Part shown: piece after piece, positions 1 through 64,000 of the stretch
How positions within the stretch are numbered: position 1 is the stretch's first letter
Layout: each line of letters begins with the position of its first letter
Source of the DNA: Pelagibacteraceae bacterium AG-430-F16
GTDB taxonomy: Bacteria; Pseudomonadota; Alphaproteobacteria; Pelagibacterales; Pelagibacteraceae
Reading direction: 5' to 3'
DNA: 64,000 nt
Assembly (NCBI GenBank): GCA_003213015.1
Contig: QCOG01000001.1
Location: 124,001-188,000, forward strand
Position numbers and translations under genes: made by a program
Notes under the pieces: model-generated
The model's input: the letters and a program-made list of their open reading frames with translations, nothing else
What the model was told of the DNA's origin: nothing
Databases searched by the model: none

Positions 1-1856
1 CTCTTACCAAAATTATTTACTCCTAAATTTAACCCATTGGTACCTGTATATTTTTTCCAATAACTGGTTTCGGATGCTTCTAAAGAGACTTTAAGTGTAT
101 CTTCTTGTAAAATATCTTTTTTATAGTCATTGCTTTGACTATCGAATATTTCATGGCATGGCATTGATATAACCTTTGAATAAATATTTTCTGTGGCTAA
201 TTTATGACTAACTTTTATCGCAAGATCGGTTTCAGAACCTGTTGCTAATAACGTTACTTTTAGGTTATCTCCATTTCTTAAAATTTCATAAGCTCCTTTA
301 GAGCAAAGATTATTGGTAATCAACTCTCTTCTTATGGGTTCTATTTTTTGTCTTGTTAGAGCAATAACACTTGGTTTATTTTTACTTTCCAAAGCCAACT
401 GCCAACATTCAAAGGTTTCAATGGTATCGGATGGTCTAAATACATTTAAGTTTGGTATAGATCTCAACATTGCAAGCTGTTCAACAGGTTGATGGGTTGG
501 GCCGTCTTCCCCGAGACCAATTGAGTCATGGGTTAAAACATAAATTACTCTTTGACCCATCATTGCAGCCAATCTTATAGAGGGCTTGCAATAATCGCTA
601 AATATTAAAAAAGTTCCACCATACGGAATAAGATTGCTATGCAAAGAGATTCCATTCATAATTCCACACATTGCATGTTCTCTTACTCCATAATGAATAT
701 AATTTCCTGCAAAACTTCCTGGTTTAATAATTTTATGATTTTTTGTTTTTGTATTATTTGAACCCGCAAGATCAGCCGAGCCACCAATCAAATTTGGTAA
801 TTTTGAAACTATATCTAAAAATTTTTCTGAAGATTTTCTCGTTGCAATTGGCTCTAATGATTTTAGATAATCATTTTTTACTTGCTCTATTTCACTTGTA
901 ATTTCATCGTTAAAAATATTGAATTCATGTGGATATGATTTATTTTTTTCGGCTTTTGAAGAGGCGTTTTCTCCAATTTTTCTCCACTCACTTAAAATTT
1001 TTTCGGGGATCTTGAAAGGCTCATAATTCCATTTTAATTTTTTCCTAACTAGCTTTACCTCATCGGTACCTAACGGGCTTCCATGCGATGATGCTTTCCC
1101 GCTTTTATTTGGTGAACCATAACCAATTGTAGTCTTACAAGAAATAGCAAATGGTTTTTTTGACTTTTGAGCTTTTTTTAAAGCGGTAAAAATTTGTTTT
1201 TCATTATGTCCATCTATTTCTAAATAGCTCCAACCGTAACTCTCAAATCTTTTTTTTGTATTATCAGAAACAGATAGATTAGTAGGGCCATCAATCGAGA
1301 TAGAATTATTATCAAAAAGCAGTATCAAATTTTTTAATTTTAAGTGACCTGCAAAACTTAAGGCTTCATGGCTTATTCCTTCCATTAGGCATCCATCTCC
1401 TGCCAATACATAAGTTTTATGATCTAATTTTTTTTTTCCTAACTTTTTTTTTAATATTTCTTCAGCCAGCGCAAAACCTACGGCATTAGATATACCTTGT
1501 CCTAATGGTCCAGTTGTAGTTTCTATACCTGAATTTGAATGATATTCTGGATGGCCAGCACAAATACAGTTTAGTTTTCTAAAGTTTTTGATATCATCCA
1601 TAGAAACGCTTTTGTAACCAGTTAGATATAAAAGTGAGTAAAGAAGCATGGACCCATGACCAGCAGAAAGAACGAACCTATCTCTGTTAAACCAGCTAGG
1701 ATCTTTTGGATTAAATCGTAAAAAGTTTTTAAATAAAATTGTAGCAACGTCAGCCATTCCCATTGGCATTCCGGGATGACCAGAATTCGCTGCCTCAACA
1801 GCATCTAAAGACAGAAATCTTACAGCATTAGCTAAATCTTTATGTTTTATTTTCAA
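1..1856 (-). CDS. tkt: Transketolase (C-terminus truncated by window edge), probable TTG start
   Basis: Reverse-strand translation reads MKIKHKDLANAVRFLSLDAVEAANSGHPGMPMGMADV...HGSMLLYSLLYLTGY...GPLGQGISNAVG...GDGCLMEGISHEA; classic transketolase motifs; open to left edge. Confidence 0.95.
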   Translation of the reverse strand, partial: MKIKHKDLANAVRFLSLDAVEAANSGHPGMPMGMADVATILFKNFLRFNPKDPSWFNRDRFVLSAGHGSMLLYSLLYLTGYKSVSMDDIKNFRKLNCICAGHPEYHSNSGIETTTGPLGQGISNAVGFALAEEILKKKLGKKKLDHKTYVLAGDGCLMEGISHEALSFAGHLKLKNLILLFDNNSISIDGPTNLSVSDNTKKRFESYGWSYLEIDGHNEKQIFTALKKAQKSKKPFAISCKTTIGYGSPNKSGKASSHGSPLGTDEVKLVRKKLKWNYEPFKIPEKILSEWRKIGENASSKAEKNKSYPHEFNIFNDEITSEIEQVKNDYLKSLEPIATRKSSEKFLDIVSKLPNLIGGSADLAGSNNTKTKNHKIIKPGSFAGNYIHYGVREHAMCGIMNGISLHSNLIPYGGTFLIFSDYCKPSIRLAAMMGQRVIYVLTHDSIGLGEDGPTHQPVEQLAMLRSIPNLNVFRPSDTIETFECWQLALESKNKPSVIALTRQKIEPIRRELITNNLCSKGAYEILRNGDNLKVTLLATGSETDLAIKVSHKLATENIYSKVISMPCHEIFDSQSNDYKKDILQEDTLKVSLEASETSYWKKYTGTNGLNLGVNNFGK

Positions 1857-1906
1857 AAATATTCCTATCTAGACTAAGAGACTCATTAATATATAATTAT
1901 ATATAT

Positions 1907-2230
1907 ATGAAATATATCAGCGAAAAAGAAAAAAAACTTGAAGACGCTCTTAAGAAATTAAAAAAACTTGATCTCAAAAATGACCCGATAACTGGAGACA
2001 TAAAAGAATTAATTGATCAAAAAAATCAATTAGAAATTGAAAAAAACGAATTAGAAAAAAGATACAAAAATTTAAGTGATGAACACGGCAATCTTCAAGT
2101 CAAAATCAAACAAATGATGGTGGAAAAAAAAGATGATAGAATGAAAAGATTAGAGTTTGACGAAAAAATTGATGAATTAAATCAAGAAACAGATATTTTA
2201 CTTGAAGAGATTGAAAAATGGCAAATGTAA
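1907..2230 (+). CDS. Small coiled-coil protein upstream of zapA (DUF4164-like)
   Basis: 107 aa ORF, heptad-rich K/E coiled coil, overlaps the zapA start by 13 bp. Confidence 0.7.
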   Translation: MKYISEKEKKLEDALKKLKKLDLKNDPITGDIKELIDQKNQLEIEKNELEKRYKNLSDEHGNLQVKIKQMMVEKKDDRMKRLEFDEKIDELNQETDILLEEIEKWQM

Positions 2231-2655
2231 ATATTAAGTTTAATGGAAAAGACTTTCTTCTTTCATGCGAGGATGGTCAAGAGGACCATCTTGAGGAGCT
2301 AGCAGCAAATTTAAACGATAAATTTGAAAAATTAAAAAATGACTTAGGAAACATAGGTGAAAATAAATTATTATTGATCACCGCTATTAAAATTATGGAT
2401 GAGTACTTTGATACCAAAAAAAATGTTGAGAAAAAAAAGCTAGAATTAACTAATCTTACTGAAAAATTTAAAGAACTAAAATCTCTTGTATATAGCTACA
2501 AGGATGAAAAAGAAGGTGAAGCAACTAAATTGAACAATGATATGAACAACTTGCAAAAAGAGCTTGATAAAATAAATAATAATTATGATCAATTAATTTC
2601 TAACACAGCAAAAGAAATAGAGGAATTTGTTGAGCGAGTTAATCTTAAAAATTAG
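2218..2655 (+). CDS. zapA: Cell division protein ZapA-like
   Basis: N-terminus MANVNIKFNGKDFLLSCEDGQEDHLEELAANLNDKF...LLLITAIKIMDEY matches ZapA family pattern; next to fau. Confidence 0.85.
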   Translation: MANVNIKFNGKDFLLSCEDGQEDHLEELAANLNDKFEKLKNDLGNIGENKLLLITAIKIMDEYFDTKKNVEKKKLELTNLTEKFKELKSLVYSYKDEKEGEATKLNNDMNNLQKELDKINNNYDQLISNTAKEIEEFVERVNLKN

Positions 2656-2663
2656 ATTTTGTA

Positions 2664-3206
2664 GTGAACAAATTTCAATTAAGAAAAAAAATATCTAAAA
2701 TTCGATCAAAATTTGCAAGAAAAAAAATCAAAGTAAAATCTGAAACTATAATCAAATTAATTGAGCAAAAATCTCCCAATAAAAAAGTTGGATTGTATTA
2801 TCCATTCGGTGATGAATTGTCTACTTTAGAATTAATGGATCAATTGATTAAAAAAAATTTTATAATTTCTTTACCTATAATTAATGATAAATTTGAGATG
2901 TCTTTTTATAGATGGAATCTTAATGAACCCTTAACAATAAATAGATTTGGTATCTTAGAACCTTTCAGGGGGAAAAAAATAATTCCCTCTACATTAATTA
3001 TTCCGATGTTAGCTTTTGACTCAAACTTAAATAGACTTGGTTATGGAGGAGGTTTCTATGACAGGTTTATTCAAAAAATTGAGAAACAAAATAACTGTGT
3101 TAAAATCGGACTTGCTCTTTCCTTTCAAAAAATTAATAAAGTGCCAGTTGATAAATATGATAAAAAAATGGATTTCATAATTACTGAAAAAAGAATTTAT
3201 AAATGA
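2664..3206 (+). CDS. fau: 5-formyltetrahydrofolate cyclo-ligase (GTG start)
   Basis: Motifs VGLYYPFGDE, IIPMLAFDSNLNRLGYGGGFYDRF. Confidence 0.9.
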   Translation: MNKFQLRKKISKIRSKFARKKIKVKSETIIKLIEQKSPNKKVGLYYPFGDELSTLELMDQLIKKNFIISLPIINDKFEMSFYRWNLNEPLTINRFGILEPFRGKKIIPSTLIIPMLAFDSNLNRLGYGGGFYDRFIQKIEKQNNCVKIGLALSFQKINKVPVDKYDKKMDFIITEKRIYK

Positions 3207-4009
3207 AAATTTTATTTTTAGGCGACATTGTAGGACCCTCTGGTTGTATAGTTGTAAAAAAATATCTTAAGAAGATTGTTGAGGAAAATAAAATAAATTT
3301 TGTGATAGCAAATGGTGAAAACGCAGCTCATAACGGAGTAGGTATTACAAAAGATGTTTTAGACAATCTAATTAAATTTGGAGTTAATGTACTCACAACT
3401 GGAAATCATGTTTGGGATCATAAAGAAACTTTAAAACTCGTTGAGGATGATAACAGACTCCTTAGACCATTTAATTTAATTGGAATCTCACCAGGAAAAG
3501 GATTTGAAATTTATCAAACATCCAAAAATCTTAAAATAGGTGTACTAAATTTAATGGGAAATGTTTTCATGAGGAAAAGTGAAGATGTTTTCAAAACAGC
3601 TGAGAATTTTCAAAAAAAATACCAACTAAAAAAAGATTATGACTTTTTAGTAGTCGACTTGCATTGTGAAACTACTTCAGAAAAAATGGCAATGGGACAT
3701 TTGTTTGATAGCAAAGCAACTTTAGTTACTGGTACTCACACGCACATTCCAACAAATGACGCAAGAGTTTTAAAAGGTGGGACTGCGTATATCACAGACT
3801 CCGGAATGTGTGGTGACTACGACTCAGTAATTGGGATGAATAAAGAAAACTCATTAAAAAGATTCTTTAAACAAGATTCTGAAAAACATTATCCATCTTT
3901 AGGGGATGGTTCTTTATCGGGTGTTATGGTAGATTGTGATGAAACTACAGGACTAGCTAAAAATATTAATAGTATAATTGTTGGGGGTGTTTTAAATAAC
4001 TCAAAATAA
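3203..4009 (+). CDS. YmdB-like metallophosphoesterase
   Basis: MKILFLGDIVGPSG...ANGENAAHNGVGIT...TTGNHVWDHKE...TGTHTHIPTND. Confidence 0.88.
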   Translation: MKILFLGDIVGPSGCIVVKKYLKKIVEENKINFVIANGENAAHNGVGITKDVLDNLIKFGVNVLTTGNHVWDHKETLKLVEDDNRLLRPFNLIGISPGKGFEIYQTSKNLKIGVLNLMGNVFMRKSEDVFKTAENFQKKYQLKKDYDFLVVDLHCETTSEKMAMGHLFDSKATLVTGTHTHIPTNDARVLKGGTAYITDSGMCGDYDSVIGMNKENSLKRFFKQDSEKHYPSLGDGSLSGVMVDCDETTGLAKNINSIIVGGVLNNSK

Positions 4010-4010
4010 T

Positions 4011-4733
4011 ATGGCAGGACATTCTCATTGGGCTGGTATAAAACATAAAAAAGGTAGAGCAGACAAAGAAAGGTCGAAGATTTTCTCGAAACTTTCTAGA
4101 GAGATTACTGTAGCTGCTAAACTTGGAGATAAAGATCCTTTGATGAACCCGAGACTTAGATCTGCTATTCAAGCAGCAAGATCGTCAAACATGCCAAAAG
4201 ATAACATTGAAAGAGCCATTGATAAATCGAAATCATTAAATCAATCAAATTTTGAAAAGATAAGATACGAAGGTTTTGGTAAAGATAAAGTTGCTATAAT
4301 TGTAGAGGCACTTACAGATAACAAAAATAGAACTGCCTCAAAAATAAGAACTATTTTTCAAAAAAATGGTGGTAATTTGGGTGCCCAAGGTTCTGCAGCC
4401 CATAACTTTAAACAAATTGGCGTAATTAGGATAGACATAAATGAAATTAAAGACAATAAAATTTTTGAACTAGCAATTGATGCTGGTGCAGATGAATGCT
4501 TCTCCTTTGAAAATTTTCATGAGATACATTGCGGCTTTGAAGATATTTACTCTATAAAAAAAAAAATTGAGCCTCATGTTGAAAATTTTATATCTACAGA
4601 TATCGAGTGGATTCCACTAAACAAGGTTTCCAGCGAAAGTGAGAATAAAGAAGACATAAAAAAACTTATAGAATTATTAGATGATGACGATGATGTTCAA
4701 AGGGTTTACTCGAACTTTGGGGAAGAAGATTAA
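4011..4733 (+). CDS. yebC: YebC/PmpR family regulatory protein
   Basis: MAGHSHWAGIKHKKGRADKERSKIFSKLSREI; NMPKDNIERAI. Confidence 0.95.
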   Translation: MAGHSHWAGIKHKKGRADKERSKIFSKLSREITVAAKLGDKDPLMNPRLRSAIQAARSSNMPKDNIERAIDKSKSLNQSNFEKIRYEGFGKDKVAIIVEALTDNKNRTASKIRTIFQKNGGNLGAQGSAAHNFKQIGVIRIDINEIKDNKIFELAIDAGADECFSFENFHEIHCGFEDIYSIKKKIEPHVENFISTDIEWIPLNKVSSESENKEDIKKLIELLDDDDDVQRVYSNFGEED

Positions 4734-4736
4734 GCA

Positions 4737-5225
4737 ATGTTAATAATTGGAATAGATCCAGGGATTAATGGTGCTATATGCTTATTTAAAGATGGAAAAG
4801 TAGTGGATGTATTTGAAATGCCAAAAATGGCTGTAGGAAAAAAAAATAAATCTCAAGTTAATGCATCTCAAATATTTAACGAAATTCAAAAAGCTGTAGA
4901 AGGAGAAGATAAGACGAAAGTAATGGCTGTGATCGAACAAGTTTCTGCAATGCCAGGACAAGGAGTTACTAGCATGTTTAATTTTGGACAGTCTTTTGGA
5001 GTGTTGAAAGGAATTTTTTCTGCAATGCAAATCCCAATGGATTTTGTTTCGCCAGTTAAATGGAAAAAATTCTTTAATTTGATAAATACAAACAAAGACG
5101 CTAGCAGGACAAAAGCTATTGAAATTTATCCATACTTTTCCTCAAAATTGTCAAAAAAAAAAGATACTAATAAAGCGGATGCGATACTAATTTCTAGTTT
5201 TTATTACCAAAACGCTAAATATTAG
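4737..5225 (+). CDS. RuvC-like Holliday junction resolvase, phage-type variant
   Basis: MLIIGIDPGINGAICLF...VIEQVSAMPGQGVTSMFNFGQSFGVLKG...VKWKKFF...SRTKAIEIYP...KKDTNKADAILIS; RNase H-like acidic residues retained; lies in the usual ruvC position. Confidence 0.8.
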   Translation: MLIIGIDPGINGAICLFKDGKVVDVFEMPKMAVGKKNKSQVNASQIFNEIQKAVEGEDKTKVMAVIEQVSAMPGQGVTSMFNFGQSFGVLKGIFSAMQIPMDFVSPVKWKKFFNLINTNKDASRTKAIEIYPYFSSKLSKKKDTNKADAILISSFYYQNAKY

Positions 5226-5281
5226 ATTTATTTGATATTTCAGGTCAAATTGATGACACATTTTAGTGTGAATGATTTTTC

Positions 5282-5956
5282 ATGGAGGCCGATATAGCAT
5301 CACAATCTGTTGGACTAGGAAGTTCTGTAGACTTTTCTTTATGGAGCCTATTTCTTAGAGCAGACATAATTGTAAAATCAGTTATTGTTTTGTTAATTGC
5401 AGCATCAATTTATACTTGGGCGATAATTATAGAAAAATTCAAGTTATTTAAGAAAATAAATTTATCAACCCAAGAGTTTGAAGAAAAGTTTTGGAAATCA
5501 AGATCTGCCGAAAGTTTCTATAATAATTTACCAGCAAATATTGATGACCCAATGTCAAATGTTTTTAAAAAGACAATGCAAGTTGTTCTTAAATCAAGAT
5601 CTAGAAGTAATTTAAATGAAAAGCTTTCAGGTTTATTAGAGTCTAATATAGAAAATGAAGTTAACAAGCTTGAAAAAAATTATTCATTCTTAGCCACTGT
5701 AGGTTCAACAGCACCGTTTATTGGTTTGTTTGGAACAGTTTGGGGAATTATGAATTCGTTTCAGTCAATTGCAGTTTCAAGAAACACAAGTTTAGCTATT
5801 GTCGCGCCAGGTATTGCAGAAGCATTATTTGCAACAGCTCTCGGCCTATTAGCAGCTATACCTGCGGTTGTAGCTTATAACAAATTTAATAACGACTCAA
5901 AAAAATATTCTCAAAGATTAGAAAATTTTGCCAAAAGATTTATCTCTACTATTTAA
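5282..5956 (+). CDS. tolQ: Tol-Pal system protein TolQ
   Basis: MotA/TolQ/ExbB proton channel: TVGSTAPFIGLFGTVWGIMNSF...AEALFATALGLLAAIPAV. Confidence 0.95.
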   Translation: MEADIASQSVGLGSSVDFSLWSLFLRADIIVKSVIVLLIAASIYTWAIIIEKFKLFKKINLSTQEFEEKFWKSRSAESFYNNLPANIDDPMSNVFKKTMQVVLKSRSRSNLNEKLSGLLESNIENEVNKLEKNYSFLATVGSTAPFIGLFGTVWGIMNSFQSIAVSRNTSLAIVAPGIAEALFATALGLLAAIPAVVAYNKFNNDSKKYSQRLENFAKRFISTI

Positions 5957-5959
5957 CTA

Positions 5960-6376
5960 ATGGCTTTTAATTTAAAAAATAAATCTAAAGATCCAATAAG
6001 TGAAATAAATGTAACACCATTTGTTGATGTTATGTTGGTTCTTTTAATTGTTTTTATGGTCACAGCACCATTATTGACAGTTGGTGTTCAAGTAGATCTA
6101 CCAGAAAGTTCAGCTGACTCTCTTCCTGAAGAACAAGAGCCACTAACTTTAAGTATAAATTCAAAAGGTGAGATTTTTATTCAAGAGTCAAAAGTTGAAT
6201 TCGATAATGTAATTGCCAAAATATTAGCTGTCTCGAAAAACAGGACAGATACAAGAATATATGTAAGAGGCGACAAGACAATCAATTATGGAAGAGTTCT
6301 AGAAGTTATGGGGATGCTTTCTGGTTCAGGATTTACAAAAGTAGCGCTTATTTCAGAACCTTATAAAGAGAGGTGA
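5960..6376 (+). CDS. tolR: Tol-Pal system protein TolR
   Basis: SEINVTPFVDVMLVLLIVFMVTAPLL, ExbD/TolR motif. Confidence 0.95.
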   Translation: MAFNLKNKSKDPISEINVTPFVDVMLVLLIVFMVTAPLLTVGVQVDLPESSADSLPEEQEPLTLSINSKGEIFIQESKVEFDNVIAKILAVSKNRTDTRIYVRGDKTINYGRVLEVMGMLSGSGFTKVALISEPYKER

Positions 6377-6382
6377 TCGATA

Positions 6383-7195
6383 GTGACTAATAATATTATT
6401 ATATCATCTTTACTTCATTTATTTCTTATAATTATAACAGCATTGAGCCTTCCTTTTTTAGCAAAAAAACCAATAGATCTTCCGCCGATTATTTCAATAG
6501 AACTTATCCAAATTACCGATAAAACATCTATACCTTATGCTCCTAAAGCGAAAAAGATTATTGAAGAAATAAAAAAGAAAGAAAAAGAAAAACTCGTTTC
6601 CGAGCAAGCACCTCCCAAAAAAGTTAAAAAAGAAAAACCAGATGCAATACCATTACCGGATCAACAAAAAAATATTGTAAAAAAACCAGAAGAGGATAAA
6701 CAAAACCCAGAAAAAATTGATGATGAAATTAAACAAGTTTCAGAATTTGAAAAAAAAGAATTATTTGATCCAAACAATATTGCTGCGTTAATTGATAAAT
6801 CAAAAGAAGAAACTGCAGAGATGATTAAAAGTGATAATAAGATAACTCAATCACAAAGAAAAAGTGTTATTTCTTCTGGATTGACTTTAAATGAGGAAGA
6901 TGCTCTTAAAGCCCAAATTTTTGGATGCTGGAGCATCCCGTTGGGATTACCTTATAATGAAGATCTTCTTGTAAGAATTAAAATTAATTTAAAACCCGAT
7001 GGTACAATTATTAACTCAGAAATACTTGACCATGCTAGAATGAATAAACCAGGACAAGGATTCTATAAAGTTTTGGCAGAAAGTGCTTTAAGGGCAATTA
7101 GATTGTGTCAGCCCTTGAGAGTTCCAACAACTGGTTATGAGAGATGGAAAGAAATACAACTAAATTTTGATGCTAGGGAGATGCTTCAAGGATGA
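6383..7195 (+). CDS. tolA: TolA-like protein (GTG start)
   Basis: N-terminal TM, central K/E-rich segment, C-terminal [28 protein letters not shown]; position in tol operon. Confidence 0.85.
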
Positions 7196-8541
7196 GAAAA
7201 GTTATTTTTTTAATATATGTTTCCTTATTTATTTTTAATTGGGAAAAAGCATGGTCTCTTATAGAAGTAGACATTACTAGAGGTAATCTAAATCCTTTGC
7301 CACTAGCAGTATCGCCATTATCTGTTGATCAAAATTCTAAAGAAAAATTTAAAGATTCATTAAAACTTGAAGATATAGGTGCAGAAATATCAAAAGTTGT
7401 TGAGAATAATTTAAGACAATCAGGTTTATTCAATCCGTTGGATTCAAAAGCTTTCTTACAAAAACCAGATATTGCTCATGTAAAACCAAGATTTGAAGAT
7501 TGGGCTTTAATTAAAGCTCAAGCTTTAATAACTGGAGATGTAAAGATAGTTGATGAAAAGCTTAGGGTTGAATTTAGGTTGTGGGATATATTAGCTGGTA
7601 AAGAAATTATGGCGTTGGCATTCACCACTGTTTCAGAAAATTGGAGAAGAGTTGGGCATATAATTACTGATAAAGTTTACCAAAGGTTGACAGGTGAAAA
7701 AGGTTATTTTGATACTAGAATTATTTATGTTGCTGAAGAAGGACCTAAAACAAGTCGTATCAAGAAATTAGCAATTATGGATCAAGATGGATTTAATACG
7801 AAGTACTTAACTCTAGGAAATGAATTAGTTTTAACACCAAGATTTAATCCAACAAATCAAATGGTCACTTATTTATCTTATTTTAAAAATCTACCTAGAG
7901 TGTATTTACTAGATATTGAAACAGGTATTCAGGAAGTTGTTGGAGACTTTCCTGGTATGACATTTGCTCCGCGTTTCTCTCCTGATGGAAAAAAAATTAT
8001 TATGAGTTTTGCTAAAGATGGAAACTCAGATATTTATACTATGGACCTTGAAAGTAGAGAGGTTGAAAAAATCACAAACCATCCATCAATTGATACATCA
8101 CCATCATATTCTCCAGACGGTAAATATATTTGCTTTAATTCAGATAGAAGTGGGTATCAACAAATTTATGTAATGAGAAGTGATGGTTCAAAAGTTAAAA
8201 GGATTTCCTTTGGAAATGGTCTTTACGGAACACCTGTATGGTCTCCTAGAGGTGATTTAATAGCTTTCACAAAACTTCATAAGGGAAAGTTTTATATTGG
8301 TGTAATGAGAACAGATGGAACTGGCGAAAGATTACTTACAGAAAACTATTATCAAGAGGCTCCTTCATGGTCTCCTAATGGGAGAGTTTTAATTTTTTAT
8401 AGAGAGACAAAATCAGACTCTGCAGGCAAGGGCTTTTCAGCTAAACTTTGGTCTATCGATCTCACAGGATATAATGAAAGAATGGTCAAAACTGAGACTG
8501 ATGCTTCAGACCCATCTTGGTCGTCATTATTGACTGATTAA
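7192..8541 (+). CDS. tolB: Tol-Pal system beta-propeller protein TolB
   Basis: Repeats such as [50 protein letters not shown]. Confidence 0.95.
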
Positions 8542-8641
8542 TTATGGTATTTTTAAAAAAAATTAATAATTCCTTGATTTTTAAGCTTGAAAGATCTAAT
8601 TAGTTGTGAAAAAGTATAAAATTAACTTTTAAGGAGCAGTA

Positions 8642-9115
8642 ATGAGTTTAAACAAAATTTTTAGAAATACTTTGCTAGTTTTTTTTGCAAGTATTCTATT
8701 ATCTGCATGTGCCGTAAAAACTACAAGTAAAATGCAAGGTGACGTATACACTGGAAAAGACACAGTTGAGTATTTAGCTTCAGGTGTGCCAGACAGAGTT
8801 TTCTTCGCAACTAATGAAACAGTTTTAACTACTGCTTCAAGAGAGACATTAAGAAAACAAGCATCATGGTTAAGAAAAAATTCAAAAATAAATGTAGTTC
8901 TCGAAGGTCACGCTGACGAAAGAGGTACAAGAGAATATAACTTAGCTTTAGGTGAGAGAAGAGCTAATGCAGCTAAAGATTATTTAATGACTTATGGAAT
9001 ATCTGGAAATAGAATTTCAGTAATAAGTTACGGAAAAGAAAGACCAGTAGACTCTGGTTCAAATCCTTTAGCTTGGTCAAAAAACAGAAGATCAGTATCA
9101 GTAAAAGCTAACTAA
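8642..9115 (+). CDS. pal: Peptidoglycan-associated lipoprotein Pal
   Basis: Lipobox LLSAC; OmpA-like VVLEGHADERGTREYNLALGERRANAAKDYL. Confidence 0.95.
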   Translation: MSLNKIFRNTLLVFFASILLSACAVKTTSKMQGDVYTGKDTVEYLASGVPDRVFFATNETVLTTASRETLRKQASWLRKNSKINVVLEGHADERGTREYNLALGERRANAAKDYLMTYGISGNRISVISYGKERPVDSGSNPLAWSKNRRSVSVKAN

Positions 9116-9130
9116 TAATTTACAAATTCA

Positions 9131-9166
9131 GACCCCAATAACATAAGTTGTTGGGGTCTTTTTTTT
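9131..9166 (+). terminator. Rho-independent terminator after pal
   Basis: GACCCCAATAAC-ATAA-GTTGTTGGGGTC 12-bp stem (one T-G pair) followed by a run of 8 T. Confidence 0.9.
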
Positions 9167-9193
9167 GCCATCATTATAGATAGAAATCAAATA

Positions 9194-10153
9194 ATGAAAT
9201 TTTTAAATTATATAAATAAAAGTATATTAGTTTTAATAATATTTATTTTTTCAATTATTTCTTTAGTCAAGGCAGAAGAAACAGAAACTTTAGAAGTAAT
9301 AAAAACATTACAAAAAGATTTAAAAACTCTGGAAAAAGCTGTTTATTCACAGTCTTCAGATATAATTACAGCTAGCAAAACAAAATTAAGTTCAAATGAT
9401 GAAGATGTGCTTACAAGACATTTATTAAAATTGTCTGAGATAGAAAAACAATTTCAAGATTTAACAAATAAATTTGAAGAAATAAATTTTAAAATCGATA
9501 AATTATCAAGTAGATTATCAAAAGTTCAAGCAGATAATCAATTGAGATTCCAAAATTTAGAAGGCGAGGACATTGATAAAAAAGTTACATCTAAGAAAAA
9601 AGTCTTACCTGGCTCTTCTCAACCACAAGATCTTGGCGCAGTATCTTACAAGTCATCCGAAACAAATGAATTAACACAACAAACTCAATCAATAGATACA
9701 ACTGGTACAGTCATAACAGAAAAATTTGTGTCAGAAGAAAAAATCTTACCAAATGATAAACCTGACAAACAATACGACTTCGCCACTAGTTTTTTAAAAC
9801 AAGGAGACTATACGACTGCAGAAAGAGCGCTTAGAGAATTTGTAATGACAAATCCTGAACATAAAATGGCAGGTAGCGCGCAATATTGGTATGCAGAAAC
9901 ATTTAGAATTAGACAACTTTACACAGATGCTGCTTCTGCTTACTTAGAAGGTTATCAAAAATATCCTAAAAGTGAAAAAGCAGCTATAAATTTACTTAAG
10001 CTTGGAGTATCATTAGTGCAAATTGGAGAAAAAGATCAAGGGTGTTTAATGATTACAGGAGTTAAAAAAGAATATCCTGATGCAAAACAATCAGTTCTTC
10101 AAAAAGCAAAATATGAAGAAAAAAAGTTCGAGTGTAAAAAGAAAAAATCTTAA
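9194..10153 (+). CDS. cpoB: Tol-Pal system protein YbgF/CpoB
   Basis: Signal peptide, coiled coil, C-terminal TPR: YDFATSFLKQGDYTTAERALREFVMTNPEHKMAGSAQYWYAETF. Confidence 0.88.
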   Translation: MKFLNYINKSILVLIIFIFSIISLVKAEETETLEVIKTLQKDLKTLEKAVYSQSSDIITASKTKLSSNDEDVLTRHLLKLSEIEKQFQDLTNKFEEINFKIDKLSSRLSKVQADNQLRFQNLEGEDIDKKVTSKKKVLPGSSQPQDLGAVSYKSSETNELTQQTQSIDTTGTVITEKFVSEEKILPNDKPDKQYDFATSFLKQGDYTTAERALREFVMTNPEHKMAGSAQYWYAETFRIRQLYTDAASAYLEGYQKYPKSEKAAINLLKLGVSLVQIGEKDQGCLMITGVKKEYPDAKQSVLQKAKYEEKKFECKKKKS

Positions 10154-11177
10154 AAATTCAATTTTTAGTCCTCAATTAAGAAATAAAAGAATTAAAAAAA
10201 TCTATCAAAGATTTGAATTTATAATTAAACAGAAAGAATTCAAAGGGTACTTAGTTGCAGTATCTGGTGGTGCAGATAGTCTCGCTTTAGCATATCTCTC
10301 AAAATGTTATCAAATTAAAAATAAAAATAATAACTTTCACTATGTTCATGTAGATCACAAACTAAGAGATAAATCCTCGAAGGAGGCTGGGACTTTAAAA
10401 AAGATCTTAAGAAAATTTAAAATAGAGTGCAAGATAATTACGTGGAAAAAAAAGACAAATACTAAAAAAACTCAATCAGACTCAAGAGATTATAGGTTTA
10501 AGGTATTCGAAGGTTTTTGCAAAACAAAAAAGATTAATACATTACTATTAGGCCACCATTTTGATGATTTTCAAGAAAATTTCTTTATCAGATTATTAAG
10601 AGGCTCTGGTCTTAATGGGCTAGTATCTTTTTACAATTATAGAAATTTGCAAAGAAATAACATTAATATTGTTAGACCATTACTTGATTTTTCAAAAGAA
10701 GATTTATTGTATGTGACCAAAAATACATTCAATTTCCATATAGATGATCCATCAAATAGAAGCTTAGAATATTTGAGGTCGCGAGTTAGATTTATGATTA
10801 ACAATCTTAAAAAAAATGGCCTTGATCAAAAAAAGTTTAAAATGACTTTTGAAAATTTAATATCCGCGAATAACTCAATTAAATTTTTCGTACAAAAAAA
10901 CATCAGTGAGAATTCTTATATTAGTCCGTCAAAAAATAATAATAATAAAGCAATCTTGTCTTTAAAGTTTTTTAATACTACTGATGAAATAATTTTAAGG
11001 TGCTTTACAAAAATTTTACAAAATATTAGCGGCAGATATTTTCCCGCTAGAGGCAAGGGTGTCTCAAGGATTATTAATCAAATTAGACAAAAATCCTTAA
11101 CCAAAACAACTATAGGAGGATGTGCTATTGAAAAAATAGAGAATTCAGTAGTTATTTCCAGGGAAAACACAAAATAA
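10113..11177 (+). CDS. tilS: tRNA(Ile)-lysidine synthase (ORF opens at 10080; internal ATG at 10113 chosen as likelier start)
   Basis: PP-loop AVSGGADSLALAYL; LLLGHHFDDFQENFFIRLLRGSGLNGL. Confidence 0.88.
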   Translation: MKKKSSSVKRKNLKNSIFSPQLRNKRIKKIYQRFEFIIKQKEFKGYLVAVSGGADSLALAYLSKCYQIKNKNNNFHYVHVDHKLRDKSSKEAGTLKKILRKFKIECKIITWKKKTNTKKTQSDSRDYRFKVFEGFCKTKKINTLLLGHHFDDFQENFFIRLLRGSGLNGLVSFYNYRNLQRNNINIVRPLLDFSKEDLLYVTKNTFNFHIDDPSNRSLEYLRSRVRFMINNLKKNGLDQKKFKMTFENLISANNSIKFFVQKNISENSYISPSKNNNNKAILSLKFFNTTDEIILRCFTKILQNISGRYFPARGKGVSRIINQIRQKSLTKTTIGGCAIEKIENSVVISRENTK

Positions 11178-11239
11178 ACTCATTTGTGTAACAATTTAGC
11201 ACTTGTTAAATTTAGAATAATTCTTAACTTATATTACGT

Positions 11240-13147
11240 ATGAATTTTAAGAATCTAGCTATGTGGGTAATAATTGTTGTTTTGACTATAGGTCTTTACA
11301 ATATGTTCAAGAATCCACAAAATCTTCAAAACAAAAATAATAAAACAATTATTTTCTCCGAATTTTTAACAGAGGTTGATAATGGAAGGGTTGTAGAAGT
11401 TCAGATACAAGGTAACAATATCAAAGGTGTTATGGCTGATGGATCAGTTTTTTCAACATACTCACCGAACGATCCAAACTTAATAGAAAAATTAACTAAT
11501 AAAGGTGTTAGTATATCTGCAGCGCCACTTGATGAGAAAATGCCATCTTTATTCGGAGTTCTGCTGTCGTGGTTCCCAATGTTACTTTTAATTGCTGTTT
11601 GGATATTTTTCATGAGACAAATGCAAGGCGGTAAAGGTGGTGCCATGGGATTTGGAAAATCAAAAGCGAAAATGATGAATGAAATCAAAGGAAAAGTCAC
11701 TTTTAACGATGTTGCAGGAGTGGAGGAAGCAAAAGAAGAAGTTCAAGAAGTGGTAGAATTTTTGAGAGACCCAAAAAAATTTAGTAGATTGGGCGGTAAG
11801 ATACCAAGAGGCTGTTTGCTAGTAGGGCCACCAGGTACAGGGAAAACTTTACTTGCAAGAGCAATAGCTGGTGAAGCAGGTGTTCCTTTCTTCACGATTT
11901 CTGGATCAGACTTTGTTGAAATGTTTGTTGGAGTTGGTGCTTCAAGAGTAAGAGATATGTTTGAACAAGGAAAAAAACATTCACCATGCATAATTTTCAT
12001 TGACGAGATAGATGCTGTAGGTAGAAGTAGAGGAGCGGGTTTAGGTGGTGGCAATGACGAAAGAGAGCAAACGTTAAACCAATTATTAGTTGAGATGGAT
12101 GGATTTGATACAAATGAAGGCGTAATAATCATAGCAGCAACTAACAGACCTGACGTATTAGATCCAGCGCTTTTAAGACCAGGAAGATTTGATAGACAAG
12201 TTGTTGTCTCAAATCCAGATATTATAGGACGAGAAAAAATTTTAAAAGTTCATGCTAAAAAAATTTCTATGTCTCCAGATGTTAACTTAAGAACTATCGC
12301 AAGAGGAACACCTGGATTTTCAGGAGCAGATCTTGCTAATTTAGTGAACGAGGCCGCATTGTTAGCAGCGAGAAAGAATAAAAGAATTGTAACATCTCAA
12401 GAATTCGAAGATGCCAAAGATAAAGTGATGATGGGCGCTGAAAGAAGATCTATGGTTATGACAGAAGATGAAAAGAAATTAACCGCTTATCACGAGGGTG
12501 GCCATGCAATAGTTTCTTTTAATTTGCCAAATTACGATCCAATACATAAAGCAACAATCATTCCTAGAGGAAGAGCATTAGGAATGGTTATGAATTTACC
12601 AGAAAGAGATAAACATGGTCATTCTATTAAATATTTAAAAGCAAGATTAGCTGTGTGCTTTGGAGGAAGAGTTGCCGAAGAACTTATATTTGGTAAGGAT
12701 AATATATCTACAGGTGCTGGCGGCGGAAACGGTTCAGACATTAATCAGGCGACTCAATTAGCAAGAGCTATGGTTACTAAGTATGGAATGAGTGAAGAAC
12801 TTGGTCCTGTTGAATATGGTGAAAATCAAGAGGAAGTTTTTCTTGGAAGATCTGTAACACAAACACAAAGTGTTTCAGAAGCTGTTGCACAAAAAATTGA
12901 TAGAGAAATAAGAAAACTAGTTGACGAAGGTTACAATCAAGCAAAAACTATCTTAACAACAAAAATTGATGATTTACATAAAATAGCAAAAGCTCTTTTA
13001 ACTTATGAAACTTTGACTGGTGAGGATATAGCAAAAATAATTAACAAAAACGAATATCCGCCTAATAAGGAAGATTTAAAAGTTGAGGATGAAAGTTCTG
13101 ACTCTGCTTTAGGATCAATTGGTTTAAAACCAAAAATTGTTCATTAA
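11240..13147 (+). CDS. ftsH: ATP-dependent zinc metalloprotease FtsH
   Basis: Walker [12 protein letters not shown] motif, HEGGH zinc motif. Confidence 0.98.
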
Positions 13148-13153
13148 TATTTA

Positions 13154-14203
13154 ATGTTAAAATATTACACTAGAGCGTGTAATTTCTATTATGGTGATCA
13201 TTCAACTCTGATGGTCAGTAAAAAACTTGCTTTCCCACTTAATGGAAATGATAAGATTTCTTTTGATACAATAGAACTTATAACAAGAAAAAAGAAAAAA
13301 AAAATCCACATTTCAAAATTAAATTTTTTAAGTAAAATTTTAAAAAAAAAAGTAAAATTAGATATAAAAAATATAACTAAAAAAAAAAACTTTTCTAAAC
13401 TAAAGTTTAAGTCTTCACCTCTAATAATGGGAGTTGTTAATTTAACTCCTGATAGTTTCTCAGATGGTGGAAAATATAATAATCATAAAGATGCTTTAAA
13501 AAGAATAAAACATTTTATTGAAAAAGGATCATCAATTATTGATATAGGGGGAGAGTCCACAAGACCAGGATCAAATGATGTGAATGAAAAAATTGAGTGG
13601 AAAAGGATTAAGAAAGTATTAAAAAAAACAAAAAAATTAAAAAATGTAATATCTATTGATACTCGAAAAAGTTCCATAATGGAAAAAAGCTTAAAATATG
13701 GTGCCCATATCATTAATGACGTTTCCGGACTCAATTACGATCCTAATACATTAAAAATCTTAAGAAATAAAAAACCCCCCTTTATAATTCATCACATGCA
13801 AGGTAATCCAAAAAAAATGCAAATTAAACCTTCGTATAAAAACGTCTTGTTAGATATTTATGACTTCTTTCAAAAAAAAATTTTAGAACTAGAGGCCAAT
13901 GGTATAAATCATAAGAACATTATTTTGGATCCAGGAATTGGTTTTGGAAAAAGATTGAAACATAATATTACCTTGTTAAGAAACATTTCTATTTTTCATT
14001 CTCTTGGATTTCCTATAATGTTAGGCACTTCTAGAAAAAGATTTATTAAAGACATTTCTGGGATAAACGATAGCAAGGAAAGATTAGGGGGAACTATATC
14101 ATCTAGTTTGTGTGCTATGATGCAGGGCATTCAGATTTTAAGAGTTCACGATGTAAATGAAGTTAATCAAAGTATCAAAGTTTTTAAATCAATAAAATTT
14201 TAA
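13154..14203 (+). CDS. folP: Dihydropteroate synthase
   Basis: MGVVNLTPDSFSDGGKYN; IIDIGGESTRPGS; ILDPGIGFGK. Confidence 0.95.
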   Translation: MLKYYTRACNFYYGDHSTLMVSKKLAFPLNGNDKISFDTIELITRKKKKKIHISKLNFLSKILKKKVKLDIKNITKKKNFSKLKFKSSPLIMGVVNLTPDSFSDGGKYNNHKDALKRIKHFIEKGSSIIDIGGESTRPGSNDVNEKIEWKRIKKVLKKTKKLKNVISIDTRKSSIMEKSLKYGAHIINDVSGLNYDPNTLKILRNKKPPFIIHHMQGNPKKMQIKPSYKNVLLDIYDFFQKKILELEANGINHKNIILDPGIGFGKRLKHNITLLRNISIFHSLGFPIMLGTSRKRFIKDISGINDSKERLGGTISSSLCAMMQGIQILRVHDVNEVNQSIKVFKSIKF

Positions 14204-15535
14204 ATGACCAAAAAATATTTTGGAACTGATGGAATTAGAGGGAAGGTTAACCAGACTAAAATTAATGGTGAAATGTTCTTTAAATTTGGCCTAGCAGCAG
14301 GGACATATTTTAAAAATCAGAAAAAATCTAAACAAATAGCTATTATTGCAAAAGATACAAGACTCTCAGGATACATTCTTGAGCCCGCATTGGTGTCCGG
14401 ATTGGCTTCAGCAGGAATGCATGTCTACACGCTCGGTCCTTTACCAACAAATGGATTAGCGATGTTAACAAAAAAGATGAAAGCCAATATGGGAATTATG
14501 ATCACAGCATCTCATAACCCATATTATGATAATGGTCTTAAATTATTTGGACCAGATGGCCTAAAACTCTCTGATAAAATTGAAAAGAAAATAGAAAAAC
14601 TTATTGACTCTAAAATAGCAAATAATCTTTCAGAACCAAAAATTTTAGGAAGAGTAAAGAGATTAGAGGATGCAAATGATAAATATATAAAAATATTAAA
14701 AGATAATTTTCCAAGAGGTTTTAAGTTAAAAGGAATGAAAATTGCAATAGATTGTGCAAACGGCGCAGGTTATAAATCTGGACCAAAATTATTAAGGAGC
14801 TTGGGTGCAAAAGTAATTGAGTATGGGATTTCTCCAAATGGTTTAAATATTAATGATAATTGTGGCTCAACCTTTCCGCAAAAGATCAAATCTTTAGTTC
14901 GAAAAAACAAAGCACATATTGGAATATCTTTAGATGGCGATGCAGATAGAATAATTGTATCCGATGAGACGGGGAACATCGTTGATGGTGATAAAATTAT
15001 TGCGATGCTAGCAATCAGATGGAAAAGAAAGAAAATTCTAAAAGGTGGTGTAATTGGCACCCTAATGTCAAATTATGGATTGCAAAATTTTTTTAGAGAT
15101 CAAAAAATTAAATTTATCAGAGCTAATGTAGGAGACAGATATGTTAAGGAAAAAATGCAAAAAGAAAACTTTAATTTAGGCGGGGAGCAATCTGGGCATA
15201 TTATACTTGGTAAATTTGCAACAACAGGTGATGGGCTATTAGTTGCATTAGAAATTCTATTTTCAATGAGAAAAGGAAAAAAGGCTAGTGAGCTTTTTGA
15301 CTTATTTAAATTAACACCTCAAATATTAGAAAATGTAAAGGTTAAAGACAAATCAGTTATTAATTCTACTAAATGTAAAGTTGCTATTAAAAAATCTGAA
15401 AGAATAATTAAAAATTATGGTAGAATGCTTGTAAGAAAATCTGGCACAGAGCCTAAAATCAGAATTATGGGCGAGTCAAACAATATTCATTTATTAAAAA
15501 AATGTATAAATATTGTAAAAAGGTCTATTAAATAA
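14204..15535 (+). CDS. glmM: Phosphoglucosamine mutase
   Basis: KKYFGTDGIRGKVN; MITASHNPYYDNGLKLF; SLDGDADRI. Confidence 0.97.
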   Translation: MTKKYFGTDGIRGKVNQTKINGEMFFKFGLAAGTYFKNQKKSKQIAIIAKDTRLSGYILEPALVSGLASAGMHVYTLGPLPTNGLAMLTKKMKANMGIMITASHNPYYDNGLKLFGPDGLKLSDKIEKKIEKLIDSKIANNLSEPKILGRVKRLEDANDKYIKILKDNFPRGFKLKGMKIAIDCANGAGYKSGPKLLRSLGAKVIEYGISPNGLNINDNCGSTFPQKIKSLVRKNKAHIGISLDGDADRIIVSDETGNIVDGDKIIAMLAIRWKRKKILKGGVIGTLMSNYGLQNFFRDQKIKFIRANVGDRYVKEKMQKENFNLGGEQSGHIILGKFATTGDGLLVALEILFSMRKGKKASELFDLFKLTPQILENVKVKDKSVINSTKCKVAIKKSERIIKNYGRMLVRKSGTEPKIRIMGESNNIHLLKKCINIVKRSIK

Positions 15536-15536
15536 A

Positions 15537-18522
<2,986 letters not shown>

Positions 18523-18573
18523 TTTATTACTATGTATTTAATAAATAATTTAATTTTTGCAATATTGTAATTA

Positions 18574-19548
18574 CTAAGAATTTCTAAGCTTTTTTAACAG
18601 AGCATTCAAATCTTGAGGTAAATTTGATGTAAATTCAACTTCCTTATTTTTTGAGGGATGGGTAAACCCAAGAGTTTTTGCATGTAAGAATTGTCTATCT
18701 AGTTTAAGAATTAAATTATTTAAATCATCATTAATATTTCTGAATTTCTTAAACCTTTTTTTATATTTTTTGTCTCCTAAAATATTATTACCTTTATGAG
18801 TCATGTGAACCCTAATTTGATGGGTTCTACCAGTTTCCAATCTACACTCAATTAAACTAAAAGTTGGTATTTTTTCATTTTCAAAAATTTCCAAAGTTTT
18901 ATAATTAGTAATTGCTTTTTTTCCTTTAGTGAGACCAACCTGCATTAATTGTCTATTTTTTGAGCTTCTTGTAATCAATGTTTCAATTCTACCAGTTTGA
19001 GGCCTAAGCTTTCCCCATACAAGAGCCTGGTAAACTCTTTTTATTGAATGGTTGCTAAATTGAATAGATAAATTTTCGTGTGTTTTATTATTTCTTGCAA
19101 CCACAACTAAACCAGATGTATCTTTATCAATCCTATGAACGATTCCCGGTCTAAGCTCATCACCAATAGTTGATAGATTTTTGCTATCATAAAAAATTAG
19201 GGCATTTACTAATGTTTTGTTGTAGTCTCCAGCTCCTGGATGCATAGATATCCCGGCAGGTTTGTTTATTACCATTAAATCTTTATCCTCATAAATGACA
19301 TTAAGTTTGAAATCAAATGGTTCTAAAGAAGCTTTCTGTGGCTCAGGTATTTCAAGTTTTATGTTGTCGAGTTGACTTACCTTTTTTGATGGGTCGGTAC
19401 AAATTTTATCATTTATCATCAATCTCTGGTTTAAAATTAAATTTTTAACTCTAGTTCTACTGAGTTCTTTTTTGTTGTTTGATAAAAACAGATCAACTCT
19501 TTGATCGTTCTCATTGTCCTTTACAATAAATTTAATGATATTTTTCAT
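18574..19548 (-). CDS. rluD: Ribosomal large subunit pseudouridine synthase, RluD family
   Basis: S4-like N-terminus; HRIDKDTSGLVVVARN; ETGRTHQIRVHM. Confidence 0.92.
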   Translation of the reverse strand: MKNIIKFIVKDNENDQRVDLFLSNNKKELSRTRVKNLILNQRLMINDKICTDPSKKVSQLDNIKLEIPEPQKASLEPFDFKLNVIYEDKDLMVINKPAGISMHPGAGDYNKTLVNALIFYDSKNLSTIGDELRPGIVHRIDKDTSGLVVVARNNKTHENLSIQFSNHSIKRVYQALVWGKLRPQTGRIETLITRSSKNRQLMQVGLTKGKKAITNYKTLEIFENEKIPTFSLIECRLETGRTHQIRVHMTHKGNNILGDKKYKKRFKKFRNINDDLNNLILKLDRQFLHAKTLGFTHPSKNKEVEFTSNLPQDLNALLKKLRNS

Positions 19549-19571
19549 AAATTATAATATTAATACTATAT

Positions 19572-19648
19572 GCGCTTGTAGCTCAACTGGATAGAGCGCC
19601 TGACTTCGGATCAGGAGGTTCTGGGTTCGACTCCTAGCAGGCGCACCA
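19572..19648 (+). tRNA. tRNA-Arg, anticodon TCG, CCA encoded
   Basis: Cloverleaf: acceptor GCGCTTG/CAGGCGC, anticodon loop CTTCGGA between CCTGA and TCAGG, T-loop GGTTCGACTCC, ends ACCA. Confidence 0.95.
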
Positions 19649-19650
19649 AA

Positions 19651-20442
19651 TTATTCTCCAATATTTATTAATGTTCCCTTTTTACGGGCTTTACTGAAAG
19701 AGTAGTAAAATAGGCAAATGGAAATGAACAAATATAATCCATTAAGATAAAATGCCATCAAAATATTTTCTACATTCACAAATCCATCAACTAAAATATT
19801 TCTCGCCTCCTCAAATATGTAAACAAGTGGAAGTGCATAAGCAATTTTTTGAAATATTTCAGGCAATATATCTACAGGATAATAAATACATCCAAAAGGG
19901 GCCAACAAAAACATAGTTGACCAGGCGATATTCTCAAATGATGGACCAAACCTAAGTAGACCAGAAGAAACTAATATACCTAATGTTATTCCAAAAATAT
20001 ATAGACTAAGAAACAAAAAGAATAAACTTAGACCTAAATCTAACAAAGAAATTCCAAAGAGAGGAGAGGTCAAAAGTATTGCAGGGATCAAACCAATTAA
20101 AGCTCTTACCAAAGCTGTGAAAATTAATGAGATTAAAATTTCACTTTTTTTAATTGGTGAGATAAATAAATTTGTAAAATTTCTACTCCAGATTTCCTCT
20201 AAAAAAAGCATATTAAAACCGATACTTGTTCTAAATAGAAAATCGTAAAGTATCGCACATGTTAATATTACTCCGACAGCATTATTATAATACGAGCTGT
20301 ATGTTGTAAAAAAATTCGAGATGAAGCCCCATAAAGTAATTTGTATTGTTGGCCAATATATAAGATCTAAAATTCTTGGAAAAGACCTAGTTATTAAAAA
20401 AAAGTGTCTTAAAAACAATCCATACATTCTACCTATATTCAT
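19651..20442 (-). CDS. ABC-2 type transporter permease
   Basis: Polytopic membrane protein, overlapping/adjacent to ABC ATPase; ABC-2 pattern. Confidence 0.85.
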   Translation of the reverse strand: MNIGRMYGLFLRHFFLITRSFPRILDLIYWPTIQITLWGFISNFFTTYSSYYNNAVGVILTCAILYDFLFRTSIGFNMLFLEEIWSRNFTNLFISPIKKSEILISLIFTALVRALIGLIPAILLTSPLFGISLLDLGLSLFFLFLSLYIFGITLGILVSSGLLRFGPSFENIAWSTMFLLAPFGCIYYPVDILPEIFQKIAYALPLVYIFEEARNILVDGFVNVENILMAFYLNGLYLFISICLFYYSFSKARKKGTLINIGE

Positions 20443-20443
20443 A

Positions 20444-21166
20444 TTAATTCCTTACAAGTTTTAAAAAAACTTCCTCTAGATTTTGTCTTCCATGTTTCTT
20501 AACTAAATCATTTGGTTTACCTTCATCTATAATTAAACCATTTTTCATCATCATTATTGATGAACATAACCTAGTTACTTCATCCATATTATGTGATGCT
20601 AATAATATAGATACCTTTTTTTCTTTTTTATATTTTTCTAAAAAGGTTCTTACAAAATCTCCTGTTTCTGGATCAAGAGAAGCTGTAGGCTCATCGAGTA
20701 AAAGGACAGATGGATCATTGATAATCGCTTTAGCTAAACTTATTCTATTTTTTTGCCCTGAAGATAACTCTCCAGTCACTCTATCAAGCAAATTTTGCAA
20801 CCTTAATTCTTCTACTAAATAATCAATCCTACTATTTAAGTTTTTGACTGAATACAGTTTCCCGTAAACAATTAGATTCTGCTTAACTGTAAGTTTCTTT
20901 GGCAATTCAATATAAGGAGAAATAAAATTTATTTTTTGAAGAATCTCAATTCTATTTTTTTCTAATTGAAAACCATTAATCAAAACTTGCCCACTTGTAG
21001 GCTTTAATAAACCTAAAATCATTCCTATAGTAGTAGTTTTTCCACAGCCATTAGGACCAAGTAATCCAATTATCTCATTTTCTTTAATTTCAAAATTTAT
21101 ATTCTTAACCGCTTCTTTATTTCCATAATTTTTTTTAAGGTCAATTACTTTTATTGAATTTTCCAT
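20444..21166 (-). CDS. ABC transporter ATP-binding protein
   Basis: Walker A GLLGPNGCGKTT, signature LSSGQKNR, Walker B LLLDEPTASLDP. Confidence 0.95.
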   Translation of the reverse strand: MENSIKVIDLKKNYGNKEAVKNINFEIKENEIIGLLGPNGCGKTTTIGMILGLLKPTSGQVLINGFQLEKNRIEILQKINFISPYIELPKKLTVKQNLIVYGKLYSVKNLNSRIDYLVEELRLQNLLDRVTGELSSGQKNRISLAKAIINDPSVLLLDEPTASLDPETGDFVRTFLEKYKKEKKVSILLASHNMDEVTRLCSSIMMMKNGLIIDEGKPNDLVKKHGRQNLEEVFLKLVRN

Positions 21167-22110
21167 TACTTTACTGAAGCCCTTTTAAGTCTTTCATTGA
21201 TTGCTTCCCCAAATCCAAAATTAGGAATTTTTTCTACAGCAATACTCTTATAATCTTTATTTTTAATATTTCTTAAAACTTTATACAAATTTTTTGCAGC
21301 TTCTTTTAAATCTTTTTTTTTACTTAAATAATAATAATTCTTTGAAGTTTTTTTTCTTTTTTTAATTAAAATAAAAGCTTCATTTTCTTTTGGTTTTATT
21401 TTATTTAACCTTATAGGTATTCCAGGCGAATAGTGTAAACTCGACTGCCCTGGGACAACAACTGTTTTATCACTTTTTTTATATAGGATTTTTTTTCTCA
21501 AAATTTTGTCAATCCTTTTTCTTTCCATTCCTCCTAGTCTTAATATTTTTGGCTTCCCTAATAAACTAACTATAGTGGACTCTAATCCAATTTTAGATCT
21601 ACCACCATCAAGAATAAATTTAATTCTTTCTCCAAACTCGTCCTTTACATCTTCTTTTGTTACTGGACTTATTTTTGAGGATATGTTTGCACTAGGTGCT
21701 GCTAGAGGATATTTCAATATTTTTAAAAGTTTAATAGCCAGATGATGACTAGGAAATCTTACAGCAAGAGTTTTTTGATTATTATTTACAATTTTTGAAA
21801 TCTTGCTATTTTTTTTTAATTTTAAAACAAATGTAATAGGTCCAGGGCAATATTCTTTATATAACTTTAAAAACTCCTCATTAACCATACAATCTTTATT
21901 AAGCATCTTTAAGCTGCAATAATGCACTATGAGTGGATTCCTTTTATTCCTTTTTTTTAATTTGAATATTTTTAGGGTAGCCTTTTTCGAATAAGCATTA
22001 GCCGCTAAACCGTAAACGGTTTCAGTGGGGAAACCAATACATTCGTTTTTATCTAAATAATATTTGGCTTTTTTAATATTTGAAAGATTATAATTCATGT
22101 AATAATACAA
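21166..22110 (-). CDS. tsaC: L-threonylcarbamoyladenylate synthase (Sua5/TsaC family)
   Basis: GFPTETVYGLAANA; RNPLIVH; LAAPSANISSKISPV; C-terminal Sua5-like extension. Confidence 0.92.
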   Translation of the reverse strand: MYYYMNYNLSNIKKAKYYLDKNECIGFPTETVYGLAANAYSKKATLKIFKLKKRNKRNPLIVHYCSLKMLNKDCMVNEEFLKLYKEYCPGPITFVLKLKKNSKISKIVNNNQKTLAVRFPSHHLAIKLLKILKYPLAAPSANISSKISPVTKEDVKDEFGERIKFILDGGRSKIGLESTIVSLLGKPKILRLGGMERKRIDKILRKKILYKKSDKTVVVPGQSSLHYSPGIPIRLNKIKPKENEAFILIKKRKKTSKNYYYLSKKKDLKEAAKNLYKVLRNIKNKDYKSIAVEKIPNFGFGEAINERLKRASVK

Positions 22111-22118
22111 ACTAATAT

Positions 22119-22370
22119 ATGAAACAAAAAAATTTACCAGATGATATTGAGTCTAAATCTTTAGATGAACTTAAAGAAATTCTGAATAATTTGATTGAAA
22201 AAATTGAAAGAAACAAAGCTTCAAATCAATCCGAAGAGGATTATCTAGAAATATTTAAATTAAATAAGTTCATTGAAAAAAAGTTTCAAAATACTTCAAG
22301 AGAAATATCTGAGAAAAACAAATTAAAAATAAAACAAATATTAAAAAAAGATGGAAAAAAAACTAAATAA
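22119..22370 (+). CDS. xseB: Exodeoxyribonuclease VII small subunit
   Basis: Small helical ORF (83 aa) directly upstream of ispA-dxs, the common xseB position. Confidence 0.7.
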   Translation: MKQKNLPDDIESKSLDELKEILNNLIEKIERNKASNQSEEDYLEIFKLNKFIEKKFQNTSREISEKNKLKIKQILKKDGKKTK

Positions 22371-23214
22371 AACAGGAAAAGATATAAATAAATTTCTCAA
22401 GAATTTTTTAAAAAAACAAAAAAGAACTGAATTAATCACCTCAATGAATTATGGCTTATTTCCGGGTGGAAAAAAAATAAGATCAAAGATTATTATTGAT
22501 GTAGGCAAAATTTTTTCAGTTCCTTATCACCATTTAATTCGGGTTGGGGCAGCAGTAGAATGTATTCATGCATATTCACTAATACACGATGATTTACCAT
22601 GTATGGATAATGATGATTTAAGAAGAGGAAAGTTAAGTACCCATAAAAAATTTGGTGAATCAACAGCAGTCCTAGCTGGGAATTCATTACTCACTTTAGC
22701 TTTTGAAATTTTAAGTGAAAAGAATTTTAAGATCAATGAAACAAAAAAGAATAAATTGATAAATTTACTCTCAAATACTTCTGGTCATTTAGGAATTGCA
22801 GGAGGTCAATATTTAGATCTTAATTTTGAAAAAAAAAAGGTAAGCAAAAAAAAAATTATTGATATGCAGCTTAATAAGACTGGTAAATTATTTTCATTTT
22901 CCACTATAGCACCTTTAATTATTGCTAATAAGTCAGCGAAAATAAATCAGTTCAAAAGGATAGGTTTGGATATTGGACTTTTATTTCAAATTGTTGATGA
23001 TTTCCTTGATTACAGCGGAAGCGAGAAAAAGATTGGAAAAAAAACTGGAAAAGACAAAAAAAAGGGTAAGGCGACTTTAATAAGTTTACTCGGGTATAAA
23101 AATGCTGTTAAATATTCTTCTTATTTAAAAAAAAGAATAATTTTCTCTTTAAGTAAGTATAGAAGTAAAGATTTAATTGAAACTGTAGAGTTTGTAGTAA
23201 GTAGAAAAAAATGA
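22351..23214 (+). CDS. ispA: Polyprenyl synthetase (farnesyl/geranylgeranyl diphosphate synthase)
   Basis: [41 protein letters not shown]. Confidence 0.92.
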
Positions 23215-25118
23215 CAAAATATAAATTTTTAGATAATGTAAATTTTCCATCAGATATTAAAAATCTTAAGTCCTCTGAATTGATTGCCTTATCAAAAGAG
23301 TTAAGGGAAGAATTAATAGAGGCTGTTTCATTTACAGGTGGTCATTTGGGTGCAGGATTAGGTGTTGTTGAGTTGACTGTAGCCTTGCATTATGTTTTTG
23401 ATACACCCAATGATAAAATAGTTTGGGATGTAGGCCATCAATCGTATCCACACAAAATTTTAACAGGACGTAAAAATAGAATAAAAACATTAAGACAAGG
23501 AGATGGATTATCTGGTTTCACTAAAAGATCTGAAAGTGAATATGATCCATTCGGTGCTGCACATAGCTCAACATCAATTTCTGCAGCTTTGGGTATTGCC
23601 ACTGCAAATAAACTTTCAAAAAAATCAGAAAATGTTGTTGCTGTAATTGGTGATGGAGCGATCAGTGCTGGAATGGCTTATGAGGCAATGAACAATGCAG
23701 GTACATCAAAAACTAAGATGATAGTAATTTTAAATGACAACGATATGTCAATTGCAGAACCTGTAGGAGCAATGAGAAGTTATTTAGCAAAATTGCTAAC
23801 CGGAAAAATATACTTTAGTTTAAGAGAAACATTTAAATTAATTATTTCTGCTTTTTCAAAAAGATTTTCAAAAAAGGCGGGAAAAGCAGAGGATTTTTTG
23901 AGGTCAGCAGTAACAGGAGGAACACTTTTTAATTCACTAGGTTTTTATTATGTTGGACCGATAGATGGACATGACATTGATACGCTTGTATCAGTTTTAA
24001 AAAATGCAAAAGATACTAATTTTGAAGGTCCAATAATGATACATGTTAAGACTGAAAAAGGAAAAGGTTATCAATTTGCAGAAAATTCAAAAGATAAATA
24101 CCACGGTGTTTCAAAATTTAATGTACAAACTGGAGTACAAGAGAAATCAAGTTCTAAAATCCCATCATATACAAGTGTTTTTGCAAACACATTAATTAAA
24201 CATGCTGAGAGAGATAGCAAAATAATTGGTATTACTGCTGCAATGCCATCTGGTACTGGAATGGATTTATTTGCAAAAAAATTTCCAAATAGAATGTTTG
24301 ATGTTGGTATTGCAGAACAACATGCAGTGACATTCTCTGCTGGTTTAGCTACAGAAGGATATAAGCCTTACGCAGCAATTTACTCTACCTTTTTACAAAG
24401 AGCTTATGATCAAGTAGTACATGATGTTGCAATCCAAAGTTTGCCTGTCAGATTTGCTATAGATCGCGCAGGTCTTGTTGGTGCAGATGGTCCTACACAT
24501 GCTGGATCTTTTGATATAACTTACCTATCAACTTTACCTAATTTTGTTGTCATGGCTCCAAGCGACGAGTCGGAATTAGTGAAAATGATCAACACCTCAG
24601 TTGACATAAATGACAAACCATCAGCTTTTAGATATCCTCGTGGAACTGGTATCGGTATTAAACTTCCTGAAATTAATGAAAAAATTGAAATTGGAAAAGG
24701 CAGGGTTATTAAAGAAGGTAAAGAAATTGCTTTAATTAATTTTGGTGCCCGTTTGCAAGAATGCCAAAAAGCTTTAAACAATCTTGAAAAAAAAGGTTTA
24801 AATCTCACTTTGATTGACGCGAGATTTTGTAAACCATTAGATGAAAATTTAATGTGGAATACAGCAAAAAATCATGAAGTTGTAATTTCAATTGAAGAAG
24901 GTTCAATTGGAGGTTTTGGATCTCATTTAAGTAAATTTTTATCAGAAAAAGGCTTATTAGAAAAAATTAAATTTAGGTCGATGACTTTTCCAGACAAGTT
25001 TATTGATCAAGATAAACCTGATTTAATGTATCAGATTGCTGGCTTGGATAGCAAAGCTATCGAAGAAAAAGTTTATGAGGTTTTAGACTCTAAAATTGTA
25101 ATTCAGAAAAAAAATTAA
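23211..25118 (+). CDS. dxs: 1-deoxy-D-xylulose-5-phosphate synthase
   Basis: [56 protein letters not shown]. Confidence 0.98.
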
Positions 25119-26200
25119 GACTCACACTGGGCTTTGTGCATCAAAAAATGATCCAATAAAACACAATGCATCATCGCTTCTCCTATTGGGACCGCTCTAA
25201 TTCCAACGCAAGGATCATGTCGACCTCGCACTGATATATTTGTATTTTTCCCAAATTTATCAATAGTTTTTCTTGAGTTAAGAATTGAAGATGTAGGTTT
25301 TACTGCAAAAGATACTTTTATTTGTTGACCACTTGAAATACCACCAAGAATTCCACCTGCATTGTTAGATTTGAAAACTGTTTTATTCCCTTTTTGTCTT
25401 ATCTCATCAGAATTCTGTTCACCTGTTAATTGCGCAACATCCATTCCAGTTCCGATGTTGACACCTTTTACAGCATTGATACTCATCATAGCTGAAGCTA
25501 AATCCATATCTAATTTTGAGTAAATAGGTGCACCTAGGCCAGATGGCACTCCGTTAGCTCTCAATTCTATGACCGCACCACAGGATGAGCCAGATTTTCT
25601 GATTGCTAATAAATATTTTTCCCACAATTTTAAAACTTTTTTGTCAGGACAGAAAAATGGATTTTTTTCTATAAATTTATTATTCCATGCAGATACATCA
25701 CAACCCAAAATTCCAAGTTGGATAACCGCACCTTTAACGTAATATTTTTTCCCAATTTTTTTTTCTAAAACTTTTTTTGCAATTGCACCCGCAGCTACTC
25801 TAGCTGCAGTCTCTCTCGCTGATTGCCTGCCACCTCCTCTGAAGTCTCTTATGCCGTATTTTTTGAAATAAGTTAGATCAGCGTGTCCAGGACGAAATTT
25901 ATTTTTGATAGTCTCATAGTCTCTTGATTTCATATCCTTATTGTAAATAATCATTAATATTGGTGTACCAGTTGTCTCACCATTAAAAACTCCCGACAGA
26001 ATTTCAACTTTATCATCTTCTTTTCTTTGAGTAGTAAATTTAGATTGACCGGGTTTTCTCTTATTTAGTTCTTTTTGTATGTCTTTTTCAGATATTTTTA
26101 TTCTTGGAGGACATCCATCAACTACACATCCAATAGCTGGTCCATGAGATTCACCCCAAGTAGTGAAACGAAATAACTTTCCAAATGTATTAAATGACAT
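25115..26200 (-). CDS. aroC: Chorismate synthase
   Basis: [69 protein letters not shown]. Confidence 0.98.
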
Positions 26201-26232
26201 TATTCTATTATATAAATTATTTTGTTAAAATT

Positions 26233-26859
26233 ATGAATGAAAAAAATTCACTTGGACTAGATATTTGTTTTAAAGATGAGGATAACCCAGTAAATCTCTT
26301 CAAAGAATGGTTTAAAAAGGCTGAAACCACCGAACCAAATGATCCAAATGCGTTATCATTAGCAACAGCTGATAAGAGCGGAAGACCTAAAGTGAGAATG
26401 GTTCTCTTGAAAGGCTTTAGTGAGGATGGTTTTACTTTTTATACAAACTTTAATAGCTCCAAGGGTAAGGACCTTAAAGAAAACCCTAAAGCATCAATGT
26501 GTTTTCATTGGAAAAGTCTTTTAAGACAAATAAGGATTTACGGTAATGTTGTTCAGGTTTCTGACAAAGAAGCTGATGATTATTATAATTCAAGAGCATA
26601 TGGAAGTAGAATAGGGGCTTGGGCCTCGAATCAAAGTGAGGTTTTAGAAAGCAGAAAGTCTCTTGATGAGTCTATTGAAAAATTCAAAAAAAAATTTCAT
26701 GATGAAAAAAAAGTTCCAAGACCACCTAATTGGTCTGGATGGAGGTTGGTACCTGAAGAAATTGAGTTTTGGCGTGATGGAGATAATAGAATTCATGAGA
26801 GATTGAAATATGTTAGAAATAACGGAAAAGGCTGGAAAAGATTTCTATTAAATCCTTAA
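26233..26859 (+). CDS. pdxH: Pyridoxamine 5'-phosphate oxidase (start at internal ATG 26233)
   Basis: GRPKVRMVLLKGFSEDGFTFYTNFNSSKGKDL; YGSRIGAWASNQSEVL; WSGWRLVPEEIEFWRDGDNRIHERL. Confidence 0.96.
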   Translation: MNEKNSLGLDICFKDEDNPVNLFKEWFKKAETTEPNDPNALSLATADKSGRPKVRMVLLKGFSEDGFTFYTNFNSSKGKDLKENPKASMCFHWKSLLRQIRIYGNVVQVSDKEADDYYNSRAYGSRIGAWASNQSEVLESRKSLDESIEKFKKKFHDEKKVPRPPNWSGWRLVPEEIEFWRDGDNRIHERLKYVRNNGKGWKRFLLNP

Positions 26860-27869
26860 AAAGATCTTTCAATACTAAAGGATGTCAAATTTTTTAGAAT
26901 ATTTTTTTGCTCAGAGCTTTCAAACACATTTAAAGAACTGGATGCTAAAGATATAAAATGATCAGCTTTTTTGTAACATTGTTTAATAACATCATATTTT
27001 TTTATTAAATCTAATGTGTATTTCAAATCGTTTTCAGTCCTTTCTTTCTTGGAAAAAAAATCTTTAACCTTATCTCTCTCACCACTTTTACATTGTTGGT
27101 TTAAAATTATTATAGGTAAAGTGATTTTACCCTCGTAAAAGTCTTTTCCAATTGTTTTTCCAAATTTTTTTAGATCAGAATTATAATCTAATGTATCATC
27201 AGCTATTTGAAAAGTTACTCCAAGATTTTTACCATAAGAAGATAATGCTTCTTTTATCTTTTCATCTTTGTTACCCAGTATCGCTCCAACTTTACATGCA
27301 GCAGAAAATAATGCTGCAGTTTTAGATGTGATAATCTCTAAATATGTTTCTTCAACTGTGTCTATTTCTGATTTATGTTGAAGTTGCAAAACTTCACCTT
27401 GAGCTATTTTTGCAGAAGTTGCTGATAATAACCTTAAAACCTCTAAATTTCCGTCCTCAACCATCATTTCAAAACATCTACTTAAAAGATAGTCACCAAC
27501 TAAAATTGATGCGTGGTTTCCCCAAATTGAGTTTATTGTTTTTTTCCCTCTTCTGATCTCTCCGTTATCGAGAACATCATCATGCATCAATGTTGCGGCA
27601 TGAATTAATTCTACACATGCAGCTAGATTTATATCTCGACCACCTTTTAAGTACCCACATAGTTTTGAACTACTTAAAGTCAACATGGCTCTCAATTTTT
27701 TTCCACCAGTTTCTAAATTATAACTAGTCATCTTTTCTACTAAAGACACATCACTTATAAGTTTATTCTTTATCTTTTCTTCTACTAAAATAATTTTATC
27801 ATCGACTGAATTTTTTAAATCCAGGTAAGCGTTATTAACTTTATTTTTTAATTGAATTACTGAACCCAT
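26856..27869 (-). CDS. ispB: Octaprenyl/all-trans-polyprenyl diphosphate synthase
   Basis: TGGKKLRAMLTLSSSKL; ATLMHDDVLDNGEIRRGK; FQIADDTLDY. Confidence 0.9.
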   Translation of the reverse strand: MGSVIQLKNKVNNAYLDLKNSVDDKIILVEEKIKNKLISDVSLVEKMTSYNLETGGKKLRAMLTLSSSKLCGYLKGGRDINLAACVELIHAATLMHDDVLDNGEIRRGKKTINSIWGNHASILVGDYLLSRCFEMMVEDGNLEVLRLLSATSAKIAQGEVLQLQHKSEIDTVEETYLEIITSKTAALFSAACKVGAILGNKDEKIKEALSSYGKNLGVTFQIADDTLDYNSDLKKFGKTIGKDFYEGKITLPIIILNQQCKSGERDKVKDFFSKKERTENDLKYTLDLIKKYDVIKQCYKKADHFISLASSSLNVFESSEQKNILKNLTSFSIERSF

Positions 27870-27980
27870 TGTTGAGAAACTAATATAATTGGAGATATTT
27901 TATACCTATCAATTGACGCACCTAAAACTTCAACTATTAGTAGACTTTATATTAATCTAAAAATTCTGTAAGCATACCTC

Positions 27981-28787
27981 ATGTTATCTTTTTTCAAAAA
28001 AAAAAAAATCGTTCCCCACATAAGATTAACTGGTGTTATTGGAAACGCTGGAAGATTTAAACAAGGAATTGATTTTGCTGGCCAAGAGGAATTAATAAAA
28101 AAAGCATTTTCTATAAAAAAATCTTTAGCTGTTGCCATATCGATTAATTCTCCAGGTGGTTCACCAGTTCAATCTCACTTAATATACGACTTCATTAGAG
28201 CTCAGGCCGAAAAAAATAAAAAAAAGGTAATAGTTTTCGCAGAAGATGTTGCTGCTTCAGGAGGTTACTTGATTGCATGTGCTGGAGATGAGATTTATGC
28301 TAATTCAAGTTCAATTGTTGGTTCAATTGGTGTTATTTATGCTTCTTTTGGTTTCAAGGATCTTATTCAAAAGGTAGGTGTAGAAAGAAGAGTTTATACT
28401 GCAGGAAAAAACAAAAGCACTTTAGATCCTTTTGTAGATGCGAAAGAAGAAGATATTAATAGATTAAAAAATATTCAACTTGATTTGCACAAAGATTTTA
28501 TAAACGTGGTGGAGACAAGCAGGGGTGCAAAACTTAAAAAAGATAAAGGAATAGAATTATTTTCTGGGGAGTTTTGGTCTGGGTCTAAATCAAAAGAACT
28601 TGGCTTAATTGACGGTATAGGAAATGCAAATCAAATTTTAAAAGATAAGTTTGGTGAAGATGTCGTTATTAAAAAGTTTGAAAAAAACAAAGGATGGTTG
28701 GCAAAAAGAATTTCATCAGAGAATCAAATCGATAAGATAGCAAACGTAATTGAAGAAAGATCTATCTGGCAAAGATATGGCCTCTAA
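27981..28787 (+). CDS. S49 family signal peptide peptidase (SppA/SohB-like)
   Basis: [47 protein letters not shown]. Confidence 0.92.
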
Positions 28788-29652
28788 AAAAAAAAATTCA
28801 AAAATACAAACATTCCAGGATACAATTTTAAATCTGCAGAAATTTTGGGCAAAAAATGGTTGTATAATTTTACAACCATATGACATAGAAGTTGGTGCAG
28901 GCACATTTCACCCCGCAACCACCTTAAGGTCTTTAGGACCCAAACCATGGAGATCAGCTTATGTACAACCTTCAAGAAGACCAACTGATGGAAGATATGG
29001 AGAAAATCCAAATAGACTACAACATTACTATCAGTTCCAAGTCATTATAAAGCCGTCACCAAAAAATATTAAAAGATTATATCTTAGTAGTCTTAATGCC
29101 ATTGGAATAAAACATAATGATCATGATATAAGATTTGTTGAAGATGATTGGGAAAGTCCAACATTGGGTGCAGCCGGACTAGGTTGGGAAGTGTGGTGCG
29201 ATGGAATGGAAATTACTCAATTCACTTATTTTCAAAAAATGGCTGGAATGGATTGCAAACCTATTTCTGTGGAGCTTACTTATGGTTTAGAAAGATTATG
29301 TATGTTTACCCAAAAGAAAAAAAATGTATTTGACTTGGTATTGAACGATGAAGGTATTCTTTATAAAGATGTTTTTTTACAAGCTGAAAAAGAATTTTCA
29401 TCTTACAATTTTGATTTTGCAAACGTTGAGAACTTGTTTAAGTTTTTTGATATGTTAGAACAAGAAACCAAATCTTTGTTAGAAAAAAAACTCTCACTTC
29501 CTGCCTATGATCAATGTTTAAAAGCAAGTCATGTTTTTAATATTTTAGATGCCAGGGGAGCAATTAGCGTGGCGCAAAGAGCAGAATTTATCGCCAGAAT
29601 TAGAGATTTGACCAAAGGCGTGGGTCAAGTGTGGATAGATAGCCAAAAATAA
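28777..29652 (+). CDS. glyQ: Glycyl-tRNA synthetase alpha subunit
   Basis: [46 protein letters not shown]; start at ATG 28777 within ORF opening at 28750. Confidence 0.97.
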
Positions 29653-29653
29653 A

Positions 29654-31723
29654 ATGTCTGAATTTTTTTTAGAATTATTTAGTGAGGAAATTCCTGCAAC
29701 TTTACAGAAAACAGCTAGAGAAAATTTCCAAAAAAATTTTGTAGATTTTTTGAAAAAAGAGGAAATTAAATTTAAAGATAGTATTTCTGTTCTATCAACT
29801 CCAAATAGACTAATTGTTTACTGCGAAAACATTTCTCAAAAGATTATAAAAGCAGAGGCCGAAATAAGAGGCCCAAGTGTAAATGCGCCTGAACAAGCGC
29901 TAAATGGTTTTATAAAATCTAACAATATAACTAAAGAGGAAACCTTTATAAGAAAAACAGATAAAGGAGAGTTTTATTTTTTCAAAAAGCCCGCTCAAAC
30001 AGTAGAGACAAAATCTATTTTGCAAAAAAATTTACCAAAAATTCTTGATGAAATCTCTTGGAAAAAATCAATGAGATGGGGTGATCACGATTTGTACTGG
30101 GGCAGACCTTTAAAATCAATTCTTGCTTGTTTTGATAATAAAGTTTTAGAATTTAACTATCATCATTTAAATTCATCCAACTTTACATATTTAGATAAAG
30201 ACTTTGAGGAGAAAAAAAGTAAATTTTTGAGTTTTAAAACTTATAAGGACTTTTTCAAGAGCAAAGGTATTATATTGGATCATAATAAAAGAGAGGAATT
30301 TATTGAAAATCAATTATTAAAAAAAACTAAATTAGACAGGTTAAAGTTAACCCCAAACAAAAAATTATTAAGTGAAGTAACAAATATTGTTGAAAAACCC
30401 AATATAATTAAATGTAAGTTTGACAAAAAATTTTTAAAGATTCCTAAAGAAATATTAGTCACAGCTATGGAAGTTCATCAAAAGTATTTTCCAACCTTTG
30501 ATAATAAAGAAAATTTAACGAATATTTTCTTTGTAGTTGCAGACAATAACGACCCAAAAGGTTTAATTAAATTAGGAAATGAGCGAGTAGTCGAAGCTCG
30601 TTTAAATGATGCTCAATTTTTCTGGGATAAAAATAAAACAAAAAATTTAGTTAAAGGAATATCAGATCTAAAAAAAATAAATTATTTTGAAGGATTAGGA
30701 ACTTACTTTGATAAAACCCAAAGATTAAGAAAGCTTGGATCGCTAATATCTGATGAACTTTTAATTAGTAAAGAAAAAGTTGAAGTGGCATCATCCATTT
30801 GCAAAGTAGACTTAGTGTCTGATTTAGTTGGAGAATTCCCGGAACTTCAAGGTGTGATGGGCGGCCACTTTGCTAAAGCTCAAGGTTTCGATGATGAAAT
30901 CTGTTTGGCAATTAGTGAACATTACTTACCAATAGGCCCGGAGACAAAGACACCAAAAAAACCTTACTCAGTCACTTTAGCTTTAAGTGATAAAATAGAT
31001 ACCTTAGTTGGTTTTTTTACAATAAATTTAAAACCATCTAGCTCAAAGGATCCGTTCGCACTAAGAAGGTCAGCAATTGGTTTTATAAGACTAGTAATAG
31101 AAAATAAATTAGAAATTAAATTAAAAGATTTAATAAATTATTCTTGTGTTTTGTTTGCTGAACAAGATTTAGATTTTGATATTAAGACTGTCCAACAAGA
31201 TCTGTTTAATTTTTTTTCTGAAAGGCTTAAATTTTATATGAAAGAAAAAAAAGTAAGATCGGATATTATAGAATGCTCAATAAATAGTTATAGCGCAGAT
31301 CAAATTTATCAAATTTATAACAAGGCATTTATTTTAAATAAATTAATCGATAAGAATATTGGTCAAGATGTAATTTTTTCTTACAAAAGAGCATCCAATA
31401 TTCTATCAAACGAAATATCAAAAAATAAGATTGAATTAGAAAATTCGACTGATCCAGGATTATTCAAAAATGATTTTGAGAAGAAATTATACAAAAAGAT
31501 ACAAGAAATAAGAAAATATTTTACAAGCCTAGGTAGTCGTGAAGACTGTAAAAAAACTTTAGAGATTTTAGCTGGTGCAAAAACTGATGTTTCTAACTTC
31601 TTTGACAATGTAATAGTTAATGATGAAGATGAAGCAGTCAAAAAAAATCGTTTGGAACTTATGCAATTGTTATGTAAAACGTTCAATAATTATTTAAATT
31701 TTTCTGATATTGAAAGTGCATAA
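29654..31723 (+). CDS. glyS: Glycyl-tRNA synthetase beta subunit
   Basis: FFLELFSEEIPATLQ; KSMRWGD; ARLNDAQFFWD. Confidence 0.96.
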   Translation: MSEFFLELFSEEIPATLQKTARENFQKNFVDFLKKEEIKFKDSISVLSTPNRLIVYCENISQKIIKAEAEIRGPSVNAPEQALNGFIKSNNITKEETFIRKTDKGEFYFFKKPAQTVETKSILQKNLPKILDEISWKKSMRWGDHDLYWGRPLKSILACFDNKVLEFNYHHLNSSNFTYLDKDFEEKKSKFLSFKTYKDFFKSKGIILDHNKREEFIENQLLKKTKLDRLKLTPNKKLLSEVTNIVEKPNIIKCKFDKKFLKIPKEILVTAMEVHQKYFPTFDNKENLTNIFFVVADNNDPKGLIKLGNERVVEARLNDAQFFWDKNKTKNLVKGISDLKKINYFEGLGTYFDKTQRLRKLGSLISDELLISKEKVEVASSICKVDLVSDLVGEFPELQGVMGGHFAKAQGFDDEICLAISEHYLPIGPETKTPKKPYSVTLALSDKIDTLVGFFTINLKPSSSKDPFALRRSAIGFIRLVIENKLEIKLKDLINYSCVLFAEQDLDFDIKTVQQDLFNFFSERLKFYMKEKKVRSDIIECSINSYSADQIYQIYNKAFILNKLIDKNIGQDVIFSYKRASNILSNEISKNKIELENSTDPGLFKNDFEKKLYKKIQEIRKYFTSLGSREDCKKTLEILAGAKTDVSNFFDNVIVNDEDEAVKKNRLELMQLLCKTFNNYLNFSDIESA

Positions 31724-34383
31724 TGAGCAATTTAGTTTTTAATTTTAAATCAAAAAAAATAAAAAATATAAAGAATCCAAAGTTTATTTTAGGTGGAAAA
31801 GGAGCAAATCTTGCTCAAATGGGGAAACTTGGTTTACCCGTGCCTCCCGGGTTTACAATATCAACAGGGGCTTGTGAAATATTTTATAAAAATAATAAAA
31901 AACTTAATTCAAAACTTATTAAATCTATTAAGCAAAAATTAAAACAAATTGAAAAAGAATGTGGAAAAAAATTTGGTGATTTAGATAATCCATTACTGGT
32001 ATCAGTAAGGTCAGGCGCAAGAGTTTCAATGCCTGGGATGATGGATACAATTTTAAATTTAGGTTTAAATGATGAAACTGTCAAAGCTCTTGCAAAAAAA
32101 ACATCTAATATGAGATTTGCAAAAGACAGCTATAGAAGATTTATTCAAATGTATTCTAATGTGGTGCTCGGAGTAGAAAGCTATAACTTTGAGGAATTGA
32201 TTGAAAATTATAAGTTAACAAAAGGTGTTTTGTTAGATACTGATCTAGATGAAAATGACTGGGATGGCCTTATCAAAGACTTTAAAAACGTGGTTAAAGA
32301 AAAAACTAAAAAACAATTCCCACAAGATGTTTATGAACAATTGTTTGGAGCTATTTCTGCAGTTTTTTTATCATGGGAAAGTAACAGAGCAAAAGTTTAT
32401 AGAAAATTAAACCAAATACCTTCCGTATGGGGAACAGCCGTAAACGTTCAATCAATGGTTTTTGGAAATATGGGTAATGATTGCGCAACAGGTGTTGTTT
32501 TTACAAGAAACCCATCAAATGGAAAAAATGAAATTTATGGAGAGTATCTTATTAATGCTCAAGGGGAGGATGTTGTAGCTGGCACAAGAACACCAAATTA
32601 CATAACAAAAAAAGCCAACAAAGATTCAAATTCAAACGGTAAATCAATGGAAGAGGCAATGCCAAAAGTTTATGTTCAACTAAAAAAAATTTTAAAGCTT
32701 TTAGAAAAATTTTATAAGGATATGCAAGATGTGGAGTTCACAGTCGAAAATTCTAAACTTTGGATGCTTCAAACAAGATCTGGAAAGAGGACTGCAAAAT
32801 CTGCTGTTAAAATTGCTGTAGATATGGTTAAAGAAAAACTGATAACAAAAAAAGAGGCAGTTTTAAGAGTCGACCCTAACACTTTAGATACACTTCTCCA
32901 TCCAACATTAGACGAAACTAAAGAAGTAAAAACTATTGCAAAAGGTTTGCCTGCATCTCCAGGTGCAACAAGTGGAAAGGTTGTTTTTTCATCAGATGAA
33001 GCAGAAAGATTAAATGGGATGATGCAAGACACAATACTTGTTAGAGTAGAAACTTCACCAGAGGATATCCATGGCATGCATGCTGCAAAAGGTATTCTAA
33101 CTGCTCGTGGAGGAATGACTAGTCATGCTGCTGTTGTTGCAAGAGGTATGGGAAGACCATGTGTATCTGGTTCAAGTGAAATTGATATTAATTACGAACA
33201 AAAAATATTTAAAACTTCGTCAAATGTGGAAGTAAAAGAGGGAGATGTAATTACAATTGACGGATCTACAGGTAGGGTAATCTTAGATAAAGTTCCAACT
33301 TTAAAGCCAGAGATCTCAGGTGATTTTTCAAAGTTAATGAGTTGGGCTGATAGTTACAGAAAATTAAAAGTAAGAACAAACTCTGAGACCCCTCTTGATA
33401 CAAAAACAGCAAGAGAATTTGGAGCTGAGGGGATTGGTCTTTGTAGAACTGAGCATATGTTTTTTGACGAAGACAGAATTTTGTCTGTAAGAGAAATGAT
33501 TTTATCAAAAACTATAGAAGATAGAAATAAGGCTTTAGCAAAATTATTACCGCATCAAAAAAATGACTTTATACAAATTTTTAAAATAATGAGCGGTCTT
33601 CCAGTAACAGTGAGATTACTTGATCCACCTTTACATGAATTTTTACCCAAAAATGATAAAGAAATTAATGACCTAAGCTCGGCAACAGGTTTAAACACTA
33701 ACGAAATAAAATCAAGAACAGAGGAATTGCATGAACATAATCCAATGCTGGGACACAGAGGATGTAGATTGGGCATTTCTTTTCCAGAAATTTATGAAAT
33801 GCAATGTAGAGCAATTTTTGAAGCTTTGGTTGAATGTAAAAAGAAGAAACTCAAATCTACGATGCCGGAAATAATGATACCACTTGTATCAACAGAAGCA
33901 GAAATAAAAATAATGAAAGACCTAGTTATAAGAGTTGCTAAAAAAGTTCAAGATGAAAATAATACTAAAATAAGTTTCTTGGTAGGAACCATGATTGAAC
34001 TTCCAAGAGCGGCTATTAAAGCAAAGGATATTGCTAAACATGCAGAATTTTTCAGTTTTGGAACAAATGACTTAACTCAAACAACTTTTGGCATTAGTAG
34101 AGACGACAGTGGAAAATTTTTAAATGATTATATTGAAAATAAGATATTCGATATCGATCCCTTTGTTTCTATAGATGAAGGTGTCGGAGATTTAATCGAA
34201 ATAGCTACGTTAAAAGGTAGAAAACAAAATAAAAAAATTAAACTTGGAATTTGCGGAGAACACGGTGGAGATCCTAAAAGTATAAATTTTTGTTCGAAAA
34301 CAGGATTGAATTATGTCTCTTGTTCACCTTACAGAGTTCCTGTTGCACGTCTAGCCGCTGCTCAAGCTGAACTTAAAAAATAA
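31723..34383 (+). CDS. ppdK: Pyruvate, phosphate dikinase
   Basis: LGGKGANLAQMGKLGLPVPPGFTIS; GGMTSHAAVVARGMGRPCVSG; FGTNDLTQTTFG. Confidence 0.98.
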   Translation: MSNLVFNFKSKKIKNIKNPKFILGGKGANLAQMGKLGLPVPPGFTISTGACEIFYKNNKKLNSKLIKSIKQKLKQIEKECGKKFGDLDNPLLVSVRSGARVSMPGMMDTILNLGLNDETVKALAKKTSNMRFAKDSYRRFIQMYSNVVLGVESYNFEELIENYKLTKGVLLDTDLDENDWDGLIKDFKNVVKEKTKKQFPQDVYEQLFGAISAVFLSWESNRAKVYRKLNQIPSVWGTAVNVQSMVFGNMGNDCATGVVFTRNPSNGKNEIYGEYLINAQGEDVVAGTRTPNYITKKANKDSNSNGKSMEEAMPKVYVQLKKILKLLEKFYKDMQDVEFTVENSKLWMLQTRSGKRTAKSAVKIAVDMVKEKLITKKEAVLRVDPNTLDTLLHPTLDETKEVKTIAKGLPASPGATSGKVVFSSDEAERLNGMMQDTILVRVETSPEDIHGMHAAKGILTARGGMTSHAAVVARGMGRPCVSGSSEIDINYEQKIFKTSSNVEVKEGDVITIDGSTGRVILDKVPTLKPEISGDFSKLMSWADSYRKLKVRTNSETPLDTKTAREFGAEGIGLCRTEHMFFDEDRILSVREMILSKTIEDRNKALAKLLPHQKNDFIQIFKIMSGLPVTVRLLDPPLHEFLPKNDKEINDLSSATGLNTNEIKSRTEELHEHNPMLGHRGCRLGISFPEIYEMQCRAIFEALVECKKKKLKSTMPEIMIPLVSTEAEIKIMKDLVIRVAKKVQDENNTKISFLVGTMIELPRAAIKAKDIAKHAEFFSFGTNDLTQTTFGISRDDSGKFLNDYIENKIFDIDPFVSIDEGVGDLIEIATLKGRKQNKKIKLGICGEHGGDPKSINFCSKTGLNYVSCSPYRVPVARLAAAQAELKK

Positions 34384-34388
34384 AAAAT

Positions 34389-35222
34389 TTAAATTTCCAG
34401 TTTGAAATCCATAGATGGAGCGCTGTGCGTGATACTACCAACTGAAATTCTATCAACACCTGTTCTCGAAACAGACTTAATATTTTTAAGAGTTATATTT
34501 CCAGATGCCTCAGTTTCATAATATTTTTTTGCAAGTTTTACACACTCTTTAAGACTCTTTGTATTCATATTATCAAAAAGAATTGTGTTGAATTTTAACC
34601 CCAAAATTAATTTAAGCTGTTTTAAATTGTCAACTTCTACTGTAATTTTTTTTCCCTTTTTATTTTTAATTGCCATTTGAACTAAAAGTTTCAGGTCTGA
34701 ACTTGCAACATGATTATCTTTAATTAAAAACTCATCACTAAGATTGAATCTATGATTAGTACCACCACCCAATTTAACTGCATACTTTTGTATTACTCTT
34801 AAGTTTGGAATTGTTTTACGAGTACAGCAAATCTTATTTTTGCCTTTAGTAAGTTTAACAAATTTATTAGTGTAACTAGCTATACCTGATATATGAGAAA
34901 GAAAATTGAGTGCCACTCTTTCACAAATTAAAATATTTTTTGAATCACCTTTTATTATAGCAACTATCTGGCCGTTTTTAATTTTAGAACCATCTTTTTT
35001 TTTAATATGAAATTGGATCTTCTTATCGAAAACTTTGAATGTGCTTTTAGCAAATTCAATTCCACCAATTATTCCATTTTGATTTGCGATTATTTTAAAT
35101 GTCTTAATACTACTTTTCTTTATAAGATTTGATGTGATATCTCCACTGGGATATAAATCCTCATTCAATGCGACCTTAACGGAATTATTTATGAAACTTT
35201 TACTTAAAATTATCTTGGACAC
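34389..35222 (-). CDS. nadC: Nicotinate-nucleotide pyrophosphorylase (carboxylating)
   Basis: ALNEDLYPSGDITSNLI; ALNFLSHISGIAS; CCTRKTIPNLRVIQKYAVKLGGGTNHRFNL. Confidence 0.96.
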   Translation of the reverse strand: MSKIILSKSFINNSVKVALNEDLYPSGDITSNLIKKSSIKTFKIIANQNGIIGGIEFAKSTFKVFDKKIQFHIKKKDGSKIKNGQIVAIIKGDSKNILICERVALNFLSHISGIASYTNKFVKLTKGKNKICCTRKTIPNLRVIQKYAVKLGGGTNHRFNLSDEFLIKDNHVASSDLKLLVQMAIKNKKGKKITVEVDNLKQLKLILGLKFNTILFDNMNTKSLKECVKLAKKYYETEASGNITLKNIKSVSRTGVDRISVGSITHSAPSMDFKLEI

Positions 35223-35227
35223 AGATA

Positions 35228-36217
35228 TTATCTGCCTATTTCAGCCATTCTCTCTACAGACTTTCTAGCTTTCTCAATTGTTTCATCTGACATTAAAACT
35301 TCATTTGTCTCATTTTTTAAACAATCTAAAATTTTAGGAAGTGTAATTCTTTTCATGTGGGGACAGAAGTTACATGGTCTTATAAACTTTACATTTGGAT
35401 TATCTACTTGGACATTGTCGCTCATGGAACACTCTGTTACCATCATGACTTTTTCTGGTTGATTGTCTTTTACATATTTTATCATACCACTTGTTGATCC
35501 TGTAAAATCACTTGCATTTATAACATCTGGTGGACACTCAGGATGAGCAATAACTTTTATTCCAGGATTATTTTTTCTTATTTCGTTTATCTCTGCATCG
35601 TTAAACTTTTCATGCACTTCACACGTTCCTTTCCATGAAATAATTTCAACATCAGTTTGTGAGGCAACATATTTAGCAAGATAATCATCTGGTAAGAAAA
35701 TTACTTTTTTGACACCCAATGAATTTACAATTTTAACTGCATTTGCAGAAGTACAACAAACATCAGTTTCTGCCTTTACGTCGGCTGAAGTATTTACGTA
35801 TGAAACGACTGGAACACCTGGATTTTGTTTTTTAAGGTTTCTTACATCTTCGCCTGTTATCGATGATGATAAAGAACAACCTGCTCTCATATCCGGCAAC
35901 AATACTTTTTTATTAGGGCTCATAAGTTTTGCAGTTTCAGCCATAAAATGTACCCCACACATTACAATTATATCAGCTTTGGTTTTTGCAGCCTCAACAG
36001 CTAAAGCAAGAGAGTCTGCAGAAAAATCTGATATCCCATGATATATTTCTGGTGTCTGATAATTGTGAGCAAGAATAACAGCGTTTTTCTTTTTTTTAAG
36101 TTTGTTTATTTCATAAATATAAGGAGCGTGTGTGGACCATTCGATTTCAGGAATGGTCTTAGATATTTTTTGATAAATTGGCTGAGTGGCTTTTTTTATT
36201 TCAGAAGTAAATTCCAT
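35228..36217 (-). CDS. nadA: Quinolinate synthase
   Basis: VILAHNYQTPEIYHG; CGVHFMAETAKLMSPNKKVLLPDMRAGCSL; HPECPPDVINASDFTGSTSGMI. Confidence 0.97.
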   Translation of the reverse strand: MEFTSEIKKATQPIYQKISKTIPEIEWSTHAPYIYEINKLKKKKNAVILAHNYQTPEIYHGISDFSADSLALAVEAAKTKADIIVMCGVHFMAETAKLMSPNKKVLLPDMRAGCSLSSSITGEDVRNLKKQNPGVPVVSYVNTSADVKAETDVCCTSANAVKIVNSLGVKKVIFLPDDYLAKYVASQTDVEIISWKGTCEVHEKFNDAEINEIRKNNPGIKVIAHPECPPDVINASDFTGSTSGMIKYVKDNQPEKVMMVTECSMSDNVQVDNPNVKFIRPCNFCPHMKRITLPKILDCLKNETNEVLMSDETIEKARKSVERMAEIGR

Positions 36218-36273
36218 AAGTCAAATGTATCAACTTGAAAGATAATTGTCATTCAATTAATGTGACGCACAAG

Positions 36274-36359
36274 GCGGCCATGCTGAAATTGGTAGACAGG
36301 CACGGTTGAGGGCCGTGTGGACCTAGTCCATGAGAGTTCAAATCTCTCTGGCCGCACCA
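36274..36359 (+). tRNA. tRNA-Leu, anticodon GAG, CCA encoded
   Basis: Acceptor GCGGCCA/TGGCCGC, anticodon arm CACGG-TTGAGGG-CCGTG, long variable arm, GTTCAAATC T-loop. Confidence 0.95.
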
Positions 36360-36716
36360 TTAGATAGCTTTGTTTTTTTTTCTTAAAAACACTAATAACA
36401 AACATCCTCTTTTAGTATAAGAGGAGTGTTTTGACCCTGGCTTATACAAAATAAAATCACCTTTATTAAAAGTTGTATTATCTTCATCTATCAACTCTCC
36501 ATCCAAAACATAAAATTCCTCATAGTTTCGATGTTTGTGTTTTAGACTTTTAGTTCCAGGAGCCATCTTTAATATGTAACTTCCTACACCAGTATTTTGA
36601 TTATAAGATATTTTATACCAACTCATACCTAAAATTGGTTTTCCATAACTGTTAAATGGTGAAAATTTTAATTTTGATGGATTTATTATCTTCCTATTTT
36701 TCACTAATTTAACCAA
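36360..36716 (-). CDS. Cupin-domain protein
   Basis: HKHRNYEEFYVLDGELIDEDNTTFNKGDFILYKPGSKHSSYTKRGC, cupin motifs. Confidence 0.8.
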   Translation of the reverse strand: MVKLVKNRKIINPSKLKFSPFNSYGKPILGMSWYKISYNQNTGVGSYILKMAPGTKSLKHKHRNYEEFYVLDGELIDEDNTTFNKGDFILYKPGSKHSSYTKRGCLLLVFLRKKNKAI

Positions 36717-37591
36717 CTAGGTTTTAATATTTCGATATTTGCTTCTCCACACTTAAATTCTTTATTATATTCAAACTCCTTATCTTTAAATTTGATTAGG
36801 GCAAAACTAAATTTATTTGCTATCAAAACTTTACCAATTTCTACATTATTAGATATAATTGGGTCATTATTATTTATTGAGCCTTTTTTTACTTGAAGCG
36901 GCAATAATCTTTTATTTAATTTATTTTTATTTTTAATACGTGAAGTATTTTCTTGGCCAACATAGCAGCCTTTCCTAAAGTCAATTGCATTAAGTTCCAC
37001 AAAATTACACTCTATTCCAAATAATTTTTCTTGTAACTGGTCCATGTTACTTTGGGGTATACCTAGTTCAAAACTTAATTTGTAATATTCATCTATTTTA
37101 GAAGATTTAAGTTTCATCTTTTTTAGGGACATGTACAGTTTTTCAAGATTAGCAATAATTCTACCCCCTAGTTTTTTATTTCTTGGATCAAGAAGAATAT
37201 GATCCTCATTATATTTAATAGTATACCCCAACTCATCTTTTGTACCTTCTATAGATAAGAATTTTTCAGGATTAAAAGCAGCTACTACAAACTCGTTACT
37301 AAGATTTAAAATTTCAACCTTTGATTTTAGTTTATACATAACTAATTTTTTATATAACTGATCAATTATCCTCTTTTCACAATCTAAGAAGTAGCCGTTT
37401 TTGTGCTTGACTACTATGAAATCAAATAAAAACTTTCCTTGAGGTGAAAGCAAAGAGGCAAAGCAACTTTTACTTTCATTTACTTTTTCAATGTTATTTG
37501 AGATAAGATTTTGTAAAAATATTTCAGAGTCTGGCCCATTAATATACAAAATACCTCTATCTTCTAAAATATAAACTTTTTCTGTATTCAT
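36704..37591 (-). CDS. ygfZ: YgfZ/GcvT-like folate-binding protein
   Basis: INGPDSEIFLQNLISNN; FRKGCYVGQENTSR motif. Confidence 0.9.
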   Translation of the reverse strand: MNTEKVYILEDRGILYINGPDSEIFLQNLISNNIEKVNESKSCFASLLSPQGKFLFDFIVVKHKNGYFLDCEKRIIDQLYKKLVMYKLKSKVEILNLSNEFVVAAFNPEKFLSIEGTKDELGYTIKYNEDHILLDPRNKKLGGRIIANLEKLYMSLKKMKLKSSKIDEYYKLSFELGIPQSNMDQLQEKLFGIECNFVELNAIDFRKGCYVGQENTSRIKNKNKLNKRLLPLQVKKGSINNNDPIISNNVEIGKVLIANKFSFALIKFKDKEFEYNKEFKCGEANIEILKPSWLN

Positions 37592-37633
37592 AATTGATTA
37601 ATATATAAATATAATATAACTACTCTTAAAACA

Positions 37634-38938
37634 ATGTTTGATCTAATCATTAAAAACGGTGAATGTTATATTAACGGCAATCTTGAGAAAAAAGATATCG
37701 GAATATCTAATAACAAAATTACTGAGGTTGGCGATTTAAAAGATAAATCAAAAGAAACATTTGATGCAAAAGGATTAACTGTTTTGCCAGGTTGTATTGA
37801 TACTCAAGTTCATTTTAGAGAGCCAGGATCCACTGATGCTGAAGATTTGAACTCGGGAAGTAAAGCAGCAGTAATGGGAGGAATAACTTCTGTATTTGAG
37901 ATGCCAAACACTAACCCACCAACAACAAATTTTGAAGAGTTTGATAAGAAAATTCAATTAGGAAAAGGAATGTTTTGTAATCATGCATTTTATTTTGGTG
38001 CAACTGCTGAAAATTATTCAACGCTAGAAAAATTAAAAGGTCTAAAAGGGTGTTGTGGGATTAAACTTTTTGCAGGTTCATCTACTGGAAATCTATTAGT
38101 TGATAAAGAAAATGATATAGAAAAAGTTTTTGAACATGCCTCAAAAGTAGTCGCGGTACACTCTGAAGATGAAGAAATTCTAAAAATTAGAAAAAAGTTA
38201 ATAGAAGCAGGAAATGTATTAAGTCACCCTATTTGGAGGAATGAAGAGGTTGCAATGTCATCTACTCGAAGAATTGTTAAAATTGCAAAAAGGTTTAACA
38301 AAAAAACACACATACTTCACATAACTACAAAGGATGAGGTTGATTTTCTCTCTCAAAATAAAGGTCTAATTACTTTTGAAATTACACCTCAACATTTAAC
38401 TATTTACTCTCCAGATTGCTATAATAAACTTGGAACTTACGCACAAATGAACCCACCAATTAGAGACAAATCACACTATGATCGTCTTTGGTATGCGGTG
38501 AGAAATAATTATAACGATACTATTGGCTCAGACCATGCTCCCCACTTAAAGACTAACAAAGAAAAAGATTATCCAAACTCACCATCAGGAATGCCGGGAG
38601 TTCAAACCCTTCTACCAGTGATGCTAGACCATGTGAACAATAAGAGATTAAGATTGGAACAGTTAATGAAATTGATATGTGAAAATCCTGTTAAAATATT
38701 TGGAATCAAAAACAAAGGATATTTAAAAAAGGATTATGATGCAGATATAACAATTGTAGATTTAAATAAATCTATAAAAATAAAAAATGAGGATATTCAG
38801 AGTAAATGTGGGTGGTCACCTTTCAATGGTCAAAGTTTTAAAGGATATCCCGTTGCAACAATAATTAATGGAAAAATTAAAATGTTAAATGGAAAAATAT
38901 TAGGGCAACCAGAGGGATTACCATTAGATTTTAATTAA
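37634..38938 (+). CDS. pyrC: Dihydroorotase (class I, PyrC-like)
   Basis: LPGCIDTQVHFREPGSTDAEDLNSGSKAAVMGGITSVFEMPNTNPPT; DHAPHLKTNKE. Confidence 0.93.
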   Translation: MFDLIIKNGECYINGNLEKKDIGISNNKITEVGDLKDKSKETFDAKGLTVLPGCIDTQVHFREPGSTDAEDLNSGSKAAVMGGITSVFEMPNTNPPTTNFEEFDKKIQLGKGMFCNHAFYFGATAENYSTLEKLKGLKGCCGIKLFAGSSTGNLLVDKENDIEKVFEHASKVVAVHSEDEEILKIRKKLIEAGNVLSHPIWRNEEVAMSSTRRIVKIAKRFNKKTHILHITTKDEVDFLSQNKGLITFEITPQHLTIYSPDCYNKLGTYAQMNPPIRDKSHYDRLWYAVRNNYNDTIGSDHAPHLKTNKEKDYPNSPSGMPGVQTLLPVMLDHVNNKRLRLEQLMKLICENPVKIFGIKNKGYLKKDYDADITIVDLNKSIKIKNEDIQSKCGWSPFNGQSFKGYPVATIINGKIKMLNGKILGQPEGLPLDFN

Positions 38939-39734
38939 ACAATTTTTTGCTTAAAATTAAACATTCCTTTTTTAACTCAGATAATTCATTTTTAATCTTA
39001 ATTCTTGACATCAACTTTTTATTGTTAAGGTAGAAATTTTGATTTCTTGAAGATTTATATCTTATGACTTTCATGGGTTTCTTATTATATCTATTTAGCC
39101 AATCAATTATTTCGCTTAAATATATCTTTTTACCTATCGATACATTGTAGATACCTCTTAGATCCTTTCTAATTATCATTTCCAATATTTGACTAAATTT
39201 CTTAATAGACAAGAAATCCTTAAATTTCTTTCCATTATCATAAATAAAACCTTTTTTAGCCTTTTCATAAAACATATCAACAAAAGTACTGTGAAGATTT
39301 TTTTGTTTTTTTTTAAAACCTATTATATTAGATATTCTTAATATTAATAAGTTTGATTTTAACTTTTTTTTTAAAAAATTTTCTGTAATTAGTTTGTTTT
39401 TAGAGTAATTTGATAAAGGTTTTAATTTACTGTTCTCTTTTATATTTTCTTTTGACTTATAAACCTTTCTTGAGCTAAAAAAGATTAATGTATTTTTTTT
39501 TGGATTTAAAAAGTTTGAGATTTGAGAATCATTATCGAAATTTTTGTGATACTTTTTATTGATATAGTTTTTATTTATTGATGTATTAATTATATAATCA
39601 TAATTAATAATTGTTTTTTTTAAATTTCTTATTTCTTTAAAGGATATGAATTTTATTTGAAATTTTTTACTTAAGTATTTATTTAAATAATTTCCTAAAA
39701 AACCCCTTTTACCAATTAATAAAATCCTTTTCAT
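38931..39734 (-). CDS. NAD-dependent sugar epimerase/dehydratase family protein (RmlD-like SDR)
   Basis: N-terminal RILLIGKRGFLGNYL; FFSSRKVY...NYSKNKLITE. Confidence 0.8.
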   Translation of the reverse strand: MKRILLIGKRGFLGNYLNKYLSKKFQIKFISFKEIRNLKKTIINYDYIINTSINKNYINKKYHKNFDNDSQISNFLNPKKNTLIFFSSRKVYKSKENIKENSKLKPLSNYSKNKLITENFLKKKLKSNLLILRISNIIGFKKKQKNLHSTFVDMFYEKAKKGFIYDNGKKFKDFLSIKKFSQILEMIIRKDLRGIYNVSIGKKIYLSEIIDWLNRYNKKPMKVIRYKSSRNQNFYLNNKKLMSRIKIKNELSELKKECLILSKKLFN

Positions 39735-39736
39735 GG

Positions 39737-40522
39737 TTATAAAAACTTACATATTATTTGGGTGAGAAGAAAGTCGAAATTTTTATTAAAATCTAATTCG
39801 TTGTCTTTAGAAAATTTTTGAAAAAATTGATGTGCCTGCATCCTCCTTTTCCACCAATTTTTAGAAAACTTATTAAATCCCGAAGATACATTGGAAACAG
39901 TTTTTCTATAAAAAGTTAAATTTTCATTTATTATTTGAAAATCTTTAAGAATATATTTAGAAAATAAACAAATTCTTAAATCTAACCAAACATCAGTAAA
40001 TTCTTTGTAGGAAACCATATTTAGCAATTCGTTAAAGCATGCTTTTCTTATTGAAACACAACTAGTAGGATGAATATATGGCCAATATGTTTTGAAAATT
40101 CTTTTTTTTGCTTTATCTGAAAAAAAACTGTTATCCTTAACTATTAACGGATAATCAAAAACTATTTTTGCTTTTTTATTATTCTCAAAAAAATTAACTA
40201 TTTTTTCAATTTTTTCTTTATCAAAATAATCGTCACTGTCTAACAAAAAAATTAACTCTCCTTTGCTAATTTTAATTGCCTCTTTAAAAGCGTTTAATTG
40301 GTTTAATGAACCGAATTTTGTTTGAATTTTATTTTCAATAATCTTAACATTTTTGAATTTTTTAATAACATCCAGCGAGTTATCTGATGAATTATCATCA
40401 AAAAAAATTATCTCCAAATTTTTATAGGTTTGTGAATTTAGAGATTCAATACATTGTTTTATATATTGCGAATTGTTATAGTTAGCTATCAATATGGATG
40501 CTAATATATTTTTTTGAACCAT
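39737..40522 (-). CDS. Family 2 glycosyltransferase
   Basis: SILIANYNNSQYIKQCIESLNSQTYKNLEIIFFDDNSSDNSLDVI; LIFLLDSDDYF. Confidence 0.92.
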   Translation of the reverse strand: MVQKNILASILIANYNNSQYIKQCIESLNSQTYKNLEIIFFDDNSSDNSLDVIKKFKNVKIIENKIQTKFGSLNQLNAFKEAIKISKGELIFLLDSDDYFDKEKIEKIVNFFENNKKAKIVFDYPLIVKDNSFFSDKAKKRIFKTYWPYIHPTSCVSIRKACFNELLNMVSYKEFTDVWLDLRICLFSKYILKDFQIINENLTFYRKTVSNVSSGFNKFSKNWWKRRMQAHQFFQKFSKDNELDFNKNFDFLLTQIICKFL

Positions 40523-41445
40523 TTTATATTTGTTTTCAAAATTTTTTTTAAATCTAAATACTTAGGGTTATAATTTATAAATTTAGATATATCATCTCCT
40601 GATTTAATAATTTGAGTAATACTCTCCTTTTTGTTTATTTGTTTAATTTCATACTTTGGTTTAGTTTTCATTATTTTTGAAAGTTGCTCTAAAACTTGAA
40701 AATTTGAATATTGTTTTTTATTTGATAAATTAAATATGTAGAAGTTTTTCTTAAACTTTTTATAATTATTTATAACATCAATATTAATATTAGAAACATC
40801 ATTTACATGCATATAACTTCTTCGGGGATAGACCTTTTTCTTAAAGTCATAAAATAATAAATTTTTTTTGTTTTTTAAAATATTTTTGTAAAAAAAAGGG
40901 ACAATACGACTTATAAAATTATTTTTTTCACCTAATTTACCAGATGGATCTGATCCTATTATATTGGGATATCTCAATACAATCACTTTAAAGTTTTTTG
41001 TGGAGATTTTCTTTAAAAATCTTTCTAATTTTAATTTGTAATTTGAATAAGGAGACAAATTTTTTTTTAATTTATTTCCCTCAAATACAGATAAAGAGCT
41101 TGAAAAAATAAAGTATTTAACATTTGTTTTCTTTAGTAACTTGATAAATTTCAACTGAAATTTGAAATTTTTATAATATTTTTTTTTACTATTTATACTT
41201 TCTCTTACGCATGTAAGTGCCGCAAGATGTAAAATAGTGTTAATTTTTCTATCTTGTATAAGTTTTTGAATTTTTCTCTCAGAGATATTTAGTATTTTGT
41301 AATTTGAATATTTTTTTGCAAAATTATTACCCCTTGATAAATCATCTATTACATAAGCTTTTTTTTTATTTCTGTTAAAAATATTCTTGGCAGTGAAAGA
41401 TCCTATGTAACCTAAACCACCTGTTATAAGTAGGTTAATTTTCAT
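40501..41445 (-). CDS. UDP-glucose 4-epimerase-like NAD-dependent epimerase
   Basis: LLITGGLGYIGSFTAKNIF; VIDDLSRGN; SSSLSVF...YSNYKLKLE. Confidence 0.88.
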   Translation of the reverse strand: MKINLLITGGLGYIGSFTAKNIFNRNKKKAYVIDDLSRGNNFAKKYSNYKILNISERKIQKLIQDRKINTILHLAALTCVRESINSKKKYYKNFKFQLKFIKLLKKTNVKYFIFSSSLSVFEGNKLKKNLSPYSNYKLKLERFLKKISTKNFKVIVLRYPNIIGSDPSGKLGEKNNFISRIVPFFYKNILKNKKNLLFYDFKKKVYPRRSYMHVNDVSNINIDVINNYKKFKKNFYIFNLSNKKQYSNFQVLEQLSKIMKTKPKYEIKQINKKESITQIIKSGDDISKFINYNPKYLDLKKILKTNIKWFKKIY

Positions 41446-41456
41446 AAAGTATATAA

Positions 41457-43358
41457 TTACAAACTCTTTAAGATATTATTTTTTATAAGATCTTCTTTTA
41501 TTTCATCTAAAATCGCTGGATCATCTATAGTTGCAGGCATTTTGTAATCTTCTTTATCAGCAATTTTTCTTACAGTTCCTCTTAAAATTTTCCCTGATCT
41601 TGTTTTTGGAAGTCTTTTTACAACGATTGCAATTTTAAAGGCAGCAACGGGACCAATTTTATTTCGTACCATCTGAATACATTCTTTTGAGATACTATCA
41701 TTGTCTTGACTAACACCAGATTTTAAAGTTAGTAATCCAATGGGTAATTGACCTTTGAGTTTATCAGCAATTCCAATTACAGCACACTCTGCTACAGATT
41801 TATGCTCTGACAAAACTTCCTCTATCGCACCCGTTGAAAGTCTATGGCCAGCAACATTAATTATATCATCTGTTCTTGACATTATCCAAATGTAGCCATC
41901 TTCATCAATATGCCCTGCATCGTAGGTTTGGTAAAATCCATCATAGTTAGACATGTAATTATCTTTGTATCTTTTATCAGCGTTCCATAAGGTAGGAAAA
42001 GTTCCTGGAGGCAGAGGTAGCTTAACTACTATGTCACCCATCTCATTTACTTTCGCGATAGTTTGGTCTGGTTTTATTATTTTTACATCGTATCCCGGAA
42101 CAGCTTTACATGCAGAACCATATTTTGTTTTCATCATTTCTATTCCAGTGCAATTAGAGCTTATTGCCCAACTTGTTTCTGTCTGCCACCAATGATCAAT
42201 AACTGGAACCTTAAGTAAATTTTCAGCCCACTTAATTGTATCAGGGTCAGCTCTTTCTCCAGCTAAAAATAATGACTCAAAAGAACTTAAATCATATTTT
42301 GAAAAAAATTTCCCCTCTGGATCCTCTTTTTTAATAGCTCTAAACGCAGTAGGTGCAGTAAATAAAGATTTAATCTTATAGTCTGAAATCATTTTCCAGA
42401 ATGCTCCAGCGTCAGGAGTACCCACTGGCTTTCCTTCAAATAAAACAGTTGTACAACCCTTAAATAGTGGCGCATACACAATATAGGAGTGACCAACGAT
42501 CCAACCAATATCACTTGCAGACCACCAAACGTCACCTTCATCTATATTATAAATATTTTTCATTGTCCATTTGAGAGCCACTATGTGTCCTCCAATATCT
42601 CTTACAATTCCTTTAGGCACACCTGTGGTCCCTGACGTATAAAGAATATATGCATATTCATTTGAATTCATTTCCACACAATCTGTATCTTTTGCGTCTG
42701 ATAAAGATTCATCCCAACTAATTTCTTTTGGCGTGTTCAGTTTTATTTCATGGCCTTTTCTTTGAAAGAAAATGACTTTTTCAATTGAATGTTTGGCAAG
42801 TTTAAGCGCTCCATCTACAAGAGGCCTGTATTCTACAGTCCTCCCAGGTTCAAATCCACAAGATGCGGTTATTAATATTTTAGCCTTACTATCATCGATA
42901 CGACTCGCAAGTTCATTTGAGGCAAATCCCCCAAAAACAACTGAGTGTATAACCCCAATTCTGCCACAGGCTAACATAGCAACAACTGCTTCAGGCACCA
43001 TAGGCATATAAATGATAGCTCTATCACCTTTTTGAAGTCCTTGATTTTTTAAAGCTCCTGCAAACTTTGAAACTTTTGACCTTAATTCATTATAAGTGAA
43101 CTTTGCTTTATTACCTGTAATTGGACTATCGTAAATTAGTGCAGTTTTTTCTCCTAAACCGTTATCAATATGGAAATCTAAAGCATTGTAGCATGTGTTT
43201 GTAGTTCCATCCTCAAACCATTTGTAGAATGGGGGATTAGTTTTATTTAAAATCTTAGTTGGTTTTTTAAACCAGAATATATCCTCTGATATTTCCCTCC
43301 AAAATTCCTCCGGTTTCTTTAAAGATTGGCTGTAAATTTGCTCAAATTTCTTACTCAT
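41457..43358 (-). CDS. prpE: Propionyl-CoA synthetase-like acyl-CoA synthetase
   Basis: AYILYTSGTTGVPKGIVRDIGGHIVALKWTMKNIY; DVWWSASDIGWIVGHSYIVYAPL; PKTRSGKILRGT. Confidence 0.9.
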   Translation of the reverse strand: MSKKFEQIYSQSLKKPEEFWREISEDIFWFKKPTKILNKTNPPFYKWFEDGTTNTCYNALDFHIDNGLGEKTALIYDSPITGNKAKFTYNELRSKVSKFAGALKNQGLQKGDRAIIYMPMVPEAVVAMLACGRIGVIHSVVFGGFASNELASRIDDSKAKILITASCGFEPGRTVEYRPLVDGALKLAKHSIEKVIFFQRKGHEIKLNTPKEISWDESLSDAKDTDCVEMNSNEYAYILYTSGTTGVPKGIVRDIGGHIVALKWTMKNIYNIDEGDVWWSASDIGWIVGHSYIVYAPLFKGCTTVLFEGKPVGTPDAGAFWKMISDYKIKSLFTAPTAFRAIKKEDPEGKFFSKYDLSSFESLFLAGERADPDTIKWAENLLKVPVIDHWWQTETSWAISSNCTGIEMMKTKYGSACKAVPGYDVKIIKPDQTIAKVNEMGDIVVKLPLPPGTFPTLWNADKRYKDNYMSNYDGFYQTYDAGHIDEDGYIWIMSRTDDIINVAGHRLSTGAIEEVLSEHKSVAECAVIGIADKLKGQLPIGLLTLKSGVSQDNDSISKECIQMVRNKIGPVAAFKIAIVVKRLPKTRSGKILRGTVRKIADKEDYKMPATIDDPAILDEIKEDLIKNNILKSL

Positions 43359-43503
43359 AATAAATGACTCAAAATATTGTTATTTAAGGCTTTTTCTACG
43401 TGTTAGTTGCATTTAATTTCAAAAAGCAAGTAAAATCAACCTAAATTAGTCCTAAAAAACTCTTCTAATAACTCTTTATATTTGATATTAGGACCCCAAC
43501 TTT

Positions 43504-43524
43504 GGTCTAAATTGTATTTAGACC
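43504..43524. promoter_or_regulatory. Perfect inverted repeat GGTCTAAA-N5-TTTAGACC upstream of proteorhodopsin
   Basis: Read directly: ggtctaaattgtatttagacc; 50 bp upstream of the proteorhodopsin ATG in the prpE/PR divergent intergenic region. Confidence 0.6.
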
Positions 43525-43573
43525 GTAGTTTAAATTTAAACTAACAAAAAACTAACTAAAGAGGGAGTTTTTT

Positions 43574-44347
43574 ATGAATAAACTAAAACTGTTTGCATTA
43601 GCAGCATTAGCTCTAGTGGGCTTAGCTGGTACGGCAAACGCAGCAGACACTGTACTGTTAGCTACGGATGACCTTGTAGGAATATCATTTTGGTTGATTT
43701 CTATGGGTATGGCTGCAGCGACTGTCTTTTTCTTTATGGAAAGAGGTTCAGTAGCTGGTGGTTGGAAAACATCTATAACAGTTGCAGGTCTAGTAACTGG
43801 TGTTGCATTTGTTCACTACATGTACATGAGAGAAGTATGGATCATTACAGGTGACTCACCAACAGTGTACAGATACATTGACTGGTTAATTACAGTACCG
43901 TTACAAATGATTGAGTTTTATCTAATATTAGCAGCGATAAGAAAAGTACCTTCAGGAATTTTCTGGAGATTACTAATCGGATCAGTAGTAATGCTAGTAG
44001 GTGGATACTTAGGAGAAGCAGGTTACATCAACGCTACACTTGGTTTCGTAATCGGTATGGCTGGATGGATCTACATCTTATATGAAGTATTCTCAGGTGA
44101 AGCTGGAAAAGCAGCATCTAAAAGTGGTAACAAAGCACTTGTTACAGCTTTCGGTGCAATGAGAATGATCGTAACAATCGGTTGGGCAATTTACCCATTA
44201 GGTTACATTTTTGGTTACCTAACAGGTGGAATTGATGCAGCTTCATTGAATATCATTTACAACTTAGCTGACTTTATTAACAAGATCGCATTCGGTCTAG
44301 TTATTTGGGCAGCTGCAGTTTCAAGTACACCAGCGAGAGCTAGATAA
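43574..44347 (+). CDS. Proteorhodopsin, predicted blue-absorbing proton pump
   Basis: Signal peptide; VYRYIDWLITVPLQMIEFYLIL (D103 acceptor, Q111 tuning residue, E114 donor, local numbering); NLADFINKIAFG (K237 Schiff base); strong GAGGGAG SD. Confidence 0.98.
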   Translation: MNKLKLFALAALALVGLAGTANAADTVLLATDDLVGISFWLISMGMAAATVFFFMERGSVAGGWKTSITVAGLVTGVAFVHYMYMREVWIITGDSPTVYRYIDWLITVPLQMIEFYLILAAIRKVPSGIFWRLLIGSVVMLVGGYLGEAGYINATLGFVIGMAGWIYILYEVFSGEAGKAASKSGNKALVTAFGAMRMIVTIGWAIYPLGYIFGYLTGGIDAASLNIIYNLADFINKIAFGLVIWAAAVSSTPARAR

Positions 44348-44366
44348 TTAAAATTATCTTAATTTT

Positions 44367-44742
<376 letters not shown>

Positions 44743-44743
<1 letters not shown>

Positions 44744-45762
44744 TGATTAAAACAGATGCATTAATTATTGGAGCTGGACCAACTGGTCTTTTTACTGCAC
44801 ACCAATTAAAATTAATTGGTTTGGATTGTGAGATCGTTGATAACTTGGATAAAATAGGTGGACAATGTATCGAACTTTACCCTGACAAACCAATTTATGA
44901 TATTCCAGCAGTTCCAGAATGCACAGGTGAAGAGCTTACTAAAAATTTAATTAATCAACTAAAACCATTTGATATTAAATTTCATTTATCTGAAAGAGTT
45001 GATGAAGTAAAAAAAGATGGTGACAAGTGGATTGTTAAGACAAATAAAGGAACTTCGTTTACTACACCAAATGTCATAATTGCGGGTGGAGTTGGATCAT
45101 TTGAACCAAGAAAATTTTCAGTTGAAGGACATGAGAAATTTGAAAATAAATCAATTTTATATTCAATAAAGGATAAAAATATTTTTAAAGACAAAACAGT
45201 TTCAATTTTTGGTGGTGGGGATAGCGCTTTAGATTGGGCTGTTGAATTGTCAAATAATTGTAATGTTAATCTGATACATAGAAGGGATGAATTTAGAGGC
45301 GCTCAGGCAACTGTTGATAAAGTTCATGAATTAACAAAATCAAAGAAAATAGATCTTTTTACCAAGTTTCAATTAAAAAAACTTAATGGTTCAAGTAAAA
45401 TTGAAAGTATAGATATTGAAGATAATGACAAAAAAGTTAAAAATTTAAAAACAGACTATGTGCTAGGTTTCTTTGGGCTTATTATGCAGTTAGGACCAAT
45501 TGCAAATTGGGGGCTGAATATTGATAAAAAAACAGTCGAAGTTGATACTGAAAAATTCGAAACAAACCAAAAAGGAATTTATGCTGTTGGTGATATTTGT
45601 AACTATCCAGGGAAATTAAAATTAATTTTATCAGGTTTTCACGAAGGGGCTTTAGCAGCAAGGGCATGTTTCAAATTAGCTAGGCCAAATGAGAAATATC
45701 GTTTTGAATTTACAACATCTTCAAAAGCTATAAAAAACAGACTTGGCATCAAAAGTGATTGA
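44743..45762 (+). CDS. Ferredoxin/flavodoxin-NADP reductase, thioredoxin-reductase-like
   Basis: IIGAGPTGLFTAHQLKLIGLDCEIVDNLDKIGGQC; SIFGGGDSALDWAVEL; YAVGDICNYPGKLKLILSGFHEGALAA. Confidence 0.92.
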
Positions 45763-46381
45763 ACTTTTTACAGCCGATACGCCTAATGGAAAAAAGATCT
45801 CGATTATGCTTGAGGAAATTCAATATGAGTACAAAGTTACGAAAGTAAATTTGTTTAAAAATGAACAATTTAACCCTGAATTTAAAAAGATAAGTCCATT
45901 TAATAAAATCCCTGTTATCAAAGACCATGAAAATGGTAAAACAATTTTTGAGTCTGGTGCAATCTTGATCTACCTAGGCAATAAAAGTGGTAAGTTTTAC
46001 GATAAAAAAAATAGAGACAAAATCATTCAATGGTTAATGGCTCAGATGGGTTACGTTGGACCAATGTTAGGTCAACATCACCAGTTTCATCATTATAATC
46101 CAGGAAAAAGTAAATTTGGAGAAGATAGATATTTTCAAATTTCAAAGGCAATCTATAACGATTTAGATCTAAGATTATCTGTTTCAAAATTTTTAGCAGG
46201 TGAAGAATACTCAATTGCGGATATAGCTACATGGCCGTGGATTGCTAGACATGACTGGCATGATATTGGTTTAAAGAACTATAAAAATTTGACGAGATGG
46301 TACGATGATATTGCTGGTAGAGCAGCGGTTATCAAAGGTTATGATTTTATGAATAAAGGAGAAAAAATACCCTATCCCTAA
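45743..46381 (+). CDS. Glutathione S-transferase-like protein (YfcG/YghU type)
   Basis: IELFTADTPNGKKISIMLEE; NKIPVIKDHENGKTIFESGAILIYL; SIADIATWPW. Confidence 0.9.
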   Translation: MASKVIELFTADTPNGKKISIMLEEIQYEYKVTKVNLFKNEQFNPEFKKISPFNKIPVIKDHENGKTIFESGAILIYLGNKSGKFYDKKNRDKIIQWLMAQMGYVGPMLGQHHQFHHYNPGKSKFGEDRYFQISKAIYNDLDLRLSVSKFLAGEEYSIADIATWPWIARHDWHDIGLKNYKNLTRWYDDIAGRAAVIKGYDFMNKGEKIPYP

Positions 46382-46797
46382 ACGTCACTTGCGTAAACTT
46401 TTTCCTCTTTTTCATGCTTTTCTTGAGCCGAAATACTTAATGTTGCAACAGGGCGAGCAATTAATCTCTTAATTCCAATCGGCTCACCTGTATCTTCACA
46501 GAAACCATATGTTCCATCTTTTATTCTTCTTAGCGCCGCATCGATTTTAGATATAAGTTTTATTTGTCTATTTATAGCTCTCATCTCAACATTTTTGTCT
46601 GTGTATGAACTTGCCTGATCTACAATGTCTGCTGATGTACTATTGTCATCCATTGAGCTGTTATATAGAGCCTCGTTGTTCGATCTTATAAGATCTTTTT
46701 TCCACTCTGATAATTTGTTTTTGAAAAACAGCTTATGTTTTTCACACATATATTTTTCTGATTCTTTTGGAACGTAGTTTTTTGAAATTTTAACCAT
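46378..46797 (-). CDS. dksA: DksA/TraR-type zinc-finger transcription factor
   Basis: IDAALRRIKDGTYGFCEDTGEPIGIKRLIARPVATLSISAQEKHE. Confidence 0.92.
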   Translation of the reverse strand: MVKISKNYVPKESEKYMCEKHKLFFKNKLSEWKKDLIRSNNEALYNSSMDDNSTSADIVDQASSYTDKNVEMRAINRQIKLISKIDAALRRIKDGTYGFCEDTGEPIGIKRLIARPVATLSISAQEKHEKEEKVYASDV

Positions 46798-46877
46798 TTT
46801 AATTTCTAAAGCGCCCGCAGTATATTCAGCAATTAAATGGTGTCAAGAAACCATTAATTGTATAAATATATAGATAT

Positions 46878-48197
46878 ATGTTTAAAAAAAAGAATATAAG
46901 TTATTTATTCTATCTTTTTTTAATTGCACACTTATTTGTTTGGACTTTGATTCCTTCTATAACAAATAATAATTTACCATTAGATACAATAGAAGCGTTA
47001 GCTTGGGGTAGTAATTTAGATTGGGGATATAACAAACATCCGCCAGTAAGTGCTTTTTTTGTTGAGTTTTTTTATTTTTTTTTCGGAAGCAGTGATATTG
47101 CGTATTATTTTTTAAGTCAAATTTTTGTAATATCTGCCTTTTATATAGTCTGGATATTTTCAAATGAATTTTTTCAAAATAAAACTTTAAGTTTTTTTTC
47201 TGTTTTAATTTTAGAAGGAATATACTTTTATAATTTTACTACGCCAGAATTTAATGTAAATGTTTGCCAATTACCTTTTTGGGCTCTTACGGTTTACCTT
47301 TCATGGAAACTATATATGAAGAAAGATTCAAATACTGTAATACTAATTTTATTGGGTGTTACCGCTGCAATTGGTTTTTTAACAAAGTATTTGTTTGCTT
47401 ACTTACTTTTATCAGTAGTAATGATTTTTGCCTATGAATTTTTCATAACAAAAACTAGGAAAATAGATTTTAAACATTATTTACCAATTGAAATATTTTT
47501 TGTTTTATTAGTTCCACATTTAATTTGGCTTTTTCAAAATGATTTTGTAACAATTAAATATGCCTTTAATAGAGCTGGACTGGTAGATTATAGTTTTTTA
47601 AATCACTTAAAGTTTCCAATTATATTTTTGATGAAACAGGTTGGAATATTAATTCCTTTTTTTGTTCTTTGTTATTTTATAATTAAAAAAATAAAAATAA
47701 GATTTGATAAAAAGGATAAAAAAAAATATTTTATTTTACTCATAAACTTTCTTCCAATAGTTTTAATGTTCGTAACTTCAGTAGTAACTGGCTCAAAAGT
47801 AAGAACAATGTGGATGACACCTTTTTATCTTTTTTTCGGTGTCTTTATCTTAAGTATGTTTGATATTAAAGATGACGAACAAACGATTAAAGAATTTTTC
47901 AAACCATTTTTAATTTTATTTTTATTATCTCCTATTACATACGGTCTGGTCTCACTCATTAATGAAAATAAAAGAACTGATTACAAGGGTAAGATTGAAG
48001 CTAATAAAGTTCTTCAAGTTTGGCAAAAAGATTTCACAGAATCAATTAATGTGGTTTTAGGAGATGAATGGTATGCAGGTAATATATCTTATCATATGGA
48101 GGGAAGACCTGTTTGGCTCGGTGAAATTAATCAAAAAAACGTTGATTTACTAAATGCATATATTTGTACTAAAAAAGTTTGTGTAGGTTATAGATGA
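46878..48197 (+). CDS. GT39/ArnT-like polyprenyl-phosphate sugar transferase (integral membrane)
   Basis: Multiple TM segments; DTIEALAWGSNLDWGYNKHPPVSAFFVEFFYFFFGSSDIAYYFLSQ pattern of dolichyl-P-mannose mannosyltransferase-like proteins. Confidence 0.8.
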   Translation: MFKKKNISYLFYLFLIAHLFVWTLIPSITNNNLPLDTIEALAWGSNLDWGYNKHPPVSAFFVEFFYFFFGSSDIAYYFLSQIFVISAFYIVWIFSNEFFQNKTLSFFSVLILEGIYFYNFTTPEFNVNVCQLPFWALTVYLSWKLYMKKDSNTVILILLGVTAAIGFLTKYLFAYLLLSVVMIFAYEFFITKTRKIDFKHYLPIEIFFVLLVPHLIWLFQNDFVTIKYAFNRAGLVDYSFLNHLKFPIIFLMKQVGILIPFFVLCYFIIKKIKIRFDKKDKKKYFILLINFLPIVLMFVTSVVTGSKVRTMWMTPFYLFFGVFILSMFDIKDDEQTIKEFFKPFLILFLLSPITYGLVSLINENKRTDYKGKIEANKVLQVWQKDFTESINVVLGDEWYAGNISYHMEGRPVWLGEINQKNVDLLNAYICTKKVCVGYR

Positions 48198-49060
48198 AAA
48201 AAATTATAATCTTAATTCCAGTTTACAACGATTGGCAGTCTCTTGAAAAGCTTATCGAGGATATAAATTTTAAAGTAAAAAATATTAACTGCAAGTTCTC
48301 AATCTTTGTAATCAATGATGGTTCAACTGAGAAATATGAAGATAAAAAATTTTCTACTGAGGAGATAAAAGTTGAAGTGATCAGTTTATTAAAAAATGTT
48401 GGACATACAAGATCCATTGCGACTGGTTTGAAGTATATCTATGAAAAAGAGGATTTTGACTTTGTAATTCCAATGGATGGTGACGGGGAGGACAGACCAG
48501 ATGAAATTAGTAAATTTATAGAAAGCACAGATTATTACGTTGAAAAAGCAATAGTGGGTGAAAGAATTAAAAGATCCGAAGGATCAATTTTTACTTTTTT
48601 TTATGTAGTCCATAAATTCTTGACATATTTTTTTACTGGAAAAAGTATTAAATTTGGAAATTTCACTTGTTTGCCTAAATCAGTGATCAAAAAATTTATT
48701 ATTGAAAAATCATCCTGGAATAGTTTTTCTGGATCGCTTGTTAAAATTGAAAAAAGTTTTGGATCCATTAAATCAATCAGAGGTAAACGTTATTTTGGGC
48801 CATCGAAAATGAGTTTTATAAATCTAGTTAAACACAGTTTATCCATCATTTCTGTTTTTAAGTTTAATGTTATTACAAGATCAATTTTATTTTTTGTAAT
48901 TTATTTTGCCATCATAAATAAAAATATTTCATTTGTTACTATCTTTCCTCTATTTTTACTTATCCTATTTTTATTTATTATTTTTAACTTATCCAATAGA
49001 GAAAACATCAAAGAATTCGATGCTTCACTCTCAAACATAGAAGATGTACGTCCGCACTAG
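48194..49060 (+). CDS. Family 2 glycosyltransferase (DPM1/ArnC-like) with C-terminal TM region
   Basis: [49 protein letters not shown]. Confidence 0.88.
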
Positions 49061-50337
49061 TTTGCCATTATTTTAGGCAAAGAATAAAAATCTGCAGTAT
49101 CAATTTTTGAGGAGTATTGTCTTCTCATACTCCATTTTTTATTTATCCCTGCACTTGCCAAGCTAATTGTTGATCTTCCATATCTGTAGTTAGTGCTATC
49201 AATAGATTGCATTAAGTTTTTAATTCTTTCATCTTTTGTAGACTTAAACAAACTATTTCCTTTTTCAGAGTCAGATAAACCCGATAAAATTATACCAGCT
49301 TTTTGATATTTGAATCCATCTTTATATATTAGATCGAGACCTATAAGAGCATTTTTAACTATTTCAATACTATTATTTGTTGCAATAGGAAAATCAATTG
49401 TCTTTGAATTTGAATAGAATATACCTTTATTTTGAAAAGGACTTGTTCTTATAAAAACTGTAATAGATTTACATACTAGCGACTCAGATCTAATTTTTTC
49501 TGCTGCATTTAAACAGTAGCTTGTTACAGATTCTTTCAGTTCTCTGGGTTTTTCTACTTTCTGTCCAAATGATCTCGATACACAACAACTTTTTCTTTTT
49601 GTTTGTTTGGTTTCAATTTCAATACAAGGAACACCTCTAAGCTCCATAGCAGTTCTTGAACTAAGAACATTTTTTGTTTTTTTGATCCAAGTGTTAGAAG
49701 CGTTTTTTAATTGTTTTGCATTATAAATTCCGTTTTTGATATAAAATTTTGAGAGTTGTTTTCCAACTCCCCATATATCTCTTACTTCAACCTTTTCTAA
49801 TATTGGGTCTAAATCCTTAATATTGACCAAACTTACAACACCTGACTTCTGTTTTTTTGCTATATGATTTGCAACTTTGCTCAAGGTTTTGGTTTCAGCT
49901 ATTCCGATACTAGTTGGTATACCAGTCCATTGTAAAACAGTATTTCTAATTTCTTTACCAACATCTTTTACTTCTTTATCTGAAAAATTAGACAAATCTA
50001 AAAAAGCTTCATCAATAGAATAAACTTCTATTTTTGAGTTAAATCTTTTTAGTGTTCGCATCACTCTTCGTGATATGTCTCCATATAGAGAATAGTTCGA
50101 AGAAAATACCTGAACATTATTTTTTATAATAATATTTCTTGCTTTAAAATAAGGCTCTCCCATTTTAATTCCTAAGGCTTTAGCTTCGTTAGATCTTGAT
50201 ATTATACATCCGTCATTATTAGAAAGAACTACCACAGGTAGCCTTCTTATTTTTGGGTTGAATAATCTTTCACAAGAAACATAGAAAGAATTACAATCTA
50301 TCAATGCAATTTTTTTAGTATACAGAGTGGATGACAT
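49057..50337 (-). CDS. umuC: DNA polymerase V subunit UmuC
   Basis: [64 protein letters not shown]. Confidence 0.95.
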
Positions 50338-50710
50338 AAGTTACGACCCCCCAAACAAAAACATCTGCTTCTTCATTTATTAAAATTCTATCCTCAAATT
50401 TTTTAGATCCAGAGGTTAGAAATTGTTTATTGTTTTCTTTGACAAAACTTTTAACAACAAGTTCGTCATGAACATTCGCTATAACGGTGGAAAAGTTTTT
50501 AGGCTTTAGGCTTTTGTCTACAACTAATAGATCTCCGTCATAAATTCCAGCGTTGACCATAGATTTTCCCTGTACCCTAATTATAAATGTTGCAGGAACA
50601 TTTTTTATGAGGTGAACATTTAGATCTATATCTTCCTCAATGTAGTCCGTAGCTGGCGAAGGAAAACCTGCTCCAGCTTTGTGCAAATAATAGGGTATAG
50701 TTAGCTTCAT
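50315..50710 (-). CDS. umuD: UmuD-like S24 autopeptidase
   Basis: [56 protein letters not shown]; overlaps umuC. Confidence 0.93.
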
Positions 50711-50714
50711 AAAT

Positions 50715-50729
50715 GTTCTTATTTTGTTC
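50715..50729. promoter_or_regulatory. Alphaproteobacterial LexA/SOS box upstream of umuDC
   Basis: GTTC-TTATTTT-GTTC, perfect match to GTTC-N7-GTTC, 4 bp upstream of the umuD ATG. Confidence 0.85.
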
Positions 50730-50879
50730 TTTTATAATTAATAGCCTAATAAATCGATATAGTCAAATAGGTTGTATTTTGAGTCTGAAATTGAATCAAA
50801 AGTGAATCAAAACAAGAACACTGAAACTACATTTTGATACGTTGTGGATAACTTTTACAAGGGATAGAGTAAAAAAGAG

Positions 50880-51251
50880 ATGAAAAAATTAACGTGTCAC
50901 TGCGGAGAGATAGAAATAAAAATTAAATTAAAAGGAAAATCAAATGATTATTACAGATGTAACTGCTCTATTTGTAAAAGAAAAGGCTCTATAACAACAA
51001 TAGTGGATAAGGAAGATTTGGAAATAGTTAAGGGTGCAGAAAAAATTAAATTTTACCAATTCAATACAAAAGCTGCAAAGCACTTTTTTTGTTCAGTCTG
51101 CGGAATAAATACTCATAATTTGAGAAGGAGTGATCCAAATACATATGGAGTAAACGTTGGATGTTTGGAAGATATCTCAACTAAAGAATTATTTGAACTT
51201 AAGGTAAGAGTTAATGATGGTAAAAATCACAAGATGGATAGAATTGAATAA
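50880..51251 (+). CDS. GFA/CENP-V-like (Mss4-fold) zinc protein, copy 1
   Basis: LTCHCGEIEIKIK; YRCNCSICKRKGS; HFFCSVCGINTHN. Confidence 0.88.
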   Translation: MKKLTCHCGEIEIKIKLKGKSNDYYRCNCSICKRKGSITTIVDKEDLEIVKGAEKIKFYQFNTKAAKHFFCSVCGINTHNLRRSDPNTYGVNVGCLEDISTKELFELKVRVNDGKNHKMDRIE

Positions 51252-51622
51252 TGATTAAAAAATTAACATGCCATTGTGGTGAAGTTGAAGCTGAAGTAAA
51301 GATACCTGAAACAGGTATTGAAAAATTCATGAGATGCAATTGCTCTTTATGTAAAAGAAAAGGATACATAATTGGTGTAGTAGGGGAAAATGATTTCAAA
51401 TTAATTAAAGGTGAGAAAATATTGAAACTTTATCAATATTATACAAAAGTTGCCAAACACTATTTCTGTTCTATATGTGGTATTCATACTCACAATAGAC
51501 CAAGAATTAATCCAAAAATTTATGGAATAAACATTGCATGTATTGACGACATAGATACTTTTGCTTTAAAAGATGTTCCAGTCAATAATGGTGAAAACCA
51601 CCCATTAGACCAAAAAAAATAA
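51251..51622 (+). CDS. GFA/CENP-V-like (Mss4-fold) zinc protein, copy 2
   Basis: LTCHCGEVEAEVK; MRCNCSLCKRKGY; HYFCSICGIHTHN; tandem paralog of the preceding gene. Confidence 0.88.
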   Translation: MIKKLTCHCGEVEAEVKIPETGIEKFMRCNCSLCKRKGYIIGVVGENDFKLIKGEKILKLYQYYTKVAKHYFCSICGIHTHNRPRINPKIYGINIACIDDIDTFALKDVPVNNGENHPLDQKK

Positions 51623-51623
51623 G

Positions 51624-52553
51624 ATGCAAAATTATAGAGAGTGTTTCGAAAAAGTAAGAAAAGATTGTGTAAAATATATACAGTCACAAGAAACAAAAAA
51701 TGAAAAGTTTAAAAACAAAGATCAAATGATAAAATCCCATATAATTCCTTTATGTTTTTGGATTAATAAAAAAAGGAAAAATAAAACAACTTTGCTTATT
51801 GGTCTTGCAGGAGGTCAGGGTACCGGAAAAACAACAATTTCAACTTTATTAAGATTAGTACTTATCAAGTATTTTAAATTACAGGTTTTCAAAGTTTCTA
51901 TTGATGATTTTTATAAAACTAGAAAAGAAAGAATTCTATTGTCGAAAAATAGACATCCCTTGTTACTTACAAGAGGAGTTCCAGGCACACATGATATACA
52001 ATTAATGATTAATCTTTTTAGGAAAGTTAAAAAAAATACATTTAGACCAATTAACATTCCAAAATTTGACAAATCAATTGATGATAGGTGTAAAAAAAAA
52101 AATTGGTTTAAATTAAAAAAGAAACCAGATATTTTAATTTTGGAAGGGTGGTGTGTTGGCGCTAAACCTGAAAATAGTAAATCTTTAAAAAGACCAATAA
52201 ATGTTTTAGAAAAAAATGTAGACAACAAAAAGATTTGGAGAAGTTATGTTAATAATCAACTTAAATCTAAATATTCAAAACTCTTTGATCAATTGGATAG
52301 TCTGTTATATTTAAAAGCTAAAAATTTCAAATTATTAAAAAAATGGAGATTGAAACAAGAAAAAAAACTAAAAATGAAAAGCGGAACTAAAAAAAATTTA
52401 AAGATAATGAATGATAAAGAAGTTGAAACTTTTATGATGACCTATCAAAGAATTACTCAAAATATGTTTAAACATGCTCCAAAATATTCGTCAGCAGTTA
52501 TAGATCTAAATGAAAACCATCAAATTAAAAAGGTAAGATTTAAACATGCTTAA
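51624..52553 (+). CDS. D-glycerate 3-kinase-like P-loop kinase
   Basis: IGLAGGQGTGKTTIS; VSIDDFYKTRKER; LLTRGVPGTHDIQLM; DILILEGWCVGAKP. Confidence 0.82.
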   Translation: MQNYRECFEKVRKDCVKYIQSQETKNEKFKNKDQMIKSHIIPLCFWINKKRKNKTTLLIGLAGGQGTGKTTISTLLRLVLIKYFKLQVFKVSIDDFYKTRKERILLSKNRHPLLLTRGVPGTHDIQLMINLFRKVKKNTFRPINIPKFDKSIDDRCKKKNWFKLKKKPDILILEGWCVGAKPENSKSLKRPINVLEKNVDNKKIWRSYVNNQLKSKYSKLFDQLDSLLYLKAKNFKLLKKWRLKQEKKLKMKSGTKKNLKIMNDKEVETFMMTYQRITQNMFKHAPKYSSAVIDLNENHQIKKVRFKHA

Positions 52554-53850
52554 TTTTTTAAAAATAATAATTTTAATTTTATTTTTTTCGATGCAAAATT
52601 TGTATGCTGCAGATTTTTATAAAGCATTACAAGATGCCTATCTAGGTAATCCCGAGTTAAATGCAGAGAGAGAAAACATCTTAGTTTCAGAAGAAAATTT
52701 AAAAATATCAAAGAGTGAGTTTTTACCTTCTGTTACAATTACTGGTACTAAAAGTGAAGCGACCACTAAAAAATTAACAGATCGTGATGGAACTAACGCT
52801 TCCATTACTGATGTTGATACTGAGACACAAACTGTTACGATAGAGCAAAAAGTTTTTCAAGGTTTAGGAGGAAAGGCAGACCTTGACAAAAGTAAAATTG
52901 GTATAAATTTAGCAAAAGCAAAATTATTAAAGAAAGAACAAGAAGTTATATTAAGTGCTGCTGAAGCTTTTACAGGAGTTATTTTAGCTAACAAAAAATT
53001 TAAGATAAATAAAGAAAACTTAGATTTATTAGAAAGACAAGTCGAAACTGATCAAAATAGACTTGAAAGCGGAATAATAACTTTAGCAGACTTAGCTCAA
53101 TCAGAGTCATCTTTAGCTGGAGCCCAAGCACAATTTATCAACTCTCAAAATGATCTGGTAACCGCTAAACTTCTTTATGAAAAGATTATAGGCCCACTAA
53201 ATGATATTGAGAGTTTAAGCGAAGATGTAAACATAGAATTTGATATTCCAACATCCCTTCAAAATGCAATTCAAATTTCAAAAGGGAGTAATCCAGATCT
53301 TACAATTGCTAAACTAGAGTATGATCAATCTGAAAAGGATGTTCAAATTGCTCTTTCTGAATTTTCACCTTCAGCAACAATTTCAGCTAAGTCTTCAAAA
53401 TCGGATGATTTTAGCTCATCGTATGATGAAAGAGAGCAAGAGACAGTAAGTGCTGAAATTTCTTGGCCAATATTTCAAGGGGGAAAAAATTCAGCATCTC
53501 TTGAAAGAAGTAAAAATTTACAAAATCGTAAACAATTGCTTTTAGACAACGCTGTTAGAACTAATGAAACAAGCGTTGCTAGCGCTTGGTCTAATTTTCA
53601 ATCCTCAGATAGCTTGCTATCCTCCGTTCGTGCGCAAGTAAAAGCAGCAGAAATTGCCCATGAAGGAATAACTGTTGAATATGAAACTGGACTTGGAAGA
53701 ACCACTCTTGATGTTATTCAATCAAATACAATTCTTTTAACAGCTAGAATCAATTTAGCTAATTCAGAAAGGAACCTTCTATTGTCACAGTTAGAGCTTT
53801 TAAAATCAGTAGGTCTTTTAAACGCAAAATATCTCAATATTATTAAGTAA
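52546..53850 (+). CDS. tolC: TolC family outer membrane efflux protein
   Basis: Signal peptide; ADFYKALQDAYLGNPELNAERE; duplicated OEP repeats; ETGLGRTTLDVIQSN. Confidence 0.93.
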   Translation: MLNFLKIIILILFFSMQNLYAADFYKALQDAYLGNPELNAERENILVSEENLKISKSEFLPSVTITGTKSEATTKKLTDRDGTNASITDVDTETQTVTIEQKVFQGLGGKADLDKSKIGINLAKAKLLKKEQEVILSAAEAFTGVILANKKFKINKENLDLLERQVETDQNRLESGIITLADLAQSESSLAGAQAQFINSQNDLVTAKLLYEKIIGPLNDIESLSEDVNIEFDIPTSLQNAIQISKGSNPDLTIAKLEYDQSEKDVQIALSEFSPSATISAKSSKSDDFSSSYDEREQETVSAEISWPIFQGGKNSASLERSKNLQNRKQLLLDNAVRTNETSVASAWSNFQSSDSLLSSVRAQVKAAEIAHEGITVEYETGLGRTTLDVIQSNTILLTARINLANSERNLLLSQLELLKSVGLLNAKYLNIIK

Positions 53851-53882
53851 TTTAGAGCTTTTTATTTAATCCTTGCCAATGA

Positions 53883-53897
53883 GAACAAAATGTGTAC
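53883..53897. promoter_or_regulatory. Candidate degenerate SOS box upstream of recA
   Basis: GAAC-AAAATGT-GTAC, one mismatch to GAAC-N7-GAAC; 51 bp upstream of the recA ATG. Confidence 0.45.
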
Positions 53898-53947
53898 ATT
53901 TAAAAGCATGATTCGTATGTTAACAATTAATAAAAAAGAGGCATCTA

Positions 53948-55072
53948 ATGACAAAAAATAATTTAAAAGTGGTCAAATCAGCAAAAGATAAAGATTTGGA
54001 AAATAAAGAAAAAAACAAAGCTCTAGACGCAGCTATCAGTCAAATTACTGATAATTATGGAAAAGGTTCCGTAATGAAGCTTGGCCAAAAAAAAGCTATG
54101 GATATAGAGTCTATTTCTACAGGCTCTCTAAGCTTAGATTTAGCGCTAGGTATTGGTGGATTACCAAAAGGAAGAATTGTCGAAATTTATGGTCCAGAGT
54201 CTTCTGGAAAAACAACACTTGCTCTTCAAGTAGTTGCTGAAGCTCAAAAATCTGGTGGAATATGTGCATTCGTTGATGCAGAGCATGCTTTAGATCCGGT
54301 ATATGCAAAAAAATTAGGTGTAAATACAGAGGAATTACTAATTTCTCAACCTGATGCTGGTGAGCAAGCATTAGAGATAGCAGACACACTTGTTAAGTCA
54401 GGTTCTATTTCTGTAATAGTTATTGACTCAGTTGCAGCATTAACACCAAGAGCTGAAATTGAAGGGGACATGGGTGATCATCACGTAGGTCTTCAATCAA
54501 GATTAATGAGTCAGGCTTTAAGAAAATTAACTAGTTCAATATCAAATACAAACACAATGATGATTTTCATTAACCAAATCAGAATGAAAATAGGTGTTAT
54601 GTTTGGAAGTCCTGAAACTACATCAGGTGGAAATGCATTAAAATTCTACTCATCTGTAAGAATGGATATTAGAAGAATTGGTGCGATAAAAGATAAAGAT
54701 GCAATCATTGGTAACTCTACAAGAGTTAAGGTTGTTAAAAACAAAGTATCTCCACCATTTAAAGTGGTTGAGTTTGATCTAATGTATGGAAAAGGAATTA
54801 GTAAAGTAGGTGAATTAATTGACCTTGGTGCAAAAGCAGAGATTGTTGAAAAATCTGGTGCTTGGTATGCGTACAAAGGTGAGAAAATTGGCCAAGGAAG
54901 AGAAAATGCCAAAATCTACTTAGAACAAAATCCAAAAGTTGCCGCTGAAATAGAGATGGCAATTAGAGAAAAAGCAGGTGTGATTACTAAAAAAATCGAA
55001 GGTAACCCACTTGATCAGGAGAAAATAGAAGCGAGCCAAAAAGAAGAGACTCCTCCTGCAAAAAAGAATTAG
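53948..55072 (+). CDS. recA: Recombinase RecA
   Basis: [47 protein letters not shown]-type core. Confidence 0.99.
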
Positions 55073-55096
55073 CTAAATAGTCATTATTAGTTAAGA

Positions 55097-55123
55097 AAAG
55101 GCGCTGTAACAGGCGCCTTTTTC
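55097..55123 (+). terminator. Rho-independent terminator after recA
   Basis: AAAGGCGC-TGTAACAG-GCGCCTTT followed by short T run. Confidence 0.85.
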
Positions 55124-55135
55124 CCCTTGTAGATT

Positions 55136-55948
55136 TTAATTAAATTTTTTTTTACCTTTGTTCCAAGGAATTCTACCTTTCATGGAAAAGGACATTTTAC
55201 GTCTTGCTTCTAGTGATTGGGTTGAACCTCTTCGATAAGTATTACCTTTCATTTTTTCAGACAGTTTTTTTAATTGCTCTTTTCCATAAACTCCAGTTTT
55301 GCCTTTATGCCAGGGCACCCTACCTTTAGATGCTTTTGACATTTTTTTTAATGTTGTTTTTGAATAAATTCCTTTTTTTCCTTTGTTCCAAGGTATATGT
55401 CCCATGTGAGATTTTGATAGGTTTTTCAAATGTTTTTTACTAAATCTTATACCTTTCCTGGACAATGACATTTTCTTTTTTGATTTATTGGAATGTTTTT
55501 GTCCTTTGAATCCTTTGTGGTTTTTTTTCAATTTTTGTTTTTGAGTCTCCGTGTGTGGAATACCTTTATTCCAAGCTGGGGAGTTACCCTTTTTTGTTTT
55601 TGATATTTTTTTTTTAGTTTGGGGTGTATGAATAATTTGAGGAAATGCAGATGTATTAAGCCACTTTTTACTTTTGATTATTTTTTTATTAAAATTTAGT
55701 TCGTATAAAATTGCCTCCTTTTTTGAATTAAACGTATAAACAGGCTTATACTCAAAATTTTTAGGATTTTTGCTAAATGCCTTTTTTAATTTAGGATTAC
55801 TGCTAAAATATTCTTTACCTAGATCATCAAAAGGTGTTCTATTTTTATGTGTATTTCTCCACCTTACGCCAAAATATCTTAATCCAGTTGATTTGTTCTT
55901 TATGATGTAAACATAAGGTTTTACTTTATTAAATTCCTTACTTCTCAT
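55136..55948 (-). CDS. NUMOD3-repeat, GIY-YIG-like putative free-standing homing endonuclease
   Basis: N-terminus PYVYIIKNKSTGLRYFGVRW...KKEAILYELNFNK; repeated IPWNKGK/VPWHKGK/SPAWNKG motifs with KKMS/KKLS helices, Lys-rich. Confidence 0.75.
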   Translation of the reverse strand: MRSKEFNKVKPYVYIIKNKSTGLRYFGVRWRNTHKNRTPFDDLGKEYFSSNPKLKKAFSKNPKNFEYKPVYTFNSKKEAILYELNFNKKIIKSKKWLNTSAFPQIIHTPQTKKKISKTKKGNSPAWNKGIPHTETQKQKLKKNHKGFKGQKHSNKSKKKMSLSRKGIRFSKKHLKNLSKSHMGHIPWNKGKKGIYSKTTLKKMSKASKGRVPWHKGKTGVYGKEQLKKLSEKMKGNTYRRGSTQSLEARRKMSFSMKGRIPWNKGKKKFN

Positions 55949-56328
55949 TCATCTTTTTTATTTTTTGGGAAACGGATTACATTATTAAACCTTTCCCCAC
56001 CTTGATTTAAAGTTGACATTATTTCTCTCGCAGCCTCTTGCCTCTTTTTATATTGAATTGGATCTTTGTCTGCTTCTTGTTGTTCTGAACTTTTAGGGGT
56101 GCCCATTATATAACTATGGATAAAACTTTCTTTTGGGCCTGATTGTTTGTGTATTTTGTTAACGAGGCTCTGTATCCAATTTTCTAAATCTGATAAATAA
56201 TCTAATTTCGACAGACTATCCCAATTGTCGAAATTTCCAGTCATTTTAATATTAAAATCTCCACTTTTTTTTGTATCTAACTCACCAAATTCATCATCCC
56301 ATATAGTTTTAATATCTACTTTTTTCAT
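55945..56328 (-). CDS. Uncharacterised 127-aa protein coupled to the NUMOD3 endonuclease gene
   Basis: ORF with 4-bp ATGA-type overlap with the downstream gene; no family recognised. Confidence 0.65.
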   Translation of the reverse strand: MKKVDIKTIWDDEFGELDTKKSGDFNIKMTGNFDNWDSLSKLDYLSDLENWIQSLVNKIHKQSGPKESFIHSYIMGTPKSSEQQEADKDPIQYKKRQEAAREIMSTLNQGGERFNNVIRFPKNKKDE

Positions 56329-56495
56329 ATTTTCTTTCTCCTGTTATATAAATAAACTTACCAAAATCTTTTTAAGTTAGCTATTTGATTTATCATTAAA
56401 GATTAAGTCAATGTTCAACTTATTTTTTGAATTATTGACAAAATCAGCAACTCCTTAAATATAGACATCATTTAAAAAAGCTGTATTTTAAAAAT

Positions 56496-59162
56496 ATGGC
56501 TCAAAAAACCTTAAATGAAATAAGAAATACTTTTCTCAAATATTTTGAGAAAAATGATCATAAAATAGTTGAGTCTAGCAACTTAGTTCCTAATAACGAC
56601 CCGACGTTAATGTTTGCAAATTCTGGAATGGTCCAGTTCAAAAATGTTTTTACTGGATTAGAAAAAAGAGATTACAAAAGAGCCACAACTTCACAAAAAT
56701 GCGTTAGAGCAGGCGGTAAACATAATGATTTAGAAAATGTTGGATATACTCCAAGACACCATACTTTTTTTGAAATGCTTGGAAACTTTTCTTTTGGAGA
56801 TTACTTTAAAGAAAGAGCAATTGAACTTGCGTGGAACTTAATAACTAAAGATTTTGGATTAGATAAAAATAGACTTTATTTTACTGTTTTTAATGAAGAC
56901 GAAGAAGCATTTAAACTTTGGAAAAAAATATCAGGCTTAGATGAAAATAGAATAATAAAAATTTCTACCTCAGATAACTTTTGGTCAATGGGTGAAACAG
57001 GTCCATGTGGACCTTGTTCTGAGATTTTTTATGATCATGGAGATCATTTAAAAGGTGGGCTACCCGGAAGCAAAGACCAAGATGGGGATAGATATATTGA
57101 GATATGGAACTTAGTTTTTATGCAATATGAACAAGTTTCAAAAGATAAAAGAATAGATTTGCCTAAACCTTCAGTAGATACAGGTATGGGTCTTGAGAGA
57201 ATGGCAGCTCTTCTTCAAGGTACACATGATAATTATAAAACTGACCATTTTTTAAAATTAATAAATTCGATCTCTGAAACTGTAAAAGTAAAACCTGATG
57301 AAAATAATTTATCAAGTTTTAGAGTGATAGCTGATCACTTAAGGGCAAGTTCGTTTCTACTCGCCGAAGGTGTGTTACCATCTAATGAAGGAAGAGGCTA
57401 TGTACTTAGAAGAATTATGAGAAGAGGAATGAGACACTCACATTTACTAGGATCTAAAGAACCAATTTTTTTCAATATTTTTAAAACTCTTTTAGATGAA
57501 ATGTCTAAAAATTATCCAGAATTAAAAAGAGCAGAGTCACTTATCAAAGAAACTTTAAAAATGGAGGAAGAAAAATTTTTAGTTTTATTAGAAAGAGGTA
57601 TGAAAATTTTAGATGATGAAATCTCAAAAATAGACAAGGTCCTTCCTGGTGAGGTTGCTTTCAAACTTTATGATACTTACGGATTTCCGTTAGATTTAAC
57701 TGAAGACATTCTTAAGAACAAATCTCTTCAAGTAGATAACAATAAATTTGATGAGATGATGAGAAAAAGTAGGGAACTAGCAAAAAAGAATTGGAAAGGT
57801 TCAGGGGATAGTTCAGTCAGTGAAATTTGGTTTAATCTAAAAGAAAAAATCGGTCCCACTGAATTTTTAGGTTATGAGACTAATCAGGCTGAGGGAAGTG
57901 TTACTGCAATTATTAAAAATGATAAAGAAATTCAACAATTAAAAGAAGGCGAAGAAGGTCAAATTATTTTAAATCAAACTCCTTTTTATGGGGAGTCAGG
58001 TGGTCAAGTTGGTGACAAAGGAACAATAACTTCAGGTGAAAACGAATTCGAAGTAAACGACGTTCAAAAAAAGATTGGAAACTTATTTGTTCACTTTGGT
58101 AAAGTTTCAAAAGGCACAATTAAACTTAAAGATAATGTTGAACTAAAAATAAACTCAGAAAGACGTCAAAATATTAGATCTTATCACTCAGCAACGCATT
58201 TATTACATGAATCTCTTAGAAGAACTTTAGGAACACATGTAATGCAAAAAGGATCATTAGTTGCACCAGATAGATTAAGATTTGATTTTAGTCATATGAA
58301 ACCAATTACAGATGAAGAAATGAAAAAAATTGATGAAAATGTAAACAAGTTTGTAAACTCAAAAACGGAAGTTATTACACGATTAATGACTCCTGAGGAG
58401 GGTATTGAACAAGGGGCAATGGCTTTATTCGGAGAAAAATATGGAGATGAAGTTAGAGTTGTGTTTATGGGTGAAGAAGGTAACAAATATTTTTCAACAG
58501 AACTTTGTGGTGGAACACACGTAAAAAACACTGGTGAGGTTGGTAAATTTAAAGTAGTCAGTCAATCATCAATTGCAGCAGGCGTTAGAAGAGTTGAAGC
58601 ATTAAGAGATAAACAACTTGAAGAATATCTAAAGTCAAAAGATAAGATGTCCAGTTTGTCTTCTCAAAAAAATGAAGAAACTATCAAATCGCTATCGAGT
58701 GAAATCACCAAACTTGGAGGAAAACCAATTAAAAAATCAGATGACCTTAAGATTACAATTAAGGAGCTGACAAAACAATTAGATGAAATAACAGTAAAAA
58801 GTATTTTATCAGATAATAAAAAAAATATTGTTAAAGACCAAAATATTAAAAAGATAAATATAAGATTTCAAAAAATAGATGACCTACCTTTTAAAGAATT
58901 AAGAAGACTTGTTGATCAAGGCAAGAAAGATATCAAAGAGGGAATTGTAGTTATATATGCAATTAAAGATGATAAAATAGGTTTAGCAGTAGGAGTTACA
59001 GATACTTTAACTAAACAATACGATGCAATAAAATTTGTAAAATCTGGTTCAGAAATTCTTGGTGGAAAAGGTGGTGGAGGTAGATCTGATTTTGCCCAAG
59101 CTGGTGGAGTTCATTCAAACAAAATAGAAGAAAGTTTTGAAAAGATTAAAAGCTTAATTTAA
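56496..59162 (+). CDS. alaS: Alanyl-tRNA synthetase
   Basis: [59 protein letters not shown]. Confidence 0.99.
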
Positions 59163-60368
59163 CTTCTTTTTTAAATTACCATCGATTGCATCTAGAAATT
59201 GATTTGTAGTAAGGTATTTTTGATTTGTATCTATTAAAATAGCTAAGTCTTTAGTCATTGATCCAGTTTCAACACAATCAATACAAACTTTTTCTAACGT
59301 ATTTGCAAATTTTATTAGTTCATCATTTGCATCTAATTTTCCTCTATGGGCAAGTCCTCTAGTCCAAGCAAAAATTGATGCTATAGGATTTGTTGAAGTT
59401 TCTTTTCCTTGTTGATGCATTCGGTAATGTCTCGTAACAGTTCCATGAGCAGCCTCTGCTTCCATTGTTCTTCCATCTGGTGCGAGCAGTACACTTGTCA
59501 TAAGTCCAAGAGAACCGTATCCTTGAGCAACAGTATCTGATTGAACATCACCATCATAGTTTTTACAAGCCCAAATATATTTACCACTCCACTTCATTGC
59601 GCAGGCAACCATGTCATCTATAAGCCTATGTTCATATATTAAATTATTCTCTTCAAATGACGATTTAAATTCTTTTTCAAAAACACTCTGAAATATATCT
59701 TTAAATCTTCCATCGTAAGTTTTTAAAATTGTGTTTTTTGTTGATAGATAAACTGGCCACTTTTTAATTAATCCATAGTTAAAGCAAGATCGAGCAAAAT
59801 CTTCTATTGATTTGTCTAAATTGTACATTGATAAAGCCACCCCTGATCCTGGGAAATTGAATACCTCATAATTTTTGGTATCTTTGCCATCTTCAGATGT
59901 CCACTTAATTTCAAGTTTTCCTTTGCCCGGCACTTTAAAGTCGGTTGCTCTATATTGATCTCCAAATGCATGTCTTCCAATAATCACGGGATCAGTCCAT
60001 GAAGGTACTAATCTTGGAACATTTTTACAAATAATAGGTTCTCTAAAAACAGTTCCACCAATGATATTTCTGATTGTACCATTTGGAGATCTCCACATTT
60101 TTTTTAAATTAAATTCTTTTACTCGTGCTTCGTCTGGAGTAATTGTTGCACATTTAATACCCACTCCATTTTTTTTAATTGCATTCGCACAATCAATAGT
60201 TATTTGATCTGAAGTATTATCCCTGCTTTTCATACCAAGATCGTAATATTCAATACCCAAATCTAGATACGGTAATATCAGTTTATTCTTAATAAACTCC
60301 CAAATTACTCTTGTCATTTCATCGCCATCCAACTCGACGATTGGATTTTTGACCTTAATTTTGCTCAT
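59154..60368 (-). CDS. icd: NADP-dependent isocitrate dehydrogenase
   Basis: [61 protein letters not shown]. Confidence 0.98.
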
Positions 60369-60445
60369 ATTTATGTATAAATCTTAGTAATTGAATTTCT
60401 GCTTTTTATATACATATTAATCAGAAATTATCAAATTAAAGGATT

Positions 60446-61093
60446 ATGATAGATAAAGTTTTTCCTAAAATACATAATGAAGGTTATAAGTTTTTAGTAA
60501 TCTTTGGACTTGGAACACTCGTTTTATATTTAATAAGTGGTTTCTTAGGTTTAATAGGTATTATTCTTACAATATGGGTTTACTATTTTTTTAGAGATCC
60601 AGATAGATTCCCAATAAACGATGAAAATTATCTTGTAAGTCCAGCTGATGGATTAGTGATTAAAGTGGAGGAAGTTAATGGTCCTTCAGAACTTTCTTTA
60701 GAGAATAAAAAATTTACCAAAGTAAGCGTATTCATGAATGTTTTTGATTGTCACGTAAACAGAATTCCATGTAGTGGCGAAATTGAAGAAATTTTATATA
60801 AACCTGGAAAATTTTTAAATGCTTCATTAGATAAAGCCAGCGAAGATAATGAGAGAAATTATTATAAAATTAAAAATAGTAATGGTGATCAAGTTGTAGT
60901 TGTTCAGATAGCTGGTTTGATTGCTAGGCGTATTGTTACTGAGACAAATAAAGGGGAAAAACTAAACCAAGGTGATCGAATAGGAATGATTAGATTCGGT
61001 AGTAGGGCAGACATATACTTTGAAAATTACAAACCTTTAGTAAAAGTAAATCAAAGGGCAGTGGCTGGAGAGACATTAATTGCAAAAAAATAA
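60446..61093 (+). CDS. psd: Phosphatidylserine decarboxylase (archaeal/short type)
   Basis: FRDPDRFPINDENYLVSPADGLV; FMNVFDCHVNRIP; IRFGSRADIYF. Confidence 0.95.
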   Translation: MIDKVFPKIHNEGYKFLVIFGLGTLVLYLISGFLGLIGIILTIWVYYFFRDPDRFPINDENYLVSPADGLVIKVEEVNGPSELSLENKKFTKVSVFMNVFDCHVNRIPCSGEIEEILYKPGKFLNASLDKASEDNERNYYKIKNSNGDQVVVVQIAGLIARRIVTETNKGEKLNQGDRIGMIRFGSRADIYFENYKPLVKVNQRAVAGETLIAKK

Positions 61094-61892
61094 AATGGAA
61101 CAACAAAATAAAAATTTTAAATTAGTCGCGAACAAAAAAACAAGATCAATTTTACCTAATATGTTTACACTTGTAGGCGTATGCATAGGTTTAACTTCTA
61201 TAAAATTTGCTTTTGATGGCAGGTTTGGTTTTGCAGTTCTAGCAATTTTAGTTGCTGGGATTATAGATGGTCTTGATGGAAGAATTGCAAGACTTATCAA
61301 AGGAACTTCAGAAGTTGGTAAAGAACTTGACTCTTTAACAGATGTTATAAGTTTTGGAGTTGCTCCGGCATTTATAATGTATTTTTGGTCCCTAAATAAT
61401 CTTGGAAGAGTGGGGTGGTTAGTTTGTTTGATTTATGTAATTTGTGTTGCTTTAAGATTGGCTAGATTTAATATTACTTCAAATACCAATGCAAAGTGGA
61501 AAGATAATTTTTTCGAAGGCGTCCCTTCACCGGCTGGAGGTATTTTAGTTTTATTTCCATTAATTTATAGTTTTAGTGAACTTCAGTTTTTTTTGATCGA
61601 AAATGAATATCTAGTGCCTGGTTTTTTTATTTTAACTTCAATATTATTAATTAGCAAGATACCAACTTATTCTTTTAAAAAGATTGTGGTACCAAGAAGA
61701 TTAACAATTTTTTTATTATTTACGTTAATTTTATTTTTTGGTTTGTTATTAATTTATACTTATAACGTTATAGTAGTATCAACACTAATATACTTACTTC
61801 TTATACCAATTAGCTTTTTCCATTTTCGCAAGCTATCCAAAAAATTTAGTCATGCTAATCAAGATGGCGAAGATCAAGAAGATGTCCTTTAA
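61080..61892 (+). CDS. pssA: CDP-diacylglycerol-serine O-phosphatidyltransferase
   Basis: IIDGLDGRIARLIKGTSEVGKELDSLTDVISFGVAPA, CDP-alcohol phosphatidyltransferase motif. Confidence 0.96.
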   Translation: MQKNKMEQQNKNFKLVANKKTRSILPNMFTLVGVCIGLTSIKFAFDGRFGFAVLAILVAGIIDGLDGRIARLIKGTSEVGKELDSLTDVISFGVAPAFIMYFWSLNNLGRVGWLVCLIYVICVALRLARFNITSNTNAKWKDNFFEGVPSPAGGILVLFPLIYSFSELQFFLIENEYLVPGFFILTSILLISKIPTYSFKKIVVPRRLTIFLLFTLILFFGLLLIYTYNVIVVSTLIYLLLIPISFFHFRKLSKKFSHANQDGEDQEDVL

Positions 61893-62807
61893 ATGAAAAA
61901 AAGCGCTATAGTTTCATTAGCAGATGAAAAGTATTTTGATTTGTTAATTGAATTGATAGACTCAATTAAAAAGAAACCTGAGAGTAAAGATACAGCAATT
62001 TGTGTACTCGATGCAGGAATAAATGACAATCAAAGAGAGCAATTAAAAAATAAGGTTGATGAAGTAGCAAAAGCAGAGTGGGATATTGAAGTTTCAAATT
62101 TTAAAGTAATGGGAAAAGAATGGCTCAAAAGTCAAGTGTCTCGAGCATTCCTACCAAAATATTTTCCAAAATATGAGAAGTATCTTTGGATAGACTGTGA
62201 TGCATGGGTTAACGATTGGAAGTGTGTAGAATTATACTTCAAAGCATGTGAAAAAGGAAAATTAGGAATTACTCAAACAATGGGACCAGGATATAAGATA
62301 ATGTCTAAAGTTAAATGGTTATTTGGAAAACTAGCAATTATCAAAAGTCAAAATTTCAAACATGCTCTTTCATCAAATATTGATATTTCAAAATCAAGAA
62401 AACTTGCGTTTGCACCCCATATTAACATTGGAGTATTTTCACTTCAAAAAAATTCACCATGTTGGGAGGTATGGCAAAAAAATCTAAGACAAACTTTGAA
62501 AAATGGAAAAATTTTTGGTTCAGAAGGGTTAGCAATAAATCTAAGTGTTTACATAGATGAAGTAGATACAGAATTTTTACCTTTAAATTGCAACTGGATT
62601 GCGAGCAATTTACTTCCAAAATACGATGATTTTCAAAAAACATTTGTAGAGCCTTACTTACCGAATAATAAAATTGGCATTATGCATTTAGCTGCTGGAA
62701 TTTGGAAAAACAATGTTGATATGAGATTAGATAAAAACATAAAAATCGATATTTATAATCTTCAAGATCAAAAAGAAACTAAAAGCTTAAGGTTTAACAA
62801 TAGTTGA
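61893..62807 (+). CDS. Putative GT-A fold (GT8-like) glycosyltransferase
   Basis: KYEKYLWIDCDAWVNDWK (DxD-like), INIGVFSL, GSEGLAINLSVYIDEVDTEFLPLNCNW. Confidence 0.65.
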   Translation: MKKSAIVSLADEKYFDLLIELIDSIKKKPESKDTAICVLDAGINDNQREQLKNKVDEVAKAEWDIEVSNFKVMGKEWLKSQVSRAFLPKYFPKYEKYLWIDCDAWVNDWKCVELYFKACEKGKLGITQTMGPGYKIMSKVKWLFGKLAIIKSQNFKHALSSNIDISKSRKLAFAPHINIGVFSLQKNSPCWEVWQKNLRQTLKNGKIFGSEGLAINLSVYIDEVDTEFLPLNCNWIASNLLPKYDDFQKTFVEPYLPNNKIGIMHLAAGIWKNNVDMRLDKNIKIDIYNLQDQKETKSLRFNNS

Positions 62808-63415
62808 AAAAAAATAAGATATCTAAAAGTTGGGTTATAAGACAAAGAAGAGACAAATATGTTCGTCTATCAAAGTTAGAAGGTTATAGATCGAGGGCGG
62901 TATATAAACTTAAAGAATTAGACGAAAAATTTAAAATTATTAAAAATAATTTAAATATTTTGGATGTGGGTTCTGCACCTGGAAGTTGGACACAGTATCT
63001 ATCTGAAAAATCAAAAGGTTCAAAAATAATGTCTATTGATCTTAAAAAAGTTGAGAAAATAAAAGACGTTTATCATGTTGTTGGCGATTTTTTGGATAAT
63101 AAAAACCAAAAAATGATTACAGATTATTTTCCAAAAAAAATAGATCTAGTAGTCTCTGATATGGCGGTTAATACAACTGGAAATAAAAATTTAGATTCAA
63201 TTCAAACGGGTGAACTTTCTTTAACAGCAATGCACTTTGCTATTGGTATGCTGCGACCAAAAGGAATTTTTTTATCGAAAATTTTTATGGGCTCAACATT
63301 TAATGAAATTGTTGAAAATGCAAAAAAAAACTTTAAAGAAAGTAAAATTTTTAAACCACCTTCAAGCAGAAAAGACTCGAAAGAAAGCTTCATTATCTGT
63401 AAAAATTTAAGATAG
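62804..63415 (+). CDS. rlmE: 23S rRNA (uridine-2'-O-)-methyltransferase RlmE (TTG start)
   Basis: YRSRAVYKLKELDEKFKI; ILDVGSAPGSWTQYL; VVSDMAVNTTGN. Confidence 0.94.
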   Translation: MKKNKISKSWVIRQRRDKYVRLSKLEGYRSRAVYKLKELDEKFKIIKNNLNILDVGSAPGSWTQYLSEKSKGSKIMSIDLKKVEKIKDVYHVVGDFLDNKNQKMITDYFPKKIDLVVSDMAVNTTGNKNLDSIQTGELSLTAMHFAIGMLRPKGIFLSKIFMGSTFNEIVENAKKNFKESKIFKPPSSRKDSKESFIICKNLR

Positions 63416-63452
63416 TCACTTTAAAATTTTCAGGAATCGTATATAAACTATT

Positions 63453-64000
63453 ATGGATCCTATAAAAGAAGCACTTACCTTTGATGATGTCACTTTAGCG
63501 CCAAAGTATTCTTCTGTGCTTCCTTCCGAGGTAAATACGTCTGTCAAATTGTCAAAAAATTTGAATCTTAAAATACCTTTGCTTTCGTCTGCCATGGACA
63601 CAGTCACAGAGTCCAAAATGGCAATTGAAATTGGAAAGGCAGGGGGTATTGGAGTTATTCACAGGAATCTCACCATTAATGAACAGATATTAGAAATAAA
63701 AAAAGTTCAAAAAAAAGGTTTAGCAGTTGGCGCAGCAGTTGGGACTAATGATACCGAACTATCTCGAGCAGAGAAAATTATTAAGTGTAAAGTAGATTTG
63801 ATTGTTGTTGATACAGCACATGGCCATTCTAAAAGGGTAGCGAATATAATTAAATTTATAAAAATAAGAAAATCGAGTAAAACAACCTTATGTGCAGGCA
63901 ATATTGCAACAGCTGAAGCAGCGAAATTTTTATGCAAACTCGGAGTAGATATAGTAAAAGTAGGAATTGGACCAGGATCGATTTGTACAACTAGACTTGT
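63453..64000 (+). CDS. guaB: IMP dehydrogenase (truncated by right window edge)
   Basis: MDPIKEALTFDDVTLAPKYSSVLPSEVNTSVKLSKNLNLKIPLLSSAMDTVTESKMAIEIGKAGGIGVIHRNL ... VKVGIGPGSICTTRL. Confidence 0.97.
   Translation, partial: MDPIKEALTFDDVTLAPKYSSVLPSEVNTSVKLSKNLNLKIPLLSSAMDTVTESKMAIEIGKAGGIGVIHRNLTINEQILEIKKVQKKGLAVGAAVGTNDTELSRAEKIIKCKVDLIVVDTAHGHSKRVANIIKFIKIRKSSKTTLCAGNIATAEAAKFLCKLGVDIVKVGIGPGSICTTRL

Follow-up and report, generated by a model that had tools for sequence, protein, structure and literature searches.

Free-standing GIY-YIG endonucleases of the T4 type (SegA to SegG; PF19835; phrog_314) carry an N-terminal GIY-YIG domain and NUMOD modules, and their intergenic, free-standing genes show presence/absence polymorphism. 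These features are shared by EN, an endonuclease gene that lies between recA and alaS in the window, by which we mean the whole 64,000-nucleotide stretch of SAR11 chromosome that was analyzed. Unlike the T4-type Seg genes, EN and its relatives reside in bacterial chromosomes, where they appear translationally coupled behind variable genes and where several lie at tRNA or tmRNA sites. EN also differs in that its score against the SegE profile is borderline, and all eight of its relatives fall under the Pfam cut-off for PF19835.

Tycheposon-like islands are small marine genomic islands at tRNA genes, i.e., tRNA-associated integrative elements that lack an integrase of their own, have duplicated tRNA parts, and carry defense-like cargo. 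EN cassettes resemble them in occurring at tRNA genes, in duplicating tRNA parts, and in carrying defense-like cargo. In contrast with these islands, however, no tyrosine recombinase was seen in the EN cassettes, the smallest of which hold two to four genes; EN adjoins the att-like end, and the window copy lies away from any tRNA gene.

A third point of comparison is the HEG-island, defined in ICP1-like phages as a region in which at least two HEGs flank essential genes; these HEGs have been proposed to mobilize the adjacent cargo, and their endonucleases undergo domain and repeat shuffling (Barth et al. 2023, PMC10448857). EN cassettes likewise pair an endonuclease with adjacent cargo and have shuffled modules, but they consist of one EN and one small non-core cargo gene with sharp borders in a cellular genome; with a single EN per cassette, the cargo is not flanked by at least two HEGs. 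Both free-standing endonucleases of the GIY-YIG/NUMOD3 kind and cargo-bearing HEG-islands of phages are already known. In contrast, a full-text search of the open-access literature, a scope outside which subscription papers mostly fall, returned no description of an integrase-less chromosomal EN family in SAR11 in which each EN follows a single cargo gene that changes between sites, some of them at tRNA half-repeats.

A two-gene insertion between recA and alaS

An earlier note on this DNA had described minus-strand ORFs of 127 and 270 amino acids that overlap by 4 bp between recA and alaS, and we found both exactly as claimed (Table 1). The ATGA shared by the P127 stop and the EN start makes translational coupling probable. 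Both ORFs far exceed the stop-free runs expected at about 30% GC. Codon-usage log-odds were by far the highest in the named frame of P127 (0.168, versus −0.115 and 0.011), and the named frame of EN was the only positive one (0.139, versus −0.054 and −0.073). When EN was compared with its 75%-identical relative at locus L048, dN was 0.16 and dS was 1.2 (dN/dS of about 0.14), which indicates that EN is under purifying selection. Given these ORF lengths, the codon usage, the Shine-Dalgarno-like sequence ahead of P127, and the purifying selection on EN, P127 and EN both look like real genes.

Table 1. Coordinates of features in the window (plain positions) and at loci of other SAR11 genomes (locus:positions)
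Feature	Position	Strand	Basis
recA	53948-55072	+	TIGR02012
recA intrinsic terminator hairpin, adjoining the left junction	55095-55122	both	folding
Insert (about 1331 bp), in place of AAGAT (5 bp) at the empty site	55129-56459		alignment with empty sites
EN gene, 270 aa, putative SegE-type GIY-YIG + NUMOD3 endonuclease	55136-55948	-	Pfam and phrog_314 matches
NUMOD3 repeat array of EN, about residues 110-267, presumed DNA-binding	55148-55621	-	five NUMOD3 stretches
GIY-YIG domain of EN, residues 1-98	55655-55948	-	alignments, predicted core, PDB matches
ATGA overlap of P127 stop and EN start, 4 bp	55945-55948	-	sequence
P127 gene, 127 aa, family unknown, cargo	55945-56328	-	without profile matches
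AGGAGA, Shine-Dalgarno-like, upstream of P127	56337-56342	-	sequence
alaS	56496-59162	+	TIGR00344
CP76-like gene	L007:7073-7648
CP76-like gene	L051:4257-4793
CP76-like genes	L006:7182-7640 and 4455-4916
CP76-like gene	L182:2910-3359
CP76-like gene	L183:3083-3655
Small acidic ORF after EN	L007:8830-9033
Small acidic ORF after EN	L051:6746-6925
Small acidic ORF after EN	L171:2548-2739
Small acidic ORF after EN	L174:2548-2751
5'-half tRNA island	L051:4157-7056
5'-half tRNA island	G159 C1:91412-109621 (L167:11412-11488, L006:9583-9622)

The recA-alaS site was empty in 29/29 other genomes of the genus examined, with an interval of mostly about 90 to 110 bp. The five nearest genomes, whose recA genes are 98.7 to 99.2% identical, carry the empty site and read CCCCTTAAGATTATAGAC, whereas the window reads CCCCTT, then 1,331 bp, and then TATAGAC. 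Alignment to the empty sites showed identity up to position 55128 and again from 56460, for a net gain of 1,326 bp. The recA terminator hairpin, which is also present in the empty sites, immediately precedes the left junction. Folding revealed this hairpin (−15.8 kcal/mol, z −3.7 on the plus strand; −14.6 kcal/mol, z −2.7 on the minus strand), which the terminator scan had missed, and its predicted minus-strand fold could end the EN transcript. The only sequence common to both junctions is CCTT, a microhomology. No tRNA remnant was found at the insertion when tRNAs and tmRNAs of 33 kinds were compared, and no direct tRNA or tmRNA repeat flanks the cassette. The insert contains two genes only, without a tyrosine integrase.

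Relative to its close relatives, then, the P127-EN pair is a clean insertion, in keeping with the earlier proposal of a cassette inserted into a streamlined SAR11 genome. The same note had held that its reading would fail if the pair occupied this site in all SAR11 genomes or if the larger protein matched no nuclease; the empty sites and the matches described below clearly go the other way. The best explanation for the segment is a two-gene mobile cassette that was recently acquired.

Elsewhere in the window, a UmuC/UmuD-like translesion polymerase operon (49057-50710) lies a few kilobases from recA and is adjoined by two tandem, similar 123-aa ORFs (50880-51622). The window's own genome also holds a partial copy of the thyX 3' end (G000 C3:64133-64285; 69% identical, with stops) ~2.2 kb from thyX itself, which possibly marks another insertion.

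Family and predicted fold of EN

EN matched Pfam NUMOD3 in five stretches (E = 7.5e-13), and the motifs quoted in the earlier note are present. NUMOD3 modules have a DNA-binding role, on which the role presumed for the EN array is based. EN also clearly matched the PHROGs homing endonuclease family phrog_314 (E = 5.8e-13). Its borderline match to PF19835 (SegE_GIY-YIG) scored 22.5 bits in hmmscan (E = 1.4e-4; cut-off, 25) and 26.0 bits, above the cut-off, in the genome search. Searches of phage records with EN returned distant homing endonucleases only, PADLOC returned no match, and when the EN profile was searched against PDB sequences, the sole match was a chance one to flagellin.

A model of the N-terminal domain, predicted from five related sequences with moderate confidence (pLDDT 64, pTM 0.54), has a beta-beta-alpha-alpha-beta-alpha core. 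Its only confident PDB matches were to the I-TevI catalytic domain (1mk0 and 1ln0; Foldseek probability 1.00, E of about 0.01, TM 0.45 to 0.53), and many of its best viral matches are named GIY-YIG or Seg-like homing endonucleases. Residues Y14, Y25, G27, R29, E83, and N98 are invariant in 9/9 aligned sequences; all but G27 are the catalytic Tyr, Arg, Glu, and Asn positions. Alignment by eye placed Y14, Y25, E83, and N98 opposite Y6, Y17, E75, and N90 of I-TevI, while R29 lies nearer the YxG motif than I-TevI R27 does. Taken together, the Pfam and phrog_314 matches and the I-TevI-like predicted fold bear out the earlier suggestion of a NUMOD3 protein with a degenerate GIY-YIG domain. Judged from these profiles and this model, EN is probably a SegE-type nuclease of the GIY-YIG class that carries a NUMOD3 array and has a presumed cleavage activity.

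EN relatives, their cargo genes, and their sites

EN is rare, since a profile search matched only 4/398 genomes, including the window's own and one with a weak C-terminal match. Using single-sequence searches, same-site comparisons, and a scan of genome_contigs (one genome per GTDB species), we collected eight full relatives in other SAR11 genomes, at loci L048, L049, L050, L051, L006, L007, L171, and L174 (the last four in genomes G159, G221, G479, and G437, respectively). They occupy six sites, or seven when the window is included. The gene upstream of EN is P127 in the window, a 422-aa trypsin-like protease in L048, a 236-aa unknown protein in L049, a 301-aa NucS_C-type nuclease-like protein in L050 (PADLOC PDC-S02, E = 7.8e-59), a 336-aa DUF4268 protein in L051 (PADLOC PDC-S11, E = 1.2e-110), an 80-aa membrane ORF in L006, and a small lipoprotein in L007, L171, and L174. 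On these PADLOC matches, the L051 and L050 cargos, both nuclease-like, are read as candidate anti-phage families. The nine ENs start −4 bp (one), +1 bp (five), +13 bp, +38 bp, and +57 bp after the stop of the upstream gene, and the junction often reads TAATATG. Since SAR11 genes are tightly packed, a short gap is weak evidence on its own; joint gain of cargo and EN is stronger. EN appears to be a portable gene at the tail of small mobile cassettes whose cargo varies.

Profile searches of P127 against Pfam, PHROGs, NCBIfam, and PADLOC were all negative. At E ≤ 1e-3, it had no relative among the order's 397 other genomes, nor in phages, plasmids, or genome_contigs, the last scanned by exact peptide patterns. 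Weak matches in SAR11, acyl-carrier-like and PilY1-like proteins among them, were dismissed as chance (E of 0.005 to 0.1 per genome across 398 genomes). The single-sequence structure model was uninformative (pLDDT 47). Given that EN relatives follow unrelated genes at other sites, P127 looks like cargo rather than an obligate partner of EN. Thus, of the roles that the earlier note had offered for this gene, cargo was supported and an antitoxin-like partner was not, nor was a dedicated partner. Any benefit from P127 is something we only infer.

Five of the seven EN sites lie beside duplicated or partial tRNA or tmRNA segments, the exceptions being the window and the L007 site (genus g8), which likewise has no flanking direct tRNA or tmRNA repeat. 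The breakpoints fall in the anticodon loop or at the 3' end. The chance of this proximity is about 4e-4 within 2 kb and about 1.5e-5 within 1 kb, the latter a rough estimate given that some EN sites are more than 1 kb from the tRNA part. Direct tRNA or tmRNA repeats flank the L049, L050, and L051 cassettes and the G159 island. In L049, 1,904 bp lie between 36-bp repeats of the tmRNA 3' end; their removal restores the empty site of G087 and G093, and the unit gained consists of the 236-aa cargo gene and EN, nothing else. In L050, the 301-aa gene and EN lie between 47-bp tRNA-Thr repeats; a further tRNA-Thr copy, the third and degraded, bounds a second cassette that is EN-less. In L051, a CP76-like gene, the cargo, and EN have a tRNA-Gly 5' half (nucleotides 1 to 39) on one side and a full tRNA-Gly on the other. 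In L006, an 18-kb island between a tRNA-Met 5' half (nucleotides 1 to 40) and a full tRNA-Met has EN at its end; G168 has an intact tRNA-Met at the corresponding place. L048 has a degraded 3' half of tRNA-Gly, and its flanking direct repeat is only partial. No integrase was recognized by eye in the ORF lists of the related cassettes, which were partly profile searched.

The g8 site, which has an ADP-ribosylglycohydrolase-like gene on one side and a 342-aa gene on the other, carries the cassette in G221, G437, and G479, lacks it in several relatives, and retains a scar in G470. Presence/absence polymorphism at a fixed site, with filled, empty, or scarred states in close relatives, was thus seen at both recA-alaS and g8. 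A comparison of G479 with G221 showed 98% identity for the CP76-like gene, 75% for the lipoprotein, and 38% for EN, making EN the fastest-turning part of the site. In its C-terminal array, the G437 EN shares 71% identity with the G159 EN, which lies at another site, versus 39% with the same-site G479 EN, which implies that EN modules are exchanged in place. A comparison of EN similarity with the sites did not support EN sequence as the determinant of where insertion occurs: the window and L048 ENs are 75% identical yet lie at unrelated sites with different cargo, and the same-site g8 ENs carry different NUMOD3 arrays.

Several further features were observed around the cassettes. Divergently placed CP76-like (phage CII-type) genes adjoin several of them, the L007/L051 type being rare in its family, and in several cassettes the gene after EN is a small acidic ORF of about 60 to 67 aa with a DPDYDP-type motif. 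At L050:5620-5672, cargo and EN are separated by a truncated signal-peptide leader (MKKLLGIVVLGL...), and a similar mini-ORF lies just upstream of EN at L048:5963-5998. Several unrelated SAR11 genes (L050:4063; L080, L082, L088, L090, L092, and L096) begin with almost the same leader DNA, which may act as a shared recombination patch. In two SAR11 islands, the duplicated part of the tRNA is its 5' half rather than the 3' end that is usual, and the breakpoint falls within or beside the anticodon loop; neither showed an integrase.

Explanations for the spread of EN cassettes

The simplest account, to which we assign a probability of roughly 0.5, is homing-type drive by EN with a hitchhiking upstream gene. 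EN would be an active-looking, free-standing GIY-YIG/NUMOD3 endonuclease of the homing type and P127 its coexpressed passenger. EN would most likely cut the DNA of genomes, whether incoming or resident, in which the cassette is missing or a rival cassette is present, and recombinational repair would then copy the cassette, such that EN and the gene directly upstream spread together. Over time, EN would be placed behind new cargo, and its NUMOD3 array would be swapped by recombination. The cleavage activity, its target, and the copying by repair are all presumed steps. We favor homing-style spread on the basis of the I-TevI-like predicted fold, the empty sites, the unrelated upstream genes, the joint gain, and the module swapping. 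Its main difficulty is that the site does not track EN sequence, since simple homing to its own site predicts otherwise. In addition, the tRNA-half repeats look like integrase attachment sites, which counts against homing, and EN is not needed for such insertions, because one of the two cassettes at the L050 tRNA-Thr lacks it.

These last observations fit a less probable but serious alternative, in which integrase-less cassettes are inserted at tRNA or tmRNA genes by a tyrosine recombinase acting in trans from a phage or larger island. EN would then be one gene of a shared pool, its nuclease serving anti-phage defense or competition between elements instead of homing. The partial tRNA or tmRNA copies at five of seven sites, the two cargos matching the phage-defense candidates PDC-S11 and PDC-S02, and the rapid turnover of EN at g8 are consistent with this idea, but the window and g8 sites are without a tRNA, and no integrase was seen among the ORFs listed near the cassettes. 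EN also lacks a PADLOC match, and the named proteins to which it is most closely related are homing endonucleases of phages. We consider it unlikely that a lone selfish HEG arrived at recA-alaS through illegitimate recombination and brought a bystander gene along, with the P127 pairing and the neighbor pattern meaning little. The CCTT microhomology is all that the window junctions share, and dense SAR11 gene packing would by itself produce short upstream gaps; however, the upstream gene and EN were gained together, relative to the empty site, in both L049 and the window, and the g8 cassette behaves likewise. A dedicated P127-EN two-component system, whether toxin-antitoxin or a two-gene restriction-like defense, is highly improbable. 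The 4-bp overlap and joint presence would suit it, but all other ENs have different upstream genes, P127 was found nowhere else, and its model is uninformative; no conserved partner gene for a toxin-antitoxin pair was found, as the gene upstream of EN differs from site to site.

A bolder reading, which we regard as doubtful, places EN in the role of an integrase: reprogrammable GIY-YIG/NUMOD3 nucleases would drive the insertion and exchange of one-gene cargo cassettes at SAR11 tRNA genes and intergenic spots, several of the cargos being candidate anti-phage genes. If true, these cassettes would be a cellular counterpart of phage HEG-islands.

SAR11 bacteria are among the most abundant in the ocean, and their genomes are streamlined and poor in recognized mobile elements. 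EN cassettes extend the HEG-plus-cargo idea from phages to chromosomes, and an endonuclease that recurs behind variable, sometimes defense-like genes offers a concrete and testable vehicle for strain-specific gene turnover in SAR11.
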